Positions 1 through 64,000 of a DNA stretch of 64,000 bases are shown here, piece after piece. The stretch's first letter is position 1, and each line of letters starts with the position of its first letter. The DNA is taken from positions 1 to 64,000 of the forward strand of contig CACMBV010000007.1 in the NCBI GenBank assembly GCA_902612125.1, in the 5' to 3' direction. The stretch is from an uncultured Verrucomicrobiota bacterium (lineage in GTDB: Bacteria > Verrucomicrobiota > Verrucomicrobiia > Opitutales > Seribacteraceae). The notes under the pieces are model-generated. The model saw only the letters and a list, made by a program, of their open reading frames with translations. It was not told where the DNA came from and searched no databases. A program made the translations under genes and the position numbers.

Positions 1-879
1 TGGTTCGCTGACAGATTTCGATGTTTCAAAAAGAGAGTGTACATATTCATCTGAAGCTAAAGAAATAAACCCAACTTTCTCCATCAAATTAGTAAGAGTT
101 TTTTGCGTAAAATGAAACGTATGTGCGTTTTGCAAGTACTTCAGAAAGTCATATGAGTAACAGTTCACAATATTTCGAACTCCTGGAACTTCTATATAAA
201 CTAAACCATTTTCATTAAGAATATTCCTGACCAATTGCATTTCTTTAAATGGATCCAATATGTGCTCTAAAACATGCGAGTATATTATAAGATCTGGTTT
301 TGTATTTATGTGAATATCCGAAAAAAATCCTTTTGATAGTTCCATTCCATAGTCCTTGCCATATATTAAATAATCCTCACCTAAATCGCACCCTTTTACT
401 TGTGCACCAGCATCTGCAAATACCTTTAAAATTCCACCAGCGCCAACCCCAACCTCAAATACGAACATTTCGCTTAGAGACTTTTTAATGAATGGTTTTA
501 TAAATTTTAATATTTCTAGACCGTGCGAATATTGGTCTTGAAAAAAAATATCACTTGGAATCTTTTCGCCACTATAAATAAGGCGATATTCACTTTCGTA
601 AAATTTATCGTAGGAACTTTGAGTCATTCTTGGATTCGTCAAAATGAGCCCACATTTTTCACAACAAACCACAACCATTGGAAATCCGTAGCGGTCTCTT
701 TCAGATAATCTCATAAATTTATCCGAGAAGCACTGCGGACAATTTTTTAAGTACTCTAAATGTACTTCTCCGTCAGAGATTTTATCTAGAAATTTCTTCC
801 TAGCATCTTTTTGGACCACATTTAAATCATAAACTGGTTGTTTTTTGCCTTCCTTATATCTATCTCCTAAAATTGTCAC
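1..879 (-). CDS. SAM-dependent methyltransferase, zinc-binding N-terminus type (partial, 3' end outside window)
   Basis: This reading frame is open for 293 codons to the window edge and is missing from the ORF track because it has no stop here. I translated it by hand from the minus strand. The N-terminal third has two cysteine pairs (CPQC and CEKCG) followed by LTNPRM, the zinc-finger-like layout of sugar C-methyltransferases and related class I methyltransferases. The SAM-binding motif I is FEVGVGAGG and an acidic strand end (GCDLGEDY) follows; YSHVLEH and GLVYIEVPG fit later motifs. The start is set at GTG 877-879 because a stop lies nine codons upstream with no ATG between. It sits 47 bases behind the neuA-like gene, so it is probably the last known gene of that operon. 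The target could be a nucleotide sugar or another glycan precursor; the sequence does not settle this. Confidence 0.8.
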   Translation of the reverse strand, partial: MTILGDRYKEGKKQPVYDLNVVQKDARKKFLDKISDGEVHLEYLKNCPQCFSDKFMRLSERDRYGFPMVVVCCEKCGLILTNPRMTQSSYDKFYESEYRLIYSGEKIPSDIFFQDQYSHGLEILKFIKPFIKKSLSEMFVFEVGVGAGGILKVFADAGAQVKGCDLGEDYLIYGKDYGMELSKGFFSDIHINTKPDLIIYSHVLEHILDPFKEMQLVRNILNENGLVYIEVPGVRNIVNCYSYDFLKYLQNAHTFHFTQKTLTNLMEKVGFISLASDEYVHSLFETSKSVSEP

Positions 880-926
880 TTTTATAGAAAAACCCTGATG
901 ATTTATTTGAATTTATAAAATAGTCA

Positions 927-1607
927 TCAAAACGAAAAAAACTCTTGAGAGATAATTACTGCTTTTGCTAATTCAATGTCATCAGGTGAATTAATATCAA
1001 TATTTCTTACAAGTGGAATTTTGATGAAACCCATCTTTCCTCCATATCTAAGTTTGCTACTTTTCAGTTGAAGGTTTGTTGTTACATACAGTCCGCCACT
1101 TTCAACATACACGGAATCAACATCCTGTCTCATAGGGCGATTGTTTATGTCCCAATTCAATGGTTTCACAGAGGAAGTCCATCTTGGTGCCCAATCTTCT
1201 TTTGAAACTGCAAAAACTGAATCAAATTTCTTTGAATGAACCATTTCAATTCCTTTGTTTATGTCATCAGATGAAATGAATGGTGATGTAGCTTGTAGGA
1301 AAACTAGGATGTCAAAATCTACATTTTCTGAAAAATGCACTAAGGCATCGTCGCTTTTACTTTGATCAGTGCAGAGGTTTTCAGGTCTTCTAAGAACCTT
1401 ACAACCTTCTTTTTTTGCTAATCTTGAAATATCATCGCAATTAGTGCTGACCCAGGTTTCTATTGAATCAGAAGCTCTCGAAGCACGACACGAATAAGAT
1501 AGTAATGGAATTCCCCCTAGTTCGACTAAATTCTTATTTTTTATGCCCTTACTTCCTGCACGTGCCGGTATTAAAGTTACGACTTTAGATTCATAATATT
1601 TCACCAA
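927..1607 (-). CDS. neuA: CMP-nonulosonate (acylneuraminate) cytidylyltransferase
   Basis: The 226-residue protein has the nucleotide-binding signature of CMP-sugar synthetases near its start (LIPARAGSKGIKNKNL, residues 12-27), followed by ATSPF and a substrate-binding SGGLYVT segment. Length and order match NeuA/PseF/LegF enzymes, which activate a nine-carbon keto-sugar acid with CTP in the cytoplasm before transfer to a surface glycan. Its start overlaps the end of the NeuB-like gene by 17 bases, so the two are probably translated in a coupled way. Sequence alone does not say whether the substrate is neuraminic, legionaminic or pseudaminic acid. No SGNH esterase domain, as found in some NeuA proteins, is present. 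Confidence 0.9.
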   Translation of the reverse strand: MVKYYESKVVTLIPARAGSKGIKNKNLVELGGIPLLSYSCRASRASDSIETWVSTNCDDISRLAKKEGCKVLRRPENLCTDQSKSDDALVHFSENVDFDILVFLQATSPFISSDDINKGIEMVHSKKFDSVFAVSKEDWAPRWTSSVKPLNWDINNRPMRQDVDSVYVESGGLYVTTNLQLKSSKLRYGGKMGFIKIPLVRNIDINSPDDIELAKAVIISQEFFSF

Positions 1608-3465
1608 AATTCTTCTCTAAAGTTTTCATTGCTTTGTAAGTTCCTAGCCCTTGATGAAGATGCCCACTCCAGATTTCTGTAATCCATGTGTAATTGACAT
1701 CTTTTAGGGTATTGAAAACGGAAATGAAGTCGATTTCTCCATCGAAAATTTGTACACCTTCACCACATAAACCAGATGCATCAGAAATATGTAGGTGGCT
1801 AATAATATCCTTAACTTTCTTCGCATAATCAGACAGAGTAGATTCTTCCAACTTGCATTGCAATTGAGCATGGCAAATGTCAAAAGTCATCTTCGTATTA
1901 GTTTCATTACAAAATCGCACCATATCCGAAGAAGGAGCAAATCCGTATTGGTACCATTGACCTCCTAAATACCAGGGGCGAGGTGGCAGATTTTCAGGCA
2001 AAACATCAATTTGTTCTTTAGGGTATTCAATCTTGTTGAAATTGTAAATTGCTAACTCTATCATTCGCTCATGAGTTGATAGTCTTTCGATACCATGCCT
2101 TGTCGATTCTAGTAAATCCAAACTCATGCCACCCAAGTGAACGACCATCTTTGGCTTGTGAACCGGCCAATTTTTTGAAATTTCCAAAGTCTTCTCGATG
2201 GATTTCTCGATCAGAGTAAGCGATTCATCAACCAACTTTTGATCTTCAGAGCAGATATTAACAAGTTGTCTGTCCATTATTTCTGGAGCGTGTACAATTA
2301 ATTCAGAAAAATCATTTCCTTTTTCAAAAACAACATCTAAATCATTTTGAGAGCAATGAAACTCAAAAACTGGTGGGTTCAGAGGCAAATAATCATCATA
2401 GTCGTGGAATCTACATTTAACCCCCCATTTATTCTTAAACCGAAAATTCTTCCATTCCGAAATTTTGATAATTCTTTCAAAGTCATGTGCGGAGATAAAC
2501 TCACCTGCTGAAATTTCTCTTTCAACAGTTTTGTTTAGATAATTGTCAATTACATGAGGGAAAATTCCTTTGCCAGGAGATTTATATTCAACATTATCGA
2601 TTGACAGTTTTTGTCCAACTTGAATCCTATTCTTTGCAGTAGCACTTTTTGCAAAAAGTTCCTTACACAGTGTTTCTTGTTGATTAACATGTTTATTATG
2701 ATTCAGAGATTGTTCCGTTAATCTTATCTTTTTAACCATTTCCTTGAATTCTTTGGGTAGCATCGAGGCTTTGTGATCTGGACCTTTCTGATTCCTATCA
2801 AATGTGATGTGCTTTTCAATAATTGTAGCTCCCATTGCAACTGCAGCCACTGGTATAAAATCCCCTCGTTCATGTCCAGAATAACCATATCTTTTAGAGA
2901 GAGCGGCTAGGTCACTAAGAAAACTCAAAGACAAAGATTCGTATGAACAAGGATAAGTCGAGTTTGCAAGTAGTAATGAGTAATCTATATTTAATTTTTT
3001 ATAAGATTTCACACACAATTTGATATCTTCCACACTCCACATTCCGGTGGAAATATAAAAAGGAATATTAAATCCTGCACAATGTTCAATCAAGGGAAGA
3101 TTAGTCATATCAGCTGAAGCAATTTTTATTGCAGAAACATCCAATTGCCTCACAAAATTTGCAGAAGATTTATCCATTGGAGTAACTATTAAATCCAGGT
3201 CTAAATCTGAACATTTTTTTCGAATAATTTCATAATCACTTTCAGTCAATTCAACTTCCAAAAGTAAAGGTATCAAATAATCGAAATTCCACTCTGCATT
3301 ATTGGGGTTTTTAATGATAAATTCAGAATATATTTCTTGTAGATTTCTCTTTTGAAACTTTACGGCATCAACACCTGCTTCATGAGAAGCATAAATTAGA
3401 TCAAGAGCAGTTTCAAGATTACCGTTATGATTGATTCCTATTTCTGATATTATTGTTACGCTCAT
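1591..3465 (-). CDS. neuB: Nonulosonate synthase (NeuB family) fused to SAF domain and a second, xylose-isomerase-like TIM barrel
   Basis: Residues 1 to about 265 are a NeuB-type barrel that condenses phosphoenolpyruvate with an N-acylated hexosamine. The motifs SEIGINHNG, VKFQKR, STGMWS, YSGHERG and EKHITFDRNQKGPDH are all present. Residues of roughly 270-335 form a SAF/antifreeze-like domain (PGKGIFPHVI, REISAGEFI), the usual C-terminal cap of NeuB. A further 290 residues follow, with features of an AP-endonuclease-2/xylose-isomerase-like barrel (VVHLGGM, FDICHAQLQC, HLHISDASG, ITEIWSGH). Ordinary NeuB proteins are about 340-360 residues, so this 624-residue form is a fusion. The extra barrel could be an epimerase acting on the precursor sugar; that is inference. 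The start ATG at 3465 follows an AT-rich 90-base spacer. The next gene, neuA-like, overlaps its 3' end. Confidence 0.88.
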   Translation of the reverse strand: MSVTIISEIGINHNGNLETALDLIYASHEAGVDAVKFQKRNLQEIYSEFIIKNPNNAEWNFDYLIPLLLEVELTESDYEIIRKKCSDLDLDLIVTPMDKSSANFVRQLDVSAIKIASADMTNLPLIEHCAGFNIPFYISTGMWSVEDIKLCVKSYKKLNIDYSLLLANSTYPCSYESLSLSFLSDLAALSKRYGYSGHERGDFIPVAAVAMGATIIEKHITFDRNQKGPDHKASMLPKEFKEMVKKIRLTEQSLNHNKHVNQQETLCKELFAKSATAKNRIQVGQKLSIDNVEYKSPGKGIFPHVIDNYLNKTVEREISAGEFISAHDFERIIKISEWKNFRFKNKWGVKCRFHDYDDYLPLNPPVFEFHCSQNDLDVVFEKGNDFSELIVHAPEIMDRQLVNICSEDQKLVDESLTLIEKSIEKTLEISKNWPVHKPKMVVHLGGMSLDLLESTRHGIERLSTHERMIELAIYNFNKIEYPKEQIDVLPENLPPRPWYLGGQWYQYGFAPSSDMVRFCNETNTKMTFDICHAQLQCKLEESTLSDYAKKVKDIISHLHISDASGLCGEGVQIFDGEIDFISVFNTLKDVNYTWITEIWSGHLHQGLGTYKAMKTLEKNFGEIL

Positions 3466-3555
3466 ATAGTTAAATAAATTATTGAAATATAACTATTCCT
3501 CAATTTATACTAATCATAAATATATATTACTATTAATAAATCAATCTAATAAATA

Positions 3556-4179
3556 TTACTTATTGGTTATATTTAATAAATCTTCTGTCTTAATCTCACC
3601 CAATTCATTATTCCACCATTGAGATTTTAATAACTCTGATATAGTTTCTTCATCAAATCGATAGCGTACAATAGTAGGTGGGCTTCCATAACATATAGCG
3701 TAGGGAGGAACATTTTTAGCGATTATTGCATTAGCTCCAATTATCGCTCCAATTCCAATTTTGACGCCATCTAGAATAATGCATCTTGCTCCTAACCATA
3801 CATCATGCCCTATTGTGACTTGTTCATTTTCAATAATATTTAAATTCAAACCTGTAGACCCAATAGCCTTACACACTACATTATTAATCGAATAGGTACA
3901 CGGTGATGTCGAGTAATGATCGGTAGGGTGACTACCCAGTCCGCCAATCATACATTCTGGTCCGATACTAACAAATCTGCCAACAGAAGCATTCATAATA
4001 TTGGAACTCCTGCTTAAACATGTATACCTACCCAAGGAAGAATTTTTGATATTACAGTCTCTTGAGATTGAGCAGGGACCTTCAATTTTTGATTTGTTAC
4101 AAATTTTCGACTTAACACTCAAATAGCGTGAACCACCAAATGGTCTATATCTCATATAATATCGCAACCTTCTTATCAT
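3556..4179 (-). CDS. Hexapeptide-repeat (left-handed beta-helix) acetyltransferase, CatB/XAT-like
   Basis: The 207 residues show hexapeptide repeats from about residue 25 on (CNKSKIEGPCSISRDCNI and SVGFV-like turns). They also contain the XAT-type region VTIGHDVWLGARCIILDGV followed by GAIIGANAIIAKNVPPYAI and YGSPPTIVRYRF. The SHP turn (GGLGSHPTDHYST) carries the histidine expected as general base in this family. Such enzymes move an acetyl group from acetyl-CoA onto a sugar hydroxyl or amine in the cytoplasm. It starts seven bases after the DUF115/GT42-like gene, so it is in the same operon as the nonulosonate genes and may acetylate that sugar or another residue of the glycan. A role as a serine- or chloramphenicol-type acetyltransferase is less likely in this setting. 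Confidence 0.85.
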   Translation of the reverse strand: MIRRLRYYMRYRPFGGSRYLSVKSKICNKSKIEGPCSISRDCNIKNSSLGRYTCLSRSSNIMNASVGRFVSIGPECMIGGLGSHPTDHYSTSPCTYSINNVVCKAIGSTGLNLNIIENEQVTIGHDVWLGARCIILDGVKIGIGAIIGANAIIAKNVPPYAICYGSPPTIVRYRFDEETISELLKSQWWNNELGEIKTEDLLNITNK

Positions 4180-4185
4180 GTGGAA

Positions 4186-5046
4186 TTAAATAGTTATTGA
4201 TTCAAAAACATCAAGAGAACTATTTGGAGTCGCGTTAAGGATCTTAATGTCGCGATTTTTACAATAAAGGTCAATGTTTCGATAGCATGCCCAACGATTT
4301 GCCAATATATTAAACCATTTCTCAGTGTTAATGTTTCGAAGATGAGGAGTATCATCATGGCCTAGATTAGCTTCATAAAAATGTGGAGTTTCATTTTTAT
4401 GAATACTTTGAAGGTAATCGTGGTCACAGCCAAGAAGAATAATTTTCCTGCATCCGATGAACACAGCCCATTGTATTGCACTAATTAAGACTGTAGAACT
4501 TGGAGGTATAGTCTTGGTGAAATCCCAAGCTCTTGATAACAAGTAAGAATCAGGCGTTCTAAAATGATTTAGGTCGGTCTTGTATATAACAAATGGAAAT
4601 TGGGGTTGACCAAAACTGTTAACATATCTAACGAAGCTGTAATTGTAAGGTGAATATCCAAAAAGGCATGTGAAATCCCAGTCCCATTTAGATATTCCAC
4701 GCAAATATCGATCATAATGATCAAAAGCAAAAGGCTGATGGTTTGGAGCAATTATGTGATAATCAGGTCTAATATCATCGCAGTGTGAACAGTTATAAAA
4801 GTGACTAACCGATATTTTGATTCCATCAGTTAATGAAGTAAAATTAGTATGGTTTATAGATGGACCTGTGCAAAGGATATAACCAGTTTTTTTATGAAGA
4901 TTTTTGAAAGTTCGATTTTTCGAACTGTAATTAATTATCATTGATCTTGTTTCTTTACTAAGCTTAAAGTAACTAAAGTGCTCCATTAGGTATCTTTTAA
5001 AAATGGATGGTAGATTAAATCTGTACGCTTTGAAGAGTATTTTCAT
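4186..5046 (-). CDS. DUF115/GT42-like protein, candidate sialyl- (nonulosonate) transferase
   Basis: I cannot assign this 286-residue protein firmly. Near residue 55 it has GYILCTGPSINHTNF, resembling the GNGPSL nucleotide-binding loop shared by GT42 sialyltransferases (CstII type) and DUF115/MptE-like proteins. Near residue 185 it has SSTVLISAIQWAVFIGCRKIILLGCDHDY, resembling the CstII region where a small-residue loop is followed by ALGYKEIYLSGIDFY. Further on it has a histidine-containing loop (NLGHDDTPH) and a C-terminal IDLYCKNRDIKILNATPNS segment like KLYCLCPNS of CstII. The protein lacks a signal peptide and membrane span. It lies directly upstream of the acetyltransferase and NeuB/NeuA genes, which fits a transferase using the CMP-sugar they make. 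The family resemblance is by eye only, so the function is an inference. Confidence 0.5.
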   Translation of the reverse strand: MKILFKAYRFNLPSIFKRYLMEHFSYFKLSKETRSMIINYSSKNRTFKNLHKKTGYILCTGPSINHTNFTSLTDGIKISVSHFYNCSHCDDIRPDYHIIAPNHQPFAFDHYDRYLRGISKWDWDFTCLFGYSPYNYSFVRYVNSFGQPQFPFVIYKTDLNHFRTPDSYLLSRAWDFTKTIPPSSTVLISAIQWAVFIGCRKIILLGCDHDYLQSIHKNETPHFYEANLGHDDTPHLRNINTEKWFNILANRWACYRNIDLYCKNRDIKILNATPNSSLDVFESITI

Positions 5047-5248
5047 CAGAAAGGATTGTTTCGAATATCCAAATATTTTTGAAAATGAGTTTTTGTAATC
5101 AATTGAGAGTTTCCCCGATCTTGCTGTTCAATTATTGAAGAGTTTCATGACTCGATGGACTTTTGATAAATTCAATTATTTGTCTTACGCTTTAACAATA
5201 AATATTTACAATGTTTTCGATCCTGCTTCTTTTTGACTTTAGATAATA

Positions 5249-5980
5249 ATGTCCTTTATTTCCATCGTAACTGTTGTACTTAATGCCGAAAACACTATTT
5301 TAACAACCTTAGATAGCTTGGTTAGTCAGAATTTTCCCGACTTAGAATGGATAATCATTGATGGCAATTCATCGGATGGAACTTTAGAACTCTTAAAAAA
5401 GCACAAAAAGCACATTAATCATGTAATTTCCGAACCCGACAATGGCATCTACGATGCCATGAACAAAGGAATTAAGCATGCTAAGGGTGAATACATAATT
5501 TTTTTAAATGCAGGCGATTCTTTTTTTGATAAGAATGCTCTGACACGAATTAATTTTTCAACCAAGTCAGATCTTATAGTTGGGAACTTGCTCTTTATGG
5601 ACAGTAACACCATTAAGAAATCACCTGAAAATCTAGACCGTTGTTACATGTTGAAAAATACATTACCCCATCAAGCTACCTTTTTTCACCGAAGAGTATT
5701 CGAAAATTTTGGGCACTTTGATACTTCTTACAGGATTGCCGGAGATTATGAGTTTTTCGCCCGGATGGTCAATTCTGGTGAGCCCAGTTATTGCTTTCAT
5801 CCGGAGATTATAGCTAAATTTGCCGGCGGAGGCATCAGTTCAGATCCTAAATACCGAAACCTTAGAAAAAGAGAAAATCATAGAATTCGCTGGGAGTATT
5901 ATCCAAAATATAGATTAACTTTGAAGTCTATGAGGCAAGGGGTGAGAAATCTTTTTTGTTCAACTTCGCTATCCAACTAG
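5249..5980 (+). CDS. Family 2 glycosyltransferase, WcaE-like
   Basis: The 243 residues begin with the GT2 pattern [14 protein letters not shown] and continue with [37 protein letters not shown] and FLNAGDSFF. The last contains the acidic triad (here N-A-G-D) that replaces DxD in colanic-acid WcaE-type transferases. [12 protein letters not shown] and [10 protein letters not shown] match the acceptor-side region of the same group. It acts at the cytoplasmic face of the membrane on a lipid-linked glycan. This is the only plus-strand gene in the first 12.5 kb. It is divergent from the DUF115/GT42-like gene across a 202-base AT-rich spacer that should hold both promoters, and its last four bases overlap the end of the facing GT10 gene. 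Confidence 0.9.
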
Positions 5981-6900
5981 AGGAACGAAAATTTTCCAGA
6001 TTGTTTGATTGATTTAATCCCCCATCGGCTTTTGTTGCGGCGAAAGACTCGCTTGTGGGGACGATTAAAAATTTCACTCAAAAAGTCTTTGAATACATTT
6101 TCATTTAGTTCATGGGGTTCTATGCCATTTTTGAACCAAGGTTCTTTGATCATTGTAAGATATTGATCATCATTAGAATCCAATTCACGGACGAGGTTAA
6201 CCAGTCCGTCAATATTCTGAAAATCATGGCAATTAATGAAAGCCTTTGGATTAAAATGTTTGGTAATAGTCGGATCGCCCCAGTATATGGGAATGGCGTT
6301 GGACTGTGCAGCTTGTGCAAACTTTTCAGTCAAGTATCCAGGATGCGAATAATTCTCTATGGCTAGTACAAATTTATAATTCGACTGGAAGGCGATTTTA
6401 TCGTCTACAGGACCACCCACATTGTTATTCCACCGCCCACCACAATCAACACGCTTATATTTTGAGATAGCAGTGAAAATGGTTTCCCGTTCAGGTGCAC
6501 TATTCTTGGTGTTGGACATTACATAAGCACAGAATCCCTTTTTTGTTCTAAACACTTCTTCGGGATCTGGCCTTGGTTCCAAAAAAGTAGAATAGGCCTC
6601 CTTGTACAGCTTGATAAGGGGAAGCCTGCAGTAGCGGTCGCCAAATTGAATATGGTCAAATCCCATAGCATAATCGCAAATATTAAAATCCGGTGTCACA
6701 CACTCACCAGTAACAAATATTCTTATACCGTCGTACTTGACGACCTCTTTGCCCATGCACGAGTGAAAGATGTAATCAGCTTTTCGGGGGTGAACCATTT
6801 TGAATTGGTAACGATCTTGAATTAGAGCCAGAACTGCATCAATAAATGCCGTATTTTTTCCAGCGTCTACAATAGCAATATGCTTAACTGGCTTAGTCAC
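5977..6900 (-). CDS. GT10 family alpha-(1,3/4)-fucosyltransferase-type enzyme
   Basis: The C-terminal half carries the GT10 signature in order: [55 protein letters not shown] and [22 protein letters not shown]. These match the GDP-fucose binding region of bacterial (Helicobacter FucT) and animal fucosyltransferases. The N-terminal half ([21 protein letters not shown]) fits the acceptor-binding half. Length 307 is near that of short bacterial members. It ends one base before the FkbM gene start on the minus strand, so it belongs to the long glycan operon. It probably adds fucose, or a related deoxyhexose, to the surface glycan. GDP-fucose synthesis genes are not in the window. Confidence 0.88.
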
Positions 6901-7710
6901 CTAAAGCTTAGGCTGCCAACAACGCGGAAGAAGTACATCTTGCTTATTCGAGATACATTTAGCATCCAATGGGTGTGGGTAAGAACTTACCTTTCCTCCT
7001 GCAATCATTCGGTCACTGCGTAAGAATGTAAACTCCATAGTCGCGGGGATTTCTAAACCATGAATCTTTAAGACTCTTCGATTATTGTTCGGATGAATGT
7101 GAATAACAACATGTGACATTAACAATTTTCTGAATGCTGGAGCTAATAGGGAAAAAGAAAAGCGGTCCGCAAGCTGATGAAGTTTATGAAATTCAATGAT
7201 AATAATTCTGAACTTTTCAAGCAACCCATTTGAAACATTGTGTAAAACTTCATACTCAGATCCTTCTATATCCATTTGTAAAATACCCTCACAGGAAGGG
7301 TCATTAGCGAACTCAGGTAGTTGTTCCTGAACCCAATTGTCCATTGTAATCAATCCTTTTTTTTCAGAATTTTGAGAAGAGATAAACTTTTTTATGAAAT
7401 TGAAGGAGTTATTTTCGACAGCGGGTTTTTCAACTGATTTATCTGCCAAATAAACCTGCATTCCCCGAGATGCCATATCCTTTTCAAAATCGCTACAGTC
7501 CGCAACTCCAGGAGAAAAACAATACTTAATGCCATTAAGATCATCCGGTATTAAATAGCCACCATCCCCACTTGGTCCAACTCTAATGAGGTCATGCTGC
7601 GTTGGACTAATTCGGAGTTCTCTAATAAGCGAACAAAGATCATCGTTCATGGTGTTTTTCCCGGGAAAAACGCCTAGGTTTGAAAAAATATTCCTTAAAA
7701 TATAATTCAT
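6901..7710 (-). CDS. FkbM family methyltransferase
   Basis: The protein has the FkbM-type order GPSGDGGYLIPDDL, then a divergent SAM-binding strand (CFSPGVADCSDFEKDMASRG), and the family hallmark LQMDIEGSEYEVL near residue 165 followed by IIIIEFHKLHQ. FkbM proteins are O-methyltransferases acting on sugars, polyketides and glycolipids. The N-terminal 25 residues contain no signal peptide. It sits between two GT10 genes and abuts the first with no spacer, which argues that it methylates a sugar of the same glycan. The exact position methylated cannot be told from sequence. Confidence 0.8.
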   Translation of the reverse strand: MNYILRNIFSNLGVFPGKNTMNDDLCSLIRELRISPTQHDLIRVGPSGDGGYLIPDDLNGIKYCFSPGVADCSDFEKDMASRGMQVYLADKSVEKPAVENNSFNFIKKFISSQNSEKKGLITMDNWVQEQLPEFANDPSCEGILQMDIEGSEYEVLHNVSNGLLEKFRIIIIEFHKLHQLADRFSFSLLAPAFRKLLMSHVVIHIHPNNNRRVLKIHGLEIPATMEFTFLRSDRMIAGGKVSSYPHPLDAKCISNKQDVLLPRCWQPKL

Positions 7711-7727
7711 TAATCTATGAGTAAAAG

Positions 7728-8765
7728 CTAAACACGAACATTTTTTATAATGGCAATGCTTTTGTTTCTTATTTTTTCAAATAATGTAACAATTAATTTG
7801 TTTGGAATTTTTCTTAGTTCATTACGGCTGAGAAGAGCCTTATTGTGAGAATTTAAAGTTTTTCCTTTTAAATGTCTCTGCTCAATTATTTTTGAAATTG
7901 TCGCATAAAAATTATACTTGTCTAAAACGAACTGTCTAGATTTGTTAATGTGTTTGAGCCTCTTTTCGTATTCGTTGTTTTTCATTGCGATACTGATTAT
8001 TTGGGAGCTTTTCACTGGATCATTAATATCAATCTCGATGAAACTCTCTGATGGAAAGTATTCACTTGCATTGGGAGCACCGTAATAAAACGGTAGGGTA
8101 AGTCCCAGGAAGGCATCGGAGAGCTTTTCGGTCCACCAGTGATCACAACGATGATTCTCTACAGCGATATGATATTTGTATGAATCGAGTGCATCAGCTT
8201 TATCTTTAATTTCACGAATCCCTCTGCCAAAGCGATCGAGTTGAGGAAGCTTTTTATGGAGCTCCTCGATAAAAAAATTACGCTTTTTGTGAAGTGTGTG
8301 GGTGTGGTTCTTTGAAGAGGTGACGGTAGAAATACTCAGTGTTTTTTCTTGGGGAAGTTTTTGAGCAATTTGATCGTAGGATCTAGTAGTACCATAATAC
8401 CAAAAAAGAGCTGGTTGGGAGTGGATTTTCCCGGGATGTTTGAGTGCCCAATCCTCCTGTCCTGTGAGTACATAGCCGAATTGCCGGATGTAGGCAGATT
8501 CGTAAGTTTTAATAGAGGAGGGTTCAAGAGTCACAAGAAGAGTGTTTTGGGAAGCACACTTAAGATCGATTTTTCCGACAAAATCATCGTATACAACGAG
8601 CCAGTCATAATTTTGTTCATTGCCAAATACAAATCGGCATGAGCCCCATTCGGGTGTATTTTTAGGGAATCCTTGGTTTTTAAAGGAGGAAGGTTTATCC
8701 GCAATCAAATGACTGCTCTTAGTGATGACCTTAACCAGAATTTTATTTTTATCTAAAGTATTCAA
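7728..8765 (-). CDS. GT10-like fucosyltransferase family protein
   Basis: This 345-residue protein shares the GT10 C-terminal layout in a diverged form: FFIEELHKKLPQLDRFGRG, DSYKYHIAVENHRCDHWWTEKLSDAFLG and TLPFYYGAPNASEYFPSESFIEID. The YKYHIAVEN and EKLSDAFLG segments correspond to YKFVLAIEN and TEKFAQAA of the neighbouring GT10 gene. The N-terminal half (WLVVYDDF, GYVLTGQEDWALKHP) resembles the acceptor half of the same family. It is a second, distinct member in the operon, probably giving a different linkage or acting on a different acceptor. Its end lies 17 bases upstream of the FkbM start. Confidence 0.78.
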   Translation of the reverse strand: MNTLDKNKILVKVITKSSHLIADKPSSFKNQGFPKNTPEWGSCRFVFGNEQNYDWLVVYDDFVGKIDLKCASQNTLLVTLEPSSIKTYESAYIRQFGYVLTGQEDWALKHPGKIHSQPALFWYYGTTRSYDQIAQKLPQEKTLSISTVTSSKNHTHTLHKKRNFFIEELHKKLPQLDRFGRGIREIKDKADALDSYKYHIAVENHRCDHWWTEKLSDAFLGLTLPFYYGAPNASEYFPSESFIEIDINDPVKSSQIISIAMKNNEYEKRLKHINKSRQFVLDKYNFYATISKIIEQRHLKGKTLNSHNKALLSRNELRKIPNKLIVTLFEKIRNKSIAIIKNVRV

Positions 8766-8770
8766 AAAAA

Positions 8771-9796
8771 CTAGCTGTAGACTTCTGAAGACCAGGAATA
8801 ATCAAATGTGTGAGGGATATCAAATGTGGTTTCTGTCATGAATTTGATTATGTTCATTGCGGAAAATTGTTCATGATAAAGCTTTCTGCCCGCAGCTGAG
8901 ATCGCTTTCCTGTGATCGTCATTATGATAAAAATAAATAATTTTTTTCCTAAGATCTTCCTGGTTTTTGAAGAAAACGGCTTCTTCATCGGTGAGAAGCT
9001 TTCTCATTCCACTTTCATCTTTTATAAAACTAAGAATCCCATTGCCCATTAACTGAGAAATCCTATCAGAAGAATACATAAACCAGCCTTCTTCACGATT
9101 CAGGTTAAGGGCCATCTTAACATGAGGAAGCAAGTCCTCATACTGAGTTCCCCAAATGGGTGGTTTCCCATAAATACCGTAAGACTGAAAATTGAGTGTT
9201 TCCCCGATGGTTGAATCTAACTCCTTAAGCATCATATAACGTTTGTCAGACTTACTACCGACTCCACAAAAAAGTAAATCAATACTCAAATTCTCCTTAG
9301 TAGAATTATCCGAAGTTTCAATTGATGCATCACAGGGGTTGGGGATAAAGCACACCTTGTTTTTTCCCGTACAAAACATTCTAAGTTGTTCTCCACCTGT
9401 TGTTATAAATATACTATCAAGTTGATGCATCCTTTCTTTTAGCCTGCAAATATTTCTATCAATCCATAAGGCATCAAGAAACCACTGCGAAATCTTTACT
9501 GATGGAAGAATCTTTCTAACTTCAGCCAATGTTTCGCCTGATATTAAGTCACAATGCCCAAGCAGTAAAAAATCAGGTCTAAAGTTCTCACAAGTTTCGA
9601 GAAATTTCCTGTTCATTTTTTTTATGCCAAGTGGGCGAATGGAGAAGGGAGCCTCATAGCGAACGATGTCACGGTCACTGAATTCATACAAATTATGGTT
9701 GGCACGAATGATTCCATTGGAAAATTTCCTGCCACTGTATGAATTTCTTTTTCCGTAATGTCTCAGCATCAGGTTGTGTGCGTGCAAAATTCTCAT
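8771..9796 (-). CDS. CgeB-like glycosyltransferase (GT-B fold)
   Basis: The 341 residues fit the CgeB/spore-maturation-type GT-B group: an N-terminal half with PDFLLLGHCDLISGETLAEVR and WFLDALW, then IDLLFCGVGSKSDKRYMML starting the C-terminal Rossmann half. It continues with LPHVKMALNLNREEGWFMYSSDRISQLMGNG and ITFFKNQEDLRKKI-like sequence (AVFFKNQEDLRKKI). The SDRISQLMGNG segment corresponds to the R-x-FE-A-x-CG nucleotide-sugar site of this family. It is four bases upstream of the GT10-like gene and so is co-transcribed. Donor and acceptor cannot be read from sequence. Confidence 0.78.
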   Translation of the reverse strand: MRILHAHNLMLRHYGKRNSYSGRKFSNGIIRANHNLYEFSDRDIVRYEAPFSIRPLGIKKMNRKFLETCENFRPDFLLLGHCDLISGETLAEVRKILPSVKISQWFLDALWIDRNICRLKERMHQLDSIFITTGGEQLRMFCTGKNKVCFIPNPCDASIETSDNSTKENLSIDLLFCGVGSKSDKRYMMLKELDSTIGETLNFQSYGIYGKPPIWGTQYEDLLPHVKMALNLNREEGWFMYSSDRISQLMGNGILSFIKDESGMRKLLTDEEAVFFKNQEDLRKKIIYFYHNDDHRKAISAAGRKLYHEQFSAMNIIKFMTETTFDIPHTFDYSWSSEVYS

Positions 9797-9840
9797 TAGC
9801 TAAACATTTCTTTATTGCTAGAGGTATTAAATGAAATCCA

Positions 9841-10659
9841 CTAAGACGATCTTATTTGTAAAAGGGAATTAGCTCTAGTTTTGCGGAAAATAGTGTATCC
9901 GCTTTCAGCTAAAACTTTATTGAGGTCCAACTGCCATTGCTTTTCGTGGGCATGTTCAAGGACGATTCTTTTGGGCCAAAGTTCTTTTGGTGCATGCTGA
10001 AGAAACGGAATAAGAGCACGATCTTCATGTCCTTCAATATCAATTTTCATTCCAGAGATTTCCTGCAAGCCATACTCCCGAACAATATGCAACAAGGGTT
10101 TGGTTTTGATCTTAATAAAAGCTCCAGTTTCTTGTTCATCAACAATAGCAGCACAACCTAGATCAATTTTTGAGTTGAAGAAACTTTCTCCAAGCTCTCC
10201 AATTCCAGAACTTTCAATTTTGATTGTAGCGCCAAACTCATTTGCAGCGATGTTAAACCGAAGTCTTTCAATCGTCCTCGGGTTAGGCTCAATAGAAAGG
10301 ACAGTTTTTGCACCAGTTTTTGCCAGGAAAAGCGAATAGTACCCAATATTGGCACCCGCATCTACAAATACACCTTCATGGCAAACCTCTTTCAAGAAGT
10401 ACAGTTCGGCTTGATCGTAAATTCTGGAGGAACAGAGGATTTTCTTGTCAGTAATGTTATCGGTTATATTAAGCCTATATCGAATTCCTCTTATGGAAGT
10501 GTCTATAGTTGCACCATGAAACCTAAGCCATGAATGATATATCTGGTGGGTGAATTTACCTCGTCCCAACCCGATTGAAGTTAAGAACTTAATGATTTGG
10601 CATAAAGCCGATGGGGAGTGATGTCCCCATGGTAGTAATTCAGGAGAAGAATTTTTCAT
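9841..10659 (-). CDS. FkbM family methyltransferase (second copy)
   Basis: This protein has a clear SAM motif I (GVFVDAGANIGYYSLFLAKTG, about residues 95-115), the acidic SIEPNPRTIERL loop and the FkbM hallmark MKIDIEGHEDRAL, followed by KRIVLEHAHEKQW. It is closer to the classical FkbM profile than the copy at 6901-7710, and the two are not recent duplicates by eye. It begins one base after the end of the upstream glycosyltransferase gene, so translation is probably coupled. The likely role is O-methylation of a glycan sugar. Confidence 0.85.
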   Translation of the reverse strand: MKNSSPELLPWGHHSPSALCQIIKFLTSIGLGRGKFTHQIYHSWLRFHGATIDTSIRGIRYRLNITDNITDKKILCSSRIYDQAELYFLKEVCHEGVFVDAGANIGYYSLFLAKTGAKTVLSIEPNPRTIERLRFNIAANEFGATIKIESSGIGELGESFFNSKIDLGCAAIVDEQETGAFIKIKTKPLLHIVREYGLQEISGMKIDIEGHEDRALIPFLQHAPKELWPKRIVLEHAHEKQWQLDLNKVLAESGYTIFRKTRANSLLQIRSS

Positions 10660-11445
10660 TCATGCGTAATAATCTGCAATCCATCGAGTTGGCTTACAGC
10701 ATTTATAAAGTTTTTTCCATATCTTCCATCGATGTTTCTTTTTTTCCCTCCATGTGCCATTAAGGGCATCATGGAGGTCTGGATGCCCATGAAAGGCTAG
10801 TACTTTTGTGCTGACAGGAGGTTTTGCCGGCACAACAAACCTCCTCAGAAACCAAACAGGAAGGCAATGAAACTTAAAAGACTTAAACCATTCTTCGGGC
10901 CAAAAATTAAGTGAACCAAAGAGTTTCAGCACTTGATCTGACAAATACTCCTGGGAGGCAGTTCCAAAGTTGTTAATCACACTTTCACTATTTGCTTCAA
11001 AGTAGTCCTTAATCTGTCCCAATTTACCTACAACAAAAGAATAGCAACTCGCTTGCCCAACATGGTTGCCACGGGTATTCCAATCGTTAATTATATAAAA
11101 ATTGTCACCGTCAGGATAATCGAATAATTCGTCCAAACTACCAGTGATTAAGACATCCAAATCAAAAAAGAATACCCTTTGCCCTGTCAATCCACCCAAA
11201 GCATCATCACAAAGAGCGGCTTCCTTTCGATAGTTATACTTTTCATGATAACAACCCTTTTTCTGTCCAGGCTCTGGATGCTTTTTGATAGATGGATCGA
11301 GTCCCGGAAGCGGTTCGTCGCTAAATAAGTGAAAAGTGAGAGGATAACTGGTATTTTTTTGAATCATCCCGAAGAGACGATTTACATCTCGCTCTGAGTA
11401 TTTTTGCCCCCAGAGAATGGTGATAATATTAACTGAAGTTTTCAA
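10660..11445 (-). CDS. GT-A fold glycosyltransferase (GT8/capsule-type), putative
   Basis: The 261 residues start with NIITILWGQKYSERDVNRLF and contain TGQRVFFFDLDVLITGSLDELFDYP near residue 90, where DLDV supplies a DxD metal site of GT-A enzymes. Further on, YSFVVGKLGQIKDYF, YLSDQVLKLFG and KVLAFHGHPDLHDAL place a late histidine (FHGHP) as in GT8-like enzymes. No signal peptide or membrane span is seen. It lies inside the operon between the GT4 gene and the second FkbM gene. The fold call is firm; the donor sugar is not known. Confidence 0.72.
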   Translation of the reverse strand: MKTSVNIITILWGQKYSERDVNRLFGMIQKNTSYPLTFHLFSDEPLPGLDPSIKKHPEPGQKKGCYHEKYNYRKEAALCDDALGGLTGQRVFFFDLDVLITGSLDELFDYPDGDNFYIINDWNTRGNHVGQASCYSFVVGKLGQIKDYFEANSESVINNFGTASQEYLSDQVLKLFGSLNFWPEEWFKSFKFHCLPVWFLRRFVVPAKPPVSTKVLAFHGHPDLHDALNGTWREKKKHRWKIWKKLYKCCKPTRWIADYYA

Positions 11446-11456
11446 CTTGGTATAAA

Positions 11457-12569
11457 TTAAAGTAACTCGTCGTAAACGCCGAGTGTACTTTTGAGCATTT
11501 GTTGCAATTCAAATTCGCTAGTCGGAGTTGGGGCAGGAGGCGAAATACGAGAAATCCAATCGGCAAGAAGATTAACCATAGATGTAATGTCACCAATAGG
11601 AATTCTGCCCTCCGGTAACATTTGATCTAGTTGTTCGGCAACCCCACCATGACTATATGCGGCAACAGGCTTACCTAAGGAAAGTGCCTCCAATGTAACT
11701 CGACCAAAAGCTTCTGGGTCGGTTGAACAGGAAACTACGGCATCTGAGGCAGTAAGTATATCTCGCAAGTCTGAGCGGTGACCAGTCAGGGTTATATCTT
11801 TTTCAAGACCTGCTAGGCGGATGGTTTTTTTAACTTCGGAGAGGAATTCCAATTTTCTTGGGTGGGCTTCGCCGACAAGGAGTCCGTGGACGGCTAGACC
11901 CTTACTTTTGAGCTCAGTAATAACTTGGATGAAATCGATTTGTCCTTTCCAGCGGGTAATGCGTGCAGGGAGGGTAATAAGGAACTTGCCGGTGAGTTGG
12001 GGGTAATCCTGCTTCCAGCGGTTAAGCCATGCGGGATTGGGTTGATAGTCTGAGTAGTATTGGGCGGGATCGACGCCACGGTGAATGACGGTGAGTTTTT
12101 CCTTAGGGACATCGGGATAATTTTTAAGGACATATTCGCGTATGCTGTTTGACACACATATGACATGTTCGCCGCGGGTCATGATCTTTGAGTATGCGTT
12201 AACGGAATAAAAACCGTGTACAGTGGTAATGAGTCGAGGTCGCTTGGATGGATCGAGTTTACGCCAGGCAAGATATCCAATCCATGCTGGAACTCTCGAT
12301 CGCATATGAATTATGTCAGGGTATTCCTCTACAAACAATTTCCTCAAAACTTTTACCTGAAAAAGAGAACTAAAGTTTTTTTTATGAATAGGGAGCTTTT
12401 CATGTCTTGAACCTTGCTGTTCTAGTTGCTTAACTAATCTACCCCCGTTTGAAACGACGATCGACTCGTGTCCCAAACTAGATAGGTATTTACCAAGCTC
12501 AAGAGTTCCCCGCTCGACTCCTCCGCCATTAAGTTCTGGCAACAGTTGAATGACTTTAAGTTTTTTCAC
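11457..12569 (-). CDS. GT4 family glycosyltransferase
   Basis: The 370-residue protein has the GT4 pattern: [21 protein letters not shown] at the N-terminus with the GG loop, [14 protein letters not shown] and [15 protein letters not shown] in the linker. The C-terminal half has [37 protein letters not shown] and [24 protein letters not shown] (the E-x7-E site). These retaining enzymes transfer hexoses to lipid-linked oligosaccharides. It is the first gene of the minus-strand glycan operon and is divergent from serS across about 97 bases, which should hold the operon promoter. Confidence 0.9.
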
Positions 12570-12666
12570 TTTGTTCCTTAATCATGAATCTTAACGCTCT
12601 TTTGTTAAACAAATAAGATTGATTTCTTTTGCAGAACTTTATTCAGGTTGTTATCTCCTCGATAAT

Positions 12667-13944
12667 ATGATCGAAATTTCACACCTCAGAAATGACCTAG
12701 ATGGTTTGCGCTCTTCGATTTCACGTAAAAAATTCGATTGCGATTTGGATGCACTTGTTGAGTCAGACCTAAAACGCAGGGTAGCGATTTCGGCCACGGA
12801 GCAAGCAAGGGCAGGACAGAAGGCAGCCAACAGTGAAATTTCGCAGTTATCCAAGGGTTCACCGGAGTTTCTCGCCAAGGTGGCGGAGATGAAAGAACTG
12901 GCTGCCAGGATTAAGGAATTGGAAGCCATTTCCAGACAAGCGGACGAGTCCTTCCAGGAGGCATTCATGACCGTCCCAAACATCCCCCACGAATCCGTAC
13001 CTGATGGCAAGGGGGAGCAGGACAATCAAACTGTATCTACTTGGGGAGATATCGAGGGTGACTTTCCGAATTCCATTCCTCACTTCGACATACCCTGGCT
13101 CGATCAAATGATTGATTTTCCTCGGGGTGTTAAAGTTTCAGGAGCAGGCTTTCCTTTTTATGTGGGTGAGATGTCCAAACTGGTTCGTGCCTTGATCAAC
13201 TTCTTTTTGGAGGAAGCAGGAAACAACGGTTATGAAGAGGTGCATTCCCCAATCTTGGTGAATGCAACCAGTGCAACGGCTACCGGCCAACTCCCCGACA
13301 AGGAAGGACAGATGTACCTTGATCAAAACGAGGAGGTTTACCTTATACCTACTGCAGAAGTTCCGGTGACTAATTTCTTTCGGGATGAAATTCTTTCCGC
13401 TGAGCAGTTACCAGTCAAGAGATGTGCATACACTCCTTGCTTCCGCAGGGAGGCGGGAAGTTGGGGCAAGGATGTGCGAGGCCTTAACCGGTTGCATCAA
13501 TTTGACAAAGTGGAGCTTGTCAAATGGACTCATCCGGATGAAAGTTTTGAGGAACTTGAAAAACTAAGAACTGATGCCGAAGGGCTTTTACAAAAACTCG
13601 GTTTGCCATACCGAGTGCTGCTGATCTGCTCAGGCGATATAGGGTTTCCTCACTCCAAGCAATACGACCTTGAAGTTTGGGCTGCAGGACAGAAACGCTG
13701 GCTGGAAGTTTCAAGTTGCAGTAATTTCACTGATTTTCAGGCAAGGCGTGCCAATATTCGATTTCGTGGAGAGGACGGAAAACCAAAGCCACTACATACC
13801 CTCAATGGGTCCGCATTGGCGATCCCTCGCGTTTTGGCTGCTATTCTCGAAAATAACTTACAGCCAAATGGTACTGTAAAAGTACCTGGTTGCCTTAATA
13901 AGTGGTTTCCGGATCAATATATCGGAAACAAAAATTTATCGTAA
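12667..13944 (+). CDS. serS: Seryl-tRNA synthetase
   Basis: A class II synthetase that charges tRNA-Ser with serine. The N-terminal coiled-coil arm is recognisable from ISHLRNDLDGLRSSI through KVAEMKELAARIKELEA. The catalytic core has motif 2 (YTPCFRREAGSWGKDVRGLNRLHQF), motif 3 (LNGSALAIPRVLAAILENN) and the serine-binding TAEVP turn. The ORF track begins at TTG 12619. I move the start to ATG 12667 because MIEISHLRNDL aligns with the known N-terminus of the family while the extra 16 residues do not. The stop codon overlaps the tilS start (TAATG). Confidence 0.96.
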   Translation: MIEISHLRNDLDGLRSSISRKKFDCDLDALVESDLKRRVAISATEQARAGQKAANSEISQLSKGSPEFLAKVAEMKELAARIKELEAISRQADESFQEAFMTVPNIPHESVPDGKGEQDNQTVSTWGDIEGDFPNSIPHFDIPWLDQMIDFPRGVKVSGAGFPFYVGEMSKLVRALINFFLEEAGNNGYEEVHSPILVNATSATATGQLPDKEGQMYLDQNEEVYLIPTAEVPVTNFFRDEILSAEQLPVKRCAYTPCFRREAGSWGKDVRGLNRLHQFDKVELVKWTHPDESFEELEKLRTDAEGLLQKLGLPYRVLLICSGDIGFPHSKQYDLEVWAAGQKRWLEVSSCSNFTDFQARRANIRFRGEDGKPKPLHTLNGSALAIPRVLAAILENNLQPNGTVKVPGCLNKWFPDQYIGNKNLS

Positions 13945-15374
13945 TGTCCTCATCTTGGGCATTTCCTAAAGCATTAGATTTAGAGTCATTGTTTGCTCAA
14001 ATTCAGCTAGAGGAAAGAATTCCGAATGGAATTTTAGAAATTCTTGATGATTGTAAAGAGGATCAAAAGTGGGCGATTGCCTGTTCAGGAGGTGCAGACT
14101 CAACCTTTTTGACATTTTTGCTTTTTTATAAATTTCCAATCTTGAGAGATCGTTTAGTACTTTTTCACTTTAATCACAGACTTCGCGGACAGGATTCAGA
14201 ATTAGATCAAAAATTTGTTAAAGATACAGGAAATCTTTTAGGGATTCCCCTTACATCCGAGATTCAGAATTCTTCCTTAAAAAAAGATGAGGCATCACTC
14301 AGGGACAAAAGGATGGAATTTTTCAAGGATGTGGCTACGAAAAAGGGCCTATCTCATATATTTTTGGGTCATCATGCCGATGATGTGGCTGAAACATTTT
14401 TATGGAGACTGCCCCGATCCAGCACCGTCTCTGGACTAAATGCTCCGAAGCCAGTTACCATTCATGATAACCTCATTATGATTCGACCGTTACTCAATTT
14501 CTCGCGAATGGAAATCAGGGATTTTTTAATAAAATCAAAGATTCCATGGCGCGAGGATCAAAGTAACAAGGAAGCTAAGCATTTGAGGAATCGGATTCGC
14601 AGTCATGTCGTTCCCCCTTGGAAAGATTCATTTGAATGCGACTTCCTTAAAGGTATTTCAAAAACAAGGGAACTTCTGGAGCAGGATGCAGATGCTTTGG
14701 ATTCCTATGCAAATTTGGCGTACAGGGATTGCAAAAACGGCAAGTTGATCAAAATCGACTCTTTCAATACACATCCAATTGCAATTAGAAGGAGAATTCT
14801 TCGTCTTTGGCTTACAGAATCACACCCCTTAGGGTTTTCTTTTGATGGAAATGAAAACAAAATTTTAAAACAGATCGAAACTGGAAAGATTAGTACAGCT
14901 GACTTACCAAACAACCTAAGGGTTACAATCAAAGATGGATTACTTTCAGTTAGAAGTTCGATATACCCAACATCACGAATACCTGTTACATCGCTACCTT
15001 TGGGACATTCAATATTCTTTCCAAATGGAAAAAAACTAAAGGCTTTACCGCTGTCAGCAAACTGCCCGAGAGTAAGGAATGTTGTAGCGAAAAAAGTTTC
15101 TGAATCGAAGGAAGCCTACATTTCTTACCAAGGGATAAAATTACTTGTTAGATCAAGAAGGGAAGGAGACAAATTGCATATCCTCGGATCAGATGGAAGT
15201 AGCAAAGTAAGCAAATTAATGATCGATAGGAAATGGAGACACAAAAGAAAAGAGCAAACACCGCTTATTTTAAATATGCTTGGGGAAATACTCTGGATCC
15301 CAGGTTTTCCTCCTTCTGAAAAGTATAAATTAAGTGCTCAAACAGATAAGGTAATCCATTTGACTTATGAGTAA
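13944..15374 (+). CDS. tilS: tRNA(Ile)-lysidine synthase
   Basis: TilS attaches lysine to C34 of the tRNA-Ile that reads AUA. The PP-loop ATPase motif is AIACSGGADSTFLTFLL near residue 37, followed by VLFHFNHRLRG, HIFLGHHADDVAETFLWRL, and the substrate-side loop REDQSNKEAKHLRNRIR. These are TilS-specific features. The C-terminal domain (RREGDKLHILGSDGSSKVSKLMIDRKW, LGEILWIPGF) is also typical, so the protein is full length at 476 residues. The start is ATG 13944, sharing an A with the serS stop, in place of the longer ORF-track start. Translation is probably coupled to serS, and ftsH follows by 11 bases; tilS-ftsH order is common in bacteria. Confidence 0.95.
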   Translation: MSSSWAFPKALDLESLFAQIQLEERIPNGILEILDDCKEDQKWAIACSGGADSTFLTFLLFYKFPILRDRLVLFHFNHRLRGQDSELDQKFVKDTGNLLGIPLTSEIQNSSLKKDEASLRDKRMEFFKDVATKKGLSHIFLGHHADDVAETFLWRLPRSSTVSGLNAPKPVTIHDNLIMIRPLLNFSRMEIRDFLIKSKIPWREDQSNKEAKHLRNRIRSHVVPPWKDSFECDFLKGISKTRELLEQDADALDSYANLAYRDCKNGKLIKIDSFNTHPIAIRRRILRLWLTESHPLGFSFDGNENKILKQIETGKISTADLPNNLRVTIKDGLLSVRSSIYPTSRIPVTSLPLGHSIFFPNGKKLKALPLSANCPRVRNVVAKKVSESKEAYISYQGIKLLVRSRREGDKLHILGSDGSSKVSKLMIDRKWRHKRKEQTPLILNMLGEILWIPGFPPSEKYKLSAQTDKVIHLTYE

Positions 15375-15385
15375 GCCCAAACAGA

Positions 15386-17428
15386 ATGGATATCGTGAGT
15401 GAAAACGAAAACAAGAATCAACCAAATCAGCCCAAGAGCTTTAATCCAAAAGTATTGTTTATATGGCTCGCAATCCTTGCAGCAATTATAGGGTTAGTGT
15501 TGGCACAATCGGGTGAAATTGCACCCAGTCAGCGTGCTTTAAGTTCAGTCGACGATTTGCTATCCGCAGCGAAGGATGACCGTATCGAAAAAGCAGTCAT
15601 ACAAAGCGATCCAAAAGGGGGTGAGGAATGGTATGTGGTTAACGGCAAAGTACTGAACCCGGCTTTCGAGGTTGATGAAAACCAATATAAAACACTTCCT
15701 TTTGTAGTTAAAGGTAGAATAACCGAATCTGACTACAAAGACTTAAGGTCCTTTCTTGGTGGTCGATTAGTTGAAGAACCATCTAGCACTATTTGGACAG
15801 ATCTACTTTTCAGCCTGCTGCCGTTTTTATTAATTATCGGTCTGCTATACTTTTTATTTGTCAGGCAGTTACGCATGGCTGGAAAAGGTGCTCTTAATTT
15901 CGGTAAAAGTAAGGCAAAAATGCTGACCAGGGAAAATGAAAAAGTTGTTTTCAAAGATGTTGCCGGATGCGATGAGGCCAAGGAAGAGGTATCCGAAATT
16001 GTTGATTTTCTGAAAGATCCCAAAAGATTCCGCAAGATTGGCGGGACTATTCCCAAAGGAGTGCTGATGGTAGGACCACCGGGTACAGGTAAAACCCTTC
16101 TTGCCAAGGCAGTTGCCGGGGAAGCTGATGTCCCCTTCTTCAGTATTAGTGGGTCTGACTTCGTTGAAATGTTTGTTGGAGTTGGTGCTGCCCGCGTTCG
16201 AGATATGTTTGAACAGGGTCGAAAAAGTGCCCCATGTCTTATTTTCATTGATGAGATCGATGCAGTTGGGCGACAACGAGGTGCAGGTTTAGGTGGCGGA
16301 AATGACGAGCGAGAACAAACACTTAATTCGCTTTTGGTCGAGATGGATGGTTTTGATGGACATGAAGGCGTCATCATTATCGCAGCAACTAATAGACCTG
16401 ATGTGTTGGATAATGCCTTGTTAAGGCCTGGCAGGTTTGACCGCCAGGTTGTTATAGATTTGCCAGATCTTGAAGGAAGAGAAGCAATTCTCAAAGTTCA
16501 TGCAAAGAAAATAAAACTTTCCGAAGATGTGGAGCTTACCTCCCTTGCTAGGGCAACCGCAGGTTTCTCCGGTGCCGATCTTGCCAACCTGCTCAACGAG
16601 GGTGCTCTCATTGCTGCCCGTCGCAGGAAAAAAGTTGTGGAGCGCATTGATTTGGACGATGCTCGTGAAAAAATTTCTTTTGGTCGTGAAAGAAGGCGAG
16701 TCATGGATGATGAAGATCGTAAAATTATCGCTTATCATGAGGCTGGCCATGCGATTGTTCAGGCAAAAATAGATGACGGACTTCTGCCTATTCACAAAGT
16801 CACAATTATTCCGCGTGGGCAAAGCTTGGGAAGTACCATGTTTACACCCAAGAAAGATATTTTGAATCACAGTAAGCGCCGGGTTTTAAATCAGGTCTGT
16901 TGTGCGATGGGCGGAAGGGCGGCTGAAGAAATCGAAATAGGTGACATTACCAGCGGAGCTGCAGGTGACATCCGTATGGCAACCAATATTGCCAGAAGCA
17001 TGGTTTGTGATTGGGGAATGAGTGATTTGGGCATGATCTCTTTTGGCGACAAACAAGATCAGGTCTTTTTAGGTAAAGAACTTAGCCGGGCTCAAAATTA
17101 CAGCGAAGAAACAGCCCAAAAAATTGACATCGCAATCAAAACGATAATCGACGATCAATATAACCGTGCCCGTACAATCCTTGAAGATAATGTCGAAGCT
17201 TTGCATGCATCTGCAGAGGCACTACTTGAACATGAGACCATCGAGGGTAAACACATTCACGAGATCCTAGATCAAGGCAAAATTATTTCTCCGATCATAA
17301 ACTCTTCTGATACTGCCACGGACAACGAAGAAGAAAGTGTTGAAGAACATGATCAAGAACCTAAGGAAAACGAATCCAAAGAAGATGACATGGATCCAGG
17401 AGTACAACCTGCTGGCGTTCCCGCCTAA
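15386..17428 (+). CDS. ftsH: ATP-dependent membrane zinc metalloprotease FtsH
   Basis: A membrane-anchored AAA+ protease that degrades unassembled membrane proteins and selected cytoplasmic regulators. Two membrane spans (about residues 25-42 and 133-153) bracket a periplasmic domain. The AAA module has Walker [14 protein letters not shown], Walker [14 protein letters not shown], the pore loop [12 protein letters not shown], and the [22 protein letters not shown]. The zinc site is HEAGHAIV with the distal acidic ligand in [12 protein letters not shown]. The C-terminal tail is acidic and low-complexity ([19 protein letters not shown]-like), longer than in Escherichia coli. The ORF is full length at 680 residues. 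Confidence 0.97.
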
Positions 17429-17433
17429 GTCTT

Positions 17434-17460
17434 TTGACAAAATTCTTGTCAATTTATACT
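17434..17460 (+). promoter_or_regulatory. Probable promoter of the small basic protein gene, overlapping an inverted repeat
   Basis: TTGACA at 17434-17439 is a perfect -35 match. TATACT at 17455-17460 is five of six for a -10 but with a short 15-base spacer; TACTAG at 17457-17462 gives a 17-base spacer with a weaker -10. The start codon follows 22 bases later. The -35 is part of a 7-base inverted repeat (TTGACAA, five bases, TTGTCAA, 17434-17452). That repeat could instead end ftsH transcription or bind a regulator. Confidence 0.45.
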
Positions 17461-17482
17461 AGAGCCTCTATAGACTCATTAA

Positions 17483-17638
17483 ATGAGCAGGCACCCTAGT
17501 TTCAAACCCCCTGGTGGACTTACAAAAAAAAGAAATGTTCTTAAGCGTTTCGAACGCGTTGAGCTTCTTCGAAAAAGAGGTCAGTGGAAGGAAGGAGACC
17601 GAGTAGTATCCTTAGTTAAGACTAAACCTGAGGATTAA
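17483..17638 (+). CDS. Small basic protein of the Chlamydiae/Verrucomicrobia type (TIGR04137-like)
   Basis: This 51-residue ORF is below the ORF-track cutoff. It starts MSRHPSFKPPGGLTKKRNVL and continues KRFERVELLRKRGQWKEGDR, which matches the pattern I recall for a family of about 50-residue basic proteins restricted to Chlamydiae and Verrucomicrobia (HPS followed by RNVLKRFER and KWKEGD). The protein is rich in Lys and Arg, with no membrane span, and is probably bound to RNA or ribosomes, though no function is established. A strong-looking promoter lies just upstream. The gene is flanked by translation and proteostasis genes and its stop overlaps the cutA stop on the other strand by a few bases. 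Confidence 0.85.
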   Translation: MSRHPSFKPPGGLTKKRNVLKRFERVELLRKRGQWKEGDRVVSLVKTKPED

Positions 17639-17949
17639 TTCCCTGACTCCACCCATTTGCCATACGCTGTGCTGGCAGATGCTTTCCAAGTTATCCACTG
17701 CGGCAGATTATATTCATGCAGCAGCAAGACAGCATTCTCCACCTCTTTAACTTTATCCACAGATGTTTTTATTTCTATTTTCCACTCCGTTTCCTCGCAA
17801 AACTGATCTTCCCAAAAATAACTCGAAGTTATCGGACCAATTACTTGAGCACAAGCAATCAAGTTTTTCTTTATTAATTTCCGACAACATTCCTGAGCTT
17901 TCTCTTGGCTCGAAAATGTTGTACATGCCATCATGATTTCTTTTTTCAT
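17635..17949 (-). CDS. cutA: Divalent-cation tolerance protein CutA
   Basis: The protein fits CutA1, a small cytoplasmic trimer of ferredoxin-like fold: ACTTFSSQEKAQECCRKLI, LIACAQVIGPITSSYFWE, EETEWKIEIKTSVDKVKEVENAV and HEYNLPQWITWKAS. The conserved Trp and the H-x-Y-x-x-P segment are present. The ORF track starts at 18006, but that would run into the start of the divergent rpoZ gene. ATG 17949 (MKKEIMMACTTF) gives a family-like length of 104 residues. Its biochemical role is still debated (copper tolerance in E. coli). Confidence 0.9.
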   Translation of the reverse strand: MKKEIMMACTTFSSQEKAQECCRKLIKKNLIACAQVIGPITSSYFWEDQFCEETEWKIEIKTSVDKVKEVENAVLLLHEYNLPQWITWKASASTAYGKWVESGN

Positions 17950-18016
17950 TTTTTTTAACTTTTCGCATGATCCTATTTGATCAAATCCCTTATTGAACCC
18001 ATTCATTCCTATTGCC

Positions 18017-18229
18017 GTGAGAGACGAATACCTAAAAGAAGCCCAACAAATCGTTCATGATCCAAATACATTAATCAATATGGTCTCAAGAAGGTCCAAG
18101 CAACTTAAACATGGAAGTAAACCTTTGGTTGAATCTCTTGAAAAACTTGAGCCAGAAGATATCGCCCTCAAAGAAATTATTGAAGGAAAGATTTCCTATC
18201 AGGAATGGCAGGAAGAAGAAATTAGTTAG
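18017..18229 (+). CDS. rpoZ: RNA polymerase omega subunit-like protein
   Basis: The 70-residue protein reads RDEYLKEAQQIVHDPNTLINMVSRRSKQL in two stretches and then GSKPLVESLEKLEPEDIALKEIIEGKI. The order N-x-V-S-R-R-x-x-Q-L, K-P-L-V, and D-x-A-L-x-E-I-x-E-G matches RpoZ, with the diverged N-terminus usual in Verrucomicrobia. I choose GTG 18017 over the ORF-track TTG 17993 because RDEYLK is the expected N-terminus. It is divergent from cutA and lies 33 bases upstream of smpB. Omega helps assemble and stabilise the beta-prime subunit. Confidence 0.75.
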   Translation: MRDEYLKEAQQIVHDPNTLINMVSRRSKQLKHGSKPLVESLEKLEPEDIALKEIIEGKISYQEWQEEEIS

Positions 18230-18262
18230 TTATTTTTCTGTCCGTTGGTGCGAGAGGCTGGA

Positions 18263-18742
18263 ATGACAGCCAAAAAAAAATCAGGCAAACAACTGCCCCT
18301 CATTACTAATTCCAAGGCAAGGCATAAATTTACCCTTGGTGATAAGCATGAAGCCGGAATCCAGCTTTTGGGCACCGAAGTTAAATCAATACGGTTGGGC
18401 AATGCACAAATATCCGAATCATTCGCCCGCTTTGTCAAAGAAGAATTATATTTATTTAATGCCCACATTGCTGAGTACGAGTATGGCGGTGATCAAAATC
18501 ACGAGCCACAAAGACCCAGAAAACTCCTCCTGAAGAGGAAAGAAATTGATAGATTAAGGATCGATATTGAGGCTGCCGGCAAAGCAATCGTGCCCCTACG
18601 ACTTTATTTCAAGGAAGCAATAGTCAAATGTGAAATTGCCGTCGGCATGGGAAAAAACCAACGAGACAAAAGACAGGATCTGAAGAAAAGGGTTGCGGCT
18701 CGTGAAGCCGAGCAAGCATTCAAAAAGTCACTCCGTCGATGA
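18263..18742 (+). CDS. smpB: SsrA-binding protein SmpB
   Basis: SmpB carries tmRNA into stalled ribosomes for trans-translation. The family motifs are ITNSKARHKFTLGDKHEAGI, LLGTEVKSIRLGNAQISESF, LFNAHIAEYEYGG, RPRKLLLKRKEIDRL, and the basic C-terminal tail that enters the mRNA channel (GKNQRDKRQDLKKR). The start is set at ATG 18263 after GAGAGG, not TTG 18245. The next gene, trmL, overlaps by four bases (ATGA). Its RNA partner, ssrA, is also in this window at 58024-58398 on the minus strand. Confidence 0.95.
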   Translation: MTAKKKSGKQLPLITNSKARHKFTLGDKHEAGIQLLGTEVKSIRLGNAQISESFARFVKEELYLFNAHIAEYEYGGDQNHEPQRPRKLLLKRKEIDRLRIDIEAAGKAIVPLRLYFKEAIVKCEIAVGMGKNQRDKRQDLKKRVAAREAEQAFKKSLRR

Positions 18743-19188
18743 TTGAAATAATTTTATACCAACCTGAGATTCCTCAAAACACCGGAAATATTGGTCGTCT
18801 CTGTGCATTCAATGGATGCAGGCTTCATTTGGTTCACCCACTTGGGTTCACTATTAATGATCGTAACCTCCGGCGAGCAGGCATGGACTACTGGGCTGAT
18901 CTTGATGTGATTGAACATCAAGAATGGCAAGCATTTCTTAGTCATCCTTCGCGCCCCCAAAGAATACACCTTTTAACTACCCACGCAGAACAAACCATAT
19001 GGGAGGTAAATTTTAAAAAAGGGGAGGGACTTTTATTTGGCAATGAAGGGCATGGAGCTCCCGATTTTATCCACCAATGGGTTGATTCAAGAATTCAAAT
19101 ACCCAAATACAATGATAAGTTAAGATCCTTAAACTTGGCCGTTGCCGTTGGCATAGCAAGTTATGAAGCTTTGCGGCAAATAAACTAA
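18739..19188 (+). CDS. trmL: tRNA (cytidine/uridine-34 2'-O)-methyltransferase TrmL, SPOUT family
   Basis: The 149 residues are a minimal SPOUT enzyme: YQPEIPQNTGNIGRLCAFNG at the N-terminus, LRRAGMDYW in the middle, and the SAM-binding knot GLLFGNEGHGAPDF followed by IQIPKYNDKLRSLNLAVAVGI. These match TrmL (YibK), which methylates the wobble ribose of certain tRNA-Leu. It overlaps smpB by four bases and is probably translated in a coupled way. Confidence 0.92.
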   Translation: MIEIILYQPEIPQNTGNIGRLCAFNGCRLHLVHPLGFTINDRNLRRAGMDYWADLDVIEHQEWQAFLSHPSRPQRIHLLTTHAEQTIWEVNFKKGEGLLFGNEGHGAPDFIHQWVDSRIQIPKYNDKLRSLNLAVAVGIASYEALRQIN

Positions 19189-19197
19189 AGAAAGGTG

Positions 19198-20229
19198 ATG
19201 TTGGCGGAACCAATTGCTTCCGTTGTTCTTCCTTATCGAAATTCAGAAAAAACGCTGGAACGGTGTTTAAATTCGATTTCAAAACAGAATTTTACTTGCT
19301 GGGAACTCTTGGCCATCAATGATCACTCTACAGATTCTTCGGAAGAAATCGTTTTAAGAAAGATGAAATCCGATCATCGAATCCATAATCTTAAAAACAA
19401 AGAAACTGGTATTGTTTCAGCCTTAAATCTTGGATTAGAGAAGGCCAGGGGTGAAATCATTATTCGTATGGATTCCGATGACTCCATGAATTTGGAAAGG
19501 GTTGGTGAACAGATTCGCTTCCTTGAGGCAAACCCTAAAACCGGTCTGCTCGCCCCCAAGGTGCTTTATATTTCAGATAGTGCTGAAAATTTTGACGGCC
19601 GAGGGTATGCTTTTTATGTCAAATGGCTCAATCAGGTAATTTCAAGTAATGAGATTGAAAACCACCGGTTTGAGGAAAGCCCGCTTGCTCATCCTTCAGT
19701 TGCCTTTCGGAAATCGATAGTAGAAACTTATGGTGGATACAGGAGAGATGATTTTCCGGAAGATTATGAAATATGGTTGAGATTTTTATCCATGGGAATA
19801 ATGATGGCGAAAATTGACTCCATTTTGCTTTACTGGTATGATTCATCATCCCGTTTATCAAGGCAGGATAAAAGATATTCCCAGGAAGCCTTCCAAAAAA
19901 TTAAGGCGGAGCATTTTTCTATTTGGATTAGGCAAAAATCTCTAGGAAATAGAAAACTTTCTGCTTTGGGGACGGGCAAAGTGGCCAAAAAGCAGGTTAT
20001 TTGGCTAAAGAACCATGGGGTAAAGATAGAAAAATATTACGAAGTTAATCCGAAGAATATAGGCTCCACTCACCAAGAATCCCCTATTTTTCATTTCAAC
20101 GAAATTAATTCTTCTGGTGCTGAATTTATAATCATACTTTACTGCCCAAGATCAGCGAAATACGAGATCCGTAAATTTCTTGAGAACAAAGACTTAAAAA
20201 TAGCAAAAGACCTCCTCTTCCTTGGCTAG
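19198..20229 (+). CDS. GT2 glycosyltransferase with an extra C-terminal Rossmann-like segment
   Basis: Residues 1 to about 230 are a GT2 domain: ASVVLPYRNSEKTLERCLNSI, AINDHSTDSSEEIV, GIVSALNLGLEKARGEIIIRMDSDDSM (DSDD metal site), HPSVAFRKSIVETYGGY and FPEDYEIWLRFL. After about residue 255 a further segment begins RKLSALGTGKVAKKQVIWLKNHG and ends FIIILYCPRSAKYEIRKFL. It looks like a small Rossmann half-fold (G-x-G-x-x-A-K) that could bind a nucleotide or act as a sugar-transfer partner. The start is ATG 19198 (GTG 19195 precedes it) after an AAAGAAAGG site, seven bases behind trmL. The target glycan is unknown and no other glycan gene is next to it. Confidence 0.85.
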   Translation: MLAEPIASVVLPYRNSEKTLERCLNSISKQNFTCWELLAINDHSTDSSEEIVLRKMKSDHRIHNLKNKETGIVSALNLGLEKARGEIIIRMDSDDSMNLERVGEQIRFLEANPKTGLLAPKVLYISDSAENFDGRGYAFYVKWLNQVISSNEIENHRFEESPLAHPSVAFRKSIVETYGGYRRDDFPEDYEIWLRFLSMGIMMAKIDSILLYWYDSSSRLSRQDKRYSQEAFQKIKAEHFSIWIRQKSLGNRKLSALGTGKVAKKQVIWLKNHGVKIEKYYEVNPKNIGSTHQESPIFHFNEINSSGAEFIIILYCPRSAKYEIRKFLENKDLKIAKDLLFLG

Positions 20230-20289
20230 GATCAGGAGTATCGGACTTTTCAGCTTGCTTGAAAATCTTGGTCCCATCTAAATAGTAGC

Positions 20290-21597
20290 ATGAACACACC
20301 CTGCTTTTTTTTGATTGTATGGCTAGTTGCCCAACTAACGGTGAATGCAGAGCCACCAGCAGGTTTTGTTTCTCTTTTTAATGGTGAAAATCTGGATGGT
20401 TGGTGGGGAGCAAAAACCGAGGATCCAGATGTATGGATGAATCTTTCAACCCATGACTTTCAAAAAAAATGGGAAGCCAGTCAAATCGACATTCATCAAC
20501 ATTGGTCCGTGGAGAAAGGCGAACTGGTCAATGACGGTCAGGGACTTTTTTTGACGACTGAGAAAAATTACGCAGATTTTGAACTCCTGCTTGAATACAA
20601 AACGGTGGCCGGAGCTGACAGTGGTATCTACTTGAGAGGAATTCCTCAAATCCAGATTTGGGATACCACCAAAGAAGGGGGCAAATGGAAACTTGGGGCC
20701 GAAAAAGGTTCGGGCGGTCTTTGGAATAATGGGCCTGCAGAAACACCAGGGAGAGACCCATTGGTTAAAGCGGACAATCCATTTGGCGAATGGAATAAAT
20801 TTCACATAACCATGCGAGGAAACAAGGTCACCGTTATACTTAATGACAAACTGGTGGTGGATGAAGCTCCCCTAATCAATTATTGGGATCGAAAAACTCC
20901 TATTGATCAAAGGAAGCCCCTTCGTGAGAAAGGTCCGATTCAATTGCAGACACATGGTGGCGAGATCCGTTGGAGAAATATATACATTAAAGAAATAGAA
21001 GCCAGTTGTTGCGATGCGGGAGATGAAGTTGGATATGTTTCGGTTTTCAATGGAAAGAATCTTGATGGTTGGATGGGACCCTTATCGAATTACGAAGTCA
21101 AGGACGGAGCTATTTCTTGCTTAAAGGGTAAAGGGGGCACCATTTACACGAAGAGAAAATTCAAGGACTTCTCCGTGAAACTTGAGTTTAAGCTTCCAGC
21201 GGGAGGAAACAACGGATTGGCGATTCGTTACCCAGGTAATGGTAACGCAGCCTATCATGGGATGTGTGAGCTCCAGGTTCTAGACAACACACATCCTCGC
21301 TATGCCAAACTTGATCCAAGGCAGTACCATGGTTCCGCTTATGGGATTGCGGCGGCTAAAAAAGGATTTCTTAAAAAACTAGGAGAGTGGAACCAACAGG
21401 AAGTAATTGTTCGTGCTTCCCATGTCACGGTTTTTCTAAATGATGAAATTATTCTGGATACAGATCTTGCTAAGGTGAATAGTTTCATGGCAAACAAAGA
21501 ACATCCAGGTCTTTCCATACAAGAGGGTCATTTTGGTTTTGCTGGTCACAACGATCCTGTTGCCTTTCGGAATATTCGTATCAAAGAATTATATTGA
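20290..21597 (+). CDS. Secreted protein with two DUF1080 (3-keto-disaccharide hydrolase type) domains
   Basis: A signal peptide (MNTPCFFLIVWLVAQLTVNA) is followed by two copies of the concanavalin-like DUF1080 domain. The first starts FVSLFNGENLDGWWGA near residue 27 and the second YVSVFNGKNLDGWMG near residue 248. Each has the repeated core: DFELLLEYKT and DSGIYLRG in copy one, FSVKLEFKLPAGGNNGLAIR in copy two, and ends with an FRNIRIKEL-type strand. Some members of this family hydrolyse 3-keto-glycosides after oxidation by Gfo/Idh enzymes, and the family is greatly expanded in planctomycetes and Verrucomicrobia. The protein is probably periplasmic or surface-exposed. It is monocistronic here. 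Confidence 0.88.
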   Translation: MNTPCFFLIVWLVAQLTVNAEPPAGFVSLFNGENLDGWWGAKTEDPDVWMNLSTHDFQKKWEASQIDIHQHWSVEKGELVNDGQGLFLTTEKNYADFELLLEYKTVAGADSGIYLRGIPQIQIWDTTKEGGKWKLGAEKGSGGLWNNGPAETPGRDPLVKADNPFGEWNKFHITMRGNKVTVILNDKLVVDEAPLINYWDRKTPIDQRKPLREKGPIQLQTHGGEIRWRNIYIKEIEASCCDAGDEVGYVSVFNGKNLDGWMGPLSNYEVKDGAISCLKGKGGTIYTKRKFKDFSVKLEFKLPAGGNNGLAIRYPGNGNAAYHGMCELQVLDNTHPRYAKLDPRQYHGSAYGIAAAKKGFLKKLGEWNQQEVIVRASHVTVFLNDEIILDTDLAKVNSFMANKEHPGLSIQEGHFGFAGHNDPVAFRNIRIKELY

Positions 21598-21633
21598 TTT
21601 CCGCTTTTATATCACTGGGTTGAAGCGGTTCAA

Positions 21634-21843
21634 CTAAATGATGCTAGCATGTAGTAACATTCGAATAAGCATCACTTCACATGCCAAAAAAATTATGGTA
21701 ACCAAACAGGATACCCAAAAAATCTTGCTATATAATTTATAATTTCGTCCAAAAAAAATCATCGGAAGCAATCCTAATCTCAGTAGGCATAGGCTATTTA
21801 AAGCTACGAGAATCCAACCGATATAATATTGCCAAGAGGGCAT
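21634..21843 (-). CDS. Small two-span membrane protein of unknown function
   Basis: I do not recognise this protein. With the start at ATG 21843 it has 69 residues, beginning MPSWQYYIGWILVALNSLCLL, and contains two hydrophobic spans (about residues 6-27 and 41-62) separated by a basic loop (FFGRNYKLYSK). I reject the longer ORF-track start at 21993 because it would overlap the divergent LRR gene and its extra 50 residues are basic and featureless. An AGAAAGA site precedes ATG 21843. The spacer to the LRR gene should hold two divergent promoters. Confidence 0.5.
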   Translation of the reverse strand: MPSWQYYIGWILVALNSLCLLRLGLLPMIFFGRNYKLYSKIFWVSCLVTIIFLACEVMLIRMLLHASII

Positions 21844-21973
21844 TATTCTTTCTTTTCTGCTGATGAGCTGTTTGGCAATTAAAATTGGGAGTTGTACTAT
21901 TCTAAAGCTCAATTCCTTTGTCAAGGACTTGAAAAAGTGCATACAATTTACGACTCTTTCCTTAAAAGACCGA

Positions 21974-22915
21974 ATGAAACTTCTGTATGACATACAAGAG
22001 TCTTGTAACCGAAGACTTCAGCAAATGGGCTTTACCGCTGAGAGCTATCTGCTTCCCGGGGGACTGGGGATTAAATTCACGGGACAACCTCCATCAAATT
22101 TACATGATTTATATGAACTTCCGATCATCGAATGCGATCTTTCTGTATTGGAAAATTTCGATCTACAATGTCTAAATCCTGAAAAAATTTCTTCACTTGT
22201 TTTACCCCATAAAACTAAATTACCTTTCTCGGAATTAAGTTGTTTCAATCTGGCGAGATTAAAAGCATTTGCAACAGCATCCACTGATTTTGAAAAATTG
22301 GCAGGACATCCCTTGGAAATTCTTGAACTACCAAATTCGTCGCTCCACGACATTCGTTTTTGCGAGAAAATGCCTTTGAGAATCCTCAATCTTGCAGGAG
22401 CTCAAATCAACCGATTTCACCCCTTAAAAAAAGCCAAGCTTACCATTCTAAATCTATTTAAAACGCGGATTGAAGAGATGAATGAATTGAACTGCGAATC
22501 AATGGAAGAAATCGTGCTCTCCGGTTCACTCATTAGCAACATTTCATTCCTGACGGAGGCAAATAAATTGCGAAAAGTTGAAATTAGAGGGACTCCGATT
22601 AATGATTTATCCCCTTTAGCAAACTGTCCTATTGAGGAACTTCACTTGCCCGGATCACATGTGAAATCAATAGATTGCTTGGCCTACTTACCCATAAAAA
22701 CATTAAACATAATAGGTATCGCTTTAAAAGACATACATTGCTTATCAACCTTGCCCCTCAAATCCCTTGCGATTTCACCCGAAGTGTTGAGGAAGGAAGA
22801 TTACGAGTTTTTAGCAAACCTTAATATCCAGTTCCTCCGGGGACCGGGTGATCCACCCGATCAAACGGCGGAAGAATTTTTTTATAGGCATGCCATTCCT
22901 TCTGTTCTTGAATAA
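21974..22915 (+). CDS. Leucine-rich-repeat protein, cytoplasmic
   Basis: The 313 residues have no signal peptide or membrane span. From about residue 75 on, irregular leucine-rich repeats are seen, such as PLEILELPNSSLHDIRF, PLRILNLAGAQINRFHPL, KLTILNLFKTRIEEMNEL, KLRKVEIRGTPINDLSPL and PIEELHLPGSHVKSIDCL. The 20-23 residue spacing and the TPINDLSPL-type units resemble LRR segments that follow Ser/Thr kinases in PVC-group bacteria, but no kinase domain is present here. The start at ATG 21974 is chosen since the longer form begins at 21863 in the divergent spacer. The role is probably protein-protein binding; the partner is unknown. Confidence 0.65.
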   Translation: MKLLYDIQESCNRRLQQMGFTAESYLLPGGLGIKFTGQPPSNLHDLYELPIIECDLSVLENFDLQCLNPEKISSLVLPHKTKLPFSELSCFNLARLKAFATASTDFEKLAGHPLEILELPNSSLHDIRFCEKMPLRILNLAGAQINRFHPLKKAKLTILNLFKTRIEEMNELNCESMEEIVLSGSLISNISFLTEANKLRKVEIRGTPINDLSPLANCPIEELHLPGSHVKSIDCLAYLPIKTLNIIGIALKDIHCLSTLPLKSLAISPEVLRKEDYEFLANLNIQFLRGPGDPPDQTAEEFFYRHAIPSVLE

Positions 22916-22968
22916 TCAAATTTGATTCCAACCTTGTCCTGTATGCCTGTAGAATATAGACTAATATC

Positions 22969-24399
22969 GTGGCTAAAAATTCATTGGCTAATCTAAAAGA
23001 CTATTATGATGTCGTGGTAATAGGAAGCGGTCTGGGCGGGCTTACCGGAGCTAATTGCTTGGCCAAACAAGGCCATTCTGTACTCTTGCTCGAACATCAT
23101 TATCAATTCGGCGGTTTGGCCACTTGGTTTAAAAGAGCAGGAGGTCACATATTTGATATTTCCCTGCATGGATTCCCCGTGGGAATGATCAAATCCTGCA
23201 AACGTTATTGGACAAAAGAAATTGCCGATTCAATCGTGCAGCTTAAAAATATTCGCTTCATCAATCCCCAGTACGATCTCAAAACAACTTTCGACCGCTC
23301 TGATTTCACTAAAATTTTGCAGTCCAGTTTCAATATAGCCAAGTTTAAAGTGGAAGAATTTTATGACCACCTAGCCAACATGGATTATTTCGCCAATGAT
23401 AAACGCTCGATTGGCGACCTTTTGGAAGAGTTTTTCCCTGGGCGAAATGAAATCAAGCGACTCCTTCTAGAACCAATCTCATACGCGAACGGATCATCCC
23501 TTTTAGATCCTGCGATAGCCTACGGCATTGTTTTTTCCAACTTCATGAAAAAAGGGATCTACACATTTAAGGATGGAACGGACTCCCTCATAAAGAAAAT
23601 GGTTAAGGAACTTCGAAACAATGGTGCTGACTTGCGTCGGGAGTGCTTGGTTGAAGAAGTAACAACCAGTAAAATAGGAGAACAGCATAAAGTGGAAGGA
23701 GTCGTGGTAAACGGGAAAAAGATTCTTTGTGGAGCTGTTCTTTCAAATGCTAACCTAAAAAATACGATTGAGAAATTACTTGGATTATCCAAATTGCCCA
23801 AGGATTTTGCGGAACAGGCAAGATCTGTTCGGTTAAATTCGACTTCCTGTCAAGTCTACATCGGCTTGAAAAAAGGAGTTTCCATACCCGATGTGGGAGA
23901 TCTTATTTTTACTTCTGAATCCAAATCCTTTTCGACGGATGAACTCACCAGCTTTAACACTAGCAGTAGAACATTTTCCGTCTATTATCCTGACACTAGA
24001 CCCGAACGCAAGGAGCCAAGGTATAGCATCGTTGCTTCAATCAATGCAAAATGGCAAGACTGGCAAAACTTATCGGATGATGACTACGCGAAAGCCAAAG
24101 AAAGACTCTGTGAAGAATCCGTTGTCGCTCTTGAAAAAATAATACCTGGAATTCGCACAAAAATTGATCATTTGGAAGCAGCCACTCCCCGTACCATTAA
24201 GCATTATACACATCATGCGTCCGGTGCTTCATTCGGCACCAAATTTGAAGGACTCGATGTTTCTTCACAATTGCCTGATCACGCCCCCGGGCTTTACCAC
24301 GCGGGTTCTGTCGGAATTATTATGTCCGGATGGTTGGGCACGATCAACTACGGAGTTATTACGGCCAACAAGATCGATCGATTTCTGCGAGGAAAATAA
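22969..24399 (+). CDS. FAD-dependent phytoene desaturase / retinol saturase-like oxidoreductase
   Basis: The 476-residue protein has an FAD-binding Rossmann motif at the N-terminus ([19 protein letters not shown], then [20 protein letters not shown]) and a C-terminal flavin segment ([25 protein letters not shown]). This is the CrtI/CrtN/CrtISO/retinol 13,14-reductase superfamily, which desaturates, isomerises or saturates long polyenes. The start is GTG 22969. It is the first gene of a cassette with FabZ-, FabI-, OleA- and OleB-like genes, so its substrate is more likely a hydrocarbon or lipid polyene than a carotenoid; no other carotenoid genes are nearby. That is inference. Confidence 0.82.
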
Positions 24400-24482
24400 T
24401 CTTGTCCTCACAAGGGTTAGCTCTTTCCTTAAAGATCTTGTTTTTTTAATAAACCCGTAATCACAGTACAGCACTTAAGCAA

Positions 24483-24926
24483 ATGGAAGAAATTCATAGA
24501 AGGATTCCTCACCGCTCGCCCTTTCTTTTCGTCGATCGAATTGTTGAAATCAACGATGAAGACGCCACTTGTGAATTAAAAATCCGTGAGGACCTTGACA
24601 TATTCGATGGTCACTATCCCAATAATCCTCTTTTCCCGGGTGTCCTTTCCTGCGAGTCCGTTTTTCAAACCGGAGCGATTTTTTTATCCCAAAAGATCGG
24701 GGAGGTTGCTTTAAATAATGAGTCAGTTACTCCAGTTCTTTCACGCATACGCGATGCTCGCTTTAAGAGGATGATTAAACCGGGAGACTTACTAGAAATC
24801 AGAGTCTTTCTTCAGGAGCAAATCGGTAAGTTTTATAATCTTCGAGGAGAAATTCGCCTTAAAAACAAGGTTGCAACCACCGTTTCATTCGCCCTTGCAC
24901 TCGTTGAAGAAACCCCAAATTCCTGA
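24483..24926 (+). CDS. FabZ-like hotdog-fold 3-hydroxyacyl-ACP dehydratase
   Basis: The 147 residues have the FabZ active-site pattern: RIPHRSPFLFVDRIVEI with the catalytic His, then GHYPNNPLFPGVLSCESVFQTGA with the catalytic Glu and Gln. Housekeeping FabZ is usually next to lpx genes or elongation genes. Here it is between an FAD desaturase-like gene and a FabI-like gene, and the two stop/start pairs touch (TGATG at 24926). I therefore read it as a pathway-specific paralogue acting on a long or unusual acyl chain, although it could still serve general fatty acid synthesis. Confidence 0.85.
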   Translation: MEEIHRRIPHRSPFLFVDRIVEINDEDATCELKIREDLDIFDGHYPNNPLFPGVLSCESVFQTGAIFLSQKIGEVALNNESVTPVLSRIRDARFKRMIKPGDLLEIRVFLQEQIGKFYNLRGEIRLKNKVATTVSFALALVEETPNS

Positions 24927-25735
24927 TGTCCGGTTTTTTAGGAATTTCTGGAAAAACTTTCCTAATTTCCGGGTTTGCAAATCGGAAAAGTGTTGCCTGG
25001 CACACTGCAGAAATTCTTGAAGGGGAAGGGGCCAAAATTATCTATGTAGTTCGGAGCCAAAAAAGAGAGGCGGAACTTCTAGTTCTGAAACCAGAAGCCG
25101 AGGTGCTGGTTTGTGATTTTGAGAAATCGGATCAGGTAAAGTCCTTGCATCAGTTGATTTCCCGGTTGGACTCTGAATCCATTCATGGAATACTTCATTC
25201 TATTGCTTTCGCCAACTACTCCGAAGGTGTTCAACCTTTCCATCAGACTAAGTTAAAGGATTATCTTCAAGCCACTCATATATCTTCTTTTTCCCTGATC
25301 GAACTGGCCAATGCCTGCAAGACTGCTCTGTCACAAAATGGTTCGGTGGTAACCATTGGCATCTCATCCACGGAAGTAACAGCGGAAAATTACGGTTTCA
25401 TGGCTCCTATTAAAGCCTCCCTCGAAGCAAATGTCCGTTACTTGGCAAAATCATTTTCAGCTTTTAGTTCCATTCGATTTAACTCAGTGAATGCAGGGCC
25501 ACTCAAAACCTCTGCTTCGGCCGGCATTCCGGGGTATTTGAAGAATTATCTTTTCGCTGAAAAATTAACCTTTCGAAAAAAAGCACTCCTAACGGAAGAA
25601 GTCGCTAAAACTGCCGTTTTTCTTCTCAGCAACGCTTCTTCTGGAATTAACGGACAGGGAATCGTTGTCGATGCGGGAATGGGCTTGAATTATTTTGACA
25701 AGGATGTGGTGAATTCCGCTATGGAAATGAAATGA
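24926..25735 (+). CDS. FabI-like enoyl-ACP reductase (atypical SDR)
   Basis: The 269 residues match the FabI type of SDR: ISGFANRKSVAWHTAEIL replaces the normal GxxxGxG, HSIAFANYSEG follows, and the catalytic pair is YGFMAPIKASLEANVRYLA (Tyr-x6-Lys), then FNSVNAGPLKTSAS. The C-terminus GINGQGIVVDAGMGLNYF is also typical. FabI reduces the trans-2 double bond of enoyl-ACP with NAD(P)H. It overlaps the dehydratase and the OleA-like gene by a few bases on each side, so all three are probably made together. This is not OleD, which is an extended SDR of a different family. Confidence 0.87.
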   Translation: MSGFLGISGKTFLISGFANRKSVAWHTAEILEGEGAKIIYVVRSQKREAELLVLKPEAEVLVCDFEKSDQVKSLHQLISRLDSESIHGILHSIAFANYSEGVQPFHQTKLKDYLQATHISSFSLIELANACKTALSQNGSVVTIGISSTEVTAENYGFMAPIKASLEANVRYLAKSFSAFSSIRFNSVNAGPLKTSASAGIPGYLKNYLFAEKLTFRKKALLTEEVAKTAVFLLSNASSGINGQGIVVDAGMGLNYFDKDVVNSAMEMK

Positions 25736-26766
25736 TGAGTTTCAAGCAAGTCGTTGTTGAAAAAATGGCTTATTCACTCCCTCCGCATATCGTGTCCTCA
25801 AAGGAACTAGAGGGCACTCTCGCCCCCCTTTATCAACGCTTAAACCTACAAATAGGTCGACTAGAATTGATGACTGGCATTGAGGAGAGAAGGTTTTGGG
25901 ACAGTCACCAGCAAGCCTCTCAATCCTCAGCCGAAGCCGGGATTAAATTATTAAAGGAAGGAGAAATTGATCCCAATAAAGTTGACCTGCTAATACATTC
26001 AGCGGTTTGCCGGGACCGACTGGAGCCTGCAACCGCATCTTATGTTCATAATTTAATGGGATTAGGGCAAAATACGCAGATTCTTGATGTATCCAATGCT
26101 TGTCTCGGATTTCTTAATGCCCTGATTCTCGGGGGAAGCATGATCGAGCAGGGGATGATTGACAGAGCCATCATCGTGGCAGGAGAAAACGGTAAACCTT
26201 TGGTTGATGAGACCGTTCGACTCCTCAATGAAAGTAAATTTGATCGTAAGCAAATAAAGCCATTCTTCGCCAACCTAACCATTGGTGGGGGTGCAGTGGC
26301 ATGGTCTATTTGTAGGGAAAACAAGACAAACTCATGCCTTCCCAGACTCTCACAATTCGCCAGTTCGACGGACACCAGCCATAATAAATTATGTGAGGGA
26401 GACCAGTCCATGGGTGGAATGCTCATGCAAACGGATTCTGAGGAACTTCTGCATGCTGGTATCAGGGTAGCAACCCACGCATGGAACAAATTCCTGCAAG
26501 TCACCAAATGGAATCCGCAATCACCCCAGCTAATCGTGACTCACCAGGTGGGGAAAGCCCATCAGCAGGAAATTGAAAAAGCTTTAGGTTATGATTCACG
26601 AAAGAGCTTCAACACCTACAAATCACTCGGAAATTGCGGCTCCGTTTCTTTACCAATCACTTACACCTTGGCCTGTGAGCAAAATAAGGATTTCCCGCAG
26701 ATGAAATCCGCCTTACTTGGAATTGGCAGTGGTTTGTCAAGTCTCATGCTTGCTCTGAATAATTGA
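25732..26766 (+). CDS. oleA: OleA-like acyl-CoA condensing enzyme (thiolase/KAS III family)
   Basis: The 344-residue protein is a KAS III-type thiolase with the active Cys in SNACLGFLNAL, the His in THQVGKAHQQEIEKALG and the Asn in YKSLGNCGSVSLP. LAPLYQRLN and GRLELMTGIEERRFW near the N-terminus, and CRDRLEPATAS in the middle, match the OleA form found in planctomycetes and related groups better than FabH. OleA joins two fatty acyl-CoA chains head to head to give a long beta-keto acid. The start overlaps the FabI-like stop (ATGATGA; 25732 or 25735) and the OleB-like gene follows with TGATG overlap. A simple FabH function is the main alternative. Confidence 0.75.
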   Translation: MMSFKQVVVEKMAYSLPPHIVSSKELEGTLAPLYQRLNLQIGRLELMTGIEERRFWDSHQQASQSSAEAGIKLLKEGEIDPNKVDLLIHSAVCRDRLEPATASYVHNLMGLGQNTQILDVSNACLGFLNALILGGSMIEQGMIDRAIIVAGENGKPLVDETVRLLNESKFDRKQIKPFFANLTIGGGAVAWSICRENKTNSCLPRLSQFASSTDTSHNKLCEGDQSMGGMLMQTDSEELLHAGIRVATHAWNKFLQVTKWNPQSPQLIVTHQVGKAHQQEIEKALGYDSRKSFNTYKSLGNCGSVSLPITYTLACEQNKDFPQMKSALLGIGSGLSSLMLALNN

Positions 26767-27644
26767 TGAACCTCACAGATTCAATTCGAAGGGAATATCC
26801 TTTTGATGGAAATTACTACGGCCTCAAAAATGGATTCAAGGTTCATTATCTTGATGAAGGAAACCCCGAAAATCCGCCTACCATTTTCTTGCACGGTAAT
26901 CCAACCTGGTCCTTCTTTTACCGTAACCTCATTTTATCTCTAAGAGATCAATTCAGGTGCATTGCTCCAGATCATCTGGGGTGTGGTTTCTCGGATAAGC
27001 CTTCGTCGAAGAACTTTATTTACGATCTAAAGAATCACAGTCTCAATCTGCTCGAATTGATTGAGCATCTAGGTCTCAGGAAGTTCAACCTTGTGGTTCA
27101 CGACTGGGGTGGTGCCATCGGTCTATCCGCATTTCGCAAGGATTTTTCTAGAATTAATAAATTGATTCTTTTGAATACGGCTGCCTTTCTTTGTGATGAT
27201 GTTCCTCGGCGCATCCAATTATGCCGAATACCATTGATTGGAGAAATTTTCGTGAGGCAATTTAACGGATTCGCTTTGCCCGCAACCTGGATGGCGACTG
27301 AAAAAGGCTTGTCTACGGGAGCAAAGAAAGGATTTCTTTACCCCTACCAAGACTGGAAAAGCAGGGTGGCCATCTGGAGTTTCGTCCGTGACATTCCTCT
27401 CGAAGCCCATCATCCGACCCAAAAATTCCTCCAGGAAACTGAACTGGCACTTTCCCAACTTTCTTCCGTTCCGGTACTCGCCTGCTGGGGAATGAAGGAT
27501 TTTTGCTTTCATCCCGGTTTCTTGGCTGAATGGAAGGAACGAATCCCCCATATGCAAACACTCACCAGTGACGATGCTGGTCATTACTTATTGGAGGATG
27601 CTTTTGATTTTTTCATCAGTAAAATCCAAGCTTTCCTTAGTTAA
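26766..27644 (+). CDS. oleB: OleB-like alpha/beta hydrolase (beta-lactone decarboxylase / haloalkane dehalogenase family)
   Basis: The protein has the haloalkane-dehalogenase fold: HGNPTWSFFYRNL gives the oxyanion/halide region, VVHDWGGAIGLSAF the Asp nucleophile with neighbouring Trp, APDHLGCGFSDKP follows the first, and DAGHYLLEDA supplies the catalytic His. OleB of the olefin pathway belongs to this family and removes CO2 from beta-lactones. The start ATG 26766 shares a base with the oleA-like stop, giving TGATG coupling, and I prefer it to TTG 26763. The adjacent OleA-like gene supports OleB over a true dehalogenase. OleC and OleD are not found in the window. Confidence 0.75.
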   Translation: MNLTDSIRREYPFDGNYYGLKNGFKVHYLDEGNPENPPTIFLHGNPTWSFFYRNLILSLRDQFRCIAPDHLGCGFSDKPSSKNFIYDLKNHSLNLLELIEHLGLRKFNLVVHDWGGAIGLSAFRKDFSRINKLILLNTAAFLCDDVPRRIQLCRIPLIGEIFVRQFNGFALPATWMATEKGLSTGAKKGFLYPYQDWKSRVAIWSFVRDIPLEAHHPTQKFLQETELALSQLSSVPVLACWGMKDFCFHPGFLAEWKERIPHMQTLTSDDAGHYLLEDAFDFFISKIQAFLS

Positions 27645-27696
27645 TTATCCGCTCTGCACACTTGCAATTTTGTCATTACAATGATGTGTTAGAATT

Positions 27697-27921
27697 GTGG
27701 AACCAAAAAAAGGCAGGCTTCGCAGCCGTGAGGAAAGGGGAGGTAATATCGTTCCCATCGATGCTTATGACAACACCTCTCGTGCCTACAGAAAAGAAAC
27801 TCCAAGAAGAGCCGAAACTGGGTTTGGCTTTTATCTCACTTTGGCCGTTTGGGTGTTTATGGTTATTTTAATTTTTTTTATATATGAAATGGCAGTGGAG
27901 ACATGGGAAAGATTGAAGTAG
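27697..27921 (+). CDS. Small single-span membrane protein, unknown function
   Basis: I do not recognise this 74-residue protein. It begins at GTG 27697 with a basic stretch (EPKKGRLRSREERG), continues with a polar segment, and has one hydrophobic span near the C-terminus (GFYLTLAVWVFMVILIFFIYEM). Its end overlaps the start of the Xer recombinase gene by 19 bases, so it may be translated just ahead of it. The basic N-terminus and single span would place the long tail in the cytoplasm. Confidence 0.5.
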   Translation: MEPKKGRLRSREERGGNIVPIDAYDNTSRAYRKETPRRAETGFGFYLTLAVWVFMVILIFFIYEMAVETWERLK

Positions 27922-28859
27922 CAGATTCCTTCGTTAAGACTAGTGACGAGAGTGCTAATCTTCCGGAAATTGCAGTTCAATACTTAGAATTTATTTCTAA
28001 AGAAAGAAGACTTTCTGTCTACACATCCCGAAATTACCGCCATTCGATTATTTTGTTTTTCAAATGGTTGTCCGGAATCAATCAAAACATTACATTCCAA
28101 AATATCGGCCGAATGGAAGCCCGATCCTATTTGGTGGAAGCTCAGAGATCACTGGCCAGAACTACACTTCGTAATCATTTCTCTGCCCTGAAGGGTCTTT
28201 TTCGTTTCGCCCAACAGAGAAAGATTTGCGGTTCCAATCCATTTGCCAATCTCACACTCCCAAAGCTTGAAAAAAGCCTCCCCAACTTTCTTTCTGAAAA
28301 ACAGACGAAATCCTTGCTACAGTCCTCAAATTTTGATGCCGCCTCGCATTCGAAAACTGAATTTATTCAGTTTAGAGACCTGTTAATCTTGAAAATTTTG
28401 TATGCAGGTGGACTCCGGGTGAGTGAACTGGTTTCACTCGACTATTCTGATATCGATTTCACCAAAGCCACTTTGCGCGTGAGCGGCAAGGGTGGAAAAG
28501 AGCGGATTGCCCCGATTGGTAGCTCAGTCATGCAGGATATTATTTTCTTTCGAGATAATCTATGCACGATATCTTCATGCAATTCACCGATTCTAATCAA
28601 TCGTGCGGGTAAACGTCTCAGCGTAAGATCCGTGCAGTTAATTCTCAAAAAAAAGCTGAGGCAGGCCGGCTTACCCGATGACATTTCCCCGCATAAAGTA
28701 AGGCATTCCTATGCAACTCACTTACTGGATAGAGGGGCTGACCTACGGGCCGTTCAGGACTTGCTCGGTCACGCCAGCCTCTCCACCACTCAAATTTACA
28801 CGCATCTTTCAGTCGCCAAGCTTAAAGAGACTCATAAAACCGCTCACCCAAGATCCTGA
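27903..28859 (+). CDS. xerC: Tyrosine recombinase XerC/XerD
   Basis: The 318-residue protein has an N-terminal SAM-like core-binding domain (YLEFISKERRLSVYTSRNYRHSI) and a C-terminal catalytic domain with the full Arg-Lys-His-x-x-Arg-His-Tyr set: AGGLRVSELVSL, SGKGGKERIAPIG, HKVRHSYATHLLDRG, LGHASLSTTQIYTHL. Length and layout match chromosome-dimer resolvases acting at dif rather than phage integrases. No attachment repeats, excisionase or phage genes are near it. Whether it is XerC or XerD cannot be decided by eye. Confidence 0.9.
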   Translation: MGKIEVADSFVKTSDESANLPEIAVQYLEFISKERRLSVYTSRNYRHSIILFFKWLSGINQNITFQNIGRMEARSYLVEAQRSLARTTLRNHFSALKGLFRFAQQRKICGSNPFANLTLPKLEKSLPNFLSEKQTKSLLQSSNFDAASHSKTEFIQFRDLLILKILYAGGLRVSELVSLDYSDIDFTKATLRVSGKGGKERIAPIGSSVMQDIIFFRDNLCTISSCNSPILINRAGKRLSVRSVQLILKKKLRQAGLPDDISPHKVRHSYATHLLDRGADLRAVQDLLGHASLSTTQIYTHLSVAKLKETHKTAHPRS

Positions 28860-28955
28860 AGAATTTTCAGGAAGTAAGGTTATTGGCGATTTTCTGAATG
28901 ATCATCTTTTTGCTTGCGGATTGAGTTTCTGTTTTTTGTATTTTAACTTTACTGA

Positions 28956-29561
28956 ATGAATATCATCTTTTTGCCCTTTTTTTCCTTCTTCTCTTTTTGT
29001 CTAAGCTATGGGGATTCGACCCACTTTGATTTTAAAGACCCTAAAAATATTAATAATATAATCTTTCAGATGGATGCACCCCTTGAGTCCATTAATGGTT
29101 CCGGGGATGGGGTTAGCGGACAAGTGAAGTTTGATCCGCAAAAACCGGAACTCACCACAGGGAAGATTTCCTTATCTGCCAAAAGCCTGCATGTAGGCAA
29201 CCCTGTACTTAAAGAACATATGCATGGCAAAGATTGGCTTAATGTGGAGAAATTTCCCTCCATACACTTTTCCCTAAATCAGTTACATAACATTAAAAAA
29301 GACGGCATGGATGTTCTCGCAGATGCTCAGGGAAAAATGACCATTCGAAACATCACCTTGGACATGAAAGTGCCTGTCAGGTTAACCTATCTCAAGGGGA
29401 TGCTTGAGAAACGTAATCGTGTAAAGGGAGATCTCCTTGTTATTCGTTCAAAGTTTTCGGTCAAGAGGGACGACTTTGATATTCAAGCCGGTCAAAATTT
29501 AGAGAAGGTAGCCAACGAAATTGAAATCTCTTTAAATGTTGCAGGAGCTGCTCCTTTTTAG
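28956..29561 (+). CDS. YceI family periplasmic protein
   Basis: A signal peptide (MNIIFLPFFSFFSFCLSYG) is followed by a YceI-type lipocalin-like barrel: SGDGVSGQVKFDP, GKISLSAKSLHVGNPVLKEHM, WLNVEKFPSIHFSLNQL, and a closing VANEIEISLNV strand. YceI proteins bind isoprenoid or amide lipids in the periplasm and are often stress-induced. It is the last gene before a strong terminator. The nearby lipid cassette could be related, but this is speculative. Confidence 0.87.
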   Translation: MNIIFLPFFSFFSFCLSYGDSTHFDFKDPKNINNIIFQMDAPLESINGSGDGVSGQVKFDPQKPELTTGKISLSAKSLHVGNPVLKEHMHGKDWLNVEKFPSIHFSLNQLHNIKKDGMDVLADAQGKMTIRNITLDMKVPVRLTYLKGMLEKRNRVKGDLLVIRSKFSVKRDDFDIQAGQNLEKVANEIEISLNVAGAAPF

Positions 29562-29581
29562 TAACTTAATATTTTACCCCA

Positions 29582-29641
29582 TGGGAGAACCCCCATTCTC
29601 CCACCCCATTAAGCGGGAACGCTCATGCGTTCTCGCTTTTT
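29582..29641 (+). terminator. Tandem hairpins ending in a rho-independent terminator
   Basis: A perfect 8-base stem (TGGGAGAA, loop CCCCCA, TTCTCCCA, 29582-29603) is followed by a second stem (GCGGGAACGC, loop TCAT, GCGTTCTCGC, 29613-29636, one G-U pair) and a five-T run at 29637-29641. The second is a textbook intrinsic terminator for the yceI gene and separates it from the cys operon. Confidence 0.88.
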
Positions 29642-29674
29642 GGTTTGGTACCCTTCTTTGACCTTTTCTTATTT

Positions 29675-30271
29675 ATGTGCCCACAAAATATTCATCCAAT
29701 TGAAGATCGCATTCTTAAAAGAAGCGAGAGGGAATCCTCGAACAATCATCGAGGTGGTGTCTTTTGGTTGTGCGGGTTGTCTGGTTCCGGAAAAAGCACC
29801 CTAGCCTTAGAATTGGAAAAGCTTCTTTTTGAAAAAAATATACAAAATATAGTCATCGATGGAGATGATGTCAGAAATGGGCTGTGCAAGGATTTGGGCT
29901 TTAGCATGGGTCATCGTAAGGAAAATGTCCGCCGGGTAAGTGAAATGGCAAAACTAATGTCCAGAAACGGTTTTGTGGTGATTGTTTCCCTTATCTCTCC
30001 AACGAAATCGATCAGGGAAGATGCTAAAGAAATTATTGGGGAAGATGATTTTTTTGAAATTTTTGTGAAGTGTTCTTTTGAAAAGTGCAAACAAAGAGAT
30101 GTTAAAGGTCTTTACGCGAAATTAGACAATGGCGAAATTGAGTCGTTTACTGGCAAGGATTCAACCTTTGAGCCTCCCCTTACTCCTTGGCTTTTGCTGG
30201 ACACGGAAAACACATCTCTCGCCAGTTCTATGATAAAACTTTCAACCGCGGTTATGGATGAAGTCACCTAA
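29675..30271 (+). CDS. cysC: Adenylylsulfate (APS) kinase
   Basis: CysC phosphorylates APS to PAPS, the sulfuryl donor for sulfation and the substrate for PAPS reductase. The Walker A motif is WLCGLSGSGKSTLALELE, followed by VIDGDDVRNGLCKDLGFS, HRKENVRRVSEMAKLM, and the sulfate-site FVKCSFEKCKQRDVKGLYAK. The start is ATG 29675 (MCPQNIHP), in place of TTG 29645, which would lie just behind the terminator. It is 11 bases upstream of cysD. Confidence 0.93.
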   Translation: MCPQNIHPIEDRILKRSERESSNNHRGGVFWLCGLSGSGKSTLALELEKLLFEKNIQNIVIDGDDVRNGLCKDLGFSMGHRKENVRRVSEMAKLMSRNGFVVIVSLISPTKSIREDAKEIIGEDDFFEIFVKCSFEKCKQRDVKGLYAKLDNGEIESFTGKDSTFEPPLTPWLLLDTENTSLASSMIKLSTAVMDEVT

Positions 30272-30282
30272 GCTTTCAAATT

Positions 30283-31188
30283 ATGCGCAATTACAATTTA
30301 AATCACTTACAGCAACTTGAAGCAGAAGCTATTTTTGTGCTTCGTGAGACCGCCGCTCAGTTTGAACGACCAGGACTGCTTTTTTCTGGAGGTAAAGATT
30401 CCATTATCATGGCTTATCTAGCTTCCAAAGCCTTCGCACCAGCCAAAATCCCATTTCCCTTTGTACATGTGGATACGGGGCACAATTTTCCGGAAACCAT
30501 TGAATTCAGAGACAAATTCGTGAAAGAGTACGGTGTTGATTTAGTAGTAGGCTTGGTGCAGGATTCGATTGACCGGGGCACGGCAGCTGAGGAAACCGGC
30601 CTCAATGCAAGCAGGAACGCCCTTCAGTCAGTAACTTTACTCGAAACCATCGATCGCGAAAATTTTGACGCCTGCCTCGGTGGAGGTCGCAGAGATGAGG
30701 AGAAAGCCCGGGCCAAAGAGCGGTTTTTCTCTCATCGTGACTCGTTCGGACAATGGAATCCAAAGAACCAAAGACCTGAAATATGGAATCTTTTCAACGG
30801 GGGAAAGGGGCAGGGGGAAAACTTTCGGATTTTTCCCCTCAGTAATTGGACGGAAATGGATGTGTGGCAATATGCCAAAACCGAGGGAATCGAACTGCCA
30901 AGTCTGTACTTTGCCCATGAGAGAAATGTCATCGAAAGGAACGGTATGCTCCTTGCCATCACCGATTTTGTTTCCCCTCACGAGAAGGAGGAAGTGAGGA
31001 AAGAGAAGGTTCGTTTTCGTACAATTGGTGATGCCACTTGTACCGGAGCGGTCATATCGGATGCAGCCAATTTGGAGGAAGTCGTTGCTGAAGTATCTGC
31101 ATCCAGAGTGACTGAACGGGGCTCAAGGGCGGATGACAAGAGATCGGAAGCGGCCATGGAAGATCGTAAAAAACAAGGTTATTTCTAA
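30283..31188 (+). CDS. cysD: Sulfate adenylyltransferase subunit 2
   Basis: CysD is the adenylyl-transferring half of ATP sulfurylase. It has the PP-loop motif GLLFSGGKDSIIMAYLA, then FVHVDTGHNFPETIEFRD, and the family segments CLGGGRRDEEKARAKER, FPLSNWTEMDVWQY and FRTIGDATCTGAV. Length of 301 residues is normal. The N-terminus YNLNHLQQLEAEAI is the usual one. It precedes cysN by 11 bases. Confidence 0.95.
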   Translation: MRNYNLNHLQQLEAEAIFVLRETAAQFERPGLLFSGGKDSIIMAYLASKAFAPAKIPFPFVHVDTGHNFPETIEFRDKFVKEYGVDLVVGLVQDSIDRGTAAEETGLNASRNALQSVTLLETIDRENFDACLGGGRRDEEKARAKERFFSHRDSFGQWNPKNQRPEIWNLFNGGKGQGENFRIFPLSNWTEMDVWQYAKTEGIELPSLYFAHERNVIERNGMLLAITDFVSPHEKEEVRKEKVRFRTIGDATCTGAVISDAANLEEVVAEVSASRVTERGSRADDKRSEAAMEDRKKQGYF

Positions 31189-31199
31189 ATTTTATAGGT

Positions 31200-32468
31200 A
31201 TGGATAAAGATTATATAGAAATGGACATGCTACGTTTTACCACCGCAGGAAGCGTCGACGATGGTAAAAGCACCCTGATAGGAAGGTTATTCCATGACAC
31301 AAAATCCATTTTCGAAGATCAATTGGAAGCAATCGAGCAAAGCAGTAAAAAGCGTGGAGATGAAAATATTAACTTGGCTTTATTAACTGACGGTCTTCGG
31401 GCAGAAAGGGAACAGGGAATAACCATTGATGTGGCATACCGATATTTTGCCACTCCCAAGCGCAAATTTATCATCGCAGACACTCCTGGTCATATCCAAT
31501 ACACCCGCAATATGGTGACCGGTGCTTCCACGGCAAACCTTGCACTCATTCTTGTCGATGCTCGAAATGGAGTGGTCGAGCAAACCAGAAGGCATAGTTT
31601 CATTGCTGATCTACTAGGCATTAAGCATATCGCCGTCTGTATCAACAAAATGGATTTAGTGGGATATGAAGAAGAAGTCTATGAAAAGGTGCTTCGCCAA
31701 TTTAGTGATTTTGCCAGTCGTCTTGAAAATATTTCGGAAGTCACTTTCATTCCCCTCAGTGCACTCAAAGGGGATAATATTGTGGAGAGATCTGAAAATA
31801 TGCCTTGGTACAAAGGTGCCCCTTTACTATACCATTTGGAAAATGTTTACATTGGCTCGGATGCGAATCATGTGGATTCTCGCTTTCCCGTTCAATGGGT
31901 GATCCGACCGCATTCTGACAAACATCATGATTTTCGAGGATTTGCCGGTAGAGTCGCTGGTGGCGTATTTAAAAGGGGCGATGAAATAACTGCACTTCCC
32001 TCCGGCTTCACTTCGAGAATTTCAAAAATCATGCTTGGGGAAGAAGAGATGGAGGAAGCTTTTTTCCCTCAATCGGTAACCATACAATTAGAAGACAAAA
32101 TTGATATCAGCCGAGGCGATATGTTGGTAAAACCAAACAATCAGCCAAAATCTTCACAGGATCTGGATGCAAGAATCTGTTGGTTTTCCAACTCCAAAAA
32201 GCTAACCCATGGTGGAAAATATCTGATTAAGCATACCACAAAAACCGCCCAGGCTATGATTTCAGAGATTACCTACAAGGTGGATGTAAATAGCCTGCGG
32301 AAAAATGAACAGGATAAAGAGTTTAACATGAATGATATTGGTAGAATCAAATTCAGAACTTCCGAGCCAATCTTTTACGATACCTATCGGAGGAACCGAA
32401 ATACGGGTAGTTTCATCTTGATCGATCCTTTCACTCATCAAACATTAGCTGCTGGTATGCTTAGGTGA
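31200..32468 (+). CDS. cysN: Sulfate adenylyltransferase subunit 1 (GTPase)
   Basis: CysN couples GTP hydrolysis to APS formation by CysD. The elongation-factor-like GTPase motifs are TAGSVDDGKSTLIGRLFHD, ADTPGHIQYTRNMVTGAS and CINKMDLVGYEEE. The switch region REQGITIDVAYRYF is typical of CysN. The protein is 422 residues and stops without a fused CysC domain; CysC is encoded separately at the start of the operon. Its stop codon overlaps the next start (TGATG). Confidence 0.95.
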   Translation: MDKDYIEMDMLRFTTAGSVDDGKSTLIGRLFHDTKSIFEDQLEAIEQSSKKRGDENINLALLTDGLRAEREQGITIDVAYRYFATPKRKFIIADTPGHIQYTRNMVTGASTANLALILVDARNGVVEQTRRHSFIADLLGIKHIAVCINKMDLVGYEEEVYEKVLRQFSDFASRLENISEVTFIPLSALKGDNIVERSENMPWYKGAPLLYHLENVYIGSDANHVDSRFPVQWVIRPHSDKHHDFRGFAGRVAGGVFKRGDEITALPSGFTSRISKIMLGEEEMEEAFFPQSVTIQLEDKIDISRGDMLVKPNNQPKSSQDLDARICWFSNSKKLTHGGKYLIKHTTKTAQAMISEITYKVDVNSLRKNEQDKEFNMNDIGRIKFRTSEPIFYDTYRRNRNTGSFILIDPFTHQTLAAGMLR

Positions 32469-33589
32469 TGGAGTTAGAAGAAAGCCTGAAAAAAAGACTC
32501 CTTGAGCTAGGAAGAAGACTGCTTGATCAAGATGCTGCCAGAACTCTGATTGAACCTCTAGGGAACTCTTCGGGCTTTTGGTTTGGGGGAGGAAATATTT
32601 GTCTGCAAGAAGAGGGAAATATTCTCGTGAGTGGAAGGTTCCGAAATGAAGGTGATGCCCGGACCGGAACTGGAGCAGGGGCAAGAGGACTTGAATGTGC
32701 TGTTTTCAGTGCCAGTTCGCCCTCCGATGATTTTCAAAAAGTATTGTCTTTTTCAAAGGAAGAACTCTCCCATACGGAGGAAGTGGTCTCGATCGAAGGG
32801 GTATCATTGATAGCTGGTAGCACCTCGAAAAGTGCATTTGAGTTTATTATTTCCACGGAAAAAAAGACAGCATATCCGAAAAACCTGATCCACTTTCAAA
32901 AACCCGGAACCGGGGTCTGGTCTATTGACCTTTTAGAATCAGAAAACGGCTTGGGTTCTTTTAAGTTGAAGGAAATGACAACCATTGCCCGGTCGAAAAA
33001 AGGTTCGACGCTTCACTACAAGGACCCGGTGGCATTTCATCAGGGCGATGGACAAACACAGGTGATTTTTTGTCATCATCCTTTTTCGTGGTCCAGTTCA
33101 AACAGCGGATTACTTACCAGACATTCAGGCAAGAATTCATTTAATCTTGTCTCTGAAAACATTTTGGAGCGGGGAAATAGCTGGGATGTTGCCTGTTTAC
33201 GAGTCACCGAAAAACTTCCGTTACCCAAAATCGGAAAGTTTGCAGATTTGCCTGATCTTTCTCTCTTTTTTTACGATGGTGCGGAGTGCTTACGCCCGCT
33301 TGATCAAAACCCGAAAGCTGCTCAAAGACCACGTGGTTATTCATGTGAAGAACTCGGTGGGCTGGCATGGGGTTGGGACGCTGAATTCCCCAAGCTGAAT
33401 AAGCTTTCCATTGATTTTCCGATGTTTATCTCGCCTCATGGAAGCGGCTGCAGTCGCTATGCCTCCGCTGTTACTCTTAAGGACGGTTCAATTTTTGCTA
33501 CCTGGCAACAATCGCAAAAAAATGAATCCCAACCATTGGTTGGGCATCATTTATCCTATGCGGAAGTAGTCAGAATTCTGAGGAACTAG
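32468..33589 (+). CDS. Unknown protein with sialidase/GH-like propeller features, coupled to cysN
   Basis: I do not recognise this 373-residue protein with confidence. After an N-terminal helix, it has SSGFWFGGGNICLQEEGNIL and VSGRFRNEGDARTGTGAGARG then LECAVFSASS. These repeated strand-loop units resemble the start of five-bladed glycosidase or sialidase-like propellers seen in planctomycetes and Verrucomicrobia. The C-terminus has FMFISPHGSG-like sequence (FPMFISPHGSGCSRYAS) and DGSIFATWQQSQKNES. No signal peptide is seen, so it may be cytoplasmic. The start ATG 32468 shares a base with the cysN stop, which means it is probably made together with ATP sulfurylase. A link to sulfated sugars is inferred from that context only. 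Confidence 0.45.
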   Translation: MELEESLKKRLLELGRRLLDQDAARTLIEPLGNSSGFWFGGGNICLQEEGNILVSGRFRNEGDARTGTGAGARGLECAVFSASSPSDDFQKVLSFSKEELSHTEEVVSIEGVSLIAGSTSKSAFEFIISTEKKTAYPKNLIHFQKPGTGVWSIDLLESENGLGSFKLKEMTTIARSKKGSTLHYKDPVAFHQGDGQTQVIFCHHPFSWSSSNSGLLTRHSGKNSFNLVSENILERGNSWDVACLRVTEKLPLPKIGKFADLPDLSLFFYDGAECLRPLDQNPKAAQRPRGYSCEELGGLAWGWDAEFPKLNKLSIDFPMFISPHGSGCSRYASAVTLKDGSIFATWQQSQKNESQPLVGHHLSYAEVVRILRN

Positions 33590-33647
33590 AATCGGCCCTT
33601 AAGATATTTCTCAACTCACATCTCCCACCATAAACCCAAGTAAGTTT

Positions 33648-35372
33648 TTGCATAAACTCCCAACTCTCATTTTTTCGATTCTTCTAGGATTCGCCCATAA
33701 CCTATTTGGGGAACAGCGGTACCAATGGACCACCGACCACATGCAGGTTGGCGTTCGTTGGCAACCATTCGGTCTCAAGAATTGTGAAATCTATGATGCC
33801 AATCGCCCACTCATTAAAAAACACAGTAGCTATGCACAATTTTGGGTAAACTGGAATGCTGCGGAACCCAATCCAGGCAATACGGACTACAAAAATAATA
33901 TGTCCGGTTACTTACATGGGATCGACCATGCGATTAATTTGTGCGCAGAGCGAGGAGTTCAGGTAGAACTTGTGATGTGGCATTGTCCGGCGTGGGCCTC
34001 TGAAAACGGGGAAGGGGGGGCATGGAAACCGAGGGCAGGGGAATACCCTAAATTCGTTACGCGGATCGCCCAATACTTTAAAAAGCGTGTTGGTGCTTAC
34101 CAACTTTATCATGAAGTCAACCTGCAGGGAATGATGAACGAAGCTGACATGAACTTCATCAAGGAAGAAATCTTCACAAACGGAGCCAAGGCCATTCGCA
34201 GGGTATATGAAGGAGAACCAAGCAAGCATGTAATCGTATCAACCTCGGGAACTTCACCATGTCAGCCATGCGGAGCTCGGGCAGGACTAAATGGAGTAGG
34301 TGCAGTTGCCGTGGATGATTACTATGATCAATTGGTAGCCGATAAAGAATTAATGTCACAAGTAGATGCTCTTAATCTCAATATCTCGGATCATTTGAAT
34401 GGATACGGAATGATGGACGGCCAGCTTATTCCTAATTGCTGGAAACAATATGATTTGGCTCGAGAGAAATTGGATTTAGCAAACTACCGATCCAAAAAAA
34501 TCTTATCTTCGGAATCCTGGATTTGCTGGGACGCTTCAGATAATAATCATGATGTGAATGCGGATGGAAAAAAAGATGAGAGGGATGCATTTGAAAAATC
34601 CATAACCATCTTTGGCAAAGTTTTGGAGCGCGGACTGAACACGGTGAACTTACCTTGGTGTGACAACTCCAGTCGTTGGTCCATGGGTTTAACCAAACGG
34701 GTTGATTACAGTGGCCAGATCAAGAAACTGAAACCCGAATGGGTTATTCCTGCAAATGAGGGTGGTCCAGATGTGGTGATCCGCAAACTAGGCATTCATG
34801 GACCGGAGGAGAAACTCAAACCCCACGAAGTTCCTGAAAGCGGGCTTCGCTTTACCAAAAAAAATTACATTAACCCGGGTGACCCAAATCATTTACACTA
34901 CTATATTTGGAGATGGTATGCCCAAATTGCAGGAGGTTCAGATGAAGTGGTCCGTCACGCCATGGCCGGTGAACGGGGAAATGACATCACCACCAACGGA
35001 AACGGACTGACCGGTAATGAACAGTATAAGATCTCATCTTATAATCGAAACAAGCAATCCTTCACTGTTCTGGTCTATGCGAGCGGTGCAGCAGGTACGG
35101 GATCGCTCGAGGTATCAATTCCATCAACCATCCAGAATGGTAAATATTACAACAATGAATTTTCTAAAATTGATTTCCGTGGAGAAGGTTTTCAAAATGG
35201 ATCAAAATATCATGTAAGCACCGTAACCAAAGATATCAATAATGCTACAGGTAGGGACGAGAATGTATCCATTGGAGGTAGTCGAAATCAAGTGGTAAGA
35301 AACGATGTATTGAAAGTTAGAATTGGAAAGATTCGCAAATTTACGACAATTAAATTTACCAGAGCAAAATAA
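33648..35372 (+). CDS. Secreted glycoside-hydrolase-like protein (clan A-type TIM barrel)
   Basis: A signal peptide-like N-terminus (HKLPTLIFSILLGFAHNLFG) precedes a TIM barrel: SYAQFWVNWNAAEPNPGNTDY, CAERGVQVELVMWHCPAWAS, YQLYHEVNLQG (Glu in the position of a clan A acid/base) and KILSSESWICWD (a second Glu as possible nucleophile), near residues 165 and 285. A C-terminal beta-sandwich (residues about 450-574) follows, as in GH39-like enzymes. The ORF opens at TTG 33648 because no ATG or GTG lies between it and the upstream in-frame stop. It is likely periplasmic or secreted. The substrate is unknown. A single Asp-rich DNNHDVNADGKKDERD loop could bind calcium. Confidence 0.65.
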   Translation: MHKLPTLIFSILLGFAHNLFGEQRYQWTTDHMQVGVRWQPFGLKNCEIYDANRPLIKKHSSYAQFWVNWNAAEPNPGNTDYKNNMSGYLHGIDHAINLCAERGVQVELVMWHCPAWASENGEGGAWKPRAGEYPKFVTRIAQYFKKRVGAYQLYHEVNLQGMMNEADMNFIKEEIFTNGAKAIRRVYEGEPSKHVIVSTSGTSPCQPCGARAGLNGVGAVAVDDYYDQLVADKELMSQVDALNLNISDHLNGYGMMDGQLIPNCWKQYDLAREKLDLANYRSKKILSSESWICWDASDNNHDVNADGKKDERDAFEKSITIFGKVLERGLNTVNLPWCDNSSRWSMGLTKRVDYSGQIKKLKPEWVIPANEGGPDVVIRKLGIHGPEEKLKPHEVPESGLRFTKKNYINPGDPNHLHYYIWRWYAQIAGGSDEVVRHAMAGERGNDITTNGNGLTGNEQYKISSYNRNKQSFTVLVYASGAAGTGSLEVSIPSTIQNGKYYNNEFSKIDFRGEGFQNGSKYHVSTVTKDINNATGRDENVSIGGSRNQVVRNDVLKVRIGKIRKFTTIKFTRAK

Positions 35373-35418
35373 TTATCCGTAATCAAAGCATTCTGCAAAA
35401 ACTCCCCACATGTCGTGG

Positions 35419-36051
35419 CTAGAGTCTTGTAATCTTCAAATTTCTATACCAAACGGGATCCATGTGATCTTGCAAAAGAATGGGTCCTTTCCAAGTGCCA
35501 AAGCCTTCATTTCTACGATATTTACTTTTTTGAAATCGCTTATTCCAGTCATTCGTTCCCCAAAGAATTTCAACCACTTTCTCTCCGTTTAGCCAATGCT
35601 CGATCTGGTCACCCTTGGCGATAATTTTTCCGCTATTCCATTCACCCACTGGATTCAGAGATTTTGAGTCGGGTGCGGCAACCAATTCGTAGAGAGATCC
35701 TGCCCGATGGCTGGGGTTTTTATTATCCCTGTGCTTTTGATCATCCAATACCTGATATTCCAGACCAAGACTTCCGCGTGTTCGGTATTTAATTCCACTA
35801 TTTCCAGCTTTCGAAATTTTCCACTCAAAAGTTAATTCAAAATCTTTGAATTTCTCCTTGGTTATAATATCACCGCTTAGACTTTTACGGTGGATTACAC
35901 CATCCTTAATTATCCAGCCTGAACCAACTGGCTTTCCGTTAACTTTAGTCCATTGCGAAAAATTATCAGATGGAAATAAATCAATCGCATTCCCTGATTT
36001 TCCATGGACTGAACAGAGCATTCCTATAACTATAATAAAATTGTATTTCAT
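35419..36051 (-). CDS. Secreted single-domain DUF1080 protein
   Basis: A signal peptide (MKYNFIIVIGMLCSVHG) is followed by one DUF1080 domain: LFPSDNFSQWTKVNGKPVG, KFKDFELTFEWKISKAGNSGIKYR, LEYQVLDDQKH, and WYRNLKITRL at the end. The conserved order is the same as in the double protein at 20290-21597. It is convergent with the glycosidase upstream and divergent from the Tat-type TIM-barrel gene downstream. DUF1080 and xylose-isomerase-like proteins often occur together in this phylum and the family includes 3-keto-disaccharide hydrolases. Confidence 0.87.
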   Translation of the reverse strand: MKYNFIIVIGMLCSVHGKSGNAIDLFPSDNFSQWTKVNGKPVGSGWIIKDGVIHRKSLSGDIITKEKFKDFELTFEWKISKAGNSGIKYRTRGSLGLEYQVLDDQKHRDNKNPSHRAGSLYELVAAPDSKSLNPVGEWNSGKIIAKGDQIEHWLNGEKVVEILWGTNDWNKRFQKSKYRRNEGFGTWKGPILLQDHMDPVWYRNLKITRL

Positions 36052-36194
36052 AATTGGGAAAAGATTGTTGAATTAGGAATGTCCATAAATTTTACTTCTC
36101 ACAACTTCATTTTGTATTCATATTTAATTTTGTAGCGTAGAAATTTAAAGGGTTTTGAATGAGCATCGTTTTTTCATCGAAATGAAGTGAGTGG

Positions 36195-37031
36195 ATGAAT
36201 CGTCGAAATTTCTTAGCCTGTAGTTCCAGCTTGGCATTGTCTAGTGATATGCTCTCCGCAAAAGAGTTATCTTTTAATGGTCGCATCAAAAAAGCAGTTA
36301 AGTTTGGGAAAAAGCCGAATGAAATCCTCATGAACAAGATTGTAGACCTGGGCTTTGATGGAATCGAGGGGTCGGCCCCTGGTTTACAGGTTCATGAGAT
36401 GAAAAAAGTCTGTCAAGAAATGAATCTACCCATGCACGGAGTGGTATATAACAAGCACTGGAAAGTCAGATTATCCAACCCCGATCCCCAAGTAAGCAGG
36501 GAAAGCAGATTGGGTTTGGCACAGGCCATGAAAGAATCAAAAGGAGTTGGGGGGACCTCCGTGCTCCTTGTTCCTGGTCGCGTAAAAGGCGATCAGGAAA
36601 CTCATCAGGACCTCTGGGATCGGTCAATCAGGCAAATCCGAAAACTCATTCCTTTGGCCAAAGAACTCCGGGTTCATATTCTGATCGAAACGGTATGGAA
36701 CGGATTTTGTTACCAACCTGAGCAGTTTCGCGATTACATTGATGAAATTGAAAGTCCTTGGGTTCAGGCTTACTTCGACATCGGGAATATGCAAAAGTTT
36801 GCTCCCAGTCACGAGTGGATTCGTATTCTCGGGAAGCGTACTCTCAAACTAGATGTTAAGGACTGGGGTTCAAAAAATGGATTTTGCCCCCTAGGGCAGG
36901 GGGATGTGGATTGGAAAAAGGTCCGTCAAGAACTTGAAAAAACAGAATTTGCCGGTTGGGCAACCCGTGAGGGAAATGACGGTGGGCTTGAAAATACCGT
37001 CAAACTTATGGATCAATTGCTGAGGTTATAA
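36195..37031 (+). CDS. Sugar phosphate isomerase/epimerase-like TIM barrel with Tat-type leader
   Basis: The N-terminus MNRRNFLACSSSLALSS has the twin-arginine pattern, so the folded protein is probably exported. The rest is a xylose-isomerase-like barrel: IVDLGFDGIEGSAPGLQ, VSRESRLGLAQAM, HILIETVWNGFCYQPEQF (metal-site Glu), YFDIGNMQKF (metal-site Asp), LDVKDWGSKNG and FAGWATREGND. Exported enzymes of this type are common in PVC-group bacteria. They may epimerise or cleave 3-keto-sugars made by Gfo/Idh enzymes. Start ATG 36195 follows a GTGAGTGG stretch. Confidence 0.8.
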   Translation: MNRRNFLACSSSLALSSDMLSAKELSFNGRIKKAVKFGKKPNEILMNKIVDLGFDGIEGSAPGLQVHEMKKVCQEMNLPMHGVVYNKHWKVRLSNPDPQVSRESRLGLAQAMKESKGVGGTSVLLVPGRVKGDQETHQDLWDRSIRQIRKLIPLAKELRVHILIETVWNGFCYQPEQFRDYIDEIESPWVQAYFDIGNMQKFAPSHEWIRILGKRTLKLDVKDWGSKNGFCPLGQGDVDWKKVRQELEKTEFAGWATREGNDGGLENTVKLMDQLLRL

Positions 37032-37060
37032 AAGATTATTAAGGCAATTATATCCAGTAA

Positions 37061-37372
37061 TTAAAAGGGTGCCACCTCGACTACCAATCCGTCCAAGTCG
37101 TCGGTCATTTCGATTTGGCAACTTAGACGACTACGCTCGTCGGTGTCACTCTCAAGATCAATCAGGTCCTGCTCAGCTTCCGTAGCTCTGCCGGTCTTGT
37201 CCAGCCACTCAGGTTTTACCCGAACATGACAGGTTGCGCAGGAACAGCAACCGCTACATGCACCTTCAATGCCCTCAACATCGTATTCACGGGCAATCTC
37301 CATGAGATTCCCGATTGCATCTTCGACGACGACTTCGTTTCCACTTGGAGTGATATAAGTTACTTTAGCCAT
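37061..37372 (-). CDS. [2Fe-2S] ferredoxin, adrenodoxin/Isc-type
   Basis: The 103-residue protein has the vertebrate-type 2Fe-2S pattern: GIEGACSGCCSCATCHVRV, giving C-x5-C-x2-C, with the fourth Cys in SRLSCQIEMTDDLDGLVVEVAP. The N-terminus VTYITPSGNEVVVEDAIG fits the family. There are extra cysteines in the cluster loop (SGCCSC) compared with the usual GGSCAC. It would pass electrons to a monooxygenase, iron-sulfur assembly or a Rieske oxygenase; no redox partner is adjacent. It is 40 bases downstream of the TIM-barrel epimerase gene and shares its strand. Confidence 0.9.
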   Translation of the reverse strand: MAKVTYITPSGNEVVVEDAIGNLMEIAREYDVEGIEGACSGCCSCATCHVRVKPEWLDKTGRATEAEQDLIDLESDTDERSRLSCQIEMTDDLDGLVVEVAPF

Positions 37373-37412
37373 AGCATTCGGTCTAATCGTAAAATAAAAT
37401 AAGTCGAATTAA

Positions 37413-38303
37413 TTAGGGATTGTAGGGTGTACGCTCAAACCCAATGGATTCCAAAATATTCATCAACTCTCGACCGTACCGAATATATATATCCCTGGGA
37501 TCCTCATCCGTTTGATTCTTGGAATCCGTATCATGAAACACTGCAGCCAGGTGCGGTTCAATCGATATCCCTCCTTCGTATCCATTGTCTTTTAAATCCT
37601 GCAAGATCTCCCGCACACAACCATGGCCTTCGCCCGGATAGGTATAAATCTCCTTATTCTCGTTCTCGGGGGAGGGACTCAAACAGTCCTTGATGTGAAC
37701 ATAGACAATATGCTCTCTTACCTTTTTATAAAACTCAATAGGGTTCTGCCATGGTTCGCCCGGTTTACTTCGGTCACGATTAAAGGCAGGATTCGCGGTA
37801 TCGAAAACCAATTTCATTCCGGGTATGGCTTCCACTAAATCCAATGTATGACGCCAACTCATCCCTCCGTAATTCATGCAATTTTCATGAACCGCAGTAA
37901 TCCCCTCGTTTGAAAAAGCCTCAACAATCAATCTGAGCCTTCGAATCCTTTCATCAACCAACTGATCCTCCTGGTCCAGAACCTTGTAACTCATAATGCG
38001 AATGAACTTCGCACCCAGAATTTTCATACGAGGAATAGCCCGGCTTATTTCCGCTTCGGTGATGGAAAAATCGTCCCGAACATCCTTACCCCAGTTCCCG
38101 ATCGCGGAGCCGAATGCATTGATGTATACCCCTGAACCCTCCAATGCCTCCACCACCTGATCAAACTCATGATCACTGATATCATGAATGTTTTTTCCAT
38201 TTACAAAACGGGACTCGATCGCATTCCAGCCCAATTCTCTTGTAGTCGAAATTTGTTCGATTATATTCTGCGAAGCTTCGTCTGCTATTCCGGTAAGGTA
38301 CAT
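37413..38303 (-). CDS. Sugar phosphate isomerase/epimerase (xylose-isomerase-like TIM barrel)
   Basis: The 296-residue barrel shows ELGWNAIESRFVNGKNIHD, GITAVHENCMNYGGMSW (metal-site Glu), MKLVFDTANPAFNRDR (metal-site Asp), YVHIKDCLSP (His), and YPGEGHGCVREILQDL with GGISIEPH (final Glu). All four expected metal ligands are present. No signal peptide is present. It follows the Gfo/Idh gene by 12 bases, so the two form an operon in which the oxidoreductase and the epimerase probably act on the same sugar. Confidence 0.87.
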   Translation of the reverse strand: MYLTGIADEASQNIIEQISTTRELGWNAIESRFVNGKNIHDISDHEFDQVVEALEGSGVYINAFGSAIGNWGKDVRDDFSITEAEISRAIPRMKILGAKFIRIMSYKVLDQEDQLVDERIRRLRLIVEAFSNEGITAVHENCMNYGGMSWRHTLDLVEAIPGMKLVFDTANPAFNRDRSKPGEPWQNPIEFYKKVREHIVYVHIKDCLSPSPENENKEIYTYPGEGHGCVREILQDLKDNGYEGGISIEPHLAAVFHDTDSKNQTDEDPRDIYIRYGRELMNILESIGFERTPYNP

Positions 38304-38315
38304 AATTTACTCTTT

Positions 38316-39380
38316 TTACTTTAAAGTTATCTTGTCTCCATGGTTTTTGATAGATTCATAAATCGCACAGATTAGCTCGACCGCCCGACGGCCTTCCTTT
38401 CCGTCGACGGCAGGCGTTTCATTTTTATCCAAGGCAAGCAATGCATTTTCGAAATTTCGTTGATGCCATTGGAAATCAATTGCCTTGGGATCGGCAGCAC
38501 CAGCTCCAGACTGAGAGGATTGCAAACCATGGTTTTGTAAGATCTCATCATCACCCGCTAGTGTGTGCTTCAGATCCCAGATATTAAATTTATCGTCCAC
38601 CATCCTGATTGAACCCTGATCTCCACAGATATGAATGGAAGCGGGCAGTCCCGTATTTGAATAGCAGGCGGTTGATGCCTGTATCACTCCTCTTGCTCCG
38701 GACTTAAATTCAATGATGGCCACAGCCACATCTTCCACCTCAATCCCACTGTGTGCTTCCAGACCACCGGAAGCAGAAACCGATTGAACATCCCCCATCA
38801 GATAAAGCATCAGATCGATCGTATGAATGGACTGGTTCATCAGGGCACCTCCGCCGTCCAAGTCCCAGGTTCCACGCCATGCGCCGCTTTCGTAATATTC
38901 CTGGGTCCTCCACCATTTAATTGCAGTGTCGCAAAGCACTACTTTCCCAAGCCTTCCAGCAGCCAAAGCTTGCTTAAAAATATGGGTGGAATCATTAAAC
39001 CTGCGGGGAAAGATTCCTGAAAGCATCACGCCTGCTTCATCACAAATTTTGATCATTTCATCCACTCGTTGCGGAGTAATTTCGAGGGGTTTTTCACAAA
39101 TTATATGTTTACCCGCTCGGGCAGCTAAAGAAACATGATCAAGATGAACACCACTTACTGAACCGATCGTAACCACATCCAGGCCTTCGTGCTTGATAAA
39201 TTCATTCAGATCCGAGTAGGCCAAACAACCGTACTTTTGTGCAAACAATTCAGCTTTCTCCTGATTGCGGGCATAAGCGGCCACCAGTTCTGTATTCTCC
39301 ATTGCCTGCAAAGCCTGTGCATGGAAATCAGCGATCACACCCGCCCCAATAATTCCAACTCTGTACTTATTTCCCGTCAT
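38316..39380 (-). CDS. Gfo/Idh/MocA family oxidoreductase
   Basis: The N-terminal NAD(P)-binding fold reads VGIIGAGVIADFHAQALQAM, with AGKHIICEKPLEITPQRVDEM carrying the family lysine (EKP). The C-terminal domain includes LDGGGALMNQSIHTIDLMLYLMGD with the catalytic His, and HICGDQGSIRM. The protein is cytoplasmic and of normal length (354). It heads a minus-strand operon with an epimerase-like barrel and is divergent from a hydroxyacid dehydrogenase across about 75 bases that contain an inverted repeat. Oxidation of a sugar or inositol to its keto form is likely, though the substrate is not known. Confidence 0.88.
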   Translation of the reverse strand: MTGNKYRVGIIGAGVIADFHAQALQAMENTELVAAYARNQEKAELFAQKYGCLAYSDLNEFIKHEGLDVVTIGSVSGVHLDHVSLAARAGKHIICEKPLEITPQRVDEMIKICDEAGVMLSGIFPRRFNDSTHIFKQALAAGRLGKVVLCDTAIKWWRTQEYYESGAWRGTWDLDGGGALMNQSIHTIDLMLYLMGDVQSVSASGGLEAHSGIEVEDVAVAIIEFKSGARGVIQASTACYSNTGLPASIHICGDQGSIRMVDDKFNIWDLKHTLAGDDEILQNHGLQSSQSGAGAADPKAIDFQWHQRNFENALLALDKNETPAVDGKEGRRAVELICAIYESIKNHGDKITLK

Positions 39381-39388
39381 CTAGATAG

Positions 39389-39401
39389 AACCATAGTGGT
39401 T
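39389..39401. promoter_or_regulatory. Inverted repeat in divergent promoter, candidate operator
   Basis: AACCA-TAG-TGGTT is a perfect 5-base inverted repeat centred between the divergent Gfo/Idh and hydroxyacid dehydrogenase starts. A LacI-type regulator is encoded in the same island, so it could be a binding site, but the 3-base odd-length centre is not the usual even LacI operator. Confidence 0.3.
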
Positions 39402-39454
39402 GTAAATTGACGTTGAGCTTAACTCATGTAAAGCATATTGCCCATTTGCCAACC

Positions 39455-40429
39455 ATGAATGTTCTTCTTACCACCACCTCCTTCCAGGATACCCCGGGAC
39501 CCCACCACCAGTTACTGAAGGATGCAGCCTTCGATCTCATTTGCGAACGTGGTCCTCTTACGGAAAAAAGGATGCTGGAGCTTGTGGGCGATATCGATGC
39601 TTTTCTTTGCGGCGATGATGATATCACCCGGGCAGTCATCGATAAATCCTTACCGAAATTAAAAGTTATTTCAAAATACGGGATCGGTCTTGATAAAATC
39701 GATACCGATTATGTCGCTCAAAAGGGCATTCCCCTCACTTTTTGCCCGGGTGTCAATCATACCACGGTGGCGGAACATACTTTTGCTCTTCTGCTTGCTC
39801 TTTTTAGGAAAATCGTCAGGGAAGCCAATCATGTGGCCAGTGGTGAATGGGTACGGATTACAGGTAATGAAATCATGGGAAAAACCTTGGCAATCATCGG
39901 TCTGGGCAGGATAGGGAAGGAAGTGGCCGTCCGAGCCCATGCATTTGGGATGAAACTGGTGGGGTTTGATCTGTATTGGGACAAGGAATTTGCTCAAAAA
40001 TATGAAATTGTGAGATCTGAGTCCGCCGAAGCGGCCATGAATCAGGCCGACATTGTCAGCCTGCATACCAACCTTTCAAATGAGACTCGGAACATGATCA
40101 ATCAGTCAAGCATCGCCAAAATGAAAAAAGGTGTGGTTGTCCTTAATTGTGCGAGGGGAGAGATTGTGAATACCAACGATATGGTGGATGCCCTTCATGC
40201 AGGATCGGTGGGTGGGTACGGCACCGATGTGCTCAATGTGGAACCTCCCCCTAAAGACCATCCCTTACTCAAGGCACCCAATACGGTGATAACCCCGCAT
40301 ATTGGTTCAAGAACCTACGAATCAGTGGAAAGACAGGCAACCATGGCTGCCAAAAATCTAATTTTAGCACTGGAAGGGAAAAAACCCTTGGCCCAGGCCA
40401 ACGATGTTCCCCTGATATCCCATCGCTAA
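39455..40429 (+). CDS. D-2-hydroxyacid dehydrogenase (PGDH-like)
   Basis: The 324-residue protein has the D-2-hydroxyacid fold: NAD-binding LAIIGLGRIGKEVAVRAHAFG, catalytic Arg in VVLNCARGEIVN, Glu in GGYGTDVLNVEPPPKDHPLL and His in VITPHIGSRT. It resembles phosphoglycerate dehydrogenase without the ACT domain. The ORF track begins at TTG 39407; I choose ATG 39455 (MNVLLTTTSF) because the longer N-terminus is not part of the fold. It starts a plus-strand operon with Ldh2, kinase and SDR genes, so it probably reduces or oxidises a sugar-acid intermediate rather than serving serine synthesis. Confidence 0.87.
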   Translation: MNVLLTTTSFQDTPGPHHQLLKDAAFDLICERGPLTEKRMLELVGDIDAFLCGDDDITRAVIDKSLPKLKVISKYGIGLDKIDTDYVAQKGIPLTFCPGVNHTTVAEHTFALLLALFRKIVREANHVASGEWVRITGNEIMGKTLAIIGLGRIGKEVAVRAHAFGMKLVGFDLYWDKEFAQKYEIVRSESAEAAMNQADIVSLHTNLSNETRNMINQSSIAKMKKGVVVLNCARGEIVNTNDMVDALHAGSVGGYGTDVLNVEPPPKDHPLLKAPNTVITPHIGSRTYESVERQATMAAKNLILALEGKKPLAQANDVPLISHR

Positions 40430-40438
40430 AGACAGAAA

Positions 40439-41545
40439 ATGTCCCAAGAAGATCAATTTTACATCGTACCCACCAGGACCCACAACGAGCTGGTTGAAAA
40501 GGCTTATGAGTATCGTGGTTTCAACACTTCCGAATGTCTGGCTGCCGCTAAGTTCTCTGCTTATGCCACGACCCATGGAATTCGTACGCACAATGCCCTG
40601 AAAGCCCTGCACCTGGATGACTTATTTGGTTCGAAGGCTGGGGGTTGCAAACCCTCGGCCAAAATCATCAAGAAGGAAAACCGTTTTGCATCATCCGAGG
40701 TATGGGACTGCCAGTACAAGTTGGGTCAAGCCACGGCATTCGAAGCCATGGACCGATGTATTGAACTGGCCGATCAATACGGAATTGGTCAGGTATCAGT
40801 CGACCAAGCCTTTCACTACCTCTGGGGCGGTGGGTATGTAATGGATGCCGCCAAACGAGGATACATTGCATACACAAATTGTACTGCTTCCATCACTGAA
40901 GTAGTCCCCTTTATGGGAAGTGAGCCTACCCTTGGAACCAACCCACATTCCTGGGGATTCCCAACCACCGAAGCCATTGGGTTTCCAGTGGTGATTGATT
41001 GGGCTACTTCCGTTATCGCCATGGGTCGTGTACAGCAACTAAAGCGGGAAGGTGAATTACTTCCACCCGGTGCCGCAGTTGATAAGGACGGAAAGGAAAC
41101 CCTGGATCCTGATCAAGTCTCTGCCCTCAAACCATTTGGAGCCCACAAAGGATACGGACTCTCACTGATCAATGAAATTATGGCCGGATTTATCGGGGCA
41201 TCCAAACCCACCATAAGGAGCAATCATTTGGACGACGGGGATAAACATACACCAAACTTTTACTTTCAGGTGATCCACCCGGATGCCATCAATTCCGAAA
41301 ATTTTGCCTTTGGTCGTACGCAGCAGGAAAATATCAAAGTCATCCTTGAAGATATCCTCGCCGGAGGAAACAGTGAGTGTATCATCCCTGGACAGTTCGA
41401 AGCTGCATTCGCTGAGCGCACAAAAAAGGCCGGAGGGCTCCTTTTCTCTGAAAATGAAATCGTTGGATTTAACAAAATCGCCAATGCATGCGGACACCCG
41501 ATCTGGAATCTGAAACAATTTAAGAAAGAAATCAAACAAAGCTAA
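40439..41545 (+). CDS. Malate/L-lactate/sulfolactate dehydrogenase family (Ldh2) protein
   Basis: The 368 residues match the Ldh2 (MDH2) family: ATTHGIRTHNALKALHL, VSVDQAFHYLWGGGYVMDAAKRG, SEPTLGTNPHSWGFPT, DWATSVIAMGRVQ, and LKPFGAHKGYGLSLINEI. Family members use NAD(P) to oxidise malate, lactate, ureidoglycolate, 2,3-diketogulonate or delta-piperideine carboxylate. A 2,3-diketogulonate- or gulonate-type substrate would fit the sugar-acid island, but sequence does not fix it. It is nine bases downstream of the hydroxyacid dehydrogenase and three bases upstream of the PfkB gene. Confidence 0.82.
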   Translation: MSQEDQFYIVPTRTHNELVEKAYEYRGFNTSECLAAAKFSAYATTHGIRTHNALKALHLDDLFGSKAGGCKPSAKIIKKENRFASSEVWDCQYKLGQATAFEAMDRCIELADQYGIGQVSVDQAFHYLWGGGYVMDAAKRGYIAYTNCTASITEVVPFMGSEPTLGTNPHSWGFPTTEAIGFPVVIDWATSVIAMGRVQQLKREGELLPPGAAVDKDGKETLDPDQVSALKPFGAHKGYGLSLINEIMAGFIGASKPTIRSNHLDDGDKHTPNFYFQVIHPDAINSENFAFGRTQQENIKVILEDILAGGNSECIIPGQFEAAFAERTKKAGGLLFSENEIVGFNKIANACGHPIWNLKQFKKEIKQS

Positions 41546-41548
41546 ATT

Positions 41549-42646
41549 ATGAGCCTTATCCTTCGTCCAAAATCTGAATGTAAATATGACCTGATCTCCC
41601 TAGGCGAAATTATGCTTCGCCTGGACCCGGGGGAAGGTCGCATTCGTACAACCAGAGAATTTAAGGCCTGGGAAGGGGGAGGGGAATACAATGTGGCCCG
41701 TGGGCTGCGAAGATGCTTCGGTCTGACGACTGCAGTGGCCACGGCCTTTGCGGATAATGAGATTGGCCGATTAATTGAGGATTTCATAATGCAGGGAGGG
41801 GTTGATACTTCGCTTATTAAATGGACTCCCTATGATGGGCTTGGGAGAGAAGTAAGGAACGGTCTCAATTTTACCGAGCGTGGCTTTGGTATTCGCGGAG
41901 CCGTGGGAGTCCCGGATCGGGGACTTACCGCTTCAAGCCAGTTGAAACCTGGCGATTTTGATTGGGATGATATTTTCGGCAACCAGGGGGTTCGCTGGTT
42001 TCACACCGGAGGTATTTTTGCGGCCCTCTCCGAATCCTCCGCAGAAGTTACGGCCGAAGCAGTCCAGGCTGCTCAGAAATACGGCACGGTGGTCTCTTAT
42101 GACCTGAATTACCGCCCATCCTTGTGGAAATCAATCGGTGGCATCGAAAAAGCACAGGAGGTAAACCGGGCCATTGCCCGGAATGTGGATGTAATGATTG
42201 GTAACGAGGAAGATTTTACCGCTTGCTTGGGCTTCGAAGTGGAAGGGGTGGACGAAAATATTTCCAATATCGAAGTCGACAAGTTCAAGAGCATGATCAA
42301 CCAAGTCGTGGCCGAATTCACCAATTTCAAGGCAACCGCTACGACCCTCAGAAGCGTAAAAACGGCAACCATCAATGATTGGGGTGCCATCTGCTGGGAA
42401 AATGGTACTTTTTACGAAGCGACTCACCGCCCAGAGCTTGAGATACTTGACCGGGTGGGCGGGGGCGACAGCTTTGCTTCCGGACTCATTTATGGTTTTC
42501 TCCAGGGGTACGACGGAGATCAGGCCGTTAATTATGGTGCAGCTCATGGAGCCTTGGCCATGACCACGCCTGGAGACACTTCCATGGCCACTCTTAGTGA
42601 TGTGGAAAAGATCATGAGTGCCGGGGGAGCACGGGTGGTACGGTAA
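41549..42646 (+). CDS. kdgK: PfkB-family sugar kinase, 2-keto-3-deoxygluconate kinase-like
   Basis: The ribokinase-fold signatures are present: LISLGEIMLRLDPGEG at the N-terminus, GGGEYNVARGLRRCFG in the substrate region and DRVGGGDSFASGLIYGF at the active Asp. DLNYRPSLW is typical of KDG kinases. At 365 residues it is slightly longer than usual. KDG is the common intermediate of hexuronate, alginate and pectin breakdown. KDPG aldolase and mannonate dehydratase are not in the window. It is followed at 22 bases by a mannonate/uronate-type SDR, which strengthens the KDG assignment. Confidence 0.8.
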   Translation: MSLILRPKSECKYDLISLGEIMLRLDPGEGRIRTTREFKAWEGGGEYNVARGLRRCFGLTTAVATAFADNEIGRLIEDFIMQGGVDTSLIKWTPYDGLGREVRNGLNFTERGFGIRGAVGVPDRGLTASSQLKPGDFDWDDIFGNQGVRWFHTGGIFAALSESSAEVTAEAVQAAQKYGTVVSYDLNYRPSLWKSIGGIEKAQEVNRAIARNVDVMIGNEEDFTACLGFEVEGVDENISNIEVDKFKSMINQVVAEFTNFKATATTLRSVKTATINDWGAICWENGTFYEATHRPELEILDRVGGGDSFASGLIYGFLQGYDGDQAVNYGAAHGALAMTTPGDTSMATLSDVEKIMSAGGARVVR

Positions 42647-42668
42647 ATCATGCCAGCTATTTATATGT

Positions 42669-43484
42669 ATGAACGAATTATTTGATCTAAGCGGAAAAGT
42701 AATTGTAGTGACCGGAGCTACCGGAATCCTCGCTGGTGGTGCGGCTCAATATCTCCAGAAGAACGGAGCAAAAGTGGTATATCTTGGAAGAAATCAGGAA
42801 AGAGTGGATAAAGCCCTGTCCGTAGCAAAAGCCATTTCTCCGGATTGTATGAGCGTGACCTGTGACGTCCTTGATCAACAGGGAATGGAAGCCGGATATT
42901 CTTCAGTGATAGATCAGTTTGGAAGAATTGATGCCTTGATCAATGGTGCGGGAGGAAACATGCCAGGAGCTACCGTAGGACCGGATAAAGAAATCTTCGA
43001 CCTTGATCTTGAGGATTACAGTAAAGTCATGGATCTTAATCTTAAGGGTACGGTTATCCCAACCCTTATTTTCGGAAAAGCCTTTAAGGAACAGGGCACA
43101 GGATGTGTGATCAATTTTTCCTCCATGTCTTCAACGCAAGCCCTTACCCGGGTCTTAGGCTATTCAAATGCAAAAGCAGCGATCGATAACTTTACCCGTT
43201 GGATGGCCACCGAGATGGCAATCAAATATGGTGACCAAGTCAGGGTCAATGCCGTGGCTCCCGGTTTCTTTATTTCTAAACAAAATAAAGCCTTATTGAC
43301 CAATGAAGACGGAACCTTTACCGAACGCGGTCAGCAGGTAATCAATAAAACTCCCTTTAAGCGATTCGGAAAACAGGAAGAAGTTTATGGAGCCATTCAC
43401 TATCTGTTATCCGATGCATCCTCCTTTGTAACCGGTACGGTACTGGCAGTGGATGGGGGCTTTTCCTGCTTTTGTGGAGTCTAA
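42669..43484 (+). CDS. SDR family oxidoreductase, mannonate/fructuronate or DEH-reductase type
   Basis: The NAD(P) motif is VIVVTGATGILAGGAAQYL, the active site is NFSSMSSTQALTRVLGYSNAKAAI (Ser and Y-x3-K) and VNAVAPGFF closes the fold. The N-terminal MNELFDLSGK form and INGAGGNMPGAT match SDRs used for D-mannonate oxidation in Thermotoga and related bacteria; DEH reductases of alginate use are close relatives. I choose ATG 42669, since the ORF-track start lies inside the kinase stop region. Placed after the KDG kinase, it probably makes or uses a hexuronate-derived acid. Confidence 0.8.
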   Translation: MNELFDLSGKVIVVTGATGILAGGAAQYLQKNGAKVVYLGRNQERVDKALSVAKAISPDCMSVTCDVLDQQGMEAGYSSVIDQFGRIDALINGAGGNMPGATVGPDKEIFDLDLEDYSKVMDLNLKGTVIPTLIFGKAFKEQGTGCVINFSSMSSTQALTRVLGYSNAKAAIDNFTRWMATEMAIKYGDQVRVNAVAPGFFISKQNKALLTNEDGTFTERGQQVINKTPFKRFGKQEEVYGAIHYLLSDASSFVTGTVLAVDGGFSCFCGV

Positions 43485-43507
43485 CTGCTTATTGCTGTAA
43501 AGACTGG

Positions 43508-44667
43508 ATGGTGCGAATGGAAGCCAGGTATTATTCCACTTCAGATTTGGCCAAAAAAACGGGTACATCCCGTCAGGTCATTTCTGCGATTATTAATGAG
43601 AACTGGAAAGAAAAAAGAATTTCTCAGGCCACCTATGACCGTATAACCAGGGAGATGCATGATATGGGTTTTGTGCCCAACCGGACAGCCATTTCCCTTA
43701 AAAAAAATAAAAAGGACCGGATTGGGATTCTCTGTCACGGCCCCCTTTATTCCCACACTTCTACCGCACTGGAAAAACTAAATCATTATTTTCTCAACTC
43801 ACAGAAGTCAGTTCAAATTCATATGAGCAATCAAGGCGAGCTATGCAAAGCCGTGAAAGAAATGATGGGACACCGGGTGAACAGTATAATTATTATCCTT
43901 AGTCCAATGCTGCCCAATTTTGGTGAAGACGATTTGAGGGAAAACTCCTTGACCCCATTCCTCAGTGCAGTCCCACACTTTTTTTACAATTTCCCCTTTG
44001 ATGTCCACGCTCCAGATGTTGCCCGTGATCTTTTGCAATGCGGAGGCCATTTAATTGGGTTTTCCAGGCCCGACGCCTATGTCCCATTTATTAAACGCCA
44101 ACTAGCATCAGAACAGGGAAGGTTATTAATCGACGAAAAAATATATTCTTTTATTGAGAAAAGTACGAAGACCCAAAACTTGTTATCAAAACTTAACAAA
44201 GTGGTGACCTACCCGAACCCGCAAGGGGGGAAATTAAGAGAGAACCCATTTTTATTAGGTCGGAAACTGGCTCATGAACTTTTACCGCAAATCAAAAGCT
44301 CGAAATTTGATTATTTGGTTACTTTCTCCGATGGAATTGCCCAAGGTCTTGCCCATTATTTGGATGAGCAGGGCATTGCGGTTCCGGATGCCCTGCGAAT
44401 TCTTGGTTTTGACAAGATTGATTCGATTAAATTTCTCAAGTTTCCAACCTCAACCATCGAAGTGCCGGTGAACGAGATGACCGATAAACTGATTCATTTG
44501 ATCGAGAAACCATCTGTGGACAATTTCGAACATATTTATCTTACAAAACTGCATTCCGCTTGATTACCGGACAAGATTTGATCATCCCGCGAACCAGTCC
44601 GGAACTCACTACCCACGAGTTTTTGCTGAATCAAGTATTCTCAAAGATCAATCAGTCCGAGGAGTGA
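43508..44667 (+). pseudogene. LacI-family transcriptional regulator, frameshifted near its 3' end
   Basis: An N-terminal helix-turn-helix (STSDLAKKTGTSRQVISAII) is followed by a periplasmic-binding-protein-like domain with FDYLVTFSDGIAQGLAHYLDEQGI and DALRILGFDKIDSIKF. The reading frame in the track stops at 44563 after KLHSA, but the -1 frame carries on from TTG 44560 for another 35 residues (ITGQDLIIPRTSPELTTHEF and on) to a stop at 44665-44667. A single extra C in the CC run near 44556-44557 would give KLHSRLITGQDLIIPRT, a LacI-like C-terminus. I therefore read the gene as 43508-44667 with a one-base deletion. The start could also be ATG 43517. It follows the SDR gene and would regulate the uronate island. 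The truncated form might still bind DNA. Confidence 0.7.
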
Positions 44668-45521
44668 GATAAAGGTTTGGACAATACGACGGCACATAAA
44701 ATGAAGCTGCTGCCCAGAATCAATCGAAGTAAGTCTTCTGAACTTAGGGATTCAACCTCTCTAAAAACAAATAAGGAACAGAGAACAGCCAGGGGCACGA
44801 CTGCATTATTAAAAGCAGCCAAGGTACCCGGGTTTACCTTTGTGGCTCCTTTATTCCAAAGAAAAAATCCCAGGCCGGACGCCACGATGCCCAGGTAAAC
44901 TATTGATTGCCATTGCTCCAGACTGATATTCAGGTCTGAGAAATCGGTAAGAATAAAACTAAAACAACCAACGCTTACAAATCCTCCCAGAATGAGAAGG
45001 CCAAAGACCGAACGATCCACCACCTGTGGATTCCCCTTTTTCCAGTCGCGATATGCCACTTGACCAAAGGCAAAGGACAGACCGGCTACCTGCATCAGGG
45101 AAAACCCAGTCCAAATATCTCCAGAAGGAACACTTTGCGTCTTGATGATCCCGGCACCGACAACCGAGAGTAGAGCCACCAATATAAATTTTTTCGAAAA
45201 GCTCTTTTGCCTTAAATTATGAATCAGGACCACATAGATTGGGGTGGTGATGGAAAAAATGGCCACGATATGAGAAGGCAAATATTGAAAAGCTTTCATA
45301 TAGCAACCATACATCACTCCAAACTGAATAGCCCCCATTAACACTAACCTCGCGTGATCTATTAATCCGATCGATTTTATTCGGAGCATGAAAAGAAAGG
45401 CCACCGATGCGATCCCCAACCGTAAGGTTGCCACCAAAAAAGAATCCAACCCCGCCAAGGAACTTCCAATCAGACCAAAGGAAAAAGCCCAGATGATTGA
45501 AACAACCGCAAGATAGATCAT
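44652..45521 (-). CDS. EamA/DMT family transporter
   Basis: The 289-residue protein has ten hydrophobic segments in two EamA halves, starting LAVVSIIWAFSFGLIGSS and ending with LRLILGSSFILCAVVL. The second half begins near VAGLSFAFGQVAYRDW, and YLGIVASGLGFFLWNKGAT matches the EamA repeat. These are inner-membrane exporters of metabolites and amino acids or nucleotide-sugar-like carriers. Its 3' end overlaps the reconstructed end of the LacI gene by 16 bases. It lies 22 bases behind the TonB receptor gene on the same strand. Confidence 0.88.
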   Translation of the reverse strand: MIYLAVVSIIWAFSFGLIGSSLAGLDSFLVATLRLGIASVAFLFMLRIKSIGLIDHARLVLMGAIQFGVMYGCYMKAFQYLPSHIVAIFSITTPIYVVLIHNLRQKSFSKKFILVALLSVVGAGIIKTQSVPSGDIWTGFSLMQVAGLSFAFGQVAYRDWKKGNPQVVDRSVFGLLILGGFVSVGCFSFILTDFSDLNISLEQWQSIVYLGIVASGLGFFLWNKGATKVNPGTLAAFNNAVVPLAVLCSLFVFREVESLSSEDLLRLILGSSFILCAVVLSKPLSHSSD

Positions 45522-45543
45522 CTATCCCTCCGGATTAGAACGA

Positions 45544-47392
45544 TTACCAACTGTAAGTCGCCCCGATGGAAAATTGATCTCCCCGTCCGGGCGTACCGGG
45601 AATATCCTGAAACTCTTCATCCCAGGGTTTGTCGTAAGCCATAAATATTTCCAGATCATCGATCTGAGAAGGATAGTAACTGGCAGCCAAGAGGCTGTAA
45701 ACCATATCATCTGGACCAGATCTTATGGTATTTTCGTACTGTTCCCTCCATTCGTTGTCGATTCTTACTTGAAGAACATCGCTTGGATTCCAGATGATTC
45801 CAAAAGTTGCTCGGTGTTTTGGGAAATTTAACGCATAGAAGCTTCCTTTGATACTAGATGAGCCATATTTCTCATTTTTGGAAAGATAAGTATAGCTTGC
45901 AAGTGTGTCAAAGAAATCAAATTTGTGAGATCCAATTAACTCAAAGCCAAAAGTTTCGACATCTATAGGATTGGCTGTTCGATTTCTATTATCCGCTTCA
46001 AAAGTCCAATCTGTTAAATCATCATCCCAACGATAAAAAAGTGATGAGTCTATTTTCCACTTAATTCTCTTAATTTTAAAACCAGTTTCGAGATTTTTGG
46101 AAACTTCGCGACCTAAATCTTGGTTTCCACCGAAGAGAAAGCCTGCCGGATCACTTGCAATTGCTGAATAACTTGCGAGTTGAGTAGTTTGGGCAAATGA
46201 GATGAATAAAAATTCTGAATCGACCGCATTATCCGACCGTAAAAAACCAATCTCTGCGACAGGTGAGAATTTCGACCCGTTTCTGTTTGAATAATCAATC
46301 GAAGCACCAAGTTTATAAGTAATCGATTTGTTTGAATTTAAGCCCACACGGTACTCGGGGAGAATCGTCGCTTTGTAGTATTCCCTTTCCGAGAATTTTC
46401 CGAATCTCAAAGAGGTGGAATCCATTTTATCCTTTGTGCCCTGTGATTTATAACTAAATCCTAGGCCATCTTTAAATTGATGGAAGCCGCTTAATCCGAA
46501 TGAGTAAACCTTAGACTCACTCAAATAAAGATCTGCCGGTCTAGCATGATAAATGTATCTGTCACTAATCCGCCTGCTGTAGAGATTACCCTCTATGAAA
46601 TTGGCATTGTTATACTTAAGCTTGTGATTGAGAATAAATAAGCGGGCCTTAATGTTTTCTGTTTCATAAGTGCCGAAAGGGGCAGTATAAAGTTTTGGCC
46701 AACTGAATATCTTGTGATGGTATCCAGCAAATAAGTCCGTTTGAGAATTTTGACCTAAAAGTTGAAGTCTTCCGGTAGTGCGAGAAAAATCATGATCACC
46801 CATTTCAATGGTTCCTTCGCTCTCGGATCTAGAACTTTCAAATTCCGCCCCCCCATGACAAATCCTTTGAATCTCCATACAGTGCATTAATTGCATTGTG
46901 AATTCGCTGAAAGTTTAGGTCATGATCTCCTCCCCCAACCGTCAAACTTCCTCCCTTGGTGATTTCACTCCATGAATAGGAAACGGTACCCACACTACTG
47001 TTAAACCCACGAAGTGCATTATCCACGCCAGTTAGAACTATTGGTTCCCCAAGCATTTCAGGTGCAATTGGTAATTCAGTATAGTAATGTCCAGTTTGTG
47101 CATCATGAAGCACCGCACTTCCAACACTAATTCCAGTATTCTCAAAAGTACCACCTCGGATACTTAAATCTCCCTGAGCTTCAGCCATATTCCGGGACTG
47201 CATATCGACGCGAGGGTCAAAGTCCAGGTTGGATATAGGCGTCTCATAAGTGGTCACCGGTCGCTGATTGGCCGTTTCCTGCCCCATCACCGTAAGGGTA
47301 GGCAATTCATTGGTGCCTCCGTCTTCTTGAGCAAAAGTGAGCAAGGTCGTTAAATAGAAAAAGTAAGCTATAAGAGCTAAACGGGTTAACAT
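45544..47392 (-). pseudogene. TonB-dependent receptor, split by a one-base frameshift in a G7 run
   Basis: Two ORFs make one receptor. The upstream part (46838-47392) has a signal peptide and a plug domain: NELPTLTVMGQETANQRPV is a TonB-box-like start, and DLSIRGGTFENTGISVGSAV and GEPIVLTGVDNALRGFNSSVGT are plug strands. It ends SWGGGI and a stop. The downstream part (to 45544) is barrel: EFESSRSESEGTIEMGDHDF through FSIGATYSW, with the C-terminal aromatic expected of an outer-membrane protein. At 46848-46854 the plus strand has seven C. Reading six instead restores SWGAEFESSR, so the frame is broken by one added G on the coding strand. The intact receptor would have about 610 residues. Substrate is likely a glycan or its breakdown product, given the neighbouring catabolic island. 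Confidence 0.85.
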
Positions 47393-47510
47393 TCGATTCT
47401 TAAATCATATCCAAACAACTCGTTCAATGGTTAACAATCTATAATCTTGTATTTAACAATCTAAACTACCTATTCTTGTAAATCAGGAATAATTTAGTTT
47501 CAATAACGCC

Positions 47511-48005
47511 ATGCCAATCGAACCAGTACATACCGAAGAAATCTATCTGGCTGGTGGATGCCTCTGGGGTGTACAGGAATTTATCCGCCATTTACCAGGA
47601 GTTATCGAAACGGAAGCGGGTAGGGCGAATGGTACATCTCAGACTATTCGTGGGGAGTATGATGGGTATGCCGAATGCGTGCGTGCTGTATTTGACCCGA
47701 ATCAACTAACCATTTGCCGATTTCTCGAATATCTCTTTGAAATTATCGACCCTTACAGCATCAATCAACAGGGTCCTGATATTGGAGAGAAATACCGTAC
47801 TGGTATTTACAGTCATTCAGTAAAACACCTCCTAGAAGCAAAGACATGGATTGAATCCCGAGAAGACAGCGATCGCATCGCATTGGAAGTCTTGCCCCTG
47901 ACGAACTATCTCCGCAGTGACGATGAGCATCAAGATCGGTTAACTCGTGACCCAAATGATCAATGCCACATTCCTCGTTCAACTCTCTACAAGTATAAAT
48001 CCTAA
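47511..48005 (+). CDS. msrA: Peptide methionine sulfoxide reductase MsrA
   Basis: The 164-residue protein follows the MsrA plan: IYLAGGCLWGVQEFIRHLPGV, ANGTSQTIRGEYDGYAECVRAVFDP, FFEIIDPYSINQQGPDIGEKYRTGIY-like sequence and DDEHQDRL. The active-site motif is GCLWG, where almost all MsrA proteins have GCFWG. A single Cys near the C-terminus (DQCHIP) may be the resolving residue. It is monocistronic, starting 118 bases from the divergent TonB receptor. Confidence 0.9.
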   Translation: MPIEPVHTEEIYLAGGCLWGVQEFIRHLPGVIETEAGRANGTSQTIRGEYDGYAECVRAVFDPNQLTICRFLEYLFEIIDPYSINQQGPDIGEKYRTGIYSHSVKHLLEAKTWIESREDSDRIALEVLPLTNYLRSDDEHQDRLTRDPNDQCHIPRSTLYKYKS

Positions 48006-48043
48006 GCTATGCAAATTGTGAAGTGTTTTGGAAATAAATTTTT

Positions 48044-48904
48044 ATGAAACAAATATTACATTGGAGTTGGTTCCTTCTTTTTTGCTTACCTGTAGATGGA
48101 AATTCTCACCTGGATCTTAAGAAATGGGAAGATATTAAATTCATATCACACTCAACTGGTGATCTGCTACTCGATGTATTCCGAAGTGACGACAAGCAGT
48201 TAAGATCGGCAATTCTTTGTCTTCACGGAGGATTTTGGGCAAAGGGTTCCAAGAAATTCATGCATCCGCTTGCCCTTGCTCTAGTGGAAAAGGGATATGT
48301 TGCGGTGTGTTCAAATTATCGCCTCACAGATGTGGCTCCCGCTCCCGCACAGTTGCATGATGTATTTTCCGCAATTCGTTTTCTTCGTGAAAATTCCTCC
48401 GATTATGGGATTGATCCAAAAAAGATTGGAGTTACAGGTTCCTCAGCCGGTGGATATCTTGCGGTCATGTCAGCAGTATTTGATTACGGGGACAAAAGTG
48501 CCCGTCCGAATGCAGCCGTTGGGATGGGTGCCCAAACGGATCTACTGTCCCCCCATATTCAACATTCAACAGTTCTGAACTGGTCAAAATTCATGGGTGG
48601 GTTTTACCATGAAGTTCCTCAGAATTACTTAAAACAATCCCCGATTGTTCATCTGACAAAGGACGATCCTCCCATTGCAATTATCTGTGGAGAATACGAT
48701 AAGCCATCCACTCGTGCGAATGCTTTTCGAAAAAAAGCAACACAATTGGGAGTCCCTACCTGGTTAACCGAAATTTCTGGGGCACCCCATGGGTTACTCA
48801 AGTCTTCCAAGCACAGAGTGATTGCGATTAATGCACTCGATAATTTTTTAAAATCTCATCTTGGAAAAAAGGACAAAAACTCAGAGCAGAGAACTTCAAG
48901 GTAG
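48044..48904 (+). CDS. Secreted alpha/beta hydrolase (esterase/lipase-like)
   Basis: A signal peptide-like N-terminus (MKQILHWSWFLLFCLPVDG) precedes an alpha/beta hydrolase fold. HGGFWAKGSKKFMHPLAL carries the HGG oxyanion motif, GVTGSSAGGYLAVMSAVF the Gly-x-Ser-x-Gly nucleophile, ICGEYDKPS the acid region and GAPHGLLKS the catalytic His. This is the HGG-type esterase group related to carboxylesterases and bacterial BD-FAE. It would deacetylate or hydrolyse esters outside the cytoplasm. It is 84 bases upstream of the PSCyt gene, so it may be co-transcribed. Confidence 0.82.
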   Translation: MKQILHWSWFLLFCLPVDGNSHLDLKKWEDIKFISHSTGDLLLDVFRSDDKQLRSAILCLHGGFWAKGSKKFMHPLALALVEKGYVAVCSNYRLTDVAPAPAQLHDVFSAIRFLRENSSDYGIDPKKIGVTGSSAGGYLAVMSAVFDYGDKSARPNAAVGMGAQTDLLSPHIQHSTVLNWSKFMGGFYHEVPQNYLKQSPIVHLTKDDPPIAIICGEYDKPSTRANAFRKKATQLGVPTWLTEISGAPHGLLKSSKHRVIAINALDNFLKSHLGKKDKNSEQRTSR

Positions 48905-48987
48905 CTTTATTCCTTCATCTTTTTTTCATTACAACCATCATTTGAAAATTGCTGATCAGTAAGACAACCCGTAAGAATTTAAATCTG

Positions 48988-51675
48988 ATGTTTGTTCGTG
49001 TACATATTCTTTCGTTGATCTTTTTTATATCTGGATTCTCAAAGGAACCCACAGCGGGGGAAAAGCTCTTTTCATTGCACTTAAAACCTCTGTTTGCCGA
49101 GAAATGCATGGCTTGCCATGGTGACGATCCCGAAAAGATCAAGAGTGATTTTGATATGCGAACACGAGAATCGATTTTACGGGGCGGAGAAATCTTTGAA
49201 GATGAAGTCCTGATCCCCGGCCAGGGCAATAAAAGTTATCTGTACCTTCTCAGTACCCGGGTGGAGGAGGATTTGGAGATGCCTCCCAAGGAATCAGATA
49301 AGCTCACTTATGAAGAAACTGGATGGATTCGTCAATGGATTGATCATGGAGCCCCTTGGCCGAGTGAGCAGCGGATTACTGAGATTCAGGATAAGTATGC
49401 TGAAGGTGTTCAAGTGGTCACCTCCAAAGCACTTTCAGACGACTGGCAGAACCGTCGCTACAAGGAAGAAAAATTATGGGCTTACCGGCCGCTTAAAGTC
49501 GAAAAGATGCCCGCCGGTGAACATCCGGTCGACTGGTTTATTAACCGTAGACTTAAAAGAGTTGGGCTCAAACATGCACCCGATGCTTCGGCCCGTGAAC
49601 TGGTTCGCCGACTTTCCTACGGGTTGACCGGTTTACCTCCCCATCCCAAAGAAGTTCGAAAGTTCGAAAAAGATTTTAATCAGTCGAAAAAAGCTCTCTC
49701 CACCTATGCCAAGAAATTAATGAATTCTCCTCATTACGGAGAACATTTCGCACGCCACTGGTTGGATGTGGCCCGCTATGCTGACTCCGGTGGTTTTGCC
49801 AATGATTATTCCCGTCCCAATGCATGGCGTTATCGGGACTATGTGGTCAGGGCATTCAATCATGATAAACCGTATGATCAATTCGTGAAGGAACAATTGG
49901 CCGGGGACGAAATCAACCCGAACCAGACCGAAAATCTGATCGCCACCGGATTCCTGCGGATGGGGCCTTGGGAACAGACAGGGATGAGCGTATTCAAGGA
50001 AACCCGACAGCTATGGCTGGATGATGTGACTGATTCCGTGGGCCAGGCTTTTCTCGCCCATGCCATGCAATGTGCCAAATGTCATGATCACAAGTTCGAC
50101 CCGGTTCCGACCCGAGATTATTACGGCATGATGGCCGTCTTTTCGACAACCCAGTTTGCCGAGCGCAATGCTTCCTTTCTTCCCTCTGAACCAAGGAACA
50201 ATTTTGACTCATTCACCGCACTCGTTCAGTCCAAGATCACTTCTTATGAAAAACAAAAAAGGGATCTTCAGGAAAAAATAAATAGGCTTAGGAAAGAGGA
50301 AACTGGTAGTGCCAAGGTGGGAGACAATGGATTGGATCCCGGGGACGAAGCGTCCCAGTCACGAATCTATAAAAATTTGATTCGTCATCAAATTGAATTG
50401 GACCGGGTACAACCATTCACGCATGCTGTTTACACTGGAAAGACCATAACCAGAAACAATGTACAGGGTCGTCTGGATATGCCGAACAGTCCCTGGCAAA
50501 AAGGTTATTTTGATTCAGATGTTATCTACGACGGAGGGGATGTCTACTCTGAGGGAGATACTGTCATACCCGGTGGCTTGAGTGCGGCGGAATCTCTTGG
50601 AAAGATGGACTCAACTCCTTTCCCTGCTGGTAAAGGGAAAAGACGTTTGGCTCTGGCCAAATGGATCGTGGATAAGAAAAATCCACTCACTGCCCGGGTC
50701 ATGGTCAATCGTATCTGGTCCTGGCATTTTGGCCGGGGACTGGCGGGCAATCCCAATAATTTTGGCGGAACCGGGGAGTTACCCACCCACCCCGCATTGC
50801 TTGATTACCTGGCCGACTGGTTCATGAAAAATGGATGGTCGGTCAAGAAACTGAATTATTTGATTTTATCCTCCGATACTTACAGGCGTAGTAGTCGCCA
50901 TCCAGACCCAAAATCACTGGATGAGAAAGACCCCAAGAGACAATTCTACGCCTGTTTTATCCCACGCCGTTTGGTTGCGGAGGAAATCCGGGATTCCATG
51001 TTATGGGCGAGTGGAGAGTTGAATCCAATGGTGGGCGGAATTCCGGTTCGGCCCGACATCAATTCCGAAGTTGCCTTCCAACCCCGTCAAATCATGGGGG
51101 GCACGGCTTCGGTCTATGAACCTGACCCACTTCCCCAACAAAGAAACAGGCGAACCCTCTATGCCGAAAAACTACGCGGCTTACGTGACCCATTTATGGA
51201 AGCCTTCAACCAACCCGGATCGGATGCATCCTGTGAACTTCGCGAATCATCCACGGTTGCCCCCCAGGCACTCACTCTTTTGAATGCAGAGGAAGTACAA
51301 GACCGGGCCCTTGCCTTTGCCGCCCGTCTTTTAAGGGAACAGAAAAGCGACCCCGCCGTAATTCAGCGGGCATTTGAGCTTTCACTCGGGCGGAAAGCGA
51401 CCGGAGAGGAAGTCGTCGCCTGCGTTATGCGATGGAAGAGTGCCCTAAAATCCGAAAATAAAAAGAAGCCAGTCCATCCATCCTTCCCCAAGAAAATTAA
51501 AAGAACGGTGATGGCGGAAAAGACTGGGGAACCCTATGATTTTTGGGAATTCCTTCCAGCTTCCACATCCTACCAACCGGACCTGCAACGGAGCCAAACG
51601 GATGCACGCACACGAGGGTTGGCTCATGTCTGCCTGGTTCTATTTAACTCAAATGAATTCGCCTACCTCGATTAG
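48988..51675 (+). CDS. PSCyt1/DUF1549/DUF1553 planctomycete-type cytochrome c protein
   Basis: The start at ATG 48988 gives a signal peptide (MFVRVHILSLIFFISGFS) and a haem site LFAEKCMACHGDDPEKIKSD. Next come the PSCyt1 region, a DUF1549 region (ALSTYAKKLMNSPHYGEHFARHW, WLDVARYADSGGFANDYSR) and a second CxxCH in MQCAKCHDHKFDPVPTRDYYG. A DUF1553 C-terminus (RVMVNRIWSWHFGRGLAGNPNNFG and SSCELRESS-like TVAPQALTLLNAEE) follows. The order is that of proteins widespread in Planctomycetes and Verrucomicrobia. With the DUF1501 partner downstream, it is thought to take part in polysaccharide breakdown, probably as a periplasmic redox or binding component, but the chemistry is not established. Confidence 0.93.
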   Translation: MFVRVHILSLIFFISGFSKEPTAGEKLFSLHLKPLFAEKCMACHGDDPEKIKSDFDMRTRESILRGGEIFEDEVLIPGQGNKSYLYLLSTRVEEDLEMPPKESDKLTYEETGWIRQWIDHGAPWPSEQRITEIQDKYAEGVQVVTSKALSDDWQNRRYKEEKLWAYRPLKVEKMPAGEHPVDWFINRRLKRVGLKHAPDASARELVRRLSYGLTGLPPHPKEVRKFEKDFNQSKKALSTYAKKLMNSPHYGEHFARHWLDVARYADSGGFANDYSRPNAWRYRDYVVRAFNHDKPYDQFVKEQLAGDEINPNQTENLIATGFLRMGPWEQTGMSVFKETRQLWLDDVTDSVGQAFLAHAMQCAKCHDHKFDPVPTRDYYGMMAVFSTTQFAERNASFLPSEPRNNFDSFTALVQSKITSYEKQKRDLQEKINRLRKEETGSAKVGDNGLDPGDEASQSRIYKNLIRHQIELDRVQPFTHAVYTGKTITRNNVQGRLDMPNSPWQKGYFDSDVIYDGGDVYSEGDTVIPGGLSAAESLGKMDSTPFPAGKGKRRLALAKWIVDKKNPLTARVMVNRIWSWHFGRGLAGNPNNFGGTGELPTHPALLDYLADWFMKNGWSVKKLNYLILSSDTYRRSSRHPDPKSLDEKDPKRQFYACFIPRRLVAEEIRDSMLWASGELNPMVGGIPVRPDINSEVAFQPRQIMGGTASVYEPDPLPQQRNRRTLYAEKLRGLRDPFMEAFNQPGSDASCELRESSTVAPQALTLLNAEEVQDRALAFAARLLREQKSDPAVIQRAFELSLGRKATGEEVVACVMRWKSALKSENKKKPVHPSFPKKIKRTVMAEKTGEPYDFWEFLPASTSYQPDLQRSQTDARTRGLAHVCLVLFNSNEFAYLD

Positions 51676-51696
51676 GCCATAACGCCAATAAACTTT

Positions 51697-53094
51697 ATGA
51701 AAACGCAAAATATAGTCGCCACCCTTTCCCGCCGGGAAGCCCTTTATGGACTGGGTACGGGGATTGGATCGCTGGCCTTTTCCTCCCTTGCACAAGCCGA
51801 AAATATTCATTCGATCGGTCCCCATCTTACAGCCAAGGCCAAGCGTTGTATTTTCCTGATGATGGAAGGCGGGCCTTCTCATATCGATACATTTGACCCC
51901 AAGCCTGAACTAGCCAAAAGGCACCTCCAGAGATTTAAGCGAAATGGAGAAAGGGAAAGTGCCATGTCCTCGGGTGAACGCTATTTTGTCAAAAGTCCGT
52001 TTGGTTTTAAAAAAGCAGGTAAATGCGGAGCGGATTTTTCATCCGAATGGTATCATTTAAAAAATTACGCGGACGACATCTGCTTTTACCGTGGATGTCA
52101 GGTGGAATCCGTTAACCATCCGACTGCCTGTTATCATGTAAATACGGGCAACCGGTTTGGCGGGGACCCCGCGGTGGGTGCGTGGATTACCTATGGATTG
52201 GGTACACTCAATGAAAACCTGCCCGGATTTGTGGTTCTTCCAAGGGCCAGTTACCCCCAGGGAGGAGCCAGCAACTGGTCCAACGGTTTTCTCCCCGCAG
52301 AATACCAGGGTACCCCCCTTCGACCAGAGGGTAGTCCAATCCTCGATCTCAACCTGCCAACCGGAATGACCCGCGGGGATCAGCGAGGTAACCTCGACCT
52401 GCTTGCTCAGCTCAATAAAAAACACTTCCAACAGCGTCCGCAACAGGATGAATTGAAGGCCCGGATGTCTTCCTACGAACTGGCTTACCGTATGCAAATG
52501 GAAGTACCTGGGATTCTTGATATTGATGGCGAGACGGAAAAGACCCGTGAAGCCTATGGTATCGGAGACCTCAAGACGGATGCTTTCGGAAGAAAATGTC
52601 TACTGGCCCGTCGACTTGTAGAAAAAGGAGTCCGTTTCGTGCAGGCTTATGCCGGAAACTGGGATAGCCATGATTACATATCCCGGGCTCACGGATCGCT
52701 TATCCGATCCGTTGACAAGCCGATTGCCGCTCTGCTGGGTGATCTCAAGGCACGCGGTCTCCTTGAAGATACCCTGGTGGTCTGGTGTGGTGAATTCGGT
52801 CGTACCCCGGACAATGGAATAAGAGGCGGAGGCACGAGCTATGGACGGGATCATAACCCCAAAGCCATGACCATGTGGTTTGCGGGCGGGGGAACCAAAG
52901 CCGGACATACCATCGGAGCAACCGACGATATTGGTGCCGAGGCGATTGAATGCGTTCATCATATCCGAGATGTTCATTGTACATGGCTAAATTTGCTCGG
53001 TTTGGACGATAATAAACTGACCTATTACCATGCAGGCCGTTACAAACAATTATCCCAGTTTGGTGGCGAAGTGATCAAAGACTTGATCGCGTGA
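51697..53094 (+). CDS. DUF1501 family protein with Tat leader
   Basis: The N-terminus (LSRREALYGLGTGIGSLAFSS) is a twin-arginine leader. The body follows the DUF1501 pattern: RCIFLMMEGGPSHIDTFDPK, NHPTACYHVNTGNRFGGDPAVGAWI, VRFVQAYAGNWDSHDYIS, DTLVVWCGEFGRTPDNG and GRDHNPKAMTMWFAGGGTKAGHTIGATDDIG. DUF1501 has an alkaline-phosphatase/sulfatase-like fold and almost always accompanies a PSCyt/DUF1549 protein. It is 21 bases downstream of that partner. Whether it has sulfatase-like activity is not known. Confidence 0.93.
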   Translation: MKTQNIVATLSRREALYGLGTGIGSLAFSSLAQAENIHSIGPHLTAKAKRCIFLMMEGGPSHIDTFDPKPELAKRHLQRFKRNGERESAMSSGERYFVKSPFGFKKAGKCGADFSSEWYHLKNYADDICFYRGCQVESVNHPTACYHVNTGNRFGGDPAVGAWITYGLGTLNENLPGFVVLPRASYPQGGASNWSNGFLPAEYQGTPLRPEGSPILDLNLPTGMTRGDQRGNLDLLAQLNKKHFQQRPQQDELKARMSSYELAYRMQMEVPGILDIDGETEKTREAYGIGDLKTDAFGRKCLLARRLVEKGVRFVQAYAGNWDSHDYISRAHGSLIRSVDKPIAALLGDLKARGLLEDTLVVWCGEFGRTPDNGIRGGGTSYGRDHNPKAMTMWFAGGGTKAGHTIGATDDIGAEAIECVHHIRDVHCTWLNLLGLDDNKLTYYHAGRYKQLSQFGGEVIKDLIA

Positions 53095-53261
53095 GCCTGC
53101 AAGCCCTCTCAAGGATCATCCTGACCATATTAACGATTCACATCCTGCTTCCTCTTTTCTTTTCATTTCTGGGGTCAGTTCCAATCCAGCGGCCCAAATC
53201 GAAACCTGATCGCAATCATCGGTTCAGCAGCTTGACAGGGATGCAGTGGGTTCTGTTTTAG
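53091..53261 (+). CDS. Possible small membrane protein overlapping the DUF1501 stop
   Basis: A 56-residue ORF starts at GTG 53091 inside the DUF1501 stop (GTGA), begins VSLQALSRIILTILTIHILL and has one hydrophobic segment, then a basic tail (RPKSKPDRNHRF). It is too short for the ORF track. The coupling overlap is the only support; codon use is unremarkable and no homologue is known to me. It may be chance. Confidence 0.3.
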   Translation: MSLQALSRIILTILTIHILLPLFFSFLGSVPIQRPKSKPDRNHRFSSLTGMQWVLF

Positions 53262-53416
53262 GAAAAAATAAGCCCTGACGGCCCAAAGCAGGACCCTTTG
53301 CATGATGAACATTCAATGTTTAAATTCAATCTGCCTGTGTTATAACCTAAACCCATGACTCGAAATTGCACTCACTGATAGTGCCAGTTTCAATGTTAAA
53401 ATATAATTTCGGTTGT
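53262..53416. other. Intergenic remainder between DUF1501 region and GH32-like gene
   Basis: Together with the doubtful small ORF this completes a 322-base stretch without a clear gene. I see no strong terminator hairpin, no promoter consensus and no ORF of note. The facing genes converge here. Confidence 0.4.
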
Positions 53417-55504
53417 CTATTCTTGATACGCAGATTTCATGTTCCAAAAAGAAAGACGATCGACCTGCAGATCCGCTCCCTCATTGAAAAGGGAAATATA
53501 TGGATTAATTTTTGAACCTGCCGGTCTCTTCTTATCCGCCATCACAACTTGTTTCCCATTTGCGAAAACTTCTACCAGGCATGCATCCACAAAAATCCGT
53601 AACGATAATTGCTCATTTGAATTCAGGGTGAAATCCCCGTTCTGATTCCCCACTTCAAGCAGATTTTTCTCCCGATTTATTTTAATGCGGAGTCCATTTT
53701 CACCCTTCTCGTCGCAAAGGACATTGATTCCAAAACTCTGACTTCCACTTTGCCCAACTTCCAATTTGATCTCACAGTGATCGCCTTGCATATCATCCGG
53801 AATCACTGTGGAATTCTCCTTAATAAAAATTTTTTTCCTTTGTTTTTCCCCAAAGCGTAATTTCTCCAGTTCCTTAATTGGCCTGAGGCGCATTTCACCC
53901 TTCGTGGTGAGGGACATTTCCGTGGGGAGAGACTGGGTTCCTCGGTTGTCATTATTATTTCCTTGGATGAACCAACTCCAGTTGACACGACGACCGTCGG
54001 GTGTAAGCAAGGATTCAGGGGCGAAGTACCGGCGACTGTTTCCTCCAAGCACGGCATGATATTCGGGAAGAAATTGTTCATTCTTGAATTCGCCGATGAA
54101 GTAGCGACAACCCAACTTATGGCTTATACAGGTAAGTATCCATTTATCTCCCAGCTTGAAAAAGTTTGGGCAAGAAATGTCCTCGTCCATACTCACGCCC
54201 AATTTATCCTCATTAAATTCTGGGTGTAGAAGCTCACCAATATGCACCCAATCCCTAAGGTTTTCCGACTTCATGATCAAGGGCGGTTGATGACTGCTTC
54301 TCCCATTCAGACCATAATAAATCCCGTCCATGATCCAGACATCCGGGTCGAAATAAGGTTCATTCACCATTAGTTTACCAGACTTGTCTCGGGGAAGCAT
54401 GACTTCTGGCTTACTCCACTTATTCAGGTTATCGTCCAGGGCATGCTGAATCCAGTTACGATTGGAACCCCAACCACAGTAGGCATGGGCAGGCGTTCCC
54501 TCCCGGGTAAGAAAAGCGGTGCCGCTGAACATTCCATGACCATTTTCCTGAGGAACCAGCACGGTCGGATGCCATTCCCAGCGGACCATGTCTTGGCTTG
54601 AAACATGAGCATAGGAAATTCCGGCCCGGTTCCTGTAAATGTAATGTAGGTGATATCTACCCTTGTAATAAATAGCGGAATTTGGATCGTAGGGAGCACC
54701 AAGATCTTTTGCGGGATGAAAAAGATGATAAATGGGCCAGTTGTCAGGTATATCATCCGGCATCTCCGGAGTTTCCGGCACATATGGTTCATCAAGCAGG
54801 GGAACTTGACTGCCTCTCCTGGTTAGCTTCTCCGTCCTCGCGGCAATCAGGGTCGCACCCCGGTGTAGCATGAGCCGGCCCTTTTCCACCCTGGCTCCAA
54901 TTTTTAATTTATGATGGGGGAAACGACCTGTTTGTTCTGAAGCATCTTCTTCAAAGTCCCACCAGGCATACGGTTTAATCTCCGATGCTTTATTTGGAAC
55001 CAACTCCTTGATCTCACGGACGGTCAATGCCCGGTCATAGATTCGGGCATCTTCAATCATTCCCGAGATACCACCCCCCCCTCCAATGTGTCTTATACCA
55101 AAGACCACGAAGTTATTATCACTGGTAAGCAGGTCAATATTTTTGGCCGGGTATGAGGAATACAGATTTCCATCCCGAAAGATAGAAATTTGTTTTTCCT
55201 GATATACAATCGCCAACTGAATCAGAGAATCATCATCCTTGCTTTCGATTGGATTTTGGCTTTGGTTTTTTTCCGTTCTCGCCCAGTTATGACTACCCGC
55301 CATCCATTTACCGTCCATTTTTTCCGCAAAGACAATACCATCGAATTCGATCCCTTCCTGAATGGTCAGGACGGATCCAGCTTTAACTTTTTTATCATCC
55401 AAAATCACCCAGGAAACCAGGGTCTTGTCATACTCAGCGAAGAGATAACCAAGGGTCATGAAAAAACTTACACAAGCAATGATTTTTTTTAGGGCAAATG
55501 ACAT
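53417..55504 (-). CDS. Secreted LamG-GH32-like protein with altered catalytic motifs
   Basis: A signal peptide is followed by a LamG-type jelly roll (residues about 30-190, RDGNLYSSYPAK, IEDARIYDRALTVREIKEL), and then a five-bladed propeller related to GH32: GAPYDPNSAIYYKGRYHLHYIY at about residue 280, GMFSGTAFLTREGTPAHAY, NEPYFDPDVWIMDGIYYG and EDISCPNFFKLGDKWILTC. A C-terminal beta sandwich ends the protein (FVDACLVEVFANGKQVVM). The nucleophile Asp is present (DPN), but the RDP triad is FDP and the acid/base EC motif is SC. The substrate is therefore uncertain, and fructan hydrolysis should not be assumed. It is probably exported and glycan-binding or a diverged glycosidase. Confidence 0.78.
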   Translation of the reverse strand: MSFALKKIIACVSFFMTLGYLFAEYDKTLVSWVILDDKKVKAGSVLTIQEGIEFDGIVFAEKMDGKWMAGSHNWARTEKNQSQNPIESKDDDSLIQLAIVYQEKQISIFRDGNLYSSYPAKNIDLLTSDNNFVVFGIRHIGGGGGISGMIEDARIYDRALTVREIKELVPNKASEIKPYAWWDFEEDASEQTGRFPHHKLKIGARVEKGRLMLHRGATLIAARTEKLTRRGSQVPLLDEPYVPETPEMPDDIPDNWPIYHLFHPAKDLGAPYDPNSAIYYKGRYHLHYIYRNRAGISYAHVSSQDMVRWEWHPTVLVPQENGHGMFSGTAFLTREGTPAHAYCGWGSNRNWIQHALDDNLNKWSKPEVMLPRDKSGKLMVNEPYFDPDVWIMDGIYYGLNGRSSHQPPLIMKSENLRDWVHIGELLHPEFNEDKLGVSMDEDISCPNFFKLGDKWILTCISHKLGCRYFIGEFKNEQFLPEYHAVLGGNSRRYFAPESLLTPDGRRVNWSWFIQGNNNDNRGTQSLPTEMSLTTKGEMRLRPIKELEKLRFGEKQRKKIFIKENSTVIPDDMQGDHCEIKLEVGQSGSQSFGINVLCDEKGENGLRIKINREKNLLEVGNQNGDFTLNSNEQLSLRIFVDACLVEVFANGKQVVMADKKRPAGSKINPYISLFNEGADLQVDRLSFWNMKSAYQE

Positions 55505-55524
55505 AAGACTACATAGCTATCGAA

Positions 55525-55758
55525 TTGAATAAAAGCCTAGAGCATCGACACCCTTTCATTTCAGTCAAGTTCATACGAAAACAACTTGGAAAAGAAATAC
55601 GCCATGACCCTATGACGGGGATAATCATTATTCCTTTTGTTTGGACTGATCTGCTCGCATACAAAGATCTTTGTTCTTTGGGTTTAGCTCAAGAATCCAC
55701 CCAGGTTTCTTGGTTTTTAGAAAATGTGAAACTTTACTTGGAAACACCTCCAAGATGA
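55525..55758 (+). CDS. Doubtful small ORF, unknown
   Basis: This 77-residue frame opens at TTG 55525 in the gap between two minus-strand genes. It contains a hydrophobic stretch (GIIIIPFVWTDLLAYKDL) and an amphipathic end, but has no recognisable family. Its last 25 bases overlap the 3' end of the facing SDR gene. No ATG or clear ribosome site is seen. It may be a gene remnant. Confidence 0.2.
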   Translation: MNKSLEHRHPFISVKFIRKQLGKEIRHDPMTGIIIIPFVWTDLLAYKDLCSLGLAQESTQVSWFLENVKLYLETPPR

Positions 55759-56603
55759 GTCTCGAGCTGCAATCCCTCAAGTATACTGTCCTGAATGGGC
55801 TGGCTAATTTGGTTCAACTCATCCACGCCCCACGATACTCCAACTTGGGTACGCATCGGGCGGGATCCCGGTTCAGCTTCGGCAAGGCTTAGATAGGCGT
55901 CCACTACCAGTTTCGGGTCGGGGAATACACCAGTGCTCAACATCTCGCCAAAACCCTGAAATAAGGCATCTGGGATGTTTTTCAATTCACCATAACTGTT
56001 CACGACTTCCGCCCGTTCCGGTTGTTTGATCGCCCCAAACAGACCAGTGCTAAAAGGTCCGGGTTCGACCAAGGCAATGTCAACACCACAGGGAGCCAAT
56101 TCGTAACGCAAACTTTGGGAATATGCTTCGAGGGCGAATTTCGTGGCACAGTAAGTGCCAAAATAGGGCACTGCAATTCTACCGGCAATCGAACTTACAT
56201 TGATGATTAATCCGTTCCTTGCTCTTCGCATGCTTGGTAAAACGGCCTGAGTGGTACGAATCGCCCCATAGTAATTGGTGTTCATTTGCTCATGTGCCTG
56301 TGCAATACTGAAACCCTCGGTAATACCTGTGTACATGATACCGGCGTTGTTGATCAAAACATCCACCTCATCTATTTCTTTGAAAATATCGCAAAATGCG
56401 TCCTTCACCGAGTTATCGTCTTTGACATCCATCTCGACGACGGAAATTTTACTTGAGTAAGATTCCAGTGCTTTTTTAACCGCAGCGTTCCTTTCAGTGG
56501 TATCCCTCATGGTAGCCCAAACACGGTAGCCCGCGTCCGAAAAAACCTTGGCGGCGTCTTCGCCAAATCCACTACTTGAACCGGTGATAACAATATTTTT
56601 CAT
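55734..56603 (-). CDS. Short-chain dehydrogenase/reductase, classical type
   Basis: The 289-residue SDR has the cofactor motif VITGSSSGFGEDAAKVF, NNAG in VDVLINNAGIMY, and the active site NVSSIAGRIAVPYFGTYCATKFALEAYSQ (Ser, Y-x3-K). The motif PGPFSTGLF is a common variant of the PG motif. No operon partner is adjacent. The substrate is unknown; many of these act on steroids, sugars or lipids. Confidence 0.87.
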   Translation of the reverse strand: MKNIVITGSSSGFGEDAAKVFSDAGYRVWATMRDTTERNAAVKKALESYSSKISVVEMDVKDDNSVKDAFCDIFKEIDEVDVLINNAGIMYTGITEGFSIAQAHEQMNTNYYGAIRTTQAVLPSMRRARNGLIINVSSIAGRIAVPYFGTYCATKFALEAYSQSLRYELAPCGVDIALVEPGPFSTGLFGAIKQPERAEVVNSYGELKNIPDALFQGFGEMLSTGVFPDPKLVVDAYLSLAEAEPGSRPMRTQVGVSWGVDELNQISQPIQDSILEGLQLETHLGGVSK

Positions 56604-57060
56604 ATATCCTGAGACTTACAAGACATTTTTTTAGGTATTACAATCTTGAATTTCCTGTATTCAAAATGATAGCAGGATCGAAATTTTTCCAACTTAGTTT
56701 TTATTATATTCATACTCACTATTTATGCGAAGGTGTATTTTCATTTGGGATTGATTTAGGAGATTATTTGAGGTGTGGCTTAATCCTTAGTGGAGGTGAA
56801 AAGAATCGTATCCACGAGGGAAGGGAAGGAAAACCTCGTAAACATAAAGGATCTAACTCACTCACCGAAGGCGGTGAACAAGATATTGACTGAGATTTAC
56901 GGCAAGGATCGTAAGGTGCTGACCCGAACGAATTGTGCAAAGATGGGGATGTCTAACCGACGAGTTAAAAGGTCATCCTTTGACCCACTGAATTGCTCTT
57001 TTATAGAGTCAGTTAATCAAACCGGCGTTTACTTTATTTTAGAAATCTCAATTTAGAATA
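56604..57060. other. 457-base region with no assignable gene
   Basis: The stretch is bounded by the SDR start and the end of a lipoprotein gene. Its first third is AT-rich and should contain the SDR promoter. Two overlapping frames exist (56666-56893 and 56790-57056). The second has a basic, protein-like segment (SPKAVNKILTEIYGKDRKVL), but no family or ribosome site is clear. I see no repeats, inverted ends or tRNA. It could be a decayed gene. Confidence 0.4.
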
Positions 57061-57783
57061 TCACAAACCATCAAAAAGCAGAATTCTACACTTTCCGTTT
57101 TGTTTCAAATAGGAAGAAAATACATTGGTCATCTCTACGGTGAAGTTATTTCTTGGTTCAGCACGGATAACATCCTCTGTTACTGAAAGGTATCCTTTGC
57201 TGTCCACAAGGCAGTCATTAGGAAGTATAAAACTGAAATCCTTTCTTAAATCATTTACCACCTCAAATGAAATGCTTACATCAGAAAAATCAATTTCCTG
57301 CAGGTATTCATTTTCAATTTTTTCCTGAAGATTAGTAAAAGAATCTTGATTAAGTTTGAGAAACAAAGAATGCAGTTTATTTCCCTTTTTGTCGGCAAAC
57401 TCTTTACTTTTTGTCACATAAAATGAAAGGAGTTCTCCCAGCGGCAGTTTCCCTTTCTCATCCTCATAATTTTCAACCAGATTAATTTTGCATTTTGTCT
57501 CGATGATCGCAAAATCTTCAAAATCTCCTTCCTTCCAACCCTTGAAAACGGGATCATTGACCACACCCTTCATCATTTTCAGAATTTTCGTTTGAGTCTT
57601 TTTCTTTTTGTCCAGTGCTGGTATGAGGATTTGGGTAGGTATTTCTGTAACATTCTTACCGTCAGATTCAATTATATCGCTTAAATCACGAGTATAGATA
57701 GATGACTGAAATGAAAGATCACACGCTGTTAAAAAACTAAAATATAAGATTAGCACCGTTGCGGTTATATTTTTCAATTTCAT
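57061..57783 (-). CDS. Putative lipoprotein of unknown function
   Basis: The 240-residue protein has a lipoprotein signal ending in a lipobox (YFSFLTACDLSF, Cys at residue 21). The mature part is Lys- and Asp/Glu-rich with no recognisable domain; it has a charged segment (ALDKKKKTQTKILKMMKGV) and ends in a strand-rich half (VSISFEVVNDLRKDF, NNFTVEMTNVFSSYL). It is probably anchored to a membrane at the outer face. It has no operon partner and is not similar to any family I know. Confidence 0.65.
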   Translation of the reverse strand: MKLKNITATVLILYFSFLTACDLSFQSSIYTRDLSDIIESDGKNVTEIPTQILIPALDKKKKTQTKILKMMKGVVNDPVFKGWKEGDFEDFAIIETKCKINLVENYEDEKGKLPLGELLSFYVTKSKEFADKKGNKLHSLFLKLNQDSFTNLQEKIENEYLQEIDFSDVSISFEVVNDLRKDFSFILPNDCLVDSKGYLSVTEDVIRAEPRNNFTVEMTNVFSSYLKQNGKCRILLFDGL

Positions 57784-58023
57784 ATCTTTGAATTACTTCA
57801 GCTTTAAAAAATTATCAAGGAGTTAAAAAATTAACTTAGGTCTCTAAAACTGATCGCCAAATGCTGACTCGATGAGAGATCGAGTTATTGTTTGAGTTTT
57901 CCGGGAAATCTGGTCAAAGCGGGTCAAATTATGTCCGAATCGGCTCAGTCAAAAAAGAACCTGAGAACTGCTTGAAACCCGCATCCCCACAAAGATTAGC
58001 ACCCAAACGGGTCCCTGAAACTT

Positions 58024-58398
58024 TGGTGGAGGTGGCGGGAATCGAACCCGCGTCCCGCAATCTTTCCGATTCGGCGTCTACATGTGTAGTTCTCTTATTG
58101 ATTTTAGCTTAAAGAAGGAAGGAACACCTTTTAAACCGAGCTTATCTTCAACCGTTTAGCCTCCGATAGACAAGCAAACGCTCCGAGGTTTTACCTGCTT
58201 TTTAACGCCCCGACCACCCAGCAGGTGTCAGTGGACTGTCGACGTGCAGACTTATGCTGCAAGCGCTTCGAGCTCAGGCTCAAAGCTAACGATATTATTT
58301 TCGCCATGTAATGATTTGAAGCATTTTTTACGAGGCCAAGCGTCATCCTCGACACGCAACCGAATTTTCCAAATTGCAGTCGAATCCGGAACACCCCC
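58024..58398 (-). ncRNA. ssrA: Transfer-messenger RNA (tmRNA, ssrA)
   Basis: Read on the minus strand, the 5' end is GGGGGTGTTCCGGATTCGAC and the 3' end is the tRNA-like GGGTTCGATTCCCGCCACC followed by TCCACCA. The two ends form a 7-base acceptor stem with a G-U pair at position 3, the alanylation signal. The CCA is encoded. The tag frame runs from 58305 to 58252: resume codon GGC (Gly), then ENNIVSFEPELEALAA and a TAA stop. The A-L-A-A end is the classic protease-recognition tail. Length is 375 bases. Its protein partner smpB is at 18263-18742. Confidence 0.95.
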
Positions 58399-58422
58399 AA
58401 CAAAATTTCAAAGATCATGAAG

Positions 58423-58451
58423 AATCTAAGTAATAATTCTACACAGGTCAA
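58423..58451 (-). promoter_or_regulatory. Possible ssrA promoter
   Basis: On the minus strand TTGACC (58451-58446) is separated by 17 bases from TAGATT (58428-58423). The tmRNA 5' end is 24 bases further on, so a short leader would need removal by RNase P. The elements lie inside the upstream region of ppk. Confidence 0.4.
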
Positions 58452-58509
58452 GGAGGGGAGAAGTAAATTCCATTGTCTAATTATTGAAATCTCTGATAAT
58501 TTTAGAACG

Positions 58510-60618
58510 ATGTCAGGTAATAATTCCACAAAGGATTCAATCAAACCTAGGTTTTTCAACCGGGAATTAAGCTGGCTTGCTTTTAATGAACGTGTTTTGG
58601 ATCAGGCGTTCTCGGAAAAATATCCTTTATTGGAAAGAACCCGTTTTCTTTCTTTCGTAAGTTCCAATCTTGATCAGTTTTACGAAATTCGGGTGGCCGG
58701 CTTGATGCAAAAAGTGGATGCCGGCATTACCCGGGCCAGCCTAGATGGCAGTCAACCCAAAGAGTTACTTAAAGAAGTGAGAAACCGGGCCCATAATATG
58801 TCTCAACGCGAATACAGTTGCTGGCGGGATGTGCTCAAGCCTGCCCTGGCCAAGGAAAAGGTTTTATTTAAGGAGATCGATGAGCTGACCAAAGCAGAAT
58901 TTATCTGGTTAAGGGCTTATTTCCGCAGGGAGGTGTTTCCGGTGCTCACTCCTCTTGCGGTTGATCCCACCCATCCCTTTCCCCTGATTCTTAATAAATC
59001 ATTGAATCTTTTTGTATCATTGAGAAACTTGCGAAAAAAACAGGCGAAACCACTCAAGGCGGTTGTGCAAGTACCAAGGATTCTACCTCGCCTTGTTCGA
59101 ATTGAAGCGAAGGGAAATAAAGATACCTTTATATTTTTGAGTGATGCGGTCAGGCATTTCGTGTCTGATCTTTTCCCGGGGCACAAAGCACTGGGTGCAT
59201 GGGCTTTTCGTATTACTCGAAATAGCCATCTCTATGTGGACGAGGAAGAGGTGGAGAATTTACTGCTTAGTATTGAGGACGAACTCCACAACCGAAGAAG
59301 GGGAGCCGCCGTTAGGTTGGAAATTGATAATACGATTGATCAGGATGTCTTGGACTACCTGCTCAAATCACTTAATTTAACAGCTCAGGATGTGTTAAAG
59401 ATAAACGGTCCGATCAACTTATACAGGTTGATGAATTTAGTAGACTTAGTGGATCGGGATGATCTCAAATTTCCCGCCTTCGATGCCTTTGTTCCAAAGG
59501 AACTAGCGATTAAAGAAAATTTGTTCGATCAAATATCGAAAAATGATCATTTATTGCACCATCCTTATGATTCCTTCAGCCCGATGGTTGAATTTCTCCG
59601 TCAGGCATCCGTAGATCCGGAGGTTTTCGCGATTAAACTCACGATTTACCGGACAAGTGGAGACTCTCCGATTGTCAAAGCGTTGATGGATGCAGCTCAG
59701 AATGGAAAACAGGTAACCGCCATGGTCGAACTCAAGGCCAGGTTTGATGAAGAGGCCAATGTACAATGGTCCAGAAAAATGGAAGAAGTCGGAGTACATG
59801 TAGTGTATGGACTCGCAGGTTTAAAAACACATTGCAAATGCTGCCTGGTGGTGAGGCGGGAAGGGAAGAAGCTAAAACGTTACGCTCACCTTGGAACCGG
59901 TAATTATAACCCCAGCACGGCCAAAACCTACACGGACTACAGTCTTTTCACCTCCAAGGCGGCGTTTACTTCTGATATGGCGAATCTTTTCAACACGCTT
60001 ACGGGATACACTCGCAAGCCCATCTTTAAAAAATTGTTGGTTGCTCCCTTTAATCTGCATGAGTCGATGCTTCTGAAAATTGAACAGGAATCAAAGATGG
60101 TTAGGGCGGGAATGGAGGCTTGGATTATCATCAAGGTGAACAGCCTGATTGATCCTGAGATTATACAAGCACTTTACAAAGCATCCCAGGCAGGAGTGAA
60201 AATTGATTTAATTGTGCGAGGAATTTGCGGACTTGTTCCAGGGGTCAAGGGATTGAGTGAAAATATCAAGGTAAGGAGCCTCTTGGGAAGATTTCTTGAA
60301 CATAGCCGAGTTTATTATTTCAAGAACTCACCCATTGGGGAAAATACATACTTAGGGAGCCCAGACTGGATGCCCCGTAATTTTTTCCGTCGGGTGGAAG
60401 TGGCATTTCCGGTAGAGGAAGAAAATATGCAAGAAGAGATCCTGCAAACCATGAAGGATATTCTTTCCGATAATTCAATGGCGTCTGAATTAAGACCGGG
60501 TGGAAAATATGCAACCATCCCCAGGAGGAGAAAAACGGAATTCTCCGTACAAGAAAACTTGGTCTCTTTAGCTCAGGAAAAGCAACGGCTCACGCTTACA
60601 AAACCCCGGTCAGGATGA
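58510..60618 (+). CDS. ppk: Polyphosphate kinase 1
   Basis: PPK1 makes long-chain polyphosphate from ATP. The N-terminal domain has RFFNRELSWLAFNERVLDQA and SFVSSNLDQFYEIRVAGL. The catalytic domains include SPMVEFLRQASVDPEVFAIKLTIYRT, the autophosphorylated His in VVYGLAGLKTHCKCCLVV, AHLGTGNYNPSTAKTYTD and the second His in LEHSRVYYFKN. I set the start at ATG 58510 (MSGNNSTKDS), not at the track start 58417, which lies close to the tmRNA promoter. Length is 702 residues, normal for the family. Confidence 0.95.
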   Translation: MSGNNSTKDSIKPRFFNRELSWLAFNERVLDQAFSEKYPLLERTRFLSFVSSNLDQFYEIRVAGLMQKVDAGITRASLDGSQPKELLKEVRNRAHNMSQREYSCWRDVLKPALAKEKVLFKEIDELTKAEFIWLRAYFRREVFPVLTPLAVDPTHPFPLILNKSLNLFVSLRNLRKKQAKPLKAVVQVPRILPRLVRIEAKGNKDTFIFLSDAVRHFVSDLFPGHKALGAWAFRITRNSHLYVDEEEVENLLLSIEDELHNRRRGAAVRLEIDNTIDQDVLDYLLKSLNLTAQDVLKINGPINLYRLMNLVDLVDRDDLKFPAFDAFVPKELAIKENLFDQISKNDHLLHHPYDSFSPMVEFLRQASVDPEVFAIKLTIYRTSGDSPIVKALMDAAQNGKQVTAMVELKARFDEEANVQWSRKMEEVGVHVVYGLAGLKTHCKCCLVVRREGKKLKRYAHLGTGNYNPSTAKTYTDYSLFTSKAAFTSDMANLFNTLTGYTRKPIFKKLLVAPFNLHESMLLKIEQESKMVRAGMEAWIIIKVNSLIDPEIIQALYKASQAGVKIDLIVRGICGLVPGVKGLSENIKVRSLLGRFLEHSRVYYFKNSPIGENTYLGSPDWMPRNFFRRVEVAFPVEEENMQEEILQTMKDILSDNSMASELRPGGKYATIPRRRKTEFSVQENLVSLAQEKQRLTLTKPRSG

Positions 60619-60756
60619 ACCCCTTGAAAATCCGAGAATCAAAGCAAAACTAACCAGAAAAAGCCCGAGCCCCACAATCGGGTCACGTGAAATACAGATA
60701 AAAAGACCTCCCACCAGGAGAATGGGGGCAATAGGTCTTTTCCAGTCAAACTTCAT
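60610..60756 (-). CDS. Small two-span membrane protein, unlisted, unknown
   Basis: This 48-residue ORF is too short for the track. It begins MKFDWKRPIAPILLVGGLFI and has two hydrophobic segments (PIAPILLVGGLFICI and VGLGLFLVSFALILGF) separated by SRDP. It starts 11 bases behind the TonB/TolA-like gene on the same strand and its stop overlaps the ppk 3' end by nine bases. The clear hydrophobic pattern and the tight spacing support a real gene, but its role is unknown. Confidence 0.6.
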   Translation of the reverse strand: MKFDWKRPIAPILLVGGLFICISRDPIVGLGLFLVSFALILGFSRGSS

Positions 60757-60767
60757 TGAGTAACGCT

Positions 60768-61592
60768 CTAATTTAATCGAAAAGGGACTTTCAGGGAAGA
60801 TCCTAAATTTCCACCCGGTGGAGGACCCACATTCCCGACAAGGTTGGCCACCTGGAGAATGAGTTTGTCTAATTGAGAGTTCCCTGATGATTTGGCAATT
60901 CTCTTGCGGACCAAGGTGCCGTTTGGAGATATCTCAAAACTCAACCATGCTTCCCCGCCATTGGCAAGGGATGTGGAACGAAGCTTCGACTCCCAGGCCA
61001 TCTCTAATTTCATTTTGACCGCGGAAAGATAGGCATTCAGAACGGAAGCCGAAACTGGACTTACGGCCTTTCCGGTATGGGAGGAAATCTTGATTTCATC
61101 GAGGGGTTTAATTCTGGAGGCGTCAATTTTGACAACAGGAACAGTTTGCCTAATTGCTTGAGGTTTATGCTTGATCGGCTTGAGGTTATTTTTCTTTTGA
61201 AAATCCTTAAAAGAAATGGGCTGAGGCTTAGGTTTGGGGGTGGATTTTACAACCGGTTTGGGGATGGGTTTCGGCTTCACCGAAATGGGTTTGGTCTTGG
61301 GGTTAGGCTTGGGTTTGACCACCGGATTGATTTTTGGCAAGGTGGGTGGGAGAGGTTTGGGTTCGGGTTTCGGCGTTGCCTTTGCCGGGGGTGGCATGGA
61401 GGCAGGAGGTTGAACTGGTTGAGGAATAACCGGTGGTTCACTGACCATTGCTAATTCGAAAACATGAATCTCTTCTGGCTCTTCTTCACAACTAGGAAAT
61501 AAACCAAGGGCGAAGACAAAACAGGCCCCCAAGAGATGAAAAAATAAGGAATAACGAAAAAGTTTTTTTTCTCTTCGATTAAAACCAATCAT
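60768..61592 (-). CDS. TonB/TolA-type energy transducer
   Basis: The 274-residue protein has an N-terminal membrane anchor (YSLFFHLLGACFVFALGLF), then a long Pro-Lys-rich spacer (KPKPNPKTKPISVKPKPIPK and similar) from about residue 65 to 140, and a C-terminal TonB/TolA-like domain (AYLSAVKMKLEMAWESKL, GGEAWLSFEISPNGTL, SSGNSQLDKLILQVANL). Such proteins bridge the periplasm to outer-membrane receptors. ExbB/ExbD and TolQ/R are not nearby. It could energise the TonB-dependent receptor, but that is not shown by position. Confidence 0.82.
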   Translation of the reverse strand: MIGFNRREKKLFRYSLFFHLLGACFVFALGLFPSCEEEPEEIHVFELAMVSEPPVIPQPVQPPASMPPPAKATPKPEPKPLPPTLPKINPVVKPKPNPKTKPISVKPKPIPKPVVKSTPKPKPQPISFKDFQKKNNLKPIKHKPQAIRQTVPVVKIDASRIKPLDEIKISSHTGKAVSPVSASVLNAYLSAVKMKLEMAWESKLRSTSLANGGEAWLSFEISPNGTLVRKRIAKSSGNSQLDKLILQVANLVGNVGPPPGGNLGSSLKVPFRLN

Positions 61593-61655
61593 TACCCATT
61601 CCCATCGTTATTAATTCCACCAATGTGAATAACTTAGTTCAAAGATCCGGACAAA

Positions 61656-62459
61656 TCAACACCCAATCGATTGGATAAATTGTTTAATCAAATCCCGATA
61701 CTCCGATCCTCCCACTTCCCATAGGTTATTGTGCCGTCCCTTCTCCACCCTGAGGAATTGCTTGGGTTCCGGTAATTGCCGAAAAATTTCTCTTCCTTGA
61801 CGAAAAGGAACGACTTCATCTAAAGTTCCGTGAATGACAAGGGAGGGACAGGATACTCTTTCAGTGTAGTCAACATTCCGAAAAAGATCCCATGGCAGCA
61901 TGGTAATTCCGGTTGCCGAACGAAAGGCTGACAGGAAGGGAGTTTCCAAAATAAGGCCACCAATTTCACGCTGGGTTGCGAGAAAAAGAGACGGCCCTGT
62001 TCCTAAAGAACGCCCCCAAATAATAATGTCCTCAGGCTTACGCTCTAATTCATTAAGAGCATAATCATAAACGGCTTCAACCGCATCGTAGCAACCCTGC
62101 TCACTCGACTTTCCCTCACTTAATCCATAGCCCGGATAATCATAGGCGATCATTTCGATTGAATCAGACCCGAAATAGTCGAGGAACGACTCCAGGTTTC
62201 CCAAATCTTCGCCATTCCCATGACTGAAAATTACGGTATTTATGGGTTGATCCCTCTCACCCCGGTGCATACAGGCGATTGATTGGCCGTCACTTATCTT
62301 AACAGAAAAACTAACTTGATCTTCTGAATAAGTGCTTGGATTAGGGGCAGGAAAAACCAAACGGCCACCAAAAAACCATAACAAAATTCCAAGCATTAGA
62401 TAAACGATTAATAAGAGTAAGAACAGCCTGAACCAAGGAATGGTAAAAAAATTCTCCAT
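61656..62459 (-). CDS. Membrane-anchored alpha/beta hydrolase (ABHD13/17-like)
   Basis: One N-terminal span (RLFLLLLIVYLMLGILLWFF) is followed by an alpha/beta hydrolase fold: FSHGNGEDLGNLESFLDYFG, MIAYDYPGYGLSEGKSSEQG, IIWGRSLGTGPSLFLA with the Ser nucleophile (G-R-S-L-G), GTLDEVVPF (acid) and GRHNNLWEVGG (His). This is the bacterial form of the YqkD/ABHD13 group of serine hydrolases. Its substrate is unknown. It is divergent from the ugd gene across 65 bases. Confidence 0.85.
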   Translation of the reverse strand: MENFFTIPWFRLFLLLLIVYLMLGILLWFFGGRLVFPAPNPSTYSEDQVSFSVKISDGQSIACMHRGERDQPINTVIFSHGNGEDLGNLESFLDYFGSDSIEMIAYDYPGYGLSEGKSSEQGCYDAVEAVYDYALNELERKPEDIIIWGRSLGTGPSLFLATQREIGGLILETPFLSAFRSATGITMLPWDLFRNVDYTERVSCPSLVIHGTLDEVVPFRQGREIFRQLPEPKQFLRVEKGRHNNLWEVGGSEYRDLIKQFIQSIGC

Positions 62460-62524
62460 CCCATTACATCTGACTAAAGATTATATAATCGCAAGAAACT
62501 ATAATTCTTTGCTAGAAACTGACT

Positions 62525-63886
62525 ATGAAAATTTGTTGTATAGGTGCCGGCTATGTAGGTGGACCCACCATGGCGATGATCGCATCCAAATGTCCACATA
62601 TCCAAGTTGCGGTGGTTGATATCAATCAGGAACGGATTGACGCATGGAATTCCGATACTCTCCCCATCTATGAGCCTGGGCTTCATGAGATTGTGCAGGG
62701 GGCAAGAGGAGAAAACTTGTATTTCTCAACCGAAGTCGATCGTTACATCCAAGAATCGGAAGTTATTTTCATCAGTGTCAATACCCCAACCAAAGAGTAC
62801 GGATCTGGGTTAGGGCAGGCTGCTGACCTACGATTTGTGGAGGCTTGCGCTCGCAAGATTGCTGAAATCTCAACAACCCCGAAAATCATTGTCGAAAAGT
62901 CAACCGTTCCGGTGAGAACGGCGGAAATGGTTCAGACAATCCTTAAATCTACAAGTCCGGAGACTCCTCATCAGGTGGTTTCGAATCCTGAATTTTTAGC
63001 GGAAGGAACGGCTATTACTGATCTACTAGATCCCGACCGTGTATTGATTGGCGGTGAAACCACAGTGGGGGGTAAGAAAGCTGTGGAAAAAGTGGTCGAA
63101 ATCTACTCAAACTGGGTGGCGAAAGATCGAATCATTACCACCAATCTTTGGTCTTCCGAGCTATCCAAATTGACGGCCAATGCTTTCCTGGCTCAAAGAA
63201 TTTCCAGCATTAATGCGATTTCAGCCTTGTGCGAAGAAACGGGGGCCCATGTTGATGAGGTCGCCCGGGCGATTGGTACTGATTCCAGAATCGGACCTAA
63301 GTTTCTGAAAAGCTCCGTCGGCTTTGGCGGTTCTTGTTTTCAAAAGGACATTCTTAATCTTTGCTACCTATGCCGTTATTTCAGGCTTCCGGAAGTGGCG
63401 GAGTATTGGGAACAGGTCATCCATATGAATGAATACCAAAAAGAACGTTTTGTCCGGAGGATTCTTGAAGCGATGTTTAATACGGTGTCCGGGAAGAAAA
63501 TAGCTATCCTTGGCTTTGCTTTCAAAAAGGATACCAATGACACGCGTGAATCCCCGGCCATTGCCATATGCAGAAGATTACTCGAAGAAAAAGCAACCCT
63601 AGCCATCTATGACCCCAAAGTCTCCAAGCAAGCCATAATTAATTCATTGAATCTTCCTGATGAACAAATCGATTCTATTCAATTCTGTGAATCTGCAATG
63701 GAAGCATGTGACCAGTCTCATTGCATCGCAGTGCTGACTGAATGGGATGAATTCAGGGAGATCAATTTTGAGAGTGTTTATCAGTCGATGATTAAGCCTG
63801 CGATTCTGTTTGATGGACGAAACCTGCTGGATTTAGAAAAAATTAAAGCTATTGGATTTAATGCCAAGGGGATCGGCGTTGGTTAA
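62525..63886 (+). CDS. ugd: UDP-glucose 6-dehydrogenase
   Basis: The 453-residue enzyme resembles the animal form of UGDH: NAD motif [33 protein letters not shown]-like loop ([14 protein letters not shown]), [58 protein letters not shown] and the catalytic Cys in [21 protein letters not shown]. The C-terminal domain ([24 protein letters not shown]) is complete. It makes UDP-glucuronate for surface glycans and could serve the glycan cluster at 1-12569. A truncated convergent gene follows. Confidence 0.93.
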
Positions 63887-63891
63887 CCCAC

Positions 63892-64000
63892 CTAAGCCCT
63901 ATACAACTCCTTACCTAGACAGACGGCTTTCTGGCGGGTCTGGCGATCTGCTTCCTTGCCTTGTCCAAAACGCCATTTAAGAATTTCCCGGAATTCTCGG
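63892..64000 (-). CDS. C-terminal end of an unidentified protein (partial)
   Basis: The minus strand is open from the window edge to TAG at 63892-63894 and encodes 35 residues ending RQKAVCLGKELYRA, with a basic, helical look (FREILKWRFGQGKEADRQ). It converges on ugd. The rest lies outside the window and I do not recognise the tail. Confidence 0.5.
   Translation of the reverse strand, partial: REFREILKWRFGQGKEADRQTRQKAVCLGKELYRA

Follow-up and report, generated by a model that had tools for sequence, protein, structure and literature searches.

Which protein uses the activated sugar of a nonulosonate pathway is the question raised by a gene cluster of an uncultured member of the Seribacteraceae (Opitutales, Verrucomicrobiota), located on a 64,000-nucleotide stretch of DNA that is here called the window (GCA_902612125.1, contig CACMBV010000007.1, positions 1 to 64,000). 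Genes for nonulosonate synthesis are common beyond pathogens, but the enzyme responsible for attaching the sugar has rarely been identified. For legionaminic acid in protein glycosylation, one paper states that no organism had so far yielded the transferase (PMC6137143), and no enzymes of the families GT38, GT42, GT52, and GT80 were found in Bacillus subtilis (PMC7439481). In the window, the candidate is a gene next to homologs of neuB and neuA, whose product, a stand-alone member of the DUF115 superfamily (PF01973) with a predicted fold of the GT42/CstII type, is very probably a cytoplasmic CMP-nonulosonate transferase. The strongest evidence for a transferase is genomic and comes from a widespread clade of homologs that are linked to NeuB.

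The candidate gene encodes 286 amino acids from an ATG start codon on the minus strand, and the three motifs that had drawn attention to it are all present: GYILCTGPSINHTNF (residues 55-69), SAIQWAVFIGCRKIILLG (residues 189-206), and LYCKNRDIKILNATPNS (residues 260-276). Read in the direction of transcription, it directly precedes the genes encoding an acetyltransferase, NeuB, and NeuA, as originally noted. These four genes form a tight run on the same strand, in which the DUF115 gene comes first, separated by a gap of only 6 bases from that of the hexapeptide acyltransferase, which is followed by neuB and an overlapping neuA. Pfam identifies two GT10 proteins, one GT2 protein, one GT4-like protein, and two FkbM methyltransferases around and upstream of the DUF115 gene, which therefore belongs to a surface-glycan cluster. 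The original prediction was of a sialyl or nonulosonate transferase. The resemblance to a CMP-sugar transferase was borne out, but the assignment to sialic acid was not, as the NeuB and NeuA of the window reach none of the specific NCBIfam cut-offs; the best match of NeuA, PseF, scores 90.9 bits and remains under its cut-off of 205.7. In three distant genomes, including that of the window, the neighbor of the DUF115 gene encodes a NeuB with a C-terminal xylose-isomerase-like TIM barrel (see table).

Features of the window and of the loci compared with it (positions refer to the window unless a locus is named)
Feature	Position	Strand	Basis
DUF115/GT42-like protein, stand-alone, predicted CMP-nonulosonate transferase	4186..5046	-	PF01973 35.7 bits; AlphaFold; Foldseek; NeuB-linked clade
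Hexapeptide-repeat acyltransferase, probably modifying the sugar or its precursor	3556..4179	-	Pfam Hexapep 1.6e-11
NeuB-type nonulosonate synthase + SAF, fused to xylose-isomerase-like TIM barrel	1591..3465	-	Pfam NeuB 9.4e-64, SAF 8.9e-07, AP_endonuc_2 1.1e-15
NeuA-type CMP-sugar synthetase (cytidylyltransferase)	927..1607	-	Pfam CTP_transf_3 1.5e-24
GT10 (FucT-like) glycosyltransferase, same cluster	5977..6900	-	Pfam FucT_N 4.9e-26, Glyco_transf_10 3.9e-24
Second GT10-like protein	7728..8765	-	Pfam Glyco_transf_10 2.7e-11
NeuB with C-terminal xylose-isomerase-like TIM barrel, other genomes	L046:5617-7863; L032:1912-3240		
Maf-type DUF115 loci in the genome of the window	G000:C6:91607-94397; G000:C32:4151-4663 (L075, L074)		
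Cassettes of NeuA-like cytidylyltransferase and HpcH/HpaI aldolase	L018:6544-8917; L015:361-3669; L014:7080-9470; L016:7144-9933; also L102-L106		
Very large DUF115 proteins near NeuA-like genes	L018:753-3920 (1055 aa); L030:6003-8702 (899 aa)		
NeuA with C-terminal HAD phosphatase	L028:5020-6222		Pfam
Tandem DUF115 genes in Helicobacter	L058:6973-8798; L059:6926-8852; L060:6122-8864		

The only Pfam family matched by the protein is MptE-like/DUF115 (PF01973), whose curated cut-off it barely exceeds (35.7 vs. 34.6 bits); because this cut-off is passed, the layout of the motifs is more than chance. NCBIfam yields no match. Among the members of its clade, all 25 match PF01973 at E ≤ 10 (best E 1.1e-11), and none of the 25 lists a match to PF06002 (CST-I, GT42) at the same threshold. 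A PF06002 scan of 27 genomes returned no matches, its controls included, and is uninformative on absence. Judged by its sequence, the protein is not a formal member of GT42, because a match to PF06002 is absent, the phosphate-binding tyrosines of CstII are missing, and its catalytic histidine has no clean counterpart in the alignment. The proposed CMP-sugar transferase with a CstII-like architecture is therefore supported in layout and fold but not as a GT42 enzyme by sequence, where Pfam assigns it to MptE-like/DUF115, the family of Maf.

Like CstII and CstI of Campylobacter jejuni, the window protein stands alone, has a similar size, and is encoded beside NeuB and NeuA. It also shares their N-terminal GxGPS loop, the strand G-x-x-x-I-x-L-x-G-x-D, and a comparable C-terminal segment (IKILNATPNSSL vs. 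IKLYCLCPNSLL), but the GNGPS of CstII has become CTGPS, and there is an additional helical region of about 50 residues at the N terminus. The wider family has retained GxGPS, the G and D of the LLGxD strand, H222-F223, N271, L278, and F281. The invariance of LLGCDHD is in part an artefact, because this string served as a fetch pattern and varies among the sequences fetched otherwise; its DHD resembles a DxD motif, which is absent from clade members not fetched by LLGCDHD (e.g., DMN in L023).

The catalytic and CMP-binding residues of CstII, whose superposition had been suggested as a check, are only partly recovered by alignment. S12, G152, and D154 are conserved, and N9 and N31 correspond to T or N and to S or N, respectively, which makes a CMP loop plausible for the window protein. 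By contrast, Tyr156, Tyr162, and His188 have no clear counterparts. The two tyrosines, which lie near the donor phosphate, align with D210 and with a gap. H222 of the family motif HFY aligns with His184 of CstII; the proven catalytic base, His188 (PMC4202792), follows four residues further on, in a variable column. H229, H230, and H235 are conserved in part only. A direct mapping of His188 to H222 was considered and dropped as unproven; the near-invariant H222-F223-Y224 may nevertheless be the site of the catalytic residue.

The AlphaFold2 model of the window protein, which was computed with 25 aligned relatives as input (pLDDT 87.7, pTM 0.87), has its best Foldseek match in the PDB with CstII in complex with a CMP-sugar analogue (1ro7; E 2.6e-4, probability 1.00, TM 0.47/0.54). 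MptE is second (8sd5; E 1.2e-3, probability 1.00, TM 0.36/0.45), the next credible match is human ST8SiaIII (probability 0.99), and ST6GALNAC2 reaches a probability of 0.84. An independent model of the homolog L036 matches CstII (5.1e-6), a Pasteurella GT42 enzyme (7.4e-6), and MptE (4.0e-5), with nothing else below 1e-3. CstII therefore ranks ahead of MptE, a best match to which would have counted against the original prediction. The TM-scores with CstII over both models are moderate (0.44-0.54) at about 15% identity, which is consistent with a predicted Rossmann fold of the CstII type that would be of the same kind but not a close copy. Compared to CstII, the fold matches with the GT29 sialyltransferases of animals are weaker, and a sequence match with them is lacking.

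The sequence link to GT42 varies with the breadth of the profile, whereas the fold link does not. Searches of the PDB with a 34-sequence family profile place CstII first (3.6e-06), before Maf (4.3e-4) and MptE (9.4e-3), and a 15-sequence profile also has a GT42 sialyltransferase as its first match (E 0.0009). A narrow profile of 25 sequences reaches CstI alone among GT42 (E 0.0068), a 23-sequence profile (A5) finds no GT42 match in the PDB, the single sequence of the window protein finds no PDB match, and a one-sequence HHalign comparison with CstII gives low probabilities (21-37). Because single sequences and narrow profiles are weak or blind, the relationship to GT42 is to be regarded as remote at this level.

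These comparisons make it extremely unlikely that the protein is an MptE-type 6-hydroxymethylpterin pyrophosphokinase placed in the cluster by chance. The window protein and archaeal MptE share a Pfam family, whose MptE-like profile is the only one that the window protein matches, and 8sd5 is its second-best fold match with a probability of 1.00. However, CstII is the better match both by fold, in either model, and by profile, and the motifs TDLDG, HxHGDN, and FTDGDR, which are present in both archaeal MptE proteins (2/2), occur in none of 39 DUF115 proteins. The window protein differs from MptE also by an additional C-terminal part that contains the HFY motif and NAT...LDVF. Moreover, two genomes of Methanomicrobiales encode a separate, short MptE in addition to a NeuB-adjacent member of the clade, and a linkage to NeuB would be senseless for a pterin kinase. 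The protein is distinct from MptE, and for the NeuB-linked clade the automatic label 'MptE-like' is misleading.

The genomic evidence for a CMP-nonulosonate transferase emerges from the relatives of the window protein. Close relatives are few among 384 genomes of the same class and 388 genomes of the same phylum, and all three of them (52%, 38%, and 32% identity) adjoin NeuB and NeuA. When 84,980 species genomes were scanned with nothing but protein patterns of the DUF115 ORF family, taken from a three-sequence alignment, 27 loci were recovered; because these loci were fetched by protein patterns alone, their gene neighborhood constitutes independent evidence. They belong to Verrucomicrobiota, Planctomycetota, Chloroflexota, Armatimonadota, Bdellovibrionota, Helicobacter, and others, including several deltaproteobacterial lineages, one cyanobacterium, and two methanogens. 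Citrifermentans bremense (L049) and Dolichospermum planctonicum (L046) are among the species that encode a homolog. Outside Helicobacter, 16 of the 24 loci have NeuB within 6 kb, without exception on the same strand, and 19 have NeuA or NeuB. Random placement with four neuB genes allowed per genome predicts about 0.4 of 24 (maximum 6 in 200,000 draws), an expectation that leaves the general clustering of glycan genes out of account. For this reason, the direct adjacency of the two genes matters: DUF115 and neuB overlap, touch, or are less than about 100 bp apart in about a dozen genomes.

The acetyltransferase is another recurrent neighbor. In the window and in L034, L035, L038, L039, L040, and L041, no more than 200 bp separate it from the DUF115 gene, and most members of the window's subclade have a hexapeptide acetyltransferase next door. 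Four loci (L040, L050, L053, and L056) have no NeuA or NeuB in view, but L040 still has the acetyltransferase. The locus of the closest ortholog (L034) retains the acetyltransferase and a GT10 protein; its NeuB is of a different type. A relative of the second GT10-like protein of the window is encoded there 322 bp from the DUF115 gene, on the opposite strand.

In a tree of 53 DUF115 domains, which was obtained with a quick method and contains some long branches, the window protein falls into a clade of 24 rows (SH-aLRT 98), of which 19 are linked to NeuB, two to NeuA only, and three to neither or truncated. The NeuB labels cluster more tightly than in any of 500 shuffles. The clade spans nine NCBI phyla, which contradicts the idea of a sialyltransferase subgroup of Verrucomicrobiota; methanogens and a cyanobacterium are among its members, which represent at least nine phyla. 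Maf proteins and DUF115 proteins linked to an aldolase are found on the opposite side of the tree, although the long branches render the placement of Maf tentative.

The biochemical precedent comes from Maf proteins (pfam01973), which resemble Cst-II in structure and use CMP-sugars as donors for the transfer of nonulosonic acids (PMC11339370), so that the PF01973 domain is already tied to CMP-nonulosonates. The window protein and Maf (Maf_flag10, PF01973) have in common the Pfam domain, the Cst-II-like fold (PMC11339370), and presumably the class of donor. However, Maf is a three-domain protein that acts on flagellin, whereas the window protein has a single domain and is part of a glycan cluster. 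That it is a Maf-type enzyme transferring nonulosonate directly onto flagellin (protein O-glycosylation) is very unlikely, even though the genome is rich in flagellin-type genes (17 Flagellin_N matches in 2.4 Mb). The flagellins are encoded on other contigs, and the window cluster contains several glycan glycosyltransferases but no flagellar gene. The protein lacks the N- and C-terminal domains of Maf and, with 286 amino acids, is clearly distinct from the two Maf-type proteins of the same genome (510 and 622 amino acids), both of which are located on flagellar contigs (C6 and C32).

One of these Maf-type proteins is encoded on a flagellin contig; the other is found on a flagellar contig, where a PseB-like gene and a second NeuB are its neighbors. 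The genome thus seems to operate two separate nonulosonate systems, for flagellin and for the glycan cluster. The earlier assertion that no other protein obviously uses the CMP-sugar is therefore valid within the cluster but fails at the level of the genome. As the two Maf-type proteins could also consume the CMP-nonulosonate, their presence weakens the case for the window protein as the transferase.

A related question concerns the donor, which might be another CMP-activated 3-deoxy-ulosonate (Kdo- or Kdn-like) used by a glycosyltransferase of the same CstII-type fold and not strictly a nonulosonate. This is unlikely, because the neighboring gene encodes a full-length synthase of the NeuB family (Pfam 9.4e-64), and the products known from this family are acids with nine carbons. 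It would nevertheless be in line with the NeuB and NeuA of the window, whose subtype is not fixed by NCBIfam, with the acceptance of CMP-Kdo by a Maf enzyme (PMC11339370), and with a sister group of DUF115 proteins whose visible neighborhood contains a NeuA-like cytidylyltransferase and an HpcH/HpaI aldolase but no NeuB.

Such cassettes of cytidylyltransferase and aldolase are present in seven Verrucomicrobiota genomes and are about 60% identical among them. They are usually accompanied by a DUF115 or a YhcH-like (DUF386) protein, with no NeuB in view, and look like an aldolase-made CMP-ulosonate route, for which we know of no described pathway. Very large DUF115 proteins with an apparent GT2-type N-terminal part also occur near NeuA-like genes (see table).

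If the protein of the window is indeed a CMP-nonulosonate transferase, NeuB would form a nonulosonic acid by condensing PEP with a precursor of the hexosamine type; this sugar or its precursor would be decorated by the hexapeptide acyltransferase, and NeuA would activate the nonulosonic acid with CTP. The DUF115 protein would then transfer the sugar from CMP to a hydroxyl group of a surface glycan of the O-antigen or capsule type. By analogy with GT42, the reaction may be an inverting, metal-independent single displacement with a histidine as base.

In the literature searched, which covered few subscription journals, no paper was found that treats stand-alone DUF115 proteins encoded next to NeuB as transferases. 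The surprising parts are the breadth of the clade across phyla and its wrong automatic label. The NeuB-linked clade may represent a distinct family of CMP-nonulosonate transferases apart from GT42 and Maf, ranging from Verrucomicrobiota to cyanobacteria, Chloroflexota, and methanogenic archaea, with the fold of CstII but different phosphate and base residues, and with sister DUF115 groups that act on other CMP-ulosonates, one of them aldolase-made; we consider the arguments for and against this broader proposal evenly balanced. If it is true, the clade would provide the transferase that many environmental and archaeal pathways for sialic-acid-like sugars lack. In any case, it offers a named candidate in at least nine phyla, cultured species included.

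Searches of plasmids and phages by tblastn and three scans of viral contigs found no relative of the window protein, and BFVD contains MptE-like phage proteins with the same fold. Helicobacter harbors tandem DUF115 genes with no NeuA or NeuB within 8 kb. In L028, a NeuA with a C-terminal HAD phosphatase is encoded beside NeuB and DUF115, and similar proteins of about 400 amino acids are present in L027, L029, L037, L045, and L048 (phmmer), hinting at a route via a nonulosonate 9-phosphate.
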